A stretch of 48,698 nucleotides of DNA from Candidatus Altimarinota bacterium (GTDB lineage Bacteria; Patescibacteriota; Gracilibacteria; BD1-5; UBA2023), in the NCBI GenBank assembly GCA_024709505.1, contig JANJWP010000012.1, positions 1 through 48,698 on the forward strand. Direction: 5' to 3'. The notes under the pieces were generated by a model. The model was not told the origin of the DNA. It saw only the letters and a program-made list of their open reading frames with translations, and made no database searches. The position numbers and the translations under genes are program-made. Positions within the stretch are counted from its first letter, which is position 1, and every line of letters begins with the position of its first letter. Positions 1 to 48,698 of this stretch are shown piece after piece.

Positions 1-3000
1 TTCCGAAGCGTAGAACGAAGGGTTCCATTCGACCGAAATTTCCGATCCTCCCGAAAGAAACGATCCCGGAGCAGGAGCGGTGATGGTCGAGCCGTTTACG
101 GACGGTGGGGCGTTATCACAAATGAACGGCACTTCTACCGAGGAGGAATTTCCCGCCAAATCGGATGCGGAAACCGCAACGTTCCGGTTTCCGTCGCTGC
201 AGGAGACCGTTCTTTCCCAAAGGGCGATTCCGAGGGAAAACGAATCCGGAACGGAACTCGCGCTTCCTCCGGCGGAAGAGAAATCCGCGGAAATGCCCGG
301 AGAAAAGAGGGTATTTGGAAGATTGTCGGAAACGATCGAGGAAATTCTGAGGACGTCGCCGTTTTTGACGCGCGAAGCGAAAGAGCGCGTTACGTTCCAA
401 GCCGAAGAATCCGAGAAGCTCGGAGCGAACGAATCGAACGTGAAGCCGCGGACGGAACTCCATGCCGAAAGGTTTCCCGCTTCGTCGCTCGAACGGACCC
501 TCCAATAATAGCCGGTATTGGTTACCGCGGCCGGAGAGAGGACGAACGAAGTCGAACCCGAAGACGCCGTTCCAAAGGCGAACATCGACGAAAAATCCAC
601 CGCCAAAGAAACTTGGATTTCATAGAGGATGCCTTCCGATTGGGAAGCGTTGTCGATTGATCCCGCCCAAGAGAGGGAAGGGGTCGCGACATTCAGGTAG
701 GCGCCGTTTGCCGGGAAGGAAAGCGAAGGTACCGACGGAGGCGATACGTCGTAGCGGACGCTCGAGACGAGGTTGGAAGAAGACGCGTTTCCGGAAAGGT
801 CTTCGCCGACGATGGCGAGGGAATAGGTTTTTCCATCGGAGAGTCCGACCATCGATCCGGAAACCGGAACGTTTTTGGTTCCGGCCGTGGAATGCGCGGA
901 AAGCGGATGTTCGACGACCGACCCGGAGCCGTCAGTAAACCGAGCCGAAAGCGAAGTTCCGCTCATTGATTCGGAAAGCGTGTAGAGGAGCGTGAAATTC
1001 CCCGCGCCCGATATGAACGCGCCGTTTACGGGGCTCGTGAGCGAAATCGTCGGAGCCTGTCCGTCGGAAACCGAAAGGCCGGTGCGGACGTCTTCGTCCC
1101 CAAGCCCCTCGAAGTCGCGCACGAGTCCGGGAAGAATCGCAGCGTCAGAACACGACTTCGCGGTATTTCCAAGCGGTTCGACGCGGAACGTCACCGAGCT
1201 TCAAGAAACCGAAACCGCCCCCGTTCAGGAAGACGCGTCCACGATGAAACACCCGGAATCCGAGAAGAATTTCGAAGCGTCGTAGTGGGAAAGCGTGGAC
1301 GAAAGGGGTTTCGAATATTCGAGCGCGACGCCGGTATTCGAAACGAACCGCGCGGAAACGAAGGATGGGTACGTTATCGCGTCGGCAGTAATCGAAACGG
1401 GCGGGGAAGCCGTTTCCAGCGAGGAAAGCCCGTTGGATTTCCGAACCTTCACATAGGCGACGTAATTGACGCTTCCGGTAGAATGAAAGGGGGTTCCAAG
1501 CGAATCCGTCGTCCGTCCGTCATCGAGAAGCGTTCCCGACGCGGTCGAAACAAAGATCGTTTTTACCGCCGCAACCCCCGAAGAAGAAAGCGGTTGTCCT
1601 TCGGGGAGCACGTAGACTTCGTAAGCGTCAAACGTCAGCGCCGCGGATTCCGAAACCGGCGTCCACGAAATGCGGAAATCCCGGCCGGAAGTTCCGTTAC
1701 GGGGATTCCCCAAGTTCGCGCAGGCCGTCGAAGAGTTTCCCACGTAGTCGCAGTCTTCGAGCGATACCGAACTTACCGGATCGGGAGGGAGTCCGTCCTT
1801 GTATACCGAAGATTCGGGCGAATACCCGACATTGCCTACCGCATCCGTAACCGTGACGTAGAGGGCGTTGTTTCCGGGATCGACCGTAAACGCCGAATTG
1901 GGAACGACGAACTGTTTGGCAACGCCCGGAGTATCGTAGGTTCCAATGATTCCGGCATACGAACCGTTAACGTACGCGCGGTACGTTCCCGCTTCGTTCG
2001 CGGTGACGGAAACCGAAACGTCTTGGGAGACGATGTTATTGGTATGGCCGAGGGGTGAGACCGTCGGTGAGACCGAGTCTTTCGTCACGGTCGAGAAAGC
2101 CGAACCTTCCGTTGGTTCGACGTTTTCCACGCACACGAGCACCCGGTTCGTTCCTTCGGAAAGCGAGGCCGCAGGAATGGGCGTCACGATGTTCGAATCG
2201 GCGGTCGCGACCGTTCCGGTCGCGAGAGGCGTTCAAGACCCGCAAGCGGCGGATGGGCCGACATATATCCGATAGCTTCCGGTCTGGCTCGATTGCCACG
2301 TTACCGAAGAATTGACGCCTCATGCCACGACGGAAGGCGAGATGGGCGTGACGGTAACTACCGGCGCGGTGGGCGAATTGACGGTGACGGCCGCCGAAGA
2401 AGCGAGGTCGTCTGAAGCGAAGAGCGCGTCGCTCGCGTTCGCGTTTCCATTAACGTCATAAGCGGTAACCGTCACGGTTTTCGTTCCGGGAGCGGCGGTC
2501 GTAAAAATGGGCGAAGAAACGTAGGTGGCCGTGACGCCGTCTCATGCGCAGGACGAAAAACTGAGCGATTCGGTAGAGGACCCTCAGAGTTCCGAGAGGT
2601 TCGCGCTCACGGAAGCGACGTCGGAACACCCGTTCCGGTCGAGCACTTGGACCGAGAGCGTCGCGTTATCGATGCCGTTGCTGATAATCGACGACTTCGA
2701 AAACGAAACGGACCGAATATGCGGTACGACGTTGACCGCTACCGAGCGCGAAATCGTCACGGGAGAGATTCACGGCACCGAATAGGTGACGGCATAATCG
2801 AACGTCTTGTGCGGATAGCTTTGCGGGATCGAAAAAGTCGCTCCGGAAAACCCGAACTGGGAGCTTCCGACCGGAAGCGAAGCGAGTACGGTCCCCGTCG
2901 CTGAGGACGGGGGGTTCATAGCGGAAAAGGAATAGTACGTCGGAACGCCTCAGATGGAAACGTATCCCGACCCAGAAGAAACGAACGAATATTCCGGCTG

Positions 3001-3237
3001 GGTGGCCCGGAACGCCACCTCGGGATTGGAAACGGAAGTTTCGAGACCCGAAACCGCTCCCACGAACCGGACGATGACGTTCGACCCCGGATTCATCCTT
3101 GGGGGAGAGGGCGGAACCGCAGGCGAAAAATATTGGACGTTTCAAGAAAGCGTCGCCGCCGCATGAACCGCCGGAATCGGCAAAAGCCCCTGGAATACAA
3201 GGGCGATTGCGGTAAGTGCGGCGGTAAACTTTCTCAT
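1..3237 (-). CDS. Giant exported surface protein with Ig/FN3-like domains (C-terminus beyond window)
   Basis: Reading TGA as Gly gives one uninterrupted minus-strand frame from the ATG at 3237 to the window edge (at least 1079 codons, no TAA or TAG). Nine in-frame TGA codons lie at 3142, 2950, 2770, 2584, 2542, 2320, 2233, 1225 and 1201. The N-terminus (MRKFTAALTAIALVFQGLLP, then an AVHAAA cleavage site) is a clear signal peptide. The rest is Ser/Thr/Val/Gly-rich and beta-strand-rich, with repeats resembling fibronectin III or Ig-like folds (for example YWRVRSSDEAGNLSAW and FRISWTPVSES), as in bacterial adhesins. It probably acts in cell-surface attachment; the ligand is unknown. It lies 129 bp downstream of another giant surface gene on the same strand. 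No Shine-Dalgarno sequence is visible. The exact domain family is uncertain. Confidence 0.8.
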
Positions 3238-3366
3238 TCCGGAAGGTTCGTGATCGGTTTTCTACGCTCCGGCAGCGTCGCATCGGCAAGCGGAAGCATT
3301 ATACGCCTCGAAGGCCGAATGCAAGAGTTTGCGAAACGAAAACGGAAGCTTTTTCCGAATCGGATG

Positions 3367-6300
3367 CTAATACCAATAGGAAGACGCCTGGTTGGTCGAT
3401 AATCCTCCAGAATCGGTAACGATAATGGAGAGCATATCGATTCAGCTTTGATACGACGCGGGGGAAGTATAGTTGAGTCCGATCGTTCCGGAAGGAACGC
3501 CCGTAATCGTGACGTTGGCCGTGCCGTTTCCACTGACGGTTCCGCCGTTGGCGTTCGTAATGGTGAACTTTCCTCCTTCGTCGGAAACGAGCGCGACCGT
3601 CATGTTTCCGGTGTCGGATATCTCGATGGTCGTAGACGAGGTATAATTGGTTCCCATGAATTCTATAAGGCCGCCATTGAGTCCGTTCGAAACGATGACC
3701 GGAGCCACGTTGGCCGCGACGTTGACGGTAAAGTTTTCCACGTCGGTCGCACCGCTTCCGTCGGTGACCGTATAAGTGACGTTGAAGCTTCCCGATGCCG
3801 TCGGCGTGCCCGTGACCTGTCGGGTCGTCGGATTGAACGAGAGTCCGGCCGGAAGCCCGCTGACGGAATAGGTGAGGCTTTCGCCCGAGTCGGAATCGTT
3901 CGCGAGAGGAAGCGTGAGGGTGGAAATCGCGACGTTTTGATCGTAGTTCTGGGTCGAAACGGTCGAAGAAATCACCGGAGCCGAGTTCGTGAAGGTCACG
4001 GTGTACGAACCGTTCGCGGAGAGGCTTCCGTCGGAGGCGACGTAGTTGATGGTGACGGTCCCGGTCACTCCGGCTTCCGGAGTGACGGTGATCGTCCGGG
4101 CGCCGCCCGCTCCAACGGAGACGACGATGTTGGAATTTTGGACGATCGACTGGTTGGAAGACGTCGCGGTGACCGTAACGGCCGCCGCGCCGGATTCGGC
4201 GTCGTTGACGGTGAGATTCGCGGCGGACGGATTGTTTTTTCCCACCGTCTGATTGGTCGCGGCGACGGTGATTTCCGGCGCGGTGTTCGGTGCGGCGGAA
4301 GTATTGAAACTCGTGGAAGTTACCGAAACCTGTTCGACGTTGCGGGCATCCTTGGCGACGAAATAGACCACGTAGGAAGTGCTCGCCGAAAGCCCGGTAA
4401 TTGAAACCGCCTGCGGAGTGTTCGCCGAGAGCGCGAGGGAAGTCCCCGTCGAGAAGACGGTCGCGGCCGAAGGCGCCGGGCTTGCGGAAGAAAGGACGAG
4501 ATAGTATCCCGTACCCGCTTCGTCGATGGTGAAGGTCGCGGTCGCGGCGTTGTGCGAAATGCCGGAGACGGGCGCCGAAACGGTCGTGGGCGGAGTGCGG
4601 TCGGCGGTAATGCTGACGTTTGCCGCGGAACTTTCGTTGCTGTCGCCGTCTTTGAGCGTGATGGAGAAATTTTTCACTCCGTCAGCGCCCGAAGTATCGA
4701 GATTGACGGAAACGTTTCCTCCCGCTCCGATGACGAAACCGGTATCGGCCCCGTTGACCCAGACGCTCGCGCCGATTTCGCCGTTCACCTGCACGGAAAC
4801 CGAGTTCGCCGAAGTGACGGAAGGGTATCCGGCCGTAACCGTCGGAGTCGCCGGAGCCACTCCGTCGGAAATGTTGAACGAAACCGCGTCGGCGTTGGAA
4901 TTGCCGTCATTGTCGAAAGCGAGAACGGTCACGTTGTAGGTTCCGGTCGAAGTCGGAGTGCCCGTAATGGCTCCGGTCGCGGTATTGAGGGAGAGTCCCG
5001 GGGGAAGGCTTCCGGAGGCGATGGCGTATCCGAGAATCGCGTCGCCGTTGGTCGCGGTGACGTAGGAAGCGAGGTTGAGCGTGAACGCCGTTCCGGTGGA
5101 ACCCGTCTGGTTCGGAACGTCACCCATGACTGGCGGAACCTGCGCCGCATCGACGATAATCTGGAAGTTCTGGGTGACGGTACTGGTTCCGTCGGTGACG
5201 GAGTAGGTAACGTTGAAGGTTCCGGTAACGGTCGGGGTTCCGGAGAGGGTTCTCGTTCCGGCATCGAACGAAAGTCCGGTCGGAAGCCCGGAAAGTGAGT
5301 AAGTGAGCGAACCGGAATCGATATCGGTCGCGAGCGGGAGGACGGTGGATCCCATCGCCGTCGATTGGGTGAGCGAAAGGTTTCCCTGCGCCGATCCGAA
5401 GACCGGAGCGTCGTCTTGGGCATTGACCGTAACCGAGAAGCTCTTCGTCACCGACATGCCGCCGCCATCGGTAACCGTATAGGATATGGTCGCCGTTCCG
5501 GAGACGTTGGCAGCCGGATTGAGCGTGATGGTGCGGTTCGCTCCCGATCCGCCCAAAACGATGGAACCCGAAGGGAAGAGGGTCGCGTTGTCGGAAGACG
5601 CGGAAAACGTCAGGGATCCGACTGCGGTCTGCGCGTCGCCGACGGTGACGTTCACCGTGACCGAACCGTCTTCATTGAAGGTTTGCGAACCCACGTCGCT
5701 GGCGGTGGGAGCGGTGTTTCCCGCTCCGGCAAGAATTTGCGCGATGGTCTTGGTTCCCGCGACGAAAGCAGCGGCATCGGCTGCCGAAACGCCCGAGAGC
5801 CGCTCGATGACGCGAGCCCCAATCACCGAGGAACTTTTGTCTATGGGTACGGAAACGATGGTGAACGTTCCGACGTTGTCGGCAAGGGACGCATTGATCG
5901 TAAACGGCGCGATCTTCGAGAACGCTTCGAGATTGACGATGCGCAGGTAACGGCTGCCGGAAATCGAGAGGTAGCCGGAATACGGAGCCGGAAGGTTCGA
6001 AGACGAAACCGAAACGAGATTGCCCGCGCCGGTATCAATATTGATGGCTTCGAGGATGTTTTTGTCGTTCTTGCTCTTCTTATATTCCAAAAACGACGTT
6101 CCCGGAAGCGCGGTCTTATCGATGTGGATTTCGTGTTCCTTGTAGATGACCCGCTCCATCACCTGGATTTCGTTGGTGGCAACCAACGGATTGGGATTCA
6201 AGTCCGCGAGAGTGAGGGCGGTTTTTTGCTGCCAGTCGGCATAGAGCGGCGCAATGGTCGAGCGGCGGCCCTTTCCGCCGTCGAGGGCGATGTTAACTCC

Positions 6301-7527
6301 CGCCATGACGCGGGTTTCCGGAGCGATTCCGGTGGAATAGCCAGTTCTTCCGGCTTCCACGAATCCCGAGACGCCGTTTCCGAAGTCGTGTTCGTAGCGC
6401 AGATCGACTCCGGCAGAATTTCCGGAAGCGCGACCTTTGACCGAGAATTTGTTGAACTTATCCGGCTGGTAGGTGAATCCAAGACTTCCGGTAACTCCGG
6501 TTTTCGATTTCGCCGGAGTATCGAACATCGCGTCGTAACGGATGTGTTCGGCACCAATCGAGACGTCGGCGCGGAGAGTTTCGGTAATCTTTATGACCGC
6601 TCCGATTTCGGCCAACAGCTTTTTTCCTCAGCGGATTCCTCCGTCCACGCGGGTCTGGTCGAAAACGGTCGGAGTGTCGATGACGATATGTCCGATGGTT
6701 CAAAGATTCTTTCCGTCAACGTCGTAATAAACGATGGAGGTCTTGATTTCCTGGAGGATCGATTCGCGCGAGAATCCGCGGGTATAGTCGATGCCGACGG
6801 CCTTTTGGGTGAGGTCGGTCTTTTCGGTGACGCCAACTTCGCCGAAAAGGACTTCGGTAAGCTTTTTCAAAACCGCGGCGGTTATTTGGAGTTTTCCTCC
6901 TTCGACCTTGAACCCCTGGGCAACGACGAACTTCGAAAGTTCCGATCCCTTTTCGATTCCGATATACGTACCGAGCTGCGAAGCGGCGTAGAGTCCCTGG
7001 TATGACATCTTCAAATGGGTATCCTTCACGCTTCCGATATCGCGGATGAGTCCGAAATCGGCACGGTATTTTCCGTTGGATTCGTACGATCCGGAAGCTT
7101 GTCCGGTCTGCGGATCGAAACTGCCGCCGATGCGGTCCCCGTTTCCGGTGGAGAACATGAGTTGCGGAACGGGCCGGACTTTGGGGGCTGCGCCGTCTTC
7201 CGGAACGGTTGATGGCAATGGCTCGAAACGCGGCGGTTTCGGTTCGGATTTGGTAGAATAGCCGGTACCCCGGTGCGAAAAGGTTCTTCCCGATTCGTTG
7301 ATCTTCCTGAGGTCTTCCTCCGAAAAACTGAGACCGAGATCCTGTGCCCGCTGGACGTCATCCTTGACGGTTTGGACGACCTGCGACGCTTCCGATTCCG
7401 GAGCGTCGGGAGCCTTGTTGCCTTGGGCGTTCGCGGCACCGGAAAGGGCCGTCATGAGGGAAGCCGCCGCGAGCGTGCGGCGGACGAAACCGGAATCCTC
7501 CGATCCGGGTCGGTTGGTTTTCGCCAT
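3367..7527 (-). CDS. Giant exported protein: beta-barrel-like N-terminal region plus putative-Ig (He_PIG) repeats
   Basis: A protein of 1386 residues starting at ATG 7527 and ending in TAG, with in-frame TGA codons at residues 276, 300 and 1362. An N-terminal signal segment (about 1-35, ending in GAANAQG) is followed by a linker. Residues about 120-340 are rich in alternating polar/apolar strands of 8-12 residues (for example FGLIRDIGSVKD, RVMAGVNIALDGG) and look like an outer-membrane-type barrel. From about residue 500 there are Ig-like repeats carrying the He_PIG signature (GLSFDAGTRTLSGTP, GLSFNPTTRQVTGTP, GLSLNTATGAITGTP), typical of large surface proteins. It probably acts as an adhesin or envelope-anchored fibre. 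The barrel assignment is inference from strand pattern only. A promoter lies about 80 bp upstream, back to back with the fapA promoter. Confidence 0.8.
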
Positions 7528-7604
7528 ATGCGAATGCGTGAGTTAGGCGGCCGAAGTTGGCCGCACATAAAAATTTTCGAGCGGAATTTCGCTGCTCTTG
7601 CGAT

Positions 7605-7632
7605 TTTATACCTTCTTACTAATATTTGTCAA
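7605..7632 (-). promoter_or_regulatory. Sigma70-type promoter for the giant surface protein
   Basis: On the minus strand TTGACA (7632-7627) and TATAAA (7610-7605) are separated by 16 bp. The predicted transcription start is near 7598, leaving a leader of about 70 nt before ATG 7527. It is divergent from the promoter at 7672-7700. Confidence 0.6.
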
Positions 7633-7671
7633 TATATTCACCGGAACCTTGTGGGATACAGGGCGGAAGAA

Positions 7672-7700
7672 TTGACCGGTTGAAAAAAATGCGATAATAT
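7672..7700 (+). promoter_or_regulatory. Sigma70-type promoter for the FapA-like gene
   Basis: TTGACC (7672-7677) and TAATAT (7695-7700) are separated by 17 bp. The predicted start near 7707 gives a leader of about 18 nt and supports the ATG at 7725 over the ATG at 7699, which lies inside the -10 region. Confidence 0.6.
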
Positions 7701-7724
7701 GGAGGGGAATCGTTTCTCAAAACC

Positions 7725-10010
7725 ATGTCGGAAAACGCGAATTCTTCCTCGGTCATTTACGTCGCCCCTTTGGGTCCGCGCGAGGTTTCGCAAACCCCGG
7801 CCCCGGAACCGCTCCGGCCCGCCGAAGGATCGGCGGCTGAAATTGGGCGCGTCAGCGAAGCGGCTTCGCGAATCGTTTCGGAGTGAAGCGCCGTTTTCGG
7901 CAACATGGCCGACCTTGGGGAAGGGGAAATCCTCCTTCCGAGTTTCGTCAAACGGAAGGAGGACGGATTTTACGTGGATATCGAGGCTGTCAATGAAAAT
8001 TCCTCCCTTTTTCACGCTTTCGTCGATAAGGCGTTCTCAAACGGAGCCTATCTCTTCAAACTCGACTACCCCCGTTTCAAAACCCTCGCTTTCGAACCGG
8101 ACACGGTGGCGAAACTTCTCTCCGAATCCAAAGAAAAGGGGATTGCGCCCGAAATCCGTTTCGCGACCGACGTCATCCACCTGCCGGAAGACCGGCGGTC
8201 GCTCTATCGAACCGTAAAAACCAATCCGAAATTTGCGGACGCCTCCTACCTTTTCGAACCGCTCCACGTTGACCGGGTTGAAAAAATCGAATTGCCGGAC
8301 GGAAGTTTTGAGGAAAAAACCGTTTCGGAACGGACGCGTCTCGATTTCGACGAATTCGTCGCCTATTTGTGGACGAAGGGCGTTCGGTACGGACTTCTTG
8401 AAGAGGATATTCGGGCCAATATCGATGCGGAACCTCCGAAAACCGGGTGGCAGACGGTGGCAAGGCAACTCGAATCGATTCCGTGAACGGACGCCACGAC
8501 CGTAAAAGCGACCGGCCGATTCGAACAAAACAAGGCCCCGGTGATCAACGAACGCGGAAAATCCGTCCTTACCCATTTTCAAAACGCGTTTCCCCAGGTT
8601 TCCGAAAACGAACGGCTTTTGGAAAAGATTCCCCGAAAAATGGGAACGAACGGAAGAACCGTTGACGGGCGCCTGATCGAACCTCCAGTTCCGAAGGATT
8701 TGAATCTCGAAGCCCTCGCCGGACCGGGAACCCGAATCGAAACCGTTGACGGACGCACCTTCCTCGTCGCCGCGATGAAGGGATATGTCAACGAAGATCC
8801 GAAAACCGGCGTCGTGAGCGTTTCGGAGAAAATCGTCCACCGCGAAGGGGTGAACATGGAAAAGACCGGGGACCTCGCGCTCGAAGGGGAACACTTCGAA
8901 GAACACGGGGAAGTCCAAGAAAACCGCGTCCTTCGAGGACGTTCGTTCCATTTTAAAGGGGACGTGCACGGAATCGTACATTCCGAAAGCGGGACGGTTT
9001 TAGCGGAATGAAGGATTGCCGGAGCAAAAATTTACGCGCGGGGCCACAGGGTCGATTTAATAGGGGGGATCGTTTCAAACAGCCTCGTGGAAGCGCCGAA
9101 TGCCGAGGTCGTCTTAAAGTACGCCGAAAACTCCACCGTCATTGGAAAAAAGGTCGTCATCGAACGGGCGGTCAACTGCACCGTCATCTCGGAAGAAGCC
9201 CAAATAAACGAATCGGTGGCGTCCATTATCGGAACGAAGCGCGTCCGCATCGTCGCGGCACAGGAGAAAAACGGAAACCCCACCACGATCATCGTCGAGG
9301 TTCCCGACGCAAACGAATTGAGGAGCGCCCTCCAAGAAATCGAAACGTCCCTCGCCAAACACGAATCAACGCTCAACGCATTGCGATCGAAACGCATGCC
9401 GCTTTCCCAAATGGCGGAAACGATACGCAAAGACGCCCGCGCAATGGCCTTCGTCCGTTTGCGGAAAACCATCGCCGAAGCACAAGCCCAAAAGAAGGGC
9501 GTTTCCCGTGAGGACGCGACGAAATTCGTCGAACTGCGTGAATACGGGGAATCGAAGCTCCGCGAGTTTTCCCAAATTTCAAAAGAACTCGAACGGATTG
9601 ATTCGGACATTTCCCAAGAAGAAGCCGCGCTCGGCCCGCTTTCGGAACTCAAGGCCGAACAGGAAAAGGCCATCGAAGGGGAATTCGAAAAAATTTCGGT
9701 GTCCGTCGAGCGGATCATGGGGGAACTCACGGTTCGCAAACGAACCGCAACTGACGCTTACGCGAAACTTTTCCCAGCCTCGGAAGAGGCAAAAAGACGA
9801 AACGAGCGCCAAAAAGACGAAACGAGCGAACGTGCGAAAATCGAAGCGGCAAAAAAACGTCGCCCCCTCATCGAAATGACTGAATCGGAGCGGAAAACCG
9901 AACTCGCGATTCCGGTCGAAAAGGGAGACGTCCTGTTCTCGGGCACTACGGGAACGTTCGAAATTTCGTCCCAACAAATTTCCGCCCTGCTTTCCGATAA
10001 TCACTTTTAA
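7725..10010 (+). CDS. fapA: FapA/DUF342-family protein (flagellar assembly protein A-like)
   Basis: A protein of 761 residues once TGA codons at residues 54, 254 and 429 are read as Gly. The N-terminal domain (about 70-250) has the DUF342 pattern YVDIEAVNENSSLFHAF. The middle (about 280-430) carries DGRLIEPP, then a parallel beta-helix with evenly spaced Gly (GRIAGAKIYARG, VDLIGGIVSN), the hallmark of FapA. A long charged coiled coil (about 520-670) and a short C-terminal domain follow. In Vibrio FapA is linked to polar flagellar assembly, but no flagellar gene is seen here, so the role may be a polar-envelope or pilus one. It has its own promoter and is followed by a hairpin terminator. A 20-bp tandem repeat lies in the coiled-coil region. 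Confidence 0.78.
9790..9829 (+). repeat. 20-bp tandem duplication inside the FapA-like gene
   Basis: The 20-base unit beginning CAAAAAGACGAAACGAGCG occurs twice in tandem (9790-9809 and 9810-9829), differing only at the last base. The period is not a multiple of three, so the two copies are read in different frames (KRRNER, then QKDETSER). Confidence 0.85.
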
Positions 10011-10045
10011 TTTTAAAGTTGATTTTAAAACATAATCAAATATCT

Positions 10046-10090
10046 TGGCCCGTCCGCCGGAACAATCCGGAAACGGGCCAGTTTTATTTT
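10046..10090 (+). terminator. Intrinsic terminator after the FapA-like gene
   Basis: TGGCCCGT (10046-10053) pairs with ACGGGCCA (10073-10080), with a smaller CCGG/CCGG stem inside, followed by a T-rich tract (GTTTTATTTTT). It ends 15 bp before the azoR start codon. Confidence 0.7.
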
Positions 10091-10104
10091 TAAAATCTCT
10101 TTTC

Positions 10105-10713
10105 ATGAAGACCCTCCATATCGTCGGATCCCCAAGGGCCGAACGTTCCCTCTCAAGAAAGATCGGGGAGTTCGCCGCGAACTCGGTTGGCGGACCCATC
10201 GAGACGCTCGACGTACATGCCGAAAAAGTCCCGTTCCATACGGCATCTTCCATCGCGCTCAATTACGGGTTCGGCGATTACGCCGCGCTCGATGCCGATT
10301 CGAAAGCGGCGATTGACGCCCAGAAAAGATACGTGGAACAACTCCGTTCCGCCGACGTGTTGGTGATTTCGGCGCCGATGTGGAATTTTGGCATGCCCGG
10401 GGCGCTCAAAGCCTGGTTCGACCTCGTATTGAAGGTGAACGACACTTTTTCGATGGACCAAAACGGGTACCACGGCCACATAAAGAACGTGAAGAAGGCC
10501 ATCATCGTCACGACCGCCTGAGGCGGATCGTATGAAACCGCGCCGATGGACGCCTACGACTATTTTACCGGACACGTCCTAACCGCCCTCGGATTCATCG
10601 GGATCACCGACGTTAAGCTCGTCCGACTCGAGGGAGTTAACGCCGACCCGGATTCCGTTCCTGCAAAAACGGCGGACGCGGAAAAGGCGATTTCGGAATA
10701 CCTCTCGGCATAA
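10105..10713 (+). CDS. azoR: FMN-dependent NADH-azoreductase
   Basis: A protein of 202 residues of the flavodoxin-like AzoR family, which reduces azo compounds and quinones with NADH and FMN in the cytoplasm. Visible signatures are the N-terminal phosphate-binding GSPRAERSLSRK, the flavin loop PMWNFGMPGALKAWFD, and the second loop VTTA-Gly-GGSYE in which the first glycine is a TGA at 10519. The C-terminal LGFIGITDVKLV aligns with the conserved LGFIGITDV of E. coli AzoR. Without recoding it would stop two-thirds of the way through. It is monocistronic, flanked by terminators on both sides. Confidence 0.92.
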
Positions 10714-10795
10714 AGAGGGGATTTTATAGAAAAATTCGTTGGGTTCCGCATAAAGAATTCGTTGATTCCTGCTGTTTTTATCCTTTCTTCAACGA

Positions 10796-10826
10796 GAAAA
10801 CCGTCCCGTATTCCGGGGCGGTTTTC
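10796..10826 (+). terminator. Intrinsic terminator after azoR
   Basis: GAAAACCGTCCCG (10796-10808) pairs with CGGGGCGGTTTTC (10814-10826), with one G-U pair. The TTTTC end of the stem supplies the U tract. Confidence 0.7.
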
Positions 10827-10930
10827 TTTGCGTATAGACATAGCATTGACCACGGGAGTACGCCATCGATATTTCTTTCCCCATTCTTCCCCTCAAACAA
10901 GCCATCACATACTTTTCTTTAGTGTTTCTT

Positions 10931-10958
10931 TTGACAACCTATTGGGTTAACATAAATA
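10931..10958 (+). promoter_or_regulatory. Promoter of the nrdA-led cluster
   Basis: A consensus -35 TTGACA (10931-10936), a 16-bp spacer and the -10 TAAATA (10953-10958). The predicted start is about 10965, giving a leader of about 26 nt before ATG 10991. It is overlapped by NrdR-like boxes. Confidence 0.7.
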
Positions 10959-10980
10959 TATGGAGCACAATATCTTGTGT
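10934..10980 (+). promoter_or_regulatory. NrdR-like operator (one strong box, one degenerate box 31 bp upstream)
   Basis: GCACAATATCTTGTGT (10965-10980) differs from the NrdR box consensus (acaCwAtATaTwGtgt) only at the first base and at one central A/C position. It sits over the predicted transcription start. A weaker match, ACAACCTATTGGGTTA (10934-10949), begins exactly 31 bp upstream, the three-helical-turn spacing known for tandem NrdR boxes. NrdR represses ribonucleotide reductase genes when dATP is plentiful. Confidence 0.65.
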
Positions 10981-10990
10981 TTGAAAACGA

Positions 10991-13606
10991 ATGGCCATCA
11001 CCCAAGTCCGACGCCGCAATGGCGAGATCACCGATTTCGACCGCGCGCGCATTGAAAACGCGATCGCAGGAGCCTGCAAAGACGCGAACGAAACCGACCT
11101 TTCCTTCATCCCGGTCGTTACCGATTTCGTCATCAAGGATATCGAGCACGTTTACGGCGAAATCTTCGTCAACCGCACTCCGAGCGTCGAAGACATTCAG
11201 GACGTGGTCGAACGAAACCTCATGAAGTTCCACAAGTACGAGGTTGCCAAACAGTTCATTCTCTATCGCGCGGCCCGTGCCGAAGAGCGCGAGGAAAAAC
11301 AGGAAAAACTCGTCGAGCAGTTCGAAAAAAACAAGCTCAAGGTTACTAAGTCCGGCGGCGGAAAAGAATATTTCGACGCCGAAAAAATTCGCGCCGTCTG
11401 GAAGCGTGCCGCCACGGGACTCGAAACGGTTTGTCCATTCGAAGATCTCATGGAAGCTTTTAAGAAGAACATCGTCGAAGACATCAAGACCGCCGATATC
11501 GGCAAACTCCTCGTAAAAACCTGCATCGACCTCGTTTCGGTCGAAAACATCTCGTGGCAGGAAGTCGCCGGACGCATCGCGCTCGGAAACCTCTACAAGC
11601 TCGCTTCCAAAAACCGCGGCGTCGAGGTAGACAAACTCTACACTCCGGAATCGTACAAGGCCCTCTTTGACGAATACGTGAAGAAGGGGCTTTACTCGAC
11701 CAATTTCTACGACTATTACACCGAAGAAGACATCCTCAAGGCCGGGGCGCGCATCAACGCCGCTACCGATTTCACCTACGGATACACCACCGTCCTTTCT
11801 CTTCAGAAGCGCTACCTTCTCAACCCGAACAAGGTCGTCAAGGAGCTTCCGCAGGAAATGTACATGTCCGTCGCGCTCTTCCTCGCGATGCCCGAACCCA
11901 AGGAAACCCGTCTCGAATTCGCCTTCAAGGTGTACGAACAGTGCTCGACGCAAAAGATTTCGCTCCCGACGCCGACCCTGATGAACGCCCGGACGAACTA
12001 CCACCAGCTTTCCTCGTGCTTCAAGATCAACGTCGATGACGACCTGCGCGGCATCTACCACTCCATCGAGAACATGGCCCAAATCTCCAAGTTCGGGGGC
12101 GGGGTGGGGGTATACCTCGGCAACATCCGCTCGCGCGGGGCGAACATCCGCGGCATCGAAGGCGCTTCCGGAGGGGTCAACCCGTGGATCAAGGTCATCA
12201 ACGACACCGCCATCGCCGTCAACCAACTCGGTACCCGCTTGGGCTCCATCTCGGTAACGCTCGACGTATGGCACCGCGACATCTACGACTTCCTCGACCT
12301 CCAAACCGAAACCGGGGACATCCGCTCGAAAGCGTTCGACGTATTCCCGGCGATTTCCGTTCCGGACCTCTTCATGCGCCGCGTAAAGGAAGACGGCGAC
12401 TGGACCCTTTTCGATCCCAACGAAGTGAGCCGCCTGTATGGCAAAAAGCTCCAAGACCACTTCGGCGATGAATTCGACGCTTTCTACGCCGAACTCGAAG
12501 CATCGGACAAAATGAAACTCCGCATGGTCGTCAAAGCGAAGGACCTTTTCAAAAAGTTTCTGAAGACCACGGTCGAAACCGGAATGCCGTACGTCTTCTA
12601 CCGCGATACCGTCAACAAACTCAACCCCAACAAGCACGCGGGCAACATCTATTCGACCCAGCTCTGTACTGAAATCTGCCAGAACACGAGCGCGACGAAG
12701 TTCATCGAAGAAACCCTCGAAGACGGCAAGATCGTCATCAAGTACGAACCGGGCGATTTAGTCGTCTGCAACCTCGCGTCCATTAACGTCGCGAAGGTGT
12801 TCGACGAAAAGACCATGGAAGAAGTCTTCCCGGTCGTCATGCGGATTTTGGACAACGTCATCACGCTCAATTTTTACCCCATCGAAGAAGCCAAGCGCAC
12901 CGCGATGCGCTACCGCTCGGTCGGACTCGGATACCTCGGCCTCGCCGAATACCTTGCCACCCACGGCATGGCCTACGATTCGCCGGAGGCCCGCGCCCAT
13001 GTCGATTCGCTCTTCGAACGCTACGCTTTCAATACCTACAAGGCTTCGGCCTTGCTTGCCCGGGAACGCGGTGCTTACGAACTCTATAAGGGGTCGGAAT
13101 ACGACCAGGGCATGATTCTCGGCCACGACCTCGCTTGGTACGAAAAAAACACCGAACTCGCCGCGAAGTGGAAGGAGGTATTTTCCCTCATGAAGGAATC
13201 GGGCGTCCGATTCGGCTACCACAGCGCCCCGGCACCGAACACTTCGACCGCCGGAATCGTCGGAACCACCGCCGCGCTCCTGCCGATCTATAAGAAATAC
13301 TTCGTCGAAACCAACCTTTCCGCCCCGACCGTCCGCGTCGCGCCGAAGCTTTCCCCGGAAAACTTCTGGCTCTACAAGGAATACGTCAACATGGATATGA
13401 ACGACGTCATCGACATGATTTCGGTCGTCTACAAGTGGATCGACCAGTCCATTTCCTTCGAATGGATGGTAGACCCGTCCAAGGTCTCGCCGGCACAACT
13501 TTATGGCTACTACCTCAAGTCGTGGGAACAGGGAATTAAGACCGTCTATTACGTAAGATCGCTTTCCGGAGAAGTGAAGGACGGGTGCGTGAGTTGTAGT
13601 GGGTAA
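10991..13606 (+). CDS. nrdA: Ribonucleoside-diphosphate reductase, alpha (catalytic) subunit, class I
   Basis: A protein of 871 residues that reduces NDPs to dNDPs together with NrdB. The N-terminal ATP-cone (about 1-90, RRRNGEITDFDRARI) is the allosteric activity site. Catalytic-barrel signatures include TLMNARTNYHQLSSC (active-site Cys), GTRLGSISVTLDVWH, STQLCTEICQNTS (LCTEI radical Cys and Glu) and VVCNLAS (partner Cys). The C-terminus ends in the swinging dithiol CVSCSG (Cys866 and Cys869). It contains no in-frame TGA at all, unlike most neighbours. It leads a tight co-directional cluster with nrdB and thyA and is probably repressed by NrdR. Confidence 0.97.
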   Translation: MAITQVRRRNGEITDFDRARIENAIAGACKDANETDLSFIPVVTDFVIKDIEHVYGEIFVNRTPSVEDIQDVVERNLMKFHKYEVAKQFILYRAARAEEREEKQEKLVEQFEKNKLKVTKSGGGKEYFDAEKIRAVWKRAATGLETVCPFEDLMEAFKKNIVEDIKTADIGKLLVKTCIDLVSVENISWQEVAGRIALGNLYKLASKNRGVEVDKLYTPESYKALFDEYVKKGLYSTNFYDYYTEEDILKAGARINAATDFTYGYTTVLSLQKRYLLNPNKVVKELPQEMYMSVALFLAMPEPKETRLEFAFKVYEQCSTQKISLPTPTLMNARTNYHQLSSCFKINVDDDLRGIYHSIENMAQISKFGGGVGVYLGNIRSRGANIRGIEGASGGVNPWIKVINDTAIAVNQLGTRLGSISVTLDVWHRDIYDFLDLQTETGDIRSKAFDVFPAISVPDLFMRRVKEDGDWTLFDPNEVSRLYGKKLQDHFGDEFDAFYAELEASDKMKLRMVVKAKDLFKKFLKTTVETGMPYVFYRDTVNKLNPNKHAGNIYSTQLCTEICQNTSATKFIEETLEDGKIVIKYEPGDLVVCNLASINVAKVFDEKTMEEVFPVVMRILDNVITLNFYPIEEAKRTAMRYRSVGLGYLGLAEYLATHGMAYDSPEARAHVDSLFERYAFNTYKASALLARERGAYELYKGSEYDQGMILGHDLAWYEKNTELAAKWKEVFSLMKESGVRFGYHSAPAPNTSTAGIVGTTAALLPIYKKYFVETNLSAPTVRVAPKLSPENFWLYKEYVNMDMNDVIDMISVVYKWIDQSISFEWMVDPSKVSPAQLYGYYLKSWEQGIKTVYYVRSLSGEVKDGCVSCSG

Positions 13607-13617
13607 TCAAAAAGCAT

Positions 13618-14232
13618 ATGCCCAATCGAATCTGCTTTCGCGAGCCATGAAATGACGCAATTCGCGCTTCGAAATTATTGTCTGAGGCGGTCTCGGAACA
13701 TCTTGCTGGCAATGTTTCAAAAGCATCGGAACTTTTCGCCAAAGCTAACATCGAATCGATTTGGGGTTGGTGGAATTCCATCGCATGACCAAAATCGCCT
13801 TATGTGAAATATCGAGTGGTCGATACAGCTCCACCGTCTTTGTCGCTCGAAAATAGAATCCCGATTCGCATGCCGAATTCGGATATGATTCGAAAGGTCC
13901 ACGAAAGAGACGGTCATTGTTGCAGGTTTTGTTGAATGCCCGTGATTCGCAAGGAAATTCGGGAAAGAATATCCAAAGCATATCCGGACATCGTAACCTT
14001 CGGAAAAACGAATCGAAGCAGACATCGCGCATTCTTGGCTATGTGGGCCCAATACGACCACATACTACCGCATTCGAGATGAGGTGATAATAGTTTTGAA
14101 AACATCGTACTTACGTGTTCAGCCTGCAATTTCGGGAGAATGAACTATACGCTCGAAGAAGTCTGATTGTCTGATCCGAGAGCCAAGCCTCCGATAAAAA
14201 GCGACTGGAACTGATTGGAAAATTTTAAATAA
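13618..14232 (+). CDS. HNH endonuclease (visible only with TGA = Gly)
   Basis: A protein of 204 residues with six TGA codons (13648, 13786, 13933, 14080, 14164, 14212); under the standard code it shatters and is missed. The HNH core is unmistakable: zinc-type Cys pair CRFC (102-105), DH at 147-148 in YDHILPHSRGGDNSFEN, whose first Gly of the GG pair (155) is TGA, then CSACN (167-171) and TLEE. It starts 11 nt after the nrdA stop; an in-frame TAG just upstream makes ATG 13618 the first possible start. No Shine-Dalgarno sequence is seen. It is more AT-rich than its neighbours and the densest in TGA, suggesting later arrival. Its position between nrdA and nrdB recalls free-standing homing nucleases of T4-like phages. 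A defence or repair nuclease is the alternative. Confidence 0.9.
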
Positions 14233-14242
14233 TCACCATTCC

Positions 14243-14944
14243 ATGCCCACCCTCATCCTCGCCGACTTCTCCAAAACCCTTACGGCCCCGACGTCCAAGA
14301 CGACGTGGAGCCTGTTTAAGGAGTCCGGATTGTTCCCGGCGGACTATGCGGCCAAGCGCGACGAATTCTTCGAGACCTACCGCCCCCTCGAGCTCGAAGG
14401 CGACAACGCCATGGTTTCGGAGTGGTTCGGAAAGCATCTCGACCTTCTCGTCGAATACTGAGCGTCGGGTAAAATGGCCGACGTCGTCCATTCGTCGCTC
14501 GATAACGAAACCCTCCTTCCGCGCGAAGGACTTGAAGAATTCCTCGCCTACGTCAAAGATTCGGGCACGGCCCTCCGCATCGTGAGTTCCGGAATATCCG
14601 AACTCATCCAAAAATTCCTCGCCCTCCACGGCGCGAAACTCTCCATCGGATTTCCGGAGAAAACCTCGTCCGGCATTTACGCCAACGACCTCGTTCTCCA
14701 TGACGGGACGCGAAACGTTCGGACTCCCGCGGACAAGCTCTACGCCACCGCTTCACTCATCGACGGATTCGACCGCGTCGTCGTTTTGGGCGACGCTCCC
14801 GAAGATTTCGCCGTTCCGGGCGTCCGCTACGTCGAAGGGGGCAAAGTCCGCGGATACAGCCTGACCGACGAAACGATCGTTCCGGGCGTCGCCTTCCTCG
14901 GAAAGGATGCCAGCCTGACCGACCTTATCGACCGAATCGCCTAA
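14243..14944 (+). CDS. HAD-superfamily 5'-nucleotidase-like protein (UMPH-1/cN-III-like)
   Basis: A protein of 233 residues with one TGA-coded Gly at 14459. Motif I is ADFSKTLT (Asp8 nucleophile kept; the usual second Asp is Ser10). Motif II lies in LRIVSSG and a late acidic motif in VVVLGDAPED. The spacing of the LFPADYAAKRDEFFETY and SEWFGKHLDLL segments resembles the pyrimidine 5'-nucleotidase (cN-III) cap. The likely role is dephosphorylating or sanitising nucleotides, fitting its place between nrdA and thyA. The Ser in motif I is atypical, because the second Asp is normally the general acid/base; activity may be altered. It starts 10 nt after the HNH gene and ends 12 nt before the next gene. 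Confidence 0.7.
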
Positions 14945-14956
14945 CCTTTTCGGCCC

Positions 14957-15538
14957 ATGAACCGCACCATCCGCCCCGTAGAATTTTCCGAAATCGCGCC
15001 GGACGAGCGCCTCGTTTTTCTCGCTGGGCCCATACGCGGCGCGAGAGATTGGCGAACGGAGGCGCAGTCGATCATCTCGAACGCCGTTAAAAATCAAAAC
15101 ATCGTCTTCGCCGATCCCAATCGGGCAAACGGCCAAAAACGCTTCACCTCCGGCCACGAAAACTTCGTTCACCGGCAACGGCAATGGGAACAATACTACC
15201 TCCGCAAGGCCGTCGAACTTTCCAAGGAGGGCAGGGGAGCGGTGCTGTTCTGGCTCGAAAACCAAACCGTCGCCCTCCCGGAAGAAGGCGGAATCCAAAA
15301 GAAGGCTTACGGCGCGATTTCGCACCTCGAACTCGGAGAACTCCTCGCAACCCACCCGGATTCGCTCGTGGTGGGCATCCATCCCAAATACAACGAACGT
15401 AGCGTTCTCGAAAACGACCTCCGGCAATCCGGATACCTCGATCTCTCCAAGCCCTACGACCCGAAAAGGCTTTCGGAATATCCGGTAAGCGAAACCCTCG
15501 AAGAAACCTGCGCCAGAGTTTGCGCCCTCATCCGTTAA
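14957..15538 (+). CDS. Nucleoside 2-deoxyribosyltransferase-like protein
   Basis: A protein of 193 residues. It has the family features: N-terminal VFLAGPIRGARDWR, a central WEQYYLRKA and the AVLFWLENQTVALPEE stretch carrying the likely catalytic Glu. Related enzymes exchange or hydrolyse bases of deoxynucleosides or their monophosphates, which suits salvage or removal of abnormal nucleotides. It sits 12 nt after the HAD gene and 19 nt before nrdB, so it is probably co-transcribed in the dNTP operon. It has no TGA codon. The exact substrate cannot be told from sequence. Confidence 0.72.
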   Translation: MNRTIRPVEFSEIAPDERLVFLAGPIRGARDWRTEAQSIISNAVKNQNIVFADPNRANGQKRFTSGHENFVHRQRQWEQYYLRKAVELSKEGRGAVLFWLENQTVALPEEGGIQKKAYGAISHLELGELLATHPDSLVVGIHPKYNERSVLENDLRQSGYLDLSKPYDPKRLSEYPVSETLEETCARVCALIR

Positions 15539-15557
15539 TTTCCTTTCATTCCTTCCT

Positions 15558-16604
15558 ATGACCGACCACCAGATGCACCAAAACCTCATCTTCAACCCAA
15601 ACGGGAACGACGACGTGGGCGTGCGCACCATCATCAAGGGTTCGACCACCGGACTCTTCAACTTGAACGACGTCAAATATCCTTGGGCCAAATCGCTCTA
15701 CCAGGTCATGGTCGGAAATTTTTGGGTTCCCGAAAAAGTCTCGGGACTCAAGGATGACGCCCGAATGTACCACACCGACCTCACGCCGGAAGAACAGCGC
15801 GCGTATAAGGGAATCCTTTCGTTCCTCATCTTCTTGGACTCGATCCAGACGGTCAATCTGCCGCACTTCTCGGACTTCGTCACCTCGCCGGAAGTCAATC
15901 TGATCCTCTCGATCCAGGCTTACCAGGAAGCGATTCACTCGCAGTCGTACGCGACCATTCTCGAATCGGTCGTGGAATCCAAGGAACGGCAAGAAATCTA
16001 CTACTATTTCCGCAACGACAAGATCCTTCTCGAACGCAACACCTACATCGGGCAGATTTACCAGGATTTCATCGACAACCCGTCCGACAAGAACTTCTTC
16101 CGGGGAATCGTCGCGAACTACCTTTTGGAAAGCCTCTATTTCTACAATGGCTTCGCGTTTTTCGACACGCTCGTCGATCACATGAAAATGCCTGCGACCG
16201 GCCGAATGATCGCCTATATCCGCCGGGACGAACTCACGCATGTCACCATCTTCGCGAACATCATCCGCGACATTAAAAAGGAGTTTCCGGACGTCTACGA
16301 CGAAAAGCTCATCCTCGAAATGACCGATACGGCCGTAAAACAGGAAATCGAATGGAGCAAGCACATCCTGGGCGAAAAAATCATGGGCATCAACGGAACC
16401 TCGACCGAAGAATATACCCGCTGGCTCGCCAACCAACGCCTCGCGACGCTCGGAATCGCCGCGCTCTACCCCGAGGCCATCACCAATCCCTATAAGCACC
16501 TCGAACGCCTGCAGGACCCCAATGCCGACAAGGGCAATTTCTTTGAAACCACCGTCATCAATTACACGCAGTCTTCGAGCATGAAGGGAAGCTGGGACTT
16601 TTAA
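15558..16604 (+). CDS. nrdB: Ribonucleoside-diphosphate reductase, beta (radical) subunit, class I
   Basis: A protein of 348 residues forming the diiron/tyrosyl-radical partner of NrdA. All metal ligands are visible: Asp94 (FLDSIQ), Glu124 and His127 (QEAIHSQSY), Glu191 (LLESLYFY), Glu225 and His228 (RRDELTH). The radical Tyr131 follows His127 at the usual spacing. Ligands and radical Tyr together support a tyrosyl-radical enzyme rather than a tyrosine-less subtype, though metal content cannot be read from sequence. It contains no in-frame TGA. It is separated from nrdA by three small genes instead of being adjacent. Confidence 0.96.
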   Translation: MTDHQMHQNLIFNPNGNDDVGVRTIIKGSTTGLFNLNDVKYPWAKSLYQVMVGNFWVPEKVSGLKDDARMYHTDLTPEEQRAYKGILSFLIFLDSIQTVNLPHFSDFVTSPEVNLILSIQAYQEAIHSQSYATILESVVESKERQEIYYYFRNDKILLERNTYIGQIYQDFIDNPSDKNFFRGIVANYLLESLYFYNGFAFFDTLVDHMKMPATGRMIAYIRRDELTHVTIFANIIRDIKKEFPDVYDEKLILEMTDTAVKQEIEWSKHILGEKIMGINGTSTEEYTRWLANQRLATLGIAALYPEAITNPYKHLERLQDPNADKGNFFETTVINYTQSSSMKGSWDF

Positions 16605-16610
16605 ATCCTA

Positions 16611-16661
16611 TTGAAAAAGGAGGTCTCACGATTACTATTCCTAAAATATTTCCTTTTTCAA
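16611..16661 (+). promoter_or_regulatory. Hairpin that buries a Shine-Dalgarno-like sequence
   Basis: TTGAAAAAGGA (16611-16621) is perfectly complementary to TCCTTTTTCAA (16651-16661), an 11-bp stem with a 29-nt loop. The left arm contains AAAGGAGG (16616-16623). The right arm ends 4 nt before the ATG at 16666. It could be a weak terminator after nrdB, or an element that brings the ribosome-binding sequence to the start codon or hides it. Confidence 0.5.
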
Positions 16662-16665
16662 CCCC

Positions 16666-17157
16666 ATGCCCTCCACAATGAACGCGGCCGCTCTGGAAGA
16701 AAACGGACAAAGCAGGCACCTTTGAGCCCTTCTTCACGCCCCGGCTCCCGGGGTATCCCCCCTTCCCGAAAGCCAACTCGAAAAACCCGCGCTTCCCGAG
16801 GAATCCCAAAGGGTCCAACAAGTTCAGGAAGAAGCGAAATTCCGCTTAGCCCAAATTCTCGAACATCTTCCGAAAGACCTCGTGCCATTCGTGGAATACG
16901 AACTTCAGGAAATCCAAAAAGGAAACCTCTCCGACGACGAAACGGCCATTCTCCGAATGAACGAACTCGAGGTCATCCTTTATGCCGAAAGCCTCCCCAA
17001 GCACGACATTCGCCTCATCATCGCGGGAATCCGGCATCGCGCCCGCCAGGCTCAAAAGGTAAGCGAAGAAAAGGCTCGCGAAAAACTCAAAAAAGAGCGT
17101 GTCGCCGCTTCCGCCGAAAAGCAGGCGAAACGCGCCCTTGAGAAGGCGGCTTCGTAA
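16666..17157 (+). CDS. Hypothetical protein with Pro-rich N-terminus and basic helical C-terminus
   Basis: A protein of 163 residues with one TGA-coded Gly (16723). I do not recognise a family. Residues 1-50 are Ala/Pro/Glu-rich and probably disordered. From about residue 50 it is helical and charged (VQQVQEEAKFRLAQILEHLP), ending in a Lys/Arg/Ala-rich coiled coil (EEKAREKLKKERVAAS). No signal peptide or membrane segment is seen. It lies between nrdB and thyA, 12 nt before the latter, and is probably co-expressed with them. Confidence 0.7.
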
Positions 17158-17169
17158 CCATTTCCTCCC

Positions 17170-18051
17170 ATGCGCACCTACCTCGACGCCCTTCAGAAAA
17201 TTCTCGATACCGGCGTTGACCGGGGTGACCGTACCGGGACCGGAACCCGTTCGGTTTTCGGCCTCCAAATGCGTTTCGACCTCTCCGAAGGTTTTCCGCT
17301 CGTAACGACCAAGAAGACCTTTATGAAGGGCATTACGCACGAACTCCTCTGGTTCCTTTCGGGCGATACCAATATCCGGTACCTCGTCGAAAACGGCGTG
17401 CACATTTGGGATGAATGGCCGTTTAAAGAATATCGGCTCGCCGCCGAGAGGGGAGAGGTTCCCGCCTTGACTCAGGCCGAGTTCATCGAAAAAATCGGTG
17501 CGGACGGGGATTTTTCCGAAAAATGGGGTTCCATCGGTCCGGGCTACGGATTCCAATGGCGCAATTTCAACGACGAGGGCATCGATCAAATCAAGAACCT
17601 CGTCGAAGGCATTAAGAAAAACCCGGAGTCGCGGCGGCACATGGTCATCACCTACAACCCGGTGCAGGCGGAGAAAATGCTCCTGCCGCCCTGCCACTCG
17701 ATGTTCCAGTTCTACGTCGCGGGCGGCAAGGTCTCGTGCCAAATGTACCAACGCAGCGCCGACATGTTTTTAGGCGTTCCGTTCAATATCGCAAGCTACG
17801 CGCTCCTGGTCATGATGGTCGCCCAAGTTACGGGCCTTAAGCCGGGCGAATTCGTCCACACCATCGGCGACGCGCATATCTACCACAACCACTTCGAACA
17901 GGTGCGGCTCCAGCTCTCGCGCGAACCGTTCCCGCTTCCGACGATGAAGATCAATCCCGAGGCAAAGGACATCTTCTCGTTCAAGTTCGAAGATTTCACG
18001 CTCGAAAACTACCGGCACCACGACGCGATCAAGGCGCCAATAGCGGTATAA
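17170..18051 (+). CDS. thyA: Thymidylate synthase
   Basis: A protein of 293 residues that methylates dUMP to dTMP using methylene-tetrahydrofolate. Signatures include [12 protein letters not shown] (phosphate-binding Arg), [10 protein letters not shown], the catalytic Cys175 in [24 protein letters not shown], and [12 protein letters not shown] near the C-terminus. The length is slightly above the E. coli enzyme (264), through an insert around residues 95-125. It ends with the expected hydrophobic IKAPIAV. It pairs functionally with the DHFR gene 1.2 kb downstream. It contains no TGA codon. Confidence 0.97.
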
Positions 18052-18078
18052 CGACCCGAAACACGTTCACGATTTTTA

Positions 18079-18549
18079 ATGCCGACTCTCGCCCTTCTCC
18101 GACCAGCGCTCCGGACCGTCGCGCAGATTTCGCTCGCGTTCACCGGTTTTTTCCCCTCGATCACCTTTATGGGGAGCATTGCCGAAACGGTGTTTCGAAA
18201 CGGCTTCTCCATTCCCCATGCGGTAGACGCCGTCGCGTTCGTCGCCGCCATTTCGGCAAGCGCGGCATTGGTTTCGAGCTTACGCAAGCGCTTGAGGGAA
18301 AAAATAGGGCAGTCCGTCGCGTCTTTCGCTCTGGTAGCGGCTTTGGCGCTCTTTTTTACCAACGTTTTCGAATTGCGTTCCTGCCAAATTTCGTGAGTCG
18401 AAGACTACGAATGTTACTGGATTGTCGATGCCCTCGCATGGTCAAATTCGATAATGCTCGGACTTCTTGCGCTGAAAGCCGGAATGGAAAACTCCGAAAA
18501 AGGCCGGCGGCAGGGGCAAATAGTTGACAACTCCGATTTTCCCCCATAA
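18079..18549 (+). CDS. Small membrane protein, four predicted helices
   Basis: A protein of 156 residues ending in TAA, with one TGA-coded Gly (18394). Hydrophobic segments lie at about 12-38 (ISLAFTGFFPSITFMGSIA), 47-67 (AVAFVAAISASAALV), 80-100 (FALVAALALFF) and 115-135 (WIVDALAWSNSIMLGLLAL). Two Cys residues flank the third and fourth segments. I do not recognise the family. It starts 27 nt after thyA and its 3' end overlaps the candidate promoter of the next gene. Confidence 0.65.
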
Positions 18550-18550
18550 T
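18524..18550 (+). promoter_or_regulatory. Candidate promoter for the 18587 gene
   Basis: TTGACA (18524-18529) and CATAAT (18545-18550) are separated by 15 bp, overlapping the end of the upstream membrane-protein gene. The predicted leader is about 30 nt and contains a full Shine-Dalgarno sequence. Confidence 0.5.
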
Positions 18551-18586
18551 TCCTTTCCGATCGCACTTTTTGAAAGGAGGTACGCG

Positions 18587-19126
18587 ATGACGACGCAAAA
18601 CAAAACCAAAAGCTTCGCGGAACGCCTCGTCCGGCATTTCCAGAAGCACGGCTTTCCCGACGTAAGCGAAGCGGTCGTTCTCCATGTCCGGACTTCCGGA
18701 AACCTGGAATACGAAACGGTTTCGGCCGAATTCATCCATGCCGAATCCCAAGGCGTGGCGATTCCGCTCGCGCGGCATTTCGAATTCCGCTTCATCGAGT
18801 GTTTTTCGGAAAGTCGGACCGAACAGGAAATCCGCGAGAAATTCCAAGCGGACTTCGAACCCAACTTGCGACGGCAGTTTCCGGAACTGTTTTTCGAGAA
18901 GAAAAACTACCTCTTCGACGAGAACGCCTCCGGAACGAAATACGACGTCGCCATCCGCATCGGACGAAAAGGTCCCGACAACGTCGCCAAAATCGTGCTC
19001 CTCAACGATCCCGGAGCGTCGTTCGGCGAATTCTTCGACCGGCAGATGAAAACCTTGGACGAGTGGAGCGAAATCTGCGGCGGCCTCCAGGCCGCCGTCG
19101 GAAAACTCGGCTTGCTCCAAATCTAA
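18587..19126 (+). CDS. Hypothetical cytoplasmic protein with a strong ribosome-binding site
   Basis: A protein of 179 residues, charged, with no membrane segment and no TGA codon. The start is set by a near-perfect Shine-Dalgarno AAAGGAGGT (18573-18581) five bases before the ATG; most genes here have none. I do not recognise a family. Visible features are an N-terminal amphipathic helix (SFAERLVRHFQKHGFPDVSE) and alternating beta-strand-like stretches (AVVLHVRTSGNLEYETV). A strong terminator follows, so with its own promoter it looks like a single well-expressed transcription unit inside the nucleotide cluster. Confidence 0.72.
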   Translation: MTTQNKTKSFAERLVRHFQKHGFPDVSEAVVLHVRTSGNLEYETVSAEFIHAESQGVAIPLARHFEFRFIECFSESRTEQEIREKFQADFEPNLRRQFPELFFEKKNYLFDENASGTKYDVAIRIGRKGPDNVAKIVLLNDPGASFGEFFDRQMKTLDEWSEICGGLQAAVGKLGLLQI

Positions 19127-19130
19127 ACCC

Positions 19131-19158
19131 GCCCCGTCCTCTCGACGGGGCCCTTTTT
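19131..19158 (+). terminator. Intrinsic terminator after the 18587 gene
   Basis: GCCCCGTC (19131-19138) pairs with GACGGGGC (19144-19151) around a 5-nt loop, followed by CCTTTTT. Confidence 0.85.
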
Positions 19159-19178
19159 AAAGAATCGCGAAACGCGAT

Positions 19179-19206
19179 TTGCCCAAGATTCCGCCCCGGA
19201 TATCAT
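19179..19206 (+). promoter_or_regulatory. Promoter for dihydrofolate reductase
   Basis: TTGCCC (19179-19184), a 16-bp spacer and TATCAT (19201-19206). The predicted start is about 19213, giving a leader of about 11 nt with no Shine-Dalgarno sequence. Confidence 0.5.
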
Positions 19207-19223
19207 GGAAAAAACCCCGCCCA

Positions 19224-19709
19224 ATGAAAACGATCCTCATCGCCGCGATGACAGAAAACGGAAGGATTATCGGAAAGGAAGGCAAACTCCCTTGGCATCT
19301 TCCCGAAGATCTGGCGAATTTTCGAAAGGTCACCCTGGGAAAACCGGTCGTGATGGGGCGAAAAACCTTCGAGTCGCTCCCGGAAAAATTCCGACCGCTT
19401 CCGGGACGCAAGAACGTCGTCATCTCACGCTCCGGAACGGGGCATTCCGGGTCGTTTTGGGTAACCGCTCCAGAGGAGGCGCTCTCGCTTTTGAAAAAAG
19501 AGAACGAAGATTCGGTTTTCGTGATTTGATGAGCCGAAATATACCGGAACTTCCTCGAAAAAGACCTTGCCGACGAAGTGTGGATATCGTTGGTGGAGGG
19601 GGAATACGACGGAGATGCCCGATTCCCCCCGTTTGAAGATTGTTTCAAAGCCTATGAAACGACTCCCTTCGAATCGTTCAAGTTCGTGAAATACCGCCGG
19701 CATTCATAA
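19224..19709 (+). CDS. folA: Dihydrofolate reductase
   Basis: A protein of 161 residues that reduces dihydrofolate to tetrahydrofolate with NADPH, regenerating the ThyA cofactor. Signatures are ILIAAMTENGRIIGKEGKLPW (Met20-type loop, substrate Trp), PVVMGRKTFESLP, KNVVISRS and SVFVI-GG-AEIYRNF. The two glycines of this NADPH-binding Gly-Gly motif (residues 102-103) are both encoded by TGA (19527-19532), back to back. The C-terminal half (ADEVWISLVEG, FESFKFVKYRR) is intact only if TGA is Gly. This is the cleanest proof of recoding in the window. It has its own promoter. Confidence 0.96.
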
Positions 19710-19718
19710 AAATCAGCC

Positions 19719-19746
19719 TTGATACTTCAAAAGATTGCCGTAGAAT
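19719..19746 (+). promoter_or_regulatory. Promoter for the pilin-like adhesin
   Basis: TTGATA (19719-19724), a 16-bp spacer and TAGAAT (19741-19746). The predicted start near 19753 gives an 18-nt leader before ATG 19771. Confidence 0.55.
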
Positions 19747-19770
19747 TAGAACGCAATTTTAACAGTTCTT

Positions 19771-21891
19771 ATGAAAAAAGGCGTCTTGCGGCGGAAAATC
19801 GCCGGTTTTACCTTGGCCGAACTCCTCGTCGTCATCACGGTGTCCGCCATTCTCGCGACCATCGGATTCCTTTCGCTTTCCGGATATCGGAAAGATGCCG
19901 AGGAAACTCGGACCAAAGCGAATCTCCGATCAATGTATTCGGCCATCTCGACTGAGTCGGTTTCCGTCGGACGATCCCCCCGGTACTATGTCCGGCACGA
20001 TCCGAACATGGCCCTTTCGGGCGGAGCGGTCATCGTTTTCGACGGTTTTCCGGTCGCGCTTGCGGGAGGGGAGTGGGACATGCCCGGAACCAACTATTCC
20101 GCCGGAAATCCCCATTACGAAAAACTCAAGCTGGATTCCGAAAAATTCCGGACGTCTTTCGATTCGATTCCCTGAGGAACCTTCGGAATGATTTTGCGAA
20201 ATCTCGGAATAAGAACCGTTTCGGCCGACCCTTACGTCGCCGATCCGTCGGGAACGCTCGTCGGAGCCGCCGATTTTACGGATTCTTCCGGATACAAACC
20301 CCGAGTTCGAAGCTATTTGCAAATCGGAGCGCTTTCGACGAACGGCATATCTTACGTAACCGGCGATTATCCGGAACCTCCGGACGAAAGCGCCGCTTCG
20401 GGACTTATTCGCGACGTGCAGAACCCATCGGGAACCGGAGCGCTCGTGGACGGGGCCCCGATTGGAGCTCCGGCCCCCTGCGTCCCGGGAACGGTTTCGG
20501 ATTATTCCGTCGGACCGCTGGAAAGCGGAGGGTTCCAAAACGTGGCGAGGGCCATCGAAAACGGATCCGTGAATGCCGTGGCAAGGTGCGCTTACGGAAC
20601 GGTGCGAATCGAACTGGAAAGCGTTTCCTGCGAAGAAAATTACGTCAGAGGAGCGGGGTATTCGTGCGTTCGCGACACTTGTGCATGAACCTTTCCGGAA
20701 CACGCGGAAAGCAACGGGGAACCCGGAACTTCGAGCTGGAGCTTCTCCGAAAGCCCGGGCGTCTGCAAATTCCGCTGTGTCAACGGATATTCGTGGGACG
20801 GCGCGGCATGTCGGGCCGACTGCGCCATTCCGGTTTCGTCCGACCATCTTTGAAACGCCTACGCGCTTGCGCTCGTCCATTCGATATCCCATGGACAAAC
20901 GCTTGCGTCTTCGGGAACCCACGCGTTCTGATTGGCTCCGGCAAACGGGACGCTTCGGGCGGATTTCGAGTTTTCTTGCGTGGACGGCACCGCGTCAAAA
21001 ACTTCGGCTTCCATTTCGGGATCATGCCAGGAAAACTATTCGTGGAACGGAGATTTTTCCCATCCTTCGTGCCAAGCGCAAACGAGAACCGCCGACTGTG
21101 AATCCCTTCCTTCCGCGGCGGAATGGAACTCCGTCCCCTCCATTACCCAAAATTGGAACGGAACCGCTTGGACGCCTTCGACGGTGGGAGCGTTTTCGGC
21201 CAGTTCCTCGACCTCGTCCTGCGTCTTCCGTTGCGTGTCCGGATACGAATGGAACGGATCGGCCTGCGTAGCTACTTCCTGCGCGGCAATTAAATCCGCC
21301 CATCCAACCAGCGGCGACGGAACCTACCAGATCGATCCCGACGGGAACTGACCGGTAGCCGCCTTTACGGCGACGTGCGACATGAATACCGGAACGGGCG
21401 GGTGGATCGTCCTAAACGACGCCCTTGCCGACTACACCAAATGGACCAATTGCGTCTCGGGATACGGAACGGTCTCGGCTTCGGGGCTTTGGCAAGTCGC
21501 CGCCAACAACGGCGGGGGAGTGAGCGGAGTGCATGGCGGATGCGGCATCATTTGGAGGAACGAAAAAAAGATTCCCTTCCGACACCTGCAAATCAAGTCG
21601 TTCTCGGCTCCGGCAAACGTCAGCTGCGGATCGGTACTCTTTCCGAACATCAAAGTGAACGTCTTTTCGTCCGATTCGATTCCCACCTCCTTCTCGACGG
21701 GAAACCATTATCCGTGATGGGAGCCGGAGGGCACGAATTACGTCTCCAAACGCTCCGGCAGCCGTTCCTCCGGATTTCCGACATCCGACCTTTATGACGC
21801 GGGAAGCTCAGGAACCTGGTCCGTTCATTTGGGCTCCGGCCGATATTCCTCTTGCTGAGGCGCCGGAAGCGGGGTGTTCATGGTTCGTTAA
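19771..21891 (+). CDS. Prepilin-like protein with Cys-rich modules and a fibrinogen-like C-terminal domain
   Basis: A protein of 706 residues with seven TGA-coded glycines (20173, 20686, 20851, 20929, 21349, 21715, 21856). The N-terminus is a type IV prepilin signal: basic MKKGVLRRKIAG cut before FTLAELLVVITVSAILATIG, with the conserved Glu at +5, followed by the long alpha1 helix. After a globular region (about 60-300) come Cys-rich modules with a CVNGYSWDGAACRADC pattern. From about residue 518 a fibrinogen-related motif appears: DGTYQIDPDGNG, then ATCDMNTGTGGWIVLND. This suggests a surface-displayed pilus-tip or pseudopilin adhesin binding glycans or host-cell ligands. The Cys module recurs in the giant protein at the window end. 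It has its own promoter and terminator. Confidence 0.82.
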
Positions 21892-21910
21892 CCCTTCCTC
21901 TTCGACCACC

Positions 21911-21949
21911 AATCCTCCGATCAAAATTTGGAATCGGGGGATTTTTTTT
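21911..21949 (+). terminator. Intrinsic terminator after the pilin-like gene
   Basis: AATCCTCCGAT (21911-21921) pairs with ATCGGGGGATT (21933-21943), with one G-T pair, followed by an eight-T run. Confidence 0.85.
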
Positions 21950-21969
21950 ATTAAAACCCCTAAGTATCC

Positions 21970-21997
21970 TTGCGCGCAAGGGAAAAACCCGTATATT
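21970..21997 (+). promoter_or_regulatory. Promoter for valS, embedded in a perfect palindrome
   Basis: TTGCGC (21970-21975), a 16-bp spacer and TATATT (21992-21997). The -35 element lies inside the 14-base palindrome CCTTGCGCGCAAGG (21968-21981), which could also bind a regulator. The predicted leader is about 27 nt. A small stem ACCCG/CGGGT lies over the -10 region. Confidence 0.45.
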
Positions 21998-22030
21998 CGG
22001 CGGGTCTTATTTTCCTGCCGCACCCGCCAT

Positions 22031-24676
22031 ATGGAATTCCCGAAACGTTACGAACCCAAGTCTTTTGAAGACGCCATCGGAAAACGCGACGAAGAAGCCG
22101 GTTACCACCAACCCGGAGAAAGCCGAACCGGTAAAACCTTCTACATTCCGATTCCGCCGCCAAACGTCACGGGAAACCTCCATATCGGACACGCCCTCAC
22201 GCTCACGCTCGAGGACATCATGGTCCGCTACCACCGCATGAAGGGCGATTCGACCCTATGGGTTCCCGGTACCGACCATGCGGGCATCGCCACCCAAGCG
22301 AAAGTCGAACAAAAGCTCGCGAAAGCCGGGAAAACCCGAAGCGACCTCGGGCGGGAAAAATTTCTCGAAGAGGTTTGGAAATGGAAGGACGAGTACGCTG
22401 CCAACATCAACAACCAGGCCCGAAAAATGGGCGCCTCGTGCGACTGGACCAAAGAGCGATTCACGCTTGATGCCGGACTCAACCGAAACGTCGAGCACGT
22501 TTTCGTCGATCTCTACAATAAGGGATTGCTCTATCGCGGGGAATACATGGTCAATTACTCCCCGGCGCTCGGCTCCGTCATCTCGGACATCGAGGTTGAC
22601 TACAAGGAGGAGGACGCGAAAATGTATTACGTCACCTACTTCGTTTCGGGTTCCGATAACGAACTCACCATCGCCACCACCCGCCCGGAAACCCTTTTGG
22701 CCGACCAGGCCGTCGCCGTCCATCCCAAGGACAAGCGTTTTAAGAAACTGATCGGCCGCTCGGTCATCCTCCCCATCGTCAACAAGGAGATTCCGATCAT
22801 CGCCGACGAAATGGTGGACATGGAATTCGGAACCGGCGCAGTAAAGATCACTCCGGCACACGACCCGACCGACTTCGAAGCGGGCAAGCGCCACAGCCTC
22901 CGTCTCGACTACCAGGTCATTGACAAAAACGGCGTCATGACCAAGGAAGCGGGGATTTTCGCCGGACAGGACGCGGCGACCACCGCTCGCGAAAACGTCG
23001 TCGAACTTTTGAAGGCCAAGGGAAATCTCGTGAAAATCGAGCCGCACAAGCAGCGCGTCGGGTATTGTTCGCGCGGACATTGCCGCATCGAAACCATCGT
23101 TTCAACCCAATGGTTCGTCAAATCCTCCGAACTCGCCAAAAAGGTCGTTGCGGGATATAAGAAGGGGGAATTCAAGATTGTTCCCAGCCGCTTCAACAAG
23201 TCATTCGAAGAATGGATCTACAACCTCCGTGATTGGTGCGTTTCGCGCCAGCTTTGGTGGGGACATCAGATTCCGGCGTACTACGACGCGAAAACCGGCG
23301 ATCTCGTCGCCGTTTCCATGAATCCGGAAGAAGTTTACGCCAAATACGGCCGCGAAAACGTCCGCCGCGACGACGACGTGCTTGATACCTGGTTCTCGGC
23401 AGCGCTTTGGCCCTTTTCCATTCTTGGCTGGAATCCGGAAAATCCGGATGAGCTCTTTCGGAAATTCTATCCGGCGAACGTGCTCGAAACCGGTTACGAC
23501 ATCCTCTTTTTCTGGGTTATCCGCATGCTCCTCATGGGCTATGAATACACCGGAAAATCGCCCTTTGAAACCATCTACCTCCACGGACTCATCTTCGACG
23601 AAACCGGTCGAAAAATGTCCAAATCGTGGGGCAACGTCATCGATCCGCTCGACGTTATCAAAGAACATTCCACCGACGCACTCCGTCTCTCGCTCGTCGT
23701 GGGAAACACTCCGGGGAACAACCTCAACTTCTCGCTCAAGACGGTGGAAAACAACACCGTCCTCATGAACAAGCTTTGGAACGTCGCGCGGTTCGTTTGG
23801 ATGAACGTCGGCGATGTCAAGGATGATTACGCCGCCATTCATGACCGCATCGTCGCGGGAGCGGACAAACTTCTTCCGCACGAGAAATGGATTCTCTCGC
23901 GCACCCGCTATGCCGTCGATAAAGTTACCGACGGCATGGAAAAATACCATTTCTCCGAATCCGGCGCCGATCTCATCAGCTTCATGCGCGACGAATTCGC
24001 CGACTTCGCCATCGAGGAATACAAGATCACCAAGGACTCGTCGGTTCTCGGAACTGACGTCATGGGATATTGCCTCCTGACCATATTGAAGCTTCTCCAT
24101 CCGTACATCCCGTTCGTTACCGAGGAACTCTACAACCGTATAACCGACGGAAAAATCCTTATCACGAGCGACTGGCCGAAGTGTGATTTCACTCGCGACG
24201 AAGCGCTCGAAAAGGACATGGCGCTCCTCTACGACGTCATCCGCGAAGTCCGCAACATCCGCGCGACCAAGGGCATCAAGCCGGGGGAAGCCATTCCGTC
24301 CGTCATGCGCGCACCCAAGAAAACCGCGGCCGCCATCTTGGCAAACGAAGCCATCCTCAAGGGGCTCGCCAAAATCTCCGAACTCACCGTCACCTCCGAC
24401 AAGGTCGAAGCCGGAGACATGGCCTACGGCGTCGTTGGCGACGTGGACATCTACCTCGACGCGGGCTCGCTTATTGACCACGAAGCCGAAAAGGCCCGCC
24501 TCAAGGCCGAAATCGAAAATAAGAAAGAGTACGTCCGCGTAATGGACCTGAAGCTTACCAACCAGGAGTTCATCAAGAACGCGCCGGAAAAGATCATCCG
24601 CATGGAACAGGAAAAGAAGCGCATTGCCGAAGAACAGCTCGACAAACTCCTTTCGAAATTCGCTTCCCACGAATAG
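22031..24676 (+). CDS. valS: Valyl-tRNA synthetase
   Basis: A protein of 881 residues, full length. It has the class I signatures PPPNVTGNLHIGHAL (HIGH) and KMSKSWGNVIDP (KMSKS), the editing-domain stretch TTRPETLLADQAVAVHP with TGAVKITPAHDPTDFE, and RDWCVSRQLWWGHQIPA. It ends in the long C-terminal coiled coil typical of ValRS (KRIAEEQLDKLLSKF). It contains no TGA codon. The start chosen is ATG 22031, because the frame remains open upstream into the preceding gene and a promoter lies just before it. Confidence 0.97.
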   Translation: MEFPKRYEPKSFEDAIGKRDEEAGYHQPGESRTGKTFYIPIPPPNVTGNLHIGHALTLTLEDIMVRYHRMKGDSTLWVPGTDHAGIATQAKVEQKLAKAGKTRSDLGREKFLEEVWKWKDEYAANINNQARKMGASCDWTKERFTLDAGLNRNVEHVFVDLYNKGLLYRGEYMVNYSPALGSVISDIEVDYKEEDAKMYYVTYFVSGSDNELTIATTRPETLLADQAVAVHPKDKRFKKLIGRSVILPIVNKEIPIIADEMVDMEFGTGAVKITPAHDPTDFEAGKRHSLRLDYQVIDKNGVMTKEAGIFAGQDAATTARENVVELLKAKGNLVKIEPHKQRVGYCSRGHCRIETIVSTQWFVKSSELAKKVVAGYKKGEFKIVPSRFNKSFEEWIYNLRDWCVSRQLWWGHQIPAYYDAKTGDLVAVSMNPEEVYAKYGRENVRRDDDVLDTWFSAALWPFSILGWNPENPDELFRKFYPANVLETGYDILFFWVIRMLLMGYEYTGKSPFETIYLHGLIFDETGRKMSKSWGNVIDPLDVIKEHSTDALRLSLVVGNTPGNNLNFSLKTVENNTVLMNKLWNVARFVWMNVGDVKDDYAAIHDRIVAGADKLLPHEKWILSRTRYAVDKVTDGMEKYHFSESGADLISFMRDEFADFAIEEYKITKDSSVLGTDVMGYCLLTILKLLHPYIPFVTEELYNRITDGKILITSDWPKCDFTRDEALEKDMALLYDVIREVRNIRATKGIKPGEAIPSVMRAPKKTAAAILANEAILKGLAKISELTVTSDKVEAGDMAYGVVGDVDIYLDAGSLIDHEAEKARLKAEIENKKEYVRVMDLKLTNQEFIKNAPEKIIRMEQEKKRIAEEQLDKLLSKFASHE

Positions 24677-24737
24677 TCGTGGTATCATCGGAAGAAAGTT
24701 CGGCTCCGCAAATTTCGCCATTCCTTCACGAAAACCC

Positions 24738-25754
24738 GTGTCGTTTAATGATTTCCCCAATCCCGCAAGCCTCTTGTGATCGGTTCCGGAAAAGGAATTG
24801 CCGCAATTCCTTTCCGGCCGTCTGACGCAAGAAGTTCGCGAAGGCGTCGCGAACCGCCTGATCTCCGATTCCATCCTTTCGGACACATTCGTTCCGCTTA
24901 AAAACGGAGGACTCCGAACCAACCCGGAAAGCTCCATTCTTTCCGGCCATTTCGAAGGCATGCCAATCGTTCCGGGGGTCGTCATAAAGCGACTCGCGAA
25001 AGGCGTGCTCGGTTCCGATCCTTATTCGTCAACGCCTTTGTCATGAGGCCGGAAATTGCGATGGAAAACCGAATTCGTCTCCGTCGTCACGACCGCGACG
25101 GATGATATCGAATTTGTGCTCGAAGAAGGAAAACACGTCATGAAGTCGAAGGAAAAGGTTCTCGCGACGTTCGATTTCGGCGAACACGAAGATCCGTCGG
25201 ATAAAAAAATGGGGCTTTCGGCAACCAACACGAAAGACGTGTACTTTGAAGCAGCCGCCTCGATTCCCCTCGAAAACCCCGAAGATTTCGTGCTCCAAAA
25301 GGATCCGTTCCGCTTCGTTACGGCGGGCGGAGAACTCCGGAACCAGCCGGAAAACGACCACCCCCGGCTTCTTGGGGGATATTTCCACGTCCCCGAAGAC
25401 TTCGCGTTCGTAGACGAAATCGGAAACGTCCCGAGCGAAATCGTAGAAGAATCGGTCGCGCAAATCGCTTCGATGGCCTACGCGAAAACCCGGGGACTTC
25501 CTCCGGTGCGGGAAAATGGAAAACCCCACCCGAAAGCGCAGGTTCTGACCTTTAAATCCTCCATTGCCGAAAGGGGCAGGGGAGTGCTCGTACGATGAGA
25601 CCAACTCACGGTCGCTATTGAAGTGCTCGAAGAAGAAGGAAGAATCGTAAAATTCGCGTATGAAGCTTGGAATTGCGGAAACGCGAGCGTCCTTTCGGGA
25701 ATTATCGAAGGCACCGCCATCCCCCTGAAACTCCTCAAACGTATGGCGTCATAA
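24738..25754 (+). CDS. Double hot-dog protein, FabZ/FabA dehydratase-like
   Basis: A protein of 338 residues if it starts at GTG 24738 (no ATG in frame; TTG 24798 is an alternative), with TGA-coded glycines at 24777, 25044 and 25596. The N-terminal half contains GHFEGMPIVPGVVIKRLAKG, close to the FabZ helix motif GHFPxxPxxPGV with its catalytic His. The second half repeats the fold with GGYFHVPEDFAFVDEIG and then EIVEESVAQIASMAYAK, ending in a beta-strand-rich DQLTVAIEVLEEEGRI stretch. This fits two fused hot-dog domains acting on acyl thioesters. No other fatty-acid gene is in the window, so the substrate is unknown. It follows valS by 61 nt. Confidence 0.62.
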
Positions 25755-25758
25755 CCGG

Positions 25759-25783
25759 AGCGCGGCAGAAGCCGCGCTTTTTT
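25759..25783 (+). terminator. Strong intrinsic terminator after the hot-dog gene
   Basis: AGCGCGGC (25759-25766), loop AGAA, GCCGCGCT (25771-25778), then TTTTT. The T run also supplies the -35 (TTGCGC) of a candidate promoter for the next gene. Confidence 0.92.
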
Positions 25784-25832
25784 GCGCCCGAAAACGGAAC
25801 GTGGTACCATGGAAGCACGTAAAAACCGAACC

Positions 25833-27614
25833 ATGGCCCACGCTCCCGAAATCCTTAAGGAGATAGAATCGCTCGCCACCTCCAAAAATCCTTTGGCGGT
25901 ACTTTTTTCCATCGCGAAAATCCGCGAAACCGTTCTCGAGCTCGGCGATTCCCTCATCAATTCAATAGAGACGAGCTATTACGACGATACGGCCAAAAGG
26001 TTTTCGGAAGTCACCGAACGCTATCGCGAGGCCGGGTTTTACAAGATTATCTACGCCCACTACCTTGATTCCGGAAAATTCGCGGAGCAAAAGGCTTATC
26101 TCGACCGGTATTTCGAAGAAAGCTACTACCTCGATCCGGACTTTTTCTTTTTTGTCCTCGACAAACACGATTTCTTCCATGCCCAATTCGAGTGTCTGAA
26201 AGCTTTCGTCGCCGAGAATTCGACGGCCAAGACTTACGCGCGGCTCCTAACCGTCGAAGAAAAAGCAAGGTTCCTCTCCAAAATTTCCGAAGCGGGTTCC
26301 AAAGTCCGCGACATTGCGGCGATGCCGAATTTCCAATCGATCTTCGACCGGTTTTGCGATTTTGAATTCGAAGCGCATCCGGAATTCTCCTCAAAGCGCG
26401 AGCGCACCGCTCGAAGCGGCCGTCTGGTCGCAAGAGACCTCTTTTTTGCCAGCCTCCGGCATTCCGCCGACAAAAACGATTGCGGATATCACGAATATTG
26501 GACGAAGTCGTTCGTCCATACCTCGTTCGTTCGGAACGAACTCATCGACATGCTCCCGAACGAAGACGTCTTGGATTGCTTTTCGTACCTTCGCTCCAAG
26601 TTCCTCAAGGCGCCCAAATACAATCTCGCGTTGACCGGCGGGAACGCCTATCAAAAACTCATTGCCAAAGCCCGGTCACTTCGAAAAGCGGGAGTTTCCG
26701 AAAAACTCGCCTTCGTAAGCGAAGCTGATGCGGCCATGGGAAACACCCCCGCATATCGGGAACGTTTTCTCAACGTGCTCAGAAAGGGCATCGTCTACGA
26801 CAATTCCTTGGATTTGGTGGACGTGCTCTTCGGAATATCCTTTCTGCCCCGGGAGGCTTTCTACGAAATCAAACGCCGGACCTCGAACGTGGAAGGAATT
26901 CCGGAAGCATCCGCGGATTTTCCCCATTTGGAAACCGTCAAATCGCTTGCGGCCCTTTTGGACGGATCGTTTCTCATGAGACTCATCCGCCCGTTCCTCA
27001 TCGAACGGCTCTCGGCAATGTTCAACAAAAAAACGGAACTGTACTACTTCGTAAAGTTCCTTTTGACCGTGCACGCTTCCAGGAATTATAAGGAATACAA
27101 GACCATGTCGCGCTTTTTCGTGGCGCTCGAAGCCCATTCGAAAACGGGCTTGTACGGACTCTGGCTCCGAACGCTCCAGTTCGGATGGCTGTACTTCGCG
27201 ATTCTCGTAGCGTTCTTCATCGCTCCGCTTTGAGCGTTCCTTTCGATTTTCGCAATCGCCGTCGCGCGGCTCTTCAAGCGTTTCATGGAAAACCGCCACC
27301 CAGAAACCGCTCTCAACGCCAACTTCCAAATGACGGGGTTCCTGACGGTGTTCGCGGTCATTTCCACGACGTTCTGACTGACCTTCGCGAGGGAAGACAA
27401 CGTCGCCATCATCTATGCGAATTTTCGGACGGCCATCAATGCGGTTTCGATGGTGGCCAGCGAATCGGCGGAACTCATCGTCGAAAAGGCGGCAATGAAA
27501 ACCAACGTGCTCGAAAGCGGGGAAGGGGAGCCCACGATTTCTCCGCTCGAAGAAATCGACTACGTCAACGGTCGCGATTACCGAAGCGTTTCTCCGATTT
27601 TTATTTGAAAATAA
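25833..27614 (+). CDS. Large hypothetical membrane protein with a helical soluble domain
   Basis: A protein of 593 residues from ATG 25833, with TGA-coded glycines at 27231, 27375 and 27606. The in-frame ATG at 25809 is an alternative, but it overlaps a candidate -10 (TACCAT) of a promoter starting TTGCGC at 25782, so the later start is preferred. Residues 1-460 are helical and rich in aromatic and charged residues without membrane segments. Two hydrophobic helices follow (WLYFAILVAFFIAPLGAFL at about 465-495 and FLTVFAVISTTF further on), then a short tail. I do not recognise a family. It may be a membrane-tethered scaffold; that is inference. Confidence 0.7.
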
Positions 27615-27624
27615 AATTGATTCA

Positions 27625-27673
27625 TATAGTAAAAACACTACTATAAATATAGTTAGTTTTTCTCTATAAATAG
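27625..27673 (+). promoter_or_regulatory. AT-rich operator/promoter region before the AbiEi-like gene
   Basis: An inverted repeat TATAGTA / TACTATA (27625-27631 and 27639-27645, 7-nt spacer) is followed by two direct copies of CTATAAATA (27641-27649 and 27664-27672), the second containing a -10-like TATAAA. AbiEi proteins autoregulate by binding inverted repeats, so this is a plausible self-operator. Confidence 0.5.
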
Positions 27674-27688
27674 ACAAGTTCAACGATT

Positions 27689-28489
27689 ATGGACATTAAC
27701 AAAATCGTAAAGAAATTGTCCAATAAATCGTGATTAGCCATCGATTTGGAAGACCTTTCGGAATACGTCGATCCAGGATTTTCAAGAGGGGAGGAAGGGA
27801 AGCGTGACACCTACAAACTTGCCTACGCACTCAAGTCGCGATGAACCCTCGTTCCCATAAAAAACGGGCTGTATCTCGTTTCGGAACGTCCGGAGATTTT
27901 CGATGAAACGGAGCGGTTACGGATGGTTGAAGACGCATATTGGAAGATTGCGAAAAAGCTCGTTTCTAAAAACTGCGGTTCGGGATACGTGCTTGCCGGA
28001 CCGAAATCCCTCGAAATCCGAATGAGGGATTTTTCTATTCCAAATACGCTCATTGTCTACACTAAGAATTATGATGCGACCCTTCTGGTTACCGACCGGA
28101 ATCGGATTGTCTTCAAGACCGCCAAAACCGGATCGAAAACTGGAAGAACCAACGCGTTTCCGGTTTTTGCCAAATTCTCGGAAACCTTCGTCGTGGAAGG
28201 AATCAAATGGAAGGTCGCTTCCGTCGAACAAGCGCTTTTGGATTCCCTTACGGTTCATAAAGGCGTCAGTGAGATCGACGAATACGCGGTTTCAAAATTC
28301 CTTTCCAAATACGCGAAATCCGTTGACCGCGACCGGCTCGGACGACTCGTTTCATGCAAATATCTCACGGCGGTGAACCGCCTGCGCGAAATCTCACGGA
28401 ACAAAGGCTTCACGAGCGTCTACGAAAAAGCCCTCGACGTCGTTAAGCGCGAGGGCGGAAACTGTTTCATTACGGGTACCGAAAATTAG
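27689..28489 (+). CDS. AbiEi-like (type IV antitoxin family) transcriptional regulator, orphan
   Basis: A protein of 266 residues with TGA-coded Gly at 27731 and 27842. The N-terminal winged helix has the family layout: a [13 protein letters not shown] helix, then [14 protein letters not shown] (the G-x-Y turn of AbiEi). The downstream domain contains [14 protein letters not shown], a basic strand region and [13 protein letters not shown], matching the conserved ERALLD-type motif. AbiEi proteins repress their operon and neutralise a nucleotidyltransferase toxin (AbiEii). No AbiEii-like gene lies next to it, so it is either an orphan regulator or paired with an unknown partner. Its stop overlaps the recombinase stop on the other strand by 4 bp. 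Confidence 0.65.
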
Positions 28490-29550
28490 CCGGACGACCG
28501 GGGTTGATGGAATTTTTCGTGAATTTCTTTCAACCGCGGGTTCGTTACGTGGGTGTACACTTGGGTCGTCGTAATCGACGAATGCCCCAAAAGCTCCTGT
28601 ATCGCGCGGATATCGGCACCGTTCGTAAGAAGGGTCGTGGCAAAAGAATGCCGGAGCGTATGGGCCGAAACGTCTTTCACGATTCCCGCGGACATCGCCC
28701 GGCGCGACACCATGGTAGTAATGAAGTTCCGGCTGAGACGCACGTCGTCGTCAGAAAGCGGGCGACTTTCTCCGTTTTTTCCTTTGGAAAAGAGATTTTC
28801 GGGATTGAAATTATGCCGGATGAACAATGGTTCAAACGGATCGTTTCTTGCCGATAAGTATTCGGAAATTCGCTTGGCAGCACGCTCGGTAAGGTATGCG
28901 ACCCGAACCTTGCCTCATTTTCCCCGGACCGCGAATTCACTCCTTTCCAGGTTGATTCGGCTCCGGTCGAGCGTCGTCAATTCCGAAACGCGCAATCCCG
29001 TCGAATAAATGCACTCCAAAATCGCAAGGTCGCGCAGATCGCGAAGATCATCTCAGACGCAGGCAGAAAAAAGGCGCTCGATTTCTTCGCTTTCAAGAAA
29101 CGTTACGTGACGGTCGCGACGCTTGGCAAGTTCAACCATCGTAGGATCAAGCGACGGTTCGCCGCGTTTTTTCAGAAATTTTAAAAAGGAACGCACCGAA
29201 ACCATATAAGCGTTGGCCGTAGGAATAGAAAGTCCTTTTTGAACCAAAAAAACCCGAAAAGCATCCAAATCGGCCATGGAGAGGTTTTCGATGGTCGAAC
29301 GGCTTCTGGCAAGCAAAAACCCCCGAACGCGCGATTTTTGCCCCTTTTTTTCAGTCGTTTTTCTCTTAAGAGCAAAAACGGTTCGAAAATCGGTGGGCAC
29401 GCCTTCGAATTCGGCGATTTCCGGTTCGAGAAATTTTAGGAGTTCCGAGAGATGGAACGAATATTGTTCGACCGTTCGTTCCGAGGCAGCACGGTTAATC
29501 CGCAAGTACGCAACGAAAGATTCGATTTGTGGATAAAGTTTCTCTGACAT
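28486..29550 (-). CDS. xerC: Tyrosine recombinase XerC/XerD-like
   Basis: A protein of 354 residues with TGA-coded Gly in the loop after ERLFSACV (29053) and in [14 protein letters not shown] (28915). The N-terminal SAM-like core-binding domain (about 5-160) carries an extra basic segment ([16 protein letters not shown]), making the protein longer than the usual ~300 residues. Catalytic residues are visible: Arg in STGLRVSEL, Lys in GKGGKVR, His297 and Arg300 in HTLRHSF, His323 in LLGHSS and nucleophile Tyr332 in QVYTHV. The likely role is chromosome-dimer resolution at a dif site; integrase of a mobile element is the alternative. It lies downstream of lexA on the same strand. Confidence 0.9.
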
Positions 29551-29591
29551 GCGGATATGGTATCCATCTTTCTTATGTAGTCAAATGCATT

Positions 29592-29609
29592 ACATAACTT
29601 ACATTATGT
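29592..29609 (-). promoter_or_regulatory. Inverted repeat upstream of the Xer recombinase
   Basis: ACATAA (29592-29597), 6-nt spacer, TTATGT (29604-29609), 42 bp upstream of the recombinase ATG and downstream of lexA. Its function is unknown; an operator is possible. Confidence 0.35.
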
Positions 29610-29684
29610 TAAGCGATAGAAGATACCGCCAGCGCTCGCCTTTCGCCGAAGGCAGACGTAAATATTTTCATTCCCTTCCCGTTC

Positions 29685-30323
29685 CTACTGAAAATCAAAC
29701 ACGTCCACCACTTTTCCGTTTATGGAAAAATGATCGTCCGAAGAAAGCACCAACGGAGAATGCGAAACGTCGTTCGATTCCGGCACGAGATACAACGAAT
29801 CTCCGGCCACTTTTACCTTCTTCAGCGTTGCCGCGCCATCGACGACGCAAAGGTATGCGGCATTCGGATCGTCAACCGTTTGGTATGACGAATCAATGAG
29901 CGCGACGCTTCCGTCCGCCAACGGTTTGCCGCGGACGAGAAAACGGTTCATGCTCGTTCCGTGCACGCGGACGCAGAAATATTTTTTCTCATCGCCCTTT
30001 ACGAGGGCTTTGGAAACCATGACGGAGCCCATTTCGGTTTCGTCGGCGTATGCGAGCGGCCTACCGGCATTAGCAAACCCCAGAATGGGAATCGGTATCG
30101 CGAGCTGGGATGCCGTAATGCGTTCGCCCAAACGAATGGAGCGGTATCCCCTCCCCTTCGAGATGTATCCCTTGCGATCGAGGTATTCTAAAAACTGCAC
30201 GACGGAGTGCTTGCTTTTAACTCAAAGCTCCATTTGAATTTCTTCGAGCGTGGGAGAAATTCCGTTTTCCCGTATGTATCTGGTAACGATATCGAGAACC
30301 CTTTGCTGCTTTTCGGTAAGCAT
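29685..30323 (-). CDS. lexA: LexA repressor (SOS regulator, S24 peptidase)
   Basis: A protein of 212 residues from ATG 30323 to TAG 29685. The N-terminal winged helix shows MLTEKQQRVLDIVTRYIREN, SPTLEEIQMELG and VVQFLEYLDRKGYI; the Gly at residue 34 in the helix-turn-helix is a TGA (30222-30224), so a standard-code reading would begin only after the DNA-binding helix. The autocleavage site is Ala86-Gly87 (FANAGRP), the catalytic Ser is Ser124 (GTSMN) and the Lys is about 168 (ATLKKVKV). It binds SOS operators and is cleaved with RecA after DNA damage. A near-palindrome 27 bp upstream of the ATG is a candidate self-operator. Confidence 0.93.
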
Positions 30324-30349
30324 GGAAAAGGAGTTATGGGTAATTCATT

Positions 30350-30366
30350 TATGTACGAAGTATATA
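30350..30366 (-). promoter_or_regulatory. Candidate LexA operator over the lexA promoter
   Basis: TATGTAC-GAA-GTATATA (6 of 7 symmetric positions). On the minus strand it overlaps a TATACT -10-like element whose -35-like TTGATT lies 15 bp further upstream, so a bound repressor would block lexA transcription. Other LexA boxes of this lineage are unknown to me. Confidence 0.45.
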
Positions 30367-30404
30367 TCTAAAACATGGAAATCAAATATTTTTTTCGAAA
30401 ATCC

Positions 30405-30431
30405 TTGCTTTTCCGGAGGTTTGGATATTAT
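30405..30431 (+). promoter_or_regulatory. Candidate promoter for the 49-residue protein
   Basis: TTGCTT (30405-30410), a 15-bp spacer and TATTAT (30426-30431). It gives a leader of about 86 nt, long for this window, containing a small hairpin GTCCC-CAAAA-GGGAC before the Shine-Dalgarno sequence. Confidence 0.45.
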
Positions 30432-30523
30432 CGCGGCCCATCGGAATACGGTTCGATGGAACAAAAAATGTGTACGTCCCCAAAAGGGACCCTTCCAAAA
30501 CAAATCCTTTTCAGGAGTCTTTG

Positions 30524-30673
30524 ATGGCTAGAAAAATTGCCGCTGCATGGAATGCGCTCGCCTCCCGTCGTCAGCAACAACGTTTTGCCGCTCAGCGCGC
30601 CCGCATGCGCGCCGAATCGAACGAACTGTCGGACCGCATGGTCGGTCTCTCCGGTTACGTCCACGTTCCGTAA
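30524..30673 (+). CDS. Small basic protein (49 residues), well expressed by signals
   Basis: A 49-residue protein beginning MARKIAAAWNALASRRQQQR. It is rich in Arg, Ala and Gln, with a likely single amphipathic helix and a short hydrophobic tail (LSGYVHVP). The start is set by AGGAG (30513-30517) six bases before the ATG. It has a candidate promoter, a structured leader and a very strong terminator directly after, which together point to an abundant product. I do not recognise a family. Binding of RNA or nucleoid is a guess from charge only. Confidence 0.72.
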   Translation: MARKIAAAWNALASRRQQQRFAAQRARMRAESNELSDRMVGLSGYVHVP

Positions 30674-30694
30674 CGTCCTCCGGGACGCGGAAAA

Positions 30695-30720
30695 AACCCC
30701 CTTTCTTTGGAAAGGGGGTT
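30695..30720. terminator. Bidirectional intrinsic terminator
   Basis: AACCCCCTTTC (30695-30705) pairs perfectly with GAAAGGGGGTT (30710-30720) around TTTG. A T run follows on the plus strand, and the A run before it (30691-30696) gives a T run on the minus strand. It can end both the small-protein transcript and the mltG transcript. Confidence 0.92.
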
Positions 30721-30770
30721 TTCATTTGAATCGTTTTGAGTCGGACGCCCCGCCCAATCCCGAAGGACCC

Positions 30771-31835
30771 TTATCGGAGATGGAGGCTCTTGTTGCGTTC
30801 GTGTCCGGCCGAATCGGCGGCGAAATGGATGTTTCCCTTAGGATCGTGCAAATAATAGCAGGCGCTTCCCTTCTCCGGGTTTCTCGAAGCGAGAAAACTG
30901 TCCACGGTCGGATTGGCGATGGGGGTCGGAGGAAGCCCCCCCTTCTTTCGGGTGTTGTATTCGGTTTCTTCGTAGAGGTGTTCCACGATGAACGACGGCG
31001 TACACTCTTTGCTCGTTATCGCGTAAGGATAACAGACCGTCGCGTCAGCGCCGATAATCTTTCCGGTATCGGCACATTCCCCTTCCAGACGACTCCAAAG
31101 GACTCCCGCGACCTTCGCCTTGTTCGCGACGACGCGTTCTTCCTTTTCGACGATTGACGCCATGATGAGCGTTTCGTAAAAAGCTTCGCCCAAGTCCTTA
31201 TGCTTGGAATACACTTTGCTTTCGAAATTGGAGAGCGCCCTCGAAAGCGTGGCCGATACCGACGAACCCGGACGTATGCGGTACGTATCGGGATAGAGGA
31301 ACCCTTCGAGGTTCGAGCGCCCCTGTAAAAAGGCGAAGTCGGCTTGAAGCTTGGCGAGAAGCTCTTTGGATGGCGAAGAAACTTCTCCTTTTTCAATGAT
31401 TCCCATTTCCGAAAGGTAGGCGTCGATGTCATAGACCGTCCACCCCGGAAGAAAGGTGATCGTCACGTCGTTGGTATCGGGGTTCGGAAGCACTTTTTCA
31501 TATACGTCCTTCAGGGAATACCCCGAATCCTTCGGAATCTTATAGGTTCCAACCTGGAGCTTCACTTCGGGGGCGAAATAGCGAAAATAGAGCTTCGCTC
31601 TCCATCCGGTTTCGAGCTTGAGTTTTTTTGGAAGCGACGCCACGGTTTCCCCTTTGGTAATCGAAAAGGTTCCGGATTGAACCGGAAGGTCGGCGTAAGA
31701 GGCGACGTAACCGCGAACGAAGAACCCCGACGCGACCGCGAAGGTCATGAGGAACGCGAAAAAGCGCAACGCCCCGGAGGATTTTTTCCGGGGCGGTTCA
31801 AGGCCGTTCAGTTTGATCCTTCGGTATCCTTCCAT
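30771..31835 (-). CDS. mltG: Endolytic murein transglycosylase MltG
   Basis: A protein of 354 residues. One N-terminal membrane anchor (about 22-45, FFAFLMTFAVASGFFVRGYV) is followed by a LysM-like region and the YceG catalytic domain: NLEGFLYPDTYRI, IMASIVEKEER (catalytic Glu), GLPPTPIANP and the terminal CYYLHDPKGNIHFA. MltG cuts nascent peptidoglycan at the outer face of the membrane and sets glycan length. It contains no TGA codon. It is the last gene of a three-gene minus-strand unit, starting 6 bp after its upstream neighbour. Confidence 0.95.
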   Translation of the reverse strand: MEGYRRIKLNGLEPPRKKSSGALRFFAFLMTFAVASGFFVRGYVASYADLPVQSGTFSITKGETVASLPKKLKLETGWRAKLYFRYFAPEVKLQVGTYKIPKDSGYSLKDVYEKVLPNPDTNDVTITFLPGWTVYDIDAYLSEMGIIEKGEVSSPSKELLAKLQADFAFLQGRSNLEGFLYPDTYRIRPGSSVSATLSRALSNFESKVYSKHKDLGEAFYETLIMASIVEKEERVVANKAKVAGVLWSRLEGECADTGKIIGADATVCYPYAITSKECTPSFIVEHLYEETEYNTRKKGGLPPTPIANPTVDSFLASRNPEKGSACYYLHDPKGNIHFAADSAGHERNKSLHLR

Positions 31836-31841
31836 AACGTG

Positions 31842-32288
31842 CTATCGATTGGTAACGGTTGAGCTGCCCGAACTCGAAACGGTTCCGGAAGCCGAAGATC
31901 CCGAGGCGGTTCCGGAAGCCCCCGAGAGGCTCGTGAGTTCGGAAACGTTATTTTTTACTTCCTGGATGGCTCAAGCAGCCTTTTGTACCGAATCGACGAC
32001 CTTTTTCGTCTGTTCGACCTTGGTTTCGATGGTGGCTTTGGTTTGTTCCACGGCTTCCCTGGCGGAATCGACCTTTTCCTGCAGTCCGCCGAGATATCCA
32101 CCCGCGCCTCCGTCAACGACGATTTCCACATCCTCCATTCCGCCATCCCGAAGCTCCCGTAAAACGAGATTCAACTGTTTGATGCCGAGAATTTCGCCGA
32201 TCTCATCGGCTTTCGCCGGAAAAAAGAAGATGGCGATGACGTAGATCGTGACGACCGCCACAAAACTCCAAAGAATGCGTGCTACCAT
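31842..32288 (-). CDS. Membrane-anchored coiled-coil protein, mltG-linked
   Basis: A protein of 148 residues ending in TAG, with one TGA-coded Gly at 31971. It has an N-terminal hydrophobic anchor (ILWSFVAVVTIYVIAIFFFP, about 5-24), a coiled coil with regular Gln/Lys/Val heptads (about 70-115, EKVDSAREAVEQTKATIETK) and a Gly/Ser/Thr-rich tail. I do not recognise a family. It lies 7 bp downstream of the zinc-ribbon gene and 6 bp upstream of mltG, so it is probably co-translated and may act with MltG at the envelope (inference). Confidence 0.72.
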
Positions 32289-32295
32289 GGTTCGC

Positions 32296-32646
32296 TTATT
32301 CGAAAAGATCTTTTACGGAAGCGGATTTCTTGAGCGATTCGCGAATCGCGAGAATGTCTTCGTCACGTATTCCCGATTCCGATCCGCCCGCCGCGAAAGA
32401 ATTCTTGAGGTTCTCGAAAAAGGCGTGCGCCTCCCGGTTGGCAGGTCCGCCCGGAGGAAGGACGTTCACTTCGGCCTTGACGACTCCCGCAGTCTTGCAG
32501 TGGGGGCAGGTGATTTCGAGATTGAGCGCGTTTCCGGCGGTTCCGAGCACGTGGATGTCCTTGTCGGTGGCGCGGGAGCCGCAATTCCGGCAGGAAAATC
32601 CGGAAAGGGTTGCGTCAACGATGCTCTTGAGGATGAGGTAGTTCAT
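32296..32646 (-). CDS. Small zinc-ribbon protein, mltG operon
   Basis: A protein of 116 residues. Two Cys pairs, CRNC (about 19-22) and CPHC (about 47-50), with conserved hydrophobic spacing, form a likely zinc ribbon. The rest is helical and charged (DEDILAIRESLKKSA). It has no signal peptide or TGA codon. It is the first gene of the unit 32646 to 30771. I do not recognise a specific family; it may be a nucleic-acid or protein-binding adaptor. Confidence 0.7.
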   Translation of the reverse strand: MNYLILKSIVDATLSGFSCRNCGSRATDKDIHVLGTAGNALNLEITCPHCKTAGVVKAEVNVLPPGGPANREAHAFFENLKNSFAAGGSESGIRDEDILAIRESLKKSASVKDLFE

Positions 32647-32717
32647 GTCTGTCCGGGAAATCGGTTACGTCCTTTTTCCCATCTTACTCAAAAATCCGGT
32701 TTTAGGCAAATGGCGGA

Positions 32718-34427
32718 CTATTGCCGGAGTTCGAAAAGCGCTCCCCTTCCGTACATCGAAGACTTGTCGGGAGAAAGAATGGCCGGAAAGAAAATGTCGC
32801 ATCGTCGGGCCTCCGCAAGAAAATCGACCTCATAAGCACAGGGACAGGAATCGCACGAAGCCTTGCCGAAAATCGCGCCCTTCGGGGCGGCAAAGGAATA
32901 CTGGCAGGCTCCGCCAACGCCGGAGAGCGAAAGGTTTGCGCCCGAGAGGATTCACGAAACGTCGTCGGAAGACGAAAATTCAACCACCGAAGGGCATCCG
33001 AAAGCGGATTTCGGCCCTTTTACGAAGGGACAGGAATCGGCGGAATTCAAAATGCCATCGCCATCCAAATCGGGATTTTCCGTAACCGAAACCACGATCT
33101 TGGCGATCGCTCTCGATCATTCGGAATCGGTGACCATGAGCGTTACGGGATGCGTCTTCGCCGAGAGATAGGAATGTCTGGGATCGGAAAGTCCGGAAAA
33201 CGTCCCATCCCCCAAATCCCAACGGAAAGAATACGGGGGCGTTCCTCCGGAGGGAAAGCTCGAAAACGTTACCGGCATGGCCGAAGGAACCGAAAGCGGA
33301 TTCGCCCGAACCGAAAGCGAAAGCGGGATTTTCGTTCCCGGTCAGAACGGCACTTCGGCATAAGAAGACGCCGAACGGCCCGAGGAATCGGTCACCCTCA
33401 GCTTCGCGATCCATCTTCCTGCGGGGAGGTTTTTTTTCACAAGGCAACGGCCTTCATCGCGGAGAATCGTTCCGGTTCCGTCGGCAGGAACAAACTCCCA
33501 AACGTAATTTCCACCCGGAACGGCGGGCATGCCGAAGAAATTATATTCGGTCGCGTTCGGATCGTCCATCCTGGAATCCCTCCCGGAATCCGAACAGGAT
33601 TCCGCGGCATTCTGAATCCGAATCTCGGAGGCGACGGAATCGGATGACGCCATCGATGACGGGGATGCGGTCTCGGAGGAAGGGGCAGAAAAATCGGACG
33701 TGGCCGAAAGCGCCGATTTCGCGTCGCACAGATTGAGCGAATAGGTGACGGCGGCCATCTTTACGAACTCGCGCTTGGTCACGTATTCGTCGGGGCGGAG
33801 CGTCTTATCCGAACCGAGCGAGAGAATTCCGGCCTCGATCCCCTTTTGGGCATAGCCGTACCAATACCCGGAAACATCGGCGATTTCGTATTTTTTTTGA
33901 AAATTCTCCGAATTGGCCGCATCGTCCCAAAGTCCGGCCTGACGAAGAAGCATGGCCGCGGCTTCGATGCGGCTCGTGCGGTTTTTCGCGCAAAACGGCA
34001 CTCCCTCCCACGATTTTCCATCCTGGCAGGCATACGAGGAATTCCCGGGAATCGAATACCCGAAAACGATCCCCCTCTCCTTCGCATGGGAAACGCAGTA
34101 GAAATAAGGACTCTTCTTTTCAAAATCGAGAAACGGGATTTCCCGGTACTTCAAAACGTCCTCGACCGTGGGAATCAAACACTTCTTGCAACCGACTCCC
34201 ACGGCAATCGAGACGAATTCATCGCGATCCATCAGGGCTTCCGGATGGAATTTTCCGTCCGAAGGAACGTCGATGACGCCCCGTTCATAGAGGCGTTTCA
34301 AATCGGGGTAGATCGAATCGGAAGATGAAACGTCGGAAAACGGAAAATCCGTAGCCGAAGCAGGTGAGACGATTCCCCAAAAAGTCGCGGTAAGGAAAAT
34401 GCTCGTAAAAATGCGAAAAGGGCGCAT
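32718..34427 (-). CDS. Exported SLH-domain surface protein with PKD domain and TSP3-like calcium repeat
   Basis: A protein of 569 residues ending in TAG, with TGA-coded Gly at residues 362, 437 and 492; a standard-code reading would lose the C-terminal third. A signal peptide (1-26, ending SPASATD) is followed by three SLH-like repeats (about 28-76, 97-165, 183-232; for example FSDVSSSDSIYPDLKRLYER), which anchor proteins to the cell wall. A Ser/Ala-rich linker (about 233-270) precedes PKD-like sequence (FRWDLGDGTFSG, then PVTLMVTDSEG), a calcium motif DLDGDGILNSADSCP (about 453-467) and a Cys-containing C-terminal domain. It is probably a wall-bound adhesive or structural protein. It is separated from rimO by 93 bp. 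Confidence 0.85.
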
Positions 34428-34520
34428 CGGACGGAACTTCGGTTTAGAAAAAGGTTTCTTTGCGGGGAAGTATACCCGATGTCCCCGCGAAATTCAAACG
34501 GAGTACGGATTCCGGGGGCG

Positions 34521-35927
34521 TTATTTCGCCCGGTAGCGAACGAACGAGCCGACGCCCACTTCGTTCGAATCGGCGGAAAGCACGCGCGAAAAGGGAATTT
34601 CTTCGTATTCGTCGATTTCGGGAGCCCGGATTTCGCGCCTGACGATGACGGTCTTATCAAGCACGTCCATGACGTAGCCCGAGAATTCCTTTCCACGATC
34701 GGCCCGATCAAGTTCGTCGTAAACGCCCGCCGCGACCCTTCAAAGCTCGTCCACCCGATTCCTCGCGACTTCTTCGTCAACCTTGCCGGACAGCTTCGAA
34801 GACGACGAAAGGGGTTCGTCGTGATATTGGAAAAGTCCCACGCTTTCGAACCGGTTGGATTGGACGAATCCAACCAAATCAGCAAACTCGGACTCCCCTT
34901 CTCCCGGAAAACCGACGATGAAACTCGTGCGGATAAACGCGCCCGGAAACTTGGATCGGATAGCCGAAAGCATCGAATCGATGTGTTTGCGATCGTAAAA
35001 CCGACCCATTTTTTTTAAAATGTCCGGATGCGAATGCTGGAAAGGGATATCGAAATACGGCAAGAATTTGGAGAATTTCGAAAGTTCGTCCAAGTGCGAA
35101 AGCGTCAACACGTCGGGATAAAGGTAAAAGACGCGGAAGCGGAAATCGCCGGGGAGGGAGTCGATTTTTCGCAAAAGTTCCATGAGCAATGGTTCGCCCC
35201 CGGAAAGATCGGTTCCGTAGCGCGTGGTGTCCTGCGAGATGATTTCGATTTCGCGGATTCAGGAAGCCGCCATGGTCTCCACCTCCTTCAGCACGTCTTC
35301 AATTGGACGGGATTTCTGCTTTCCCCGGATTTTCGGAATGATGCAGAACGTACAGGAATTGTCGCATCCCTCGGCGATTTTCAGGTATTCGTAGCGGAAC
35401 GGGGCGTGCATGTACGCCCGAACTTCGTCGCCCTTCCATACGAACGCCGATTTTCCGGCCGAGGCCGAAGAAGCGACCTTGTCGAGGTATTCGGAAAGCT
35501 TTCCTTCTTTCGCTTGTGCGAGGGCATTTTTCAGTTTGGCAACCCCTGGTTTTCCCAAAAGCGGCGAATCGCCGAAAAGCATTTTCTCGATGTTTCCATA
35601 ATCGACGAACGAGAGTATGGCATGGAGATTTTTGAGCGAAGAAAGGAAGGCGTCGTCCTTTACGGAAACGTAACACCCCATGAGGACGACCTTTTTTCCC
35701 ATTTCGTCATAATGACGGAGGGTGGCTTCCGATTCTTCGCGGGCCGACGAAAGGAATCCGCACGTGTTCACGAGGACGTATTCGGCCTTGGAGTCTTCTG
35801 GATCATCGAAATATTCCATCGGAATCCGGTCGGAAAATTTCAAGATTTCGCCAATGGCGAATTCGAGATCGACCAAATTTTTAGAACAGCCAAGATTGAC
35901 CGAAGAAAAGCGGAAGGAAGCGGACAT
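34521..35927 (-). CDS. rimO: Ribosomal protein S12 methylthiotransferase RimO
   Basis: A protein of 468 residues from ATG 35927, with TGA-coded Gly at 35259 and 34740. The N-terminal UPF0004 domain has SVNLGCSKNLVDLE, NTCGF and MGCY, the three Cys ligands of the auxiliary iron-sulfur cluster. The radical SAM core has EGCDNSCTFCIIPKIRG and GIREIEIISQDTTRYGTDL (QDTT-YG-D is typical of RimO as opposed to MiaB). A C-terminal TRAM-like domain ends VGSFVRYRAK. It methylthiolates an aspartate in ribosomal protein S12. No Shine-Dalgarno sequence is visible. Confidence 0.95.
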
Positions 35928-35983
35928 GGAAGAAAAACGTAAGAACGGGCCGGAGTATAGCGTTTTCACGCGTTTCGGCAATG

Positions 35984-36010
35984 AAAAACCCCGCGTCGAA
36001 GCGGGGTTTC
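35984..36010 (-). terminator. Intrinsic terminator of cheV
   Basis: On the minus strand GAAACCCCGC (36010-36001), a 6-nt loop and GCGGGGTTTTTC. It begins 27 nt after the TGA at 36037-36039, which matters for how that TGA is read. Confidence 0.88.
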
Positions 36011-36036
36011 AAGAACGCCTCCTCCTTTCGAAGGCG

Positions 36037-37005
36037 TCAACGCAAAAGCGCGTGGAGGTTTATTTTATCGATCAAGTCCTGAGGGTTTCCCTTATCGGCC
36101 GCGTCATTGGCACCGAGTTCCGCGACGATTTTCCGACGGTTGTCGTCAAGCATTCCGCTGTAAACAAGAATCGGAAGTCCTTGGAACGAGGGGTCAGAAC
36201 GAATCTTACGAATCAGTCCTTCGCCCCCCATTCCGAAGTTCATCTCCAGATCGGTGACCACCAATCCGGCGTTTTCGGCGCCGATGCTCCGCAGGTGCCC
36301 CCAAAGATCTTCCGGGGTCGAGAAAACCTGCGCGTCATGGATTGCGGCCTGTTGGAAGATTCTTGCCGCCTGTTTTCTTGCGGTATTGGAGTCGTCCACC
36401 AAAAGGATTTTCCGGAATTTTTTCGAAGCGATCGACTGGACCGTCGCAAGACGGTTTTCGAAATGCTCGGGATTGAGATCGGAAACCAGTTGGTCAAGAT
36501 CGACGATGTCAACGAGCGCCCCCTTTTGAGGACCCGAAAGGATTTCAGCCGCCCGCTCGGACCGTCCGCCCGAATAGAGCGGATTGGAACGGAGGTCGTG
36601 CATTTTCCAATCCCCGGGTTTTACGGTGAAAGGATCGGGGGACGATTTCGCCAGGAACGCCATGGAATGACTTCCGGCCATCACTACGACGTAGAGGTCG
36701 TATTCATCGTGCGGAACTCCGTACATCCAGGCCCGGAGATCAACTGCGGCAACCAGGTTCCCCCGGTGGGAAAAGGTTCCGTGGACGACGCCGCTGGAAC
36801 CCGCCCTTCCCACTGAAACCATGGAATCGCGGATGGATTGGGCATACCGGCAGATTTCTTCGGTACGCAAAACGTTAATGGCCAGGAACTTGGTCCGACC
36901 CGCGTCATCGAGGACGCGGAAACAGAGAAGCTCCATATTGGCGCCGTCGGTTACGGTTTGGTCGCCCGCGCCATCGTCGTAGCGCGCAAGGACACTTTGG
37001 GTCAT
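36037..37005 (-). CDS. cheV: CheV-like chemotaxis protein (CheW domain plus receiver domain)
   Basis: A protein of 322 residues if the TGA at 36037 ends it. The N-terminal CheW-like domain (about 10-165) couples receptors to kinase. The C-terminal receiver has KILLVDDSNTARKQ (acidic pair), VVTDLEMN (phospho-acceptor Asp), LPILVYSG and AADKG (Lys). A Shine-Dalgarno AAGGAGGG (37019-37012) six bases before the ATG sets the start. If TGA is Gly here as elsewhere, the frame runs 52 more codons, through a strong terminator and into rimO, to TAA at 35881. With no internal TGA and a strong Shine-Dalgarno sequence, it looks like a gene taken from a standard-code bacterium. Confidence 0.85.
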   Translation of the reverse strand: MTQSVLARYDDGAGDQTVTDGANMELLCFRVLDDAGRTKFLAINVLRTEEICRYAQSIRDSMVSVGRAGSSGVVHGTFSHRGNLVAAVDLRAWMYGVPHDEYDLYVVVMAGSHSMAFLAKSSPDPFTVKPGDWKMHDLRSNPLYSGGRSERAAEILSGPQKGALVDIVDLDQLVSDLNPEHFENRLATVQSIASKKFRKILLVDDSNTARKQAARIFQQAAIHDAQVFSTPEDLWGHLRSIGAENAGLVVTDLEMNFGMGGEGLIRKIRSDPSFQGLPILVYSGMLDDNRRKIVAELGANDAADKGNPQDLIDKINLHALLR

Positions 37006-37138
37006 GGGATTCCCTCCTTCTGAAAACGAAACTGTGAATGAACGGCTCGTGCCAAAGCACTCTACCGAAAAGCGGCTTTTTACAAGTCGGTTTCCGGACT
37101 CGTCCTTCTCCGCGCAAAATCGAAGGCACCTTGACGTC

Positions 37139-37166
37139 TTGCATCCTCGGTCCATCGGAATATACT
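37139..37166 (+). promoter_or_regulatory. Promoter for the HxlR-type regulator
   Basis: TTGCAT (37139-37144), a 16-bp spacer and TATACT (37161-37166). The predicted start near 37173 gives a 16-nt leader with no Shine-Dalgarno sequence. Confidence 0.55.
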
Positions 37167-37188
37167 CCGGACGAAACTTCAAACCGCC

Positions 37189-37485
37189 ATGGCCGAAAAG
37201 TGCAAAGTCGCCGAGCTGATCGAATTCATCTCGCGAAAATGGACGCTCCTCATACTCCATGCCGTACATACCGGCTCGGACACTTTTTCGTCCATCGGGA
37301 AAAACGTTCCCGGAATCAATTCGCGAATGCTTTCGGAACGGCTCGGCGACATGCAGGAATACGGGATCATCGATCGGAAGATCATATCGGAAAAGCCCGT
37401 GAAAATCCGCTACGGACTCACGAAGAAAGGGCGGGAACTGGCAGCGGAAATGGATCGGCTGAACGCCCTGGCCCGCTCCTGGTAA
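37189..37485 (+). CDS. HxlR-family winged-helix transcriptional regulator
   Basis: A protein of 98 residues. It has the HxlR layout: an N-terminal Cys5 near KVAELIEFISRKWTLLILHAV, then FSSIGKNVPGINSRMLSERLGDMQEYGIIDRK and the wing KPVKIRYGLTKKGRELA. The single N-terminal Cys is where redox or electrophile-sensing members of the family respond. It faces the flavin genes apbE and the FMN lipoprotein convergently and is divergent from cheV, so a redox link is possible but unproven. It contains no TGA codon. Confidence 0.88.
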   Translation: MAEKCKVAELIEFISRKWTLLILHAVHTGSDTFSSIGKNVPGINSRMLSERLGDMQEYGIIDRKIISEKPVKIRYGLTKKGRELAAEMDRLNALARSW

Positions 37486-37494
37486 ACCCTCGAC

Positions 37495-38409
37495 CTAGCC
37501 GGAACGGAGCCTCCATTTTTGGGCGAATCCCGGAGTCGAGAGGATTTTTCGCCCTTCGGAAACGAAAAGCGCGTCAACGGAGGCTGATTCGGCGATGCGG
37601 ATTCATTTTTGAATTCCCGCGGCGAAAAGCGCGGTCGCAAAAGCGTCGGAAACCGCGCCTTCTGGATGTACGACCGTTACCGACGCGCACGATTCGCCCG
37701 CCGGAACGGCCGACGGAAAAACGATATGGCGGAATTCCCCTTCCGGGGTTTTCCATTTTCGAAGGTAATTTCCCGAGGTCGAGACCGAAACGCCGGAAAC
37801 GTCGAGCGTCGCGAAAACTCCGCCCTCATCGAAGGGCGACATGAGCCCAATCCGATGAAACGGTCCGTCAGCGCCCCCTCAAAGCACGGCAATGTCGCCT
37901 CAAAAATTCAATATCGCGTCCGAAAATCCGGCCTCACGGAATTTTTTCGCGCACGAATCCGCGAGAAACCCCTTCCCTACGGCTCAAAAATCAAGATGCA
38001 TCCCCTCTTGGAGGAGAACGAGGTTTTTTTGGATTTCCACCCGCTCAAAGTCCGTTCGAAGGGGTTCGCCCGAACGTCGATGTTCGAATTTTCCCCGTTC
38101 GAAATCGTGGACGTATCCAAAACGCGAAACGTCAAGGAGCGGGTTGAAATATCCTTCAGATTCCCGATATGCCCGAAAACAGAGGGAGAGGAGTGTGCGG
38201 AATCGATCGGAAACCTCAAACGCTTTGGTCCGATTCAGGATCGAAAGCGCGGAATCGGGAACGAATCGGGAGAATTCCGCCTCGAAATCGGAGATGTCTT
38301 TTCGGATTTCGCCGATGAAAGAATCCAGGCCGGAATCGTCATGGCGAAAAACCGAGATGACGAAAAGGGATCAGAGCGCACGGAAAGCGTAGTCGAATTT
38401 TTCCCTCAT
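37495..38409 (-). CDS. apbE: FAD:protein FMN transferase (ApbE)
   Basis: A protein of 304 residues from ATG 38409 to TAG, with five TGA-coded glycines (residues 13, 142, 170, 177, 269); under the standard code only fragments remain. Signatures are FRALGSLFVISVF, the SEGYFNPLLDVSRFGY region, LDFGAVGKGFLADS (with Gly142 = TGA), LNFGGDIAVLGGGADGP (two TGA glycines), VSTSGNYLRKW and the Mg-binding VSDAFATAL (Asp255, Thr259). It covalently attaches FMN from FAD to Thr/Ser of exported proteins. No clear signal peptide is seen, so its side of the membrane is unclear. It lies 17 bp after the lipoprotein gene that is its likely substrate. Confidence 0.92.
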
Positions 38410-38426
38410 CCGAAAAGGACTTTCCG

Positions 38427-38849
38427 CTATTTTACGGTCTTCAGGAATTCGTTAAAGGCCGCGGTCGTCAGGCTCGCGCCGGAAATGGTGTCGATTTGCA
38501 AATCTTTTACGGGCCTTCCGTAAACCGCTTCGGCGATACCTTCGGCAAATACTGCCTGCGGACCTTGGGCGTCGGAAACTTCAACCGATTTGACGATGCC
38601 GTTCTCCAAAAGGATCTTCCCCTTGAAAGAGGCTTGATTTTCGCCGATGGAATACGGTTGGTCGAATTCGAGCACCTCGTATTCGCTGGCCGGGGACGGC
38701 AACTCGGGAGCGGAAACTTTCGGATCGACCGGAATCACTGCGGAACCATCGGGAGCATTCGCGGGAGATTCTACGGCGGAATCCTTGGAGCAAGCCGAGA
38801 GGGCTACTGCCGCGGCCGCGACGGAAGCGGCGAAAATCTTTTTGGACAT
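38427..38849 (-). CDS. FMN-binding-domain lipoprotein, likely ApbE substrate
   Basis: A protein of 140 residues. The signal peptide ends in the lipobox LSAC with lipidated Cys20, preceded by basic MSKKIF. After a Pro/Ser-rich linker (about 21-60) a small FMN_bind domain (about 65-140) ends in DTISGASLTTAAF, matching the ApbE flavinylation motif Dxx(S/T)GA(S/T) with Ser126 as the predicted attachment site. It is predicted to sit on the outer face of the membrane and carry covalent FMN for one-electron transfer. An upstream in-frame start exists, but the ATG at 38849 gives a proper signal peptide. It contains no TGA codon. Confidence 0.88.
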   Translation of the reverse strand: MSKKIFAASVAAAAVALSACSKDSAVESPANAPDGSAVIPVDPKVSAPELPSPASEYEVLEFDQPYSIGENQASFKGKILLENGIVKSVEVSDAQGPQAVFAEGIAEAVYGRPVKDLQIDTISGASLTTAAFNEFLKTVK

Positions 38850-38940
38850 GGCGAAAAAACGGAAAATATTGCCCGCGCATTGTCTCCAATTTTTTCCGGA
38901 TTGCAAATTGGTTTAAAAAAGTAACTCTATTCCTTGAGAA

Positions 38941-38968
38941 TTGACTTATTTGTTTCGTAAGTTATAAA
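38941..38968 (+). promoter_or_regulatory. Promoter for the coiled-coil gene, nearly leaderless
   Basis: TTGACT (38941-38946), a 16-bp spacer and TATAAA (38963-38968). The predicted start is 38975-38976, only about 7 nt before the ATG at 38982. Confidence 0.65.
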
Positions 38969-38981
38969 TCTATCTTAGACC

Positions 38982-40421
38982 ATGATGGACCTTCAAGGAA
39001 CGACAAACCCGGAAATTCGCGACGATTCGATCGAATCGTCGGTCGCGGAGATGGTTTCGCGAGCCTTCCGCTGAGGAGCAGGAACCACCGGCGAACTGCG
39101 GGAATGGGAAAATCGCGTTTCCTCGGGAATGTTGGGCGAAGTGGAAAACGAGTTTCAGGCCCTCGCACAAGGAAAATGATCGAACCTCCGGAATCTCGTC
39201 GAACGCATACGGCATCGCGTGGAGCGGGGAATGTCGGATGCGGAAACCGAAATCGGTCTCGAAATCGAAACCGGAAAGACGATTTGGGAAAACGATGCCG
39301 CGGCCGAAAAAGACCTTCGGCGCCTCAAGGCCGCAAAAGCCTACGTGCTTTCGAGAATGGAATCGAAAATGTCCACCATATACGAAATGGGGGGCGACGT
39401 CGCGGCTTCGTACCTTTTGCGGATGAGTCGGCAAATTCAAGACGTCGAAACGGAAAAAACATCCCTCTCTCTCCGTCTTTCGAGATTGAATTTCACTCTC
39501 CAGGAAGCCCTGACGAAATTCCGAAACCACGCTTCGCGACTCGAATCCGAAAAGGCCGAGCTCGTTGCGTCCCGGGATTGCGCGCTGAAGGAAAAGGAAG
39601 CGGCGGTTTCTGAAAAAACGAGGGCGATTTCCGAAAGGGACGTCGCGATTTCGGAAAAAAACCTCGCCCTTGAAGAGTCCGCGAAGGCCAAAGCCGAAAC
39701 CCGAACGGCAAAAAATCTCTACGAAAAAGTTGCCGCCAAGGCGAAAAAGGCCGATTCGATAAACGCGCTTTTGCGGTGACGCGGATTCTATTCGGATACA
39801 TTCGAGAAAAACGTGGCGACCCTTCTTGCCGACTACGAATCGGCCAAGCGGGAAGCCGAAAAACTTTCGGGAGAACGCGAATCCTACCAAAAAGCCACGG
39901 CCCACGTCTTTGAACTCGAGCGCCGGATTTCGGAACTCGAACGCGGAGAGACTCCCGAATTCAAACAGGTCCGTGCGGAGGTTGAAATCCGGGAGCGCCA
40001 AAGAGTGGAGAACGGTTTGCGAACGGCTGCAGCCGGATATCTCACGGCCAGCTTCCGATTGCATTGAAGCGATCCGGAGTCCGGAGATTACGCTGATTGC
40101 GAGCGGCATTCGAAGGACGTGGAAAGCTTTGCGCAATACGCCAAAAACCTCGGGGTTCCGGCGTTTGATCTCGTGCAAGCCGAGATGGAGAATATCCGTG
40201 ACGTTTGGGCAAACAACAAACCCCTCCTTGCGGAACTCGGAATTTCGAAGTCCATCGTTTTAAAGACGTACGAACGTTGCGTCCGGGAGGCGGGAGAATG
40301 GATGCTTCCCGTAAAGACCGCAAAAAAGGTTGTCGAACGACTCCGGTTTTACCGCGAAATCGCGGGAATCGGGAAAAAAACTCCTCCTTCCGCGTCGGTT
40401 ACCGACGCGGAACTCCGCTAA
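38982..40421 (+). CDS. Coiled-coil protein of unknown function
   Basis: A protein of 479 residues, with TGA-coded Gly at 39072, 39177, 39777 and 40065. The centre (about 150-360) is a long coiled coil with internal repetition (AISERDVAISEKNLALEESA), and the C-terminal 100 residues form a compact helical domain. No signal peptide or membrane helix is seen. I do not recognise a family; it resembles generic filament or scaffold proteins. Two adjacent ATGs (38982 and 38985) are possible starts. Its 3' end overlaps the 3' end of tag on the opposite strand by 23 bp. Confidence 0.75.
40388..40412. repeat. Perfect 11-bp hairpin in the overlap of two convergent genes
   Basis: TTCCGCGTCGG (40388-40398), loop TTA, CCGACGCGGAA (40402-40412). 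The loop TTA is the reverse complement of the tag stop codon TAA. On the minus strand a seven-T run follows 9 nt later, so it may act as a terminator for tag. Confidence 0.7.
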
Positions 40422-40980
40422 ACCGACAACCGGCATCATGATCGACCGCCATGCCCACCGCCTGCATGAACGCGTAACATATCGTCGAACCGACGAACGT
40501 GAAGCCGAGCTTTCGGAGCGCTTTCGACATCGCGTCGCTCGCGGACGTCCGAACGGGCGTGTCAGCAAAAGAATTCGGAACCGTAACGACGGGGGAATCG
40601 TTTACGAACGACCAGAGAAATTTCGAAAAATCCCCTCCGGACTGCCGGAATGCCAAATATGCCCGGGCATTCTTCCGGATGGCTTCGAGCTTCAGCCGAA
40701 GACGTATGACCCCCTCGTCGTCGAGGGCTTCGTCGATTTCGGCATCGGACATGCCGGCCACTTTTTCCGGAACGAACGAATGGAAGCGTTCGCGGTAGGA
40801 TTGGCGCTTTTTTAAAACCGTAAGCCAGGAGAGTCCGGCTTGTTGGCCTTCGAGACAGAGGCATTCAAAAAGCCTTTCGGGATCCCGTTCTTCGATTCCC
40901 CATTCTTCGTCGTGATACCGTTCGAGAAGGGGGTTTTTCGAGCACCACGAACACTTGGTGACGGAGGGTTTTCGATCCAT
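40399..40980 (-). CDS. tag: DNA-3-methyladenine glycosylase I
   Basis: A protein of 193 residues that removes 3-methyladenine from alkylated DNA. Visible are the N-terminal KCSWC and C-terminal VDHDAGC zinc-site elements, RYHDEEWGI, the catalytic-core stretch LFECLCLEGQQAGLSWLTVL and the late GFTFVGSTICYAFMQAVG. The start MDRKPSVTKCSWC (ATG 40980) matches the family start; an upstream extension is possible but unlike homologues. It begins 19 nt after the trmB-like gene and is probably co-transcribed with it. It contains no TGA codon. Confidence 0.95.
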   Translation of the reverse strand: MDRKPSVTKCSWCSKNPLLERYHDEEWGIEERDPERLFECLCLEGQQAGLSWLTVLKKRQSYRERFHSFVPEKVAGMSDAEIDEALDDEGVIRLRLKLEAIRKNARAYLAFRQSGGDFSKFLWSFVNDSPVVTVPNSFADTPVRTSASDAMSKALRKLGFTFVGSTICYAFMQAVGMAVDHDAGCRFSGVPRR

Positions 40981-40999
40981 GAACCGACAAAAAAGGAAG

Positions 41000-41779
41000 C
41001 TATTGGAATTTTTTTCTCCGATCACGCACCGAACGTTCGTCTTGCCCATCGCGGCGGAGATAGCGGAACAGGAGGCGGAAAATCTTTTCTTCGAGGCGGG
41101 CGAGAGGCGCCGATTCGATGGTGAAAGCGGTTTTTGAGGCGTAGTCGATAATGGCGACGCGGTCGGAATAGATGATCTTCGTCACGTCGTCGTCAAAACG
41201 TCAAAACGAATCCGGAATCGCCGCGATTTCACGATTGGGACGCTCGCGCTTCGAAGCGAGCGATTCTTCGTTGGTAATGACGAGCCTTGCGAGATTTTTA
41301 TCGTCGCGAAGGCGGACGTACCGCTCGGGAAGAGGCGGCATCGCGTCGGGAATTTGCCGACGCGACGAAAAACGCAAGTACTCCCCATTCTTCGGAAGCC
41401 GCTCCACGATGTCGAAAAGCACGTCCTGAATGCCCTTTTGTCCTTCGTAATGACGGAGCGTTGGACGATCGGACGAACGCGAATATTCCGATTCGAGCGA
41501 TTCGATCATGGCCGTAAAACTCGACTTGGCATTTTCATAAAGCCGCTCCAGCCGGCGCGGGCTCTCTGGAACGTAGAGCGTGCGCTTCCCTTTTGGACGA
41601 ACGGCGACCAGTCACGATTCCATAAGGCTCGGCAATGCCCGGTATACGTCGGGACGATGGAGATTTCCCGATTTCGCTATTTCGGACACGGTCGCCGGAA
41701 ATCTGGAAAGGAGTGCGAGATAGACGTCCGATTCCCTTTCGGAAAGCCCCGCCTTCTTTAAAAGGGCCGCTTTATCCAT
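41000..41779 (-). CDS. TrmB-family transcriptional regulator
   Basis: A protein of 259 residues ending in TAG, with TGA-coded Gly at 41612 (between SLMES and LVAV, where TrmB proteins have the conserved Gly before LV) and at 41201. The N-terminal winged helix is AALLKKAGLSERESDVYLALL, TVSEIAKSGNLHRPDVYRAL; a central coiled coil leads to a C-terminal effector domain. TrmB-type regulators usually respond to sugars in archaea; a ligand here is not predictable. It is the first gene of a unit with tag, with nested inverted repeats just upstream. Confidence 0.85.
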
Positions 41780-41782
41780 GAA

Positions 41783-41870
41783 GTGGAATTTTAAATTACA
41801 CTTTTTAAGGAAGCGTATCTGGCTTTCCCATAAAAGCAACTGCCGATTTTAAAAATCGAAAAAATTCCAC
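41783..41870. promoter_or_regulatory. Nested inverted repeats between the TrmB and PHP genes
   Basis: Outer arms GTGGAATTTT (41783-41792) and AAAATTCCAC (41861-41870) flank an inner palindrome CGATTTT-A-AAAATCG (41844-41858). They lie 4-91 bp upstream of the trmB-like start, where an autoregulatory operator would be expected. Confidence 0.5.
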
Positions 41871-41978
41871 ATTCGTTCGATTTATCGGACATATTTTCGT
41901 TTTTAAAGATGATCGAGACCGTCCGGACGACCTAATATTTCCCCGGCATTCCGCCGCCATCCCCTACCGTTCATCCGT

Positions 41979-42959
41979 ATGAAACACTCCGTCCCCCCAT
42001 CTCCCGAAACGAACGCTTCCAGCGCCGACCTCCACTTCCACACGACCCTCTCCGACGGCGGAATCACGAGTGCTTGAGCCGTGGCCGAATGCGTGAAGCG
42101 CGGGATTTCGTTCGCGGTAGCCACCGAACACGACGTCGTCAACCGGGAATTCCCCCTGCTTGCCCGATTCCAAGGAATCGAAAGCCTGGAAGGCGTCGAA
42201 ATTTCCGCCCGCGCCCCCATCGGAGGCGGAGCGGTAAAACACCTCCACCTGACCGCTTATTCCAAGCGTTTCGCCCCGGAACTCGATCTTCTGCTCGAAT
42301 GAACCCGCATGGGACGCGTTGAAAAAATGAAGGCCCAGTGCGAAAAACTTCGGTCACGGGGGTTCGAAGTCACTTACGCGGCGTTTCTCGACCGGTTCCG
42401 CGAATCGGGATGCGACCTTTCGAACCTGACGAATTTCCACCTTGCCGAATACCTGGTGGAAAAGTCGGAAACCCCTTCCCTCACCCAAGAAATCATGGGC
42501 GCCGAAGTAACCAATCCCCACGATTTCATCAGGCTCTTCTTGAAGCGCGATTCGCCCTTTCCGGTCGGATCGGTCGAAATGGACGAATACGAACCGACTT
42601 CTGAAGCTTCGGCCCGAATCGTGGTCGCAAGATCGAAAGGCGTCCTCTCGATAGCGCATCCGAATTTCACTTTCGAGAAGGAGGGGGCCGAACGGTTCGA
42701 AAACGAAATCGCCCGGAAAATCGTCGAAAGCGGCGTCAACGGGATCGAACTCAATCCGCATGCCGAAAAAGATTGGACCTCAACGGTCCTTCGGGTACGG
42801 GAGCGATTCGGACTCGTGCTCACCTTCGGTTCCGATTGCCACTTCCTGTCGAACAAGACCGACGACGGGCGCCATAGCCTCGTGGGGGGTTCCCACCCGC
42901 TCATCGTCGGAAAAGAAACGTCCTTCCGAATCGAACGGCTCTTGGCCGCGACGGCCTAA
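41979..42959 (+). CDS. PHP-domain phosphoesterase
   Basis: A protein of 326 residues with TGA-coded Gly at 42075 and 42300. Metal-binding PHP motifs are all present: ADLHFHTTLSDG (HxH), ATEHD, GVLSIAHPNF and the C-terminal TFGSDCHF. Stand-alone PHP proteins of this length are often 3',5'-nucleoside bisphosphatases or related phosphoesterases, giving a possible link to nucleotide turnover or RNA decay; the substrate is not certain. It is transcribed divergently from the TrmB-type regulator and ends 3 bp before the kinase stop on the other strand. Confidence 0.88.
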
Positions 42960-42962
42960 AAC

Positions 42963-44174
42963 CTAATAGAAAACCGATACCGTGACATCGCCCTGGAGAA
43001 GCTTCATCGATATTTTCCATCCATGCGCTTCGGCAATGCGCCGAACGAGCGAAAGACCGATTCCCGACCCCTTCCCCGGAGTTCCGACGAACGCCTCGAA
43101 CGCCCTCGAAACGACCTTCGGGTCGGCGTCGGGGGCCGCGTTCGAAAAGGAAAATCCTCCGCGTGAAAACCGGACGGTCACCAAAGCGTCGGAAGGAGCG
43201 TGAATCAAGGAATTGGAAACAAGATTCCGGAAAATGGTTCCGACGAGGCGCTTATCGGAACGAACCACCGTAACGGCATCGGCATCCCGGATGATGCGGA
43301 AACGTTCGGGAACTCCGGATTTTTCGACCGCGTCCGAAAGGATTTCCGCAAGGTCTTCGTCGTTTTGCGAAAGCGAACCTCCAGAAGCGGAAAGCAGGAG
43401 CAAATCATCCACCGTATCGCGCATGGCGCCGATTTCGGCTATGGCCGAAGAAATGCGCTCCGCGGTTCAGGAAGGATCGGCAACCGCCAATTGAAGGTCA
43501 CTTTTGGCGACGGCGAGAGGGGTCTTGAGTTCGTGGGCTATGTGGCGGGCATAGGCCCGTTCGCGTTCGGCAAGCTCTTCTATGGGTCGGATAACCCTTC
43601 TCGCGAAGGAAAGCGAGATGAAAAACAGCGCAACCGAAAAAGCCAGTATGCCAAGAACGAGCGAGGAGAATACGGCCAAACGCGGGCCAATTAAGGAATC
43701 TTCGGGCTCATAGAGCAAAAGCGTCCGATCCTGTCCGATTCGCACGGCGTACCATACGTAACCCTCACCCGAAACGTCGCGCTTGAAAACCTTGCCCAAA
43801 GGAAGGTCGGTAAAAATTTCGGGCGGAATCCCTTCCGATTCAAGCGATCAGACGATCGAAACGTTCCCGTCGGGATACGCGACGGCGAAATTCCTGAGGT
43901 TTTGCGGCAAGAAACGGCGTTCTCCGATTCTCGATTCGAAGTCCCTGCGAGGGGCTTGGGTCACGATTCGGGGAAATTCGCCTCCACGCATGGATAACTG
44001 GGCGATCCGGTGTTCAAAAAACATTTCGACGCGGCGTTCATCCATGATCCACCCAAAAGAGGCAGAAACCGCCACGACCGACACGAGCGCCAGCATTACG
44101 ACCGAGGTGATTTTGGAAGCGAGCAGGTATTCCGGGCGACGGAAGCGTTCGAGAAAAAAAACGGGGGCGGACAT
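42963..44174 (-). CDS. Sensor histidine kinase
   Basis: A protein of 403 residues ending in TAG, with TGA-coded Gly at residues 109 and 236. Two membrane helices (about 16-40 and 166-190) flank an exported sensor domain of about 120 residues. The HAMP-like stretch FARRVIRPIEELAER leads to the H-box ARHIAHELKTPLA (phospho-acceptor His214), then the N-box NLVSNSLIHA and the G-box KGSGIGLSLV. It starts 8 bp after the response regulator and is the second gene of a two-component operon. The Met/Gly-rich exported protein encoded divergently is a possible target or ligand-binding partner. Confidence 0.93.
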
Positions 44175-44182
44175 AGCGGAAA

Positions 44183-44845
44183 TTAATCGATGACGTATCA
44201 AACGTTGCGGATGGTGCGGATAAGGTCTTTTCCGAGTTTTTTTCGAAGCGAAGAAACGTGGGCCTCGAGCGTGACCGAATCGAAACCGAGGGATTCTTCG
44301 GTTTCGCCCCAGACGGCCTCGAGGATTTCGGACTTGTTTTTGGGAATTCCCCGGTTTTTCGCGAGGAATTCGAAAATTCCCCACTCTTTCGCGGGAAGTT
44401 CGTAGGTTTTTCCTTCGCGCACAATCTTCATTCGGTCGAAATCGACTTCGAACCCGGCGACCTGGGCTTTGGTTTCGATGGGTTTTTCCTTGCGGCGGGC
44501 TATCGCGCGGATTCTCGCGACGAGTTCTTCGCCTTCGAACGGCTTGGTCAGGTAATCGTCGGCTCAAAGGGCGAACGTTTCGATCTTGTCGGCAAGAAGC
44601 GAGTCGGAAGTGAGCGCGAGCACCGGCGTGGGGTTTTCGGCGGCGCGGAGTTCGCGGAGAAATTCGCGTCCTCCCATGACGGGCATGTTCATGTCGAGCA
44701 CGATGGCCGAATACGGATGGCTCAAAGCGAGTTCGAGAGCCTCTTTTCAAGTGACCGCTTCGTCGGATTCCATTCCGGCCAACTTTAAGAACGCCCGCAC
44801 GTTGGAGCGAAGTTTCGGATGGTCGTCAACGACGAGGATTCTCAT
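44183..44845 (-). CDS. OmpR/PhoB-family response regulator
   Basis: A protein of 220 residues from ATG 44845, with TGA-coded Gly at 44747, 44564 and 44198. The receiver domain has RILVVDDHP (Asp7, Asp8), AIVLDMNMPVMGG (phospho-acceptor Asp51), LALTSD and the ALGADDYLTKPF loop, whose Gly is TGA. The C-terminal winged helix has the OmpR pattern VTLEAHVSSLRKKLG and IRTIRNVGYVID, the last Gly again TGA. It is paired with the kinase directly downstream. Confidence 0.95.
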
Positions 44846-45052
44846 TTTTAGAATGGGGTGGGCCGGGGCTCAAAGTGCCCGGGGAAGACTCTTCGCAACC
44901 AGAGGATATCCGAGGAACGCGCGCGGACAATGCGGTTTTCGAAAAAATCGCCCTATTTCAATCACGCTTAAAGTTCATGCGGCATCATGGCGGCGCTTCC
45001 CGGGGAATACCCGTTGGCACCAACCTTGGTTTATCCATTCATTTTCCTTACT

Positions 45053-45751
45053 ATGAACGCAAAAAACAAGAAGCTTTTCGCTGGCGCGGCGATTCTCGCC
45101 GTCGCTGTACCCGCCGTCGGATTCGCGGCGACTTCGAGCGGAACGACCTCCTCACCGTTCTTTGGCATGGCGGCCAAATTCCGCGAACTTCGCGCCGGAA
45201 GCGGATCGGAAATGGGCATGGGCCGCCATATGCGCGGCGAAGGCCGTCCGATGATGGGCGGACAAGCGGGCATGGGTGCCGGCATCGGCACGGGAATCCT
45301 TTCGAACGAAAAGGTTCGCGAAGCCCTCGCCGCAAGCGGCATAACCCTGCCGAGCGCCGAAGAACTCGCGGCCTTCCACGAAAAAATGCAGGCGGCCCGA
45401 GCCGCGGAAGCGAAACTTTCGGATGCCGAAAAAACCGAATTTTCCGCCATCCGCACGACCGGAATGGAAAAGATTCGCGCCATCCACGAAGAAATCGCCA
45501 AGAGCGAGCGCGACTATCTCCGTTCGAAAGGCGTAGCGCTGCCGAGCGAAGAAGAAATCGCCAAAATGCGCGAAATCGGCGAAAAAGCCCGCGAAACCCT
45601 CGGGGTACGAGATGGCAAAGGCGGATTCGGCATGATGAATAAAATGCGCGGGGGAGAAGGCTTTGAAAAAAGCGGACGCGGCGGAATGATGGGAAAGTTC
45701 CACGAAGGACGGGAAAACTTCCGAAACGGCGCTCCGGCCAACTTCGAATAG
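45053..45751 (+). CDS. Exported Met/Gly-rich protein, Spy/CpxP-like in character
   Basis: A protein of 232 residues with a clear signal peptide (KKLFAGAAILAVAVPAVGFAA). After it comes a Met/His/Gly/Arg-rich stretch (about 55-85, EMGMGRHMRGEGRPMMGG), then charged helices with a twice-repeated pattern (GITLPSAEELAAF and GVALPSEEEIAKM) and a second Gly/Met-rich tail. The composition suggests metal binding or a periplasmic chaperone role like Spy/CpxP, but no LTxxQ motif is seen. It is divergent from a two-component system, so it may be its target. It contains no TGA codon and is followed by a strong terminator. Confidence 0.78.
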   Translation: MNAKNKKLFAGAAILAVAVPAVGFAATSSGTTSSPFFGMAAKFRELRAGSGSEMGMGRHMRGEGRPMMGGQAGMGAGIGTGILSNEKVREALAASGITLPSAEELAAFHEKMQAARAAEAKLSDAEKTEFSAIRTTGMEKIRAIHEEIAKSERDYLRSKGVALPSEEEIAKMREIGEKARETLGVRDGKGGFGMMNKMRGGEGFEKSGRGGMMGKFHEGRENFRNGAPANFE

Positions 45752-45773
45752 TCAAACGTCCGGTCCGCATTTG

Positions 45774-45805
45774 AAAACCCCTCCGGATTCGGAGGGGTTT
45801 TTTTT
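45774..45805. terminator. Strong intrinsic terminator between convergent genes
   Basis: AAAACCCCTCCG (45774-45785), loop GATT, CGGAGGGGTTTT, with the T run extending to 45805. The A run on the left arm gives a shorter T run on the minus strand. Confidence 0.93.
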
Positions 45806-45808
45806 GCG

Positions 45809-48698
45809 TTACCGCGCAGTGGCCGGAGCGATTCCCGCGCCTCAGAACGGGACTTCGGCGAAGGCGGCGTAAATCCAAGTTCCGGCGGCGTTTCCTCCGC
45901 CGGCATCTCGCCACTTGAATCCATTACTTAAAATGTCGAGGGAATCCAGTCATTCAGATCAACTGGAATCAGCAAACAATCGTGCGCCAGCCTGGTTCCA
46001 CGTATTTCTCGCGGTATCATAAACGTACCATCCGGAACCTGAGGAATCGATCCTTTTAAGCATTATCCATCTCGGCCGGAATCCCGTATGCACGAACGGC
46101 CCGTCCGCATTACCGTTCCCGGCATAGCTTCCAAATCTCGAGAATCCTGGAACTTCGGAGAAAACATAGGCGACGAAGTTGACGGAAGAAGCATTGACCG
46201 CCGCAACCCGGCTGTCAACTCCGAAAACCGATGCCGTTGGAACGGATCAGAAATTCCCCGCATACGTGCCCTTCGCGGACGTGGAATTCAAAAGCAGGTA
46301 TTCGTCTGAGGTAAAGCCATTGAACCAAACGTTCCAGTTTCAAGTTCAAGAAGCCAGCCTTGGTTTTATGATGACCATTTTCGGAGTTGCGGAAAGTCCG
46401 TGTCCGACGGTTTGAACTTGGTTAGCGTTACCCGCATACGTCACCACCGAAAATCCCGCCGCAGGATTGGCGCTCACCTGACTCGCAATCGTTCCGGACG
46501 TATTCGATACGGCAACTCCGCCGCCCTTCCATGCCCAACCAACGTAATTGTAAGGTCCGTTTTGACGGTTATCCCAGTTTCCCAAGGTGAAACCTCCGGA
46601 ATCGAAAGAAGAGAATTCCGATCCCGCCGTCCATTCGGCATCAGGAGTGTTACATGAAAGTTTTTTATTCGGTCCACGGACGGAATCGTACCATTGGTGG
46701 TCATTCGCGTTTCCTCGATTCTTTATCCATACGAGGTCGGGACGAAACGAAAGTCCGGATATCGACCGCCCGTTCGTACTGTTTCCGGCGTACGTCAGCA
46801 CGTCGAAGTGCTGTTTCGGATTCGTTATCGACGGAGTCAGGTTTTTCGTGGAAAGCGCCTTGAAGCCGGAAGGAGGGCAGTATTTGAAGTAGCCTCCGGC
46901 GTTCTCGCAGTATTGGAGTCCCGATTGGCCTCATTGGCCGAAGTTCACGAGACCGTTGCTGGTCGTCGCTTTTCCGGAAACGGCGAATTTCCATTGTTTA
47001 GTTTTATCCATTCCGCTCCAAAGAACTCCTTGACTGAGACCGTTTTTATAAGCGGTAAGCGTTCCGGTATCGGCATCGTAAGCGAGACCGGCAGTATCGC
47101 CGATTCCATAGGACGTCCCCCATCAGGCGGTTTGGGAAGAATTGTAGTACCTGTGTCCGGCATTCCAATAACTCGCTCCGTTCGTATCGACCCCCGGATA
47201 ACTCGTCCTATTGGCGTTTTCGTTGATGATTCCGATATTCACCGCGTCGGTAATTTGAAGCGGCGACATTTCGAAATACCATTTTCCCGATGTCATGGCA
47301 ATCGTAGCGGCATTGTTTTGGTAGTTCGCCGTGTTCGCGAATTTGAGGTTTCCGTTTTGAGGAAGATTGGTATTGGTCGGGGCTTTGTCGAGCGGATTCA
47401 GCGTCGCGAAATTGTTCGTCGGATGGTCGATGACCCGGTCGGTAATGGCGAGATTCGAAGGGGTCCAGTGGTTTCCCCGTCCGCTCAAATCGAGTCCGAG
47501 CGCCGAAACGCTCGAAGCATCCGAAAAGGAAAGTCGGAAACCGTTGTTCCCATAAGAACCCGAATACTGCTTGGGGCGCCAAGAACCGGTAGACGGATCG
47601 GTTTCGCCGAATGCCGTGGCGGAAAGCGCCTGTCCATCGACGAAATTCACTTCCGAAAGGTAGCCGTTCGCGTAATACCCCGAAGCGTATCCGCCTATGT
47701 AATGCTGCGACGCGGAGTTCATGCTCATCGTTTCGCCGGCTCAGAGGACCGAAGAGGATTTGGCCTGAAGAACGCCGTTCACGTACAGTTTCGCCCGGTC
47801 TGCTTGCGTTGACTGGGTCGTATCCACCGCAAAAACCACGTGGTACCACGCCGAAGGATCCCGGAAAGACATGGTCCAATAATCCTTGGTGGACGTGGAC
47901 GTTCGAAGAAAGAAGCGGCTGTTCAGCGATGCTCCGAAGGCTCCGGCACCCGCGATTCCGAAGGAACCGGCATCACCGGTTCAAAACAATTCAAAATCGT
48001 AGAGGGTCTGTTCGATCGCCATCTTTTTCATCCATGCGGAGTACGTGAACGTTTTGTTATTCGTAGGGGTCGTCAAGGTTCTTGAAAGGAAGGTCGATCG
48101 TGAGGAATCAAACCGCAGGCTTCCCGCGATTCCCGCGACGTCGAACGAGCAGGATCCAGCAACGTTCGAGACGTCCGAGGCAAGAGTGTCCGGTCCGTTC
48201 GTCGCCGTCATGCAGGAATAACCCGCGCGGGTGGCTGCCACGTCGTTGCAGGCGGTACCATAAGGGATTCCTGCGCGGGAGAAGTTCCCGGAAGCGTCGG
48301 CCGTGACGGTGGCGCCGCAAATCGAGACGGTGGCGCCGGCCGCGTTCGCTCCGAATGATCCGGAGATGGAGTGGGTCCGCAGAACACATGCCGGAGCCGC
48401 GAAGTCCGAGTTCCAATTATGCCCGCCCCCATAGCACGACCCGCCGATTTCCGTCGGGGTCGGGGTGGCGGTGCCTTCGGAACAGGAATACGAGAACGAC
48501 ACTTGGAGCTCCCCGTTGGCCGGGTCGGTGCCGAAGACGTACGTGCCGGTCGCCGTTGCCGTCGCGCCGTGCGCGAGGGGCAGGTTCGCCGCGATTCCGT
48601 AGGAAAGGCCCTGGTAGGTTCCGGCCGAAGCGGCGGACACGGCGCAGTCGGCCTTGCAGGCGCTTCCGTCCCAGGTGAAGCCCGCGGCGCACTTGAAG
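45809..48698 (-). CDS. Giant surface protein with Cys-rich, LamG-like, SPRY-like and phage-tail-type modules (N-terminus beyond window)
   Basis: One open frame of at least 962 residues ending in TAA, with TGA-coded Gly at 47981, 47741, 47123, 46931, 46346, 46340, 46247, 45959, 45950 and 45842. Order from the visible N-side: a Cys-rich module (FTWDGSACKADC) like that of the pilin-like protein; an FN/CarboxypepD-like segment; a LamG-like lectin fold (WYHVVFAVDTT, KLYVNG); a SPRY-like domain (GKWYFEMSP, YDADTGTLTAYKNG); then two repeats of a module common in phage tail and surface proteins (GLSFRPDLVWIKNRG and FRPRWIMLKRID). It is probably a surface adhesin recognising glycans. The N-terminal end and anchoring are outside the window. 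Confidence 0.8.

Follow-up and report, generated by a model that had tools for sequence, protein, structure and literature searches.

The gene at 36037-37005 of the window, on the minus strand, encodes a CheV-like protein and closes with TGA in a genome that reads UGA as glycine. It raises the question of whether a TGA can be the end of a gene in such a genome, or whether the codon is glycine and the reading frame continues. The window is the whole of one contig (C4, 48,698 nt) of the genome under study, G000; its congener is referred to as G001. Comparison of gene ends within and between genomes indicates that this TGA is very probably the true end of cheV, standing in the slot of a stop codon and not encoding a glycine within an evolved tail.

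Genetic code and release factors

G000 uses genetic code 25 (UGA=Gly). It belongs to the Gracilibacteria and is a draft of 1.17 Mb in 33 contigs, 98% complete, with a GC content of 53.6%; the relatives matched in a scan for beta-CASP are mostly named Candidatus Gracilibacteria. Genes were called under code 25 and terminators predicted with our own scripts, using neither Prodigal nor RNA data. The 975 genes called contain 1,373 in-frame TGAs, a frequency of 4.1 per 1000 codons or 5.3% of glycine codons, and at 174 of 213 aligned positions a TGA of G000 lies opposite glycine in the G001 orthologue. A tRNA with the anticodon UCA is encoded at C27:50920-50998, adjoining tRNA-Gly(GCC), and is present in 50 of the 59 genomes of the order. 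The assignment of UGA to glycine has been validated by proteomics in BD1-5 bacteria (PMC4032931), and prfB is missing from BD1-5 genomes (PMC6851277). The TGA share of glycine codons in G000 drops steeply with codon adaptation, being 11% in the bin of the least adapted genes and 1.4% in that of the most adapted, and many long core-like genes are without any TGA.

A profile search with PF00472 found one protein in G000, an ordinary RF1 whose PxT codon motif is intact, and RF2 was found neither in G000 nor in 58 relatives. Nearly all of the relatives have one PF00472 protein, whereas classmates outside the order mostly have at least two, and RF2 is therefore truly missing in the order. G000 encodes a tmRNA, with the tag APSFAFAA, and an SmpB candidate; tmRNA-SmpB is the only known route of peptide release found to be encoded. 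Under code 25, TGA is expected to be absent from gene ends, but nine ORFs in G000 and six in G001 were found to end with it.

The cheV locus

The features of the locus are as follows.

36037-37005, minus strand: cheV-like gene with CheW domain and receiver, ATG to TGA, 322 residues (Pfam, tblastn)
36037-36039, minus strand: TGA in the probable stop slot of cheV (receiver end, terminator gap, class pattern)
37013-37019, minus strand: Shine-Dalgarno sequence AAGGAGG of cheV
36015-36037, minus strand: extra hairpin between cheV and the terminator, from the A of the TGA (-12.1 kcal/mol)
35986-36009, minus strand: Rho-independent terminator hairpin 3′ of cheV, followed by a T run (9-pair stem, -15.2 kcal/mol)
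35881-36039, minus strand: would-be 52-residue tail and TAA under TGA=Gly (negative coding score)
35981-35954, minus strand: promoter-like site upstream of rimO (promoter-like match)
34521-35927, minus strand: rimO-like gene downstream of cheV (UPF0004 and Radical_SAM matches)

The product has the two domains of a CheV protein, a CheW domain barely above threshold (23.8 bits, cut-off 23.5) and a clear receiver (Response_reg, 43 bits). The receiver match stops at residue 315, seven residues before the TGA, and the C-terminus reads LHALLR; the sequence-only reading, which took the domain to finish naturally at this point, was right. It had also correctly placed the onset of the terminator (AAACCCCGC-TTCGAC-GCGGGGTTT, 36009-35986) 27 nt past the TGA, with no TAA or TAG in any frame between. 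Read with TGA as glycine, the frame gains the 52 residues that had been calculated (Gly and 51 more), crosses the terminator, shares 47 nt with the start of rimO (ATG at 35927), which is read in a different frame, and closes at TAA 35881-35883 inside rimO. The cheV mRNA, ending at the terminator, would then be a non-stop message, as had been foreseen. The called rimO-like ORF itself has internal TGA(Gly) at codons 206 and 379. The extra hairpin was considered as a signal for UGA and rejected: it is strong at cheV but is no feature of the other TGA-ended genes.

A foreign origin of cheV is plausible. No full-length relative was detected in the 58 relatives or in 380 genomes of the phylum (about 440 in all), which gave receiver-domain matches only. 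The best full-length matches, in a plasmid collection searched with tblastn, are proteobacterial chemotaxis proteins, of Cupriavidus, Salinivibrio and Vibrio, with about 23% identity. This low identity lends no support to the further proposal that cheV arrived recently, and neither does its composition, which is typical of the genome in codon usage (coding score percentile 42, surprisal percentile 79) and in GC3 (0.643, against a genome median of 0.637). No other CheW-domain match was obtained in the 98% complete genome, and neither CheA nor CheW was found. As the sole CheW-domain protein of G000, CheV is without a CheA partner, though a TGA-ended gene for a methyl-accepting chemotaxis protein (MCP) exists. 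C26 and C16 carry MCP-like genes despite the missing CheA and CheW, and cheV is an orphan adaptor without a kinase.

TGA-ended genes form a class in front of terminators

All of G000 and 285 kb of G001, about a third of that genome, were screened for code-25 ORFs running through terminators of -12 kcal/mol or stronger. Among 19 such ORFs with non-coding-like tails, 14 carry a TGA in frame no more than 12 codons away from the hairpin, where about one is expected; the same count in the two other frames gave 3 and 0. The excess is significant whether TGA is expected from codon usage (P=3e-15) or at 1/64 (P=1e-7). The five other ORFs mostly reflect internal hairpins in coding sequence or a TGA slightly farther off. 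What had been read as a singular case is one of nine in G000, the other eight being genes for an MCP, DapD, a beta-CASP protein and PyrE, two unnamed genes and two weak ORFs; six further TGA-ended cases were found in the 285 kb of G001.

Strong terminators behind TAA or TAG number 169 in G000, and the share of TGA among terminator-flanked gene ends is approximately 5% in G000 and 10% in G001. The gap between stop and terminator has a median of 18.5 nt for TGA and 16 nt for TAA and TAG (P=0.55). Tails past the TGA are mostly unconserved and have coding scores like those of non-coding DNA. Most members of the class stand alone as one-gene units, each with a terminator of its own, and a strong Shine-Dalgarno sequence is frequent among them. 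The 15 sites showed no clear base-context signature around the terminal UGA, and no sequence or hairpin signal distinguishes it in the class. In the final 30 codons of genes flanked by a terminator, TGA occurs 10 times in 3660 codons, against 84 in 18030 (2.7 versus 4.7 per 1000, P=0.13). Two convergent genes of G000, on C27 near 135760-135790, have a common palindromic terminator whose loop, CTAG, provides the TAG stop for both.

Orthologues exchange TGA for TAA or TAG

The TGA of the MCP gene aligns with the TAA of its homologue in G020, and that of the beta-CASP gene with the TAG of the homologue in G010. The exchange also runs in the other direction: G001 genes on L193 and L181 are TGA-ended and their G000 orthologues end with TAA at the same place. 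One such swap involves a gene of the window.

18587-19126, plus strand: unnamed gene with Shine-Dalgarno sequence AAGGAGG, TAA-ended; the congener orthologue is TGA-ended at the same residue

In the congener, a terminator follows immediately after this TGA. At 30 distinct ends an orthologue stops where its counterpart reads on, and in 4 of these a TGA lies exactly at the stop position, with about 0.1 expected. One codon is therefore found both as sense and at homologous gene ends, the pattern of a context-dependent stop.

The pyrE and beta-CASP genes and one unnamed gene have a TGA end in both G000 and G001, whose orthologues have a median identity of 71%. The tails of pyrE and of the unnamed gene are unrelated between the two genomes; those of the beta-CASP gene differ right after the TGA and share some sequence farther on. 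These three pairs, which retained their TGA ends while diverging, do not fit a recent arrival. Beyond the genus, where counts rest on single genes, TGA coincides with the homologous end, or adjoins it, in beta-CASP of G018, G020, G025 and G026, in pyrE of G014 and in dapD of G036, and in some of these genes a TAA follows the TGA at a distance of about 11 codons. When short loci of relatives beyond the genus were scanned under strict criteria, a single further terminator-crossing case emerged.

Internal TGA, Shine-Dalgarno sequences and ancestry

The sequence-only reading had pointed to the lack of internal TGA in cheV, unlike native genes. The lack is real, but for a single gene it is not unusual (P=0.23), as among the 429 G000 genes that encode 300 aa or more, 117 (27%) also have none. 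It becomes significant only for the TGA-ended class. In the nine G000 ORFs, none of 240 glycine codons is an internal TGA, against an expectation of 13.5 from size-matched genes (P=2e-4) and of 10.3 when codon adaptation is matched as well (P=1.2e-4). As the effect persists after this matching, high expression was rejected as its cause. Taken alone, the TGA-ended genes of G001 show no significant depletion.

The strong Shine-Dalgarno sequence noted at cheV, AAGGAGG, was confirmed, and by our own definition a strong sequence precedes just 49 of 928 genes in G000. Over G000 and G001 together it occurs in 9 of 15 TGA-ended genes and in 21 of 210 genes with TAA or TAG and a terminator (P=1e-5); when the presence of an own leader was also matched, the figures in G000 were 5 of 9 and 15 of 118 (P=0.005). 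Approximately 78% of the called starts in G000 have no Shine-Dalgarno match of 3 nt or longer, and the strong-Shine-Dalgarno minority is an odd gene set.

In TGA-rich relatives, in which TGA makes up 25-80% of glycine codons, dapD and the MCP, beta-CASP and pyrE genes have zero or almost zero TGA in many genomes, with 0/42, 0/35 and 0/44 glycine codons as examples. The GC3 of these TGA-poor copies is often above that of their neighbours. In rf1, obgE and other genes of the same relatives TGA is closer to expectation, and more distant copies of beta-CASP and pyrE do contain it. TGA-free loci of the four families are L079, L081, L082, L083, L229, L269, L271, L119 and L121. The TGA-free families are candidate transfers across the code barrier, and the pattern suggests that these same families were acquired more than once from donors with the standard code. 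The standard-code ancestry that had been suggested for cheV thus fits the class in its lack of internal TGA, its strong Shine-Dalgarno sequences and its TGA-free families in TGA-rich relatives.

How translation might end at a terminal UGA

The explanation that we rank first, tentatively, is that the UGA ends are inherited and that tmRNA-SmpB releases the product. The TGA-ended genes would descend from standard-code donors, some of them long ago, and would have retained the UGA stop after entry into a lineage with tRNA-Gly(UCA) and without RF2. The ribosome would either stall at the terminal UGA, or insert glycine and read on, for some 20 codons at most, until it reaches the mRNA end defined by the terminator, and tmRNA-SmpB would free it from the non-stop mRNA. 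The two parts of this explanation differ in strength: standard-code ancestry is probable, and release by tmRNA-SmpB, although the route is encoded, is slightly less likely than not. Comparison of sequences gives the stop-slot position, the specificity for TGA, class membership, the absence of RF2, and the tmRNA with its SmpB candidate; from there we infer the donor origin and the route of release.

Standard-code ancestry accounts for both the specificity for TGA and the missing internal TGA. The long persistence of TGA ends is harder to reconcile with it, since a change from TGA to TAA needs only one mutation and yet the three G000/G001 pairs keep TGA across their divergence; a harmful stop in the beta-CASP, pyrE and unnamed genes would be expected to have been mended. 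Strong-Shine-Dalgarno genes occur in G001 as frequently as other genes, and cheV is ordinary for the genome in codon usage and GC3, both of which also count against the explanation. As TGA ends persist, either non-stop translation with tmRNA rescue is cheap, or UGA still ends translation.

The latter alternative comes second, and we consider it rather unlikely. UGA would have a dual meaning, encoding glycine within genes and acting as a true stop, perhaps an inefficient one, at some gene ends close to the 3′ end of the transcript, without RF2; the release would fall to off-target RF1 or some other factor. It agrees with the swaps between TGA and TAA or TAG at homologous ends, with TGA ends kept across the genus in front of unrelated tails, with a terminator gap equal to that of an ordinary stop, and with a slightly lower TGA frequency over the final 30 codons. 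That 3′ depletion is not significant, however, and the terminal UGA carries no distinguishing sequence or hairpin signal. The single PF00472 protein is a normal RF1, leaving no UGA release factor, and an RF1 with an altered codon motif was rejected on the same evidence, its PxT motif being normal. In the proteomics of another BD1-5 population, no peptide was specific to the version in which UGA is a stop (PMC4032931).

Plain glycine at these sites, with harmless C-terminal tails, is improbable. The hairpins would be leaky or opened by the trailing ribosome, and the TAA or TAG downstream would be used. The alignment of internal TGA with glycine and the relatives with a TAA shortly beyond their TGA would suit it, but the tails are mostly without conservation or coding character, other sense codons should be found equally often at such ends, yet TGA predominates, and the missing internal TGA is left unexplained. 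Random stop-loss mutation, assembly error or contamination is very improbable: one transition turns TAA into TGA and the genome is a 33-contig draft, but TGG, CAA and CAG would be expected as often as the predominant TGA, on which ground random stop loss was rejected, the same ends recur in independent genomes, and the genes flanking cheV on its contig carry internal TGA(Gly), for which reason contamination was rejected.

Comparison with known systems

In its internal UGA=Gly, its tRNA(UCA) and its lack of RF2, G000 resembles code 25 as described for Gracilibacteria and Absconditabacteria (PMC4032931; PMC6851277; PMC8629427). The difference lies in a minority of its genes, which carry UGA where a stop belongs and reach the terminator without meeting a backup stop. 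A limited literature search turned up no description of genes ending with UGA in any code-25 bacterium, and context-dependent stops are undetectable by Codetta (PMC8629427).

Context-dependent stop codons are known in ciliates, for example Condylostoma (PMC4967479), where, as here, a codon is sense inside genes and also sits at their ends near the mRNA 3′ end. In the ciliates eRF1 reads all stops, and ribosome profiling backs this (PMC4967479); in G000 there is no known UGA factor, about 5-10% of terminator-flanked ends are UGA, and the evidence comes from comparison. Code-11-compatible phages of Gracilibacteria also have genes without in-frame TGA, with TGA possibly a stop, in a code-25 host, but other stops lie close behind their TGA (PMC10746230), and such backup stops are mostly missing in the chromosomal class of G000.

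A further parallel lies in ribosome rescue. The reading frame of E. coli arfA meets a terminator or hairpin before a stop, giving a non-stop mRNA and a feedback on ribosome rescue. The TGA-ended class has the same order of terminator and stop, and a non-stop mRNA would be the outcome if UGA is read as glycine, but in G000 the arrangement is common to many unrelated genes and always arises through TGA.

Implications

Code-25 annotation would give false tails to TGA-ended genes. Stop-codon reassignment is usually described as complete after the loss of RF2. If UGA ends persist and work, then either RF2-free termination exists in bacteria, or trans-translation routinely finishes proteins; as a third option, genes from standard-code donors long survive with a broken stop. 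A dual meaning of UGA, if true, would be a bacterial counterpart of the context-dependent stops of ciliates. Each of these options bears on how genetic codes change and on how genes move across code barriers.
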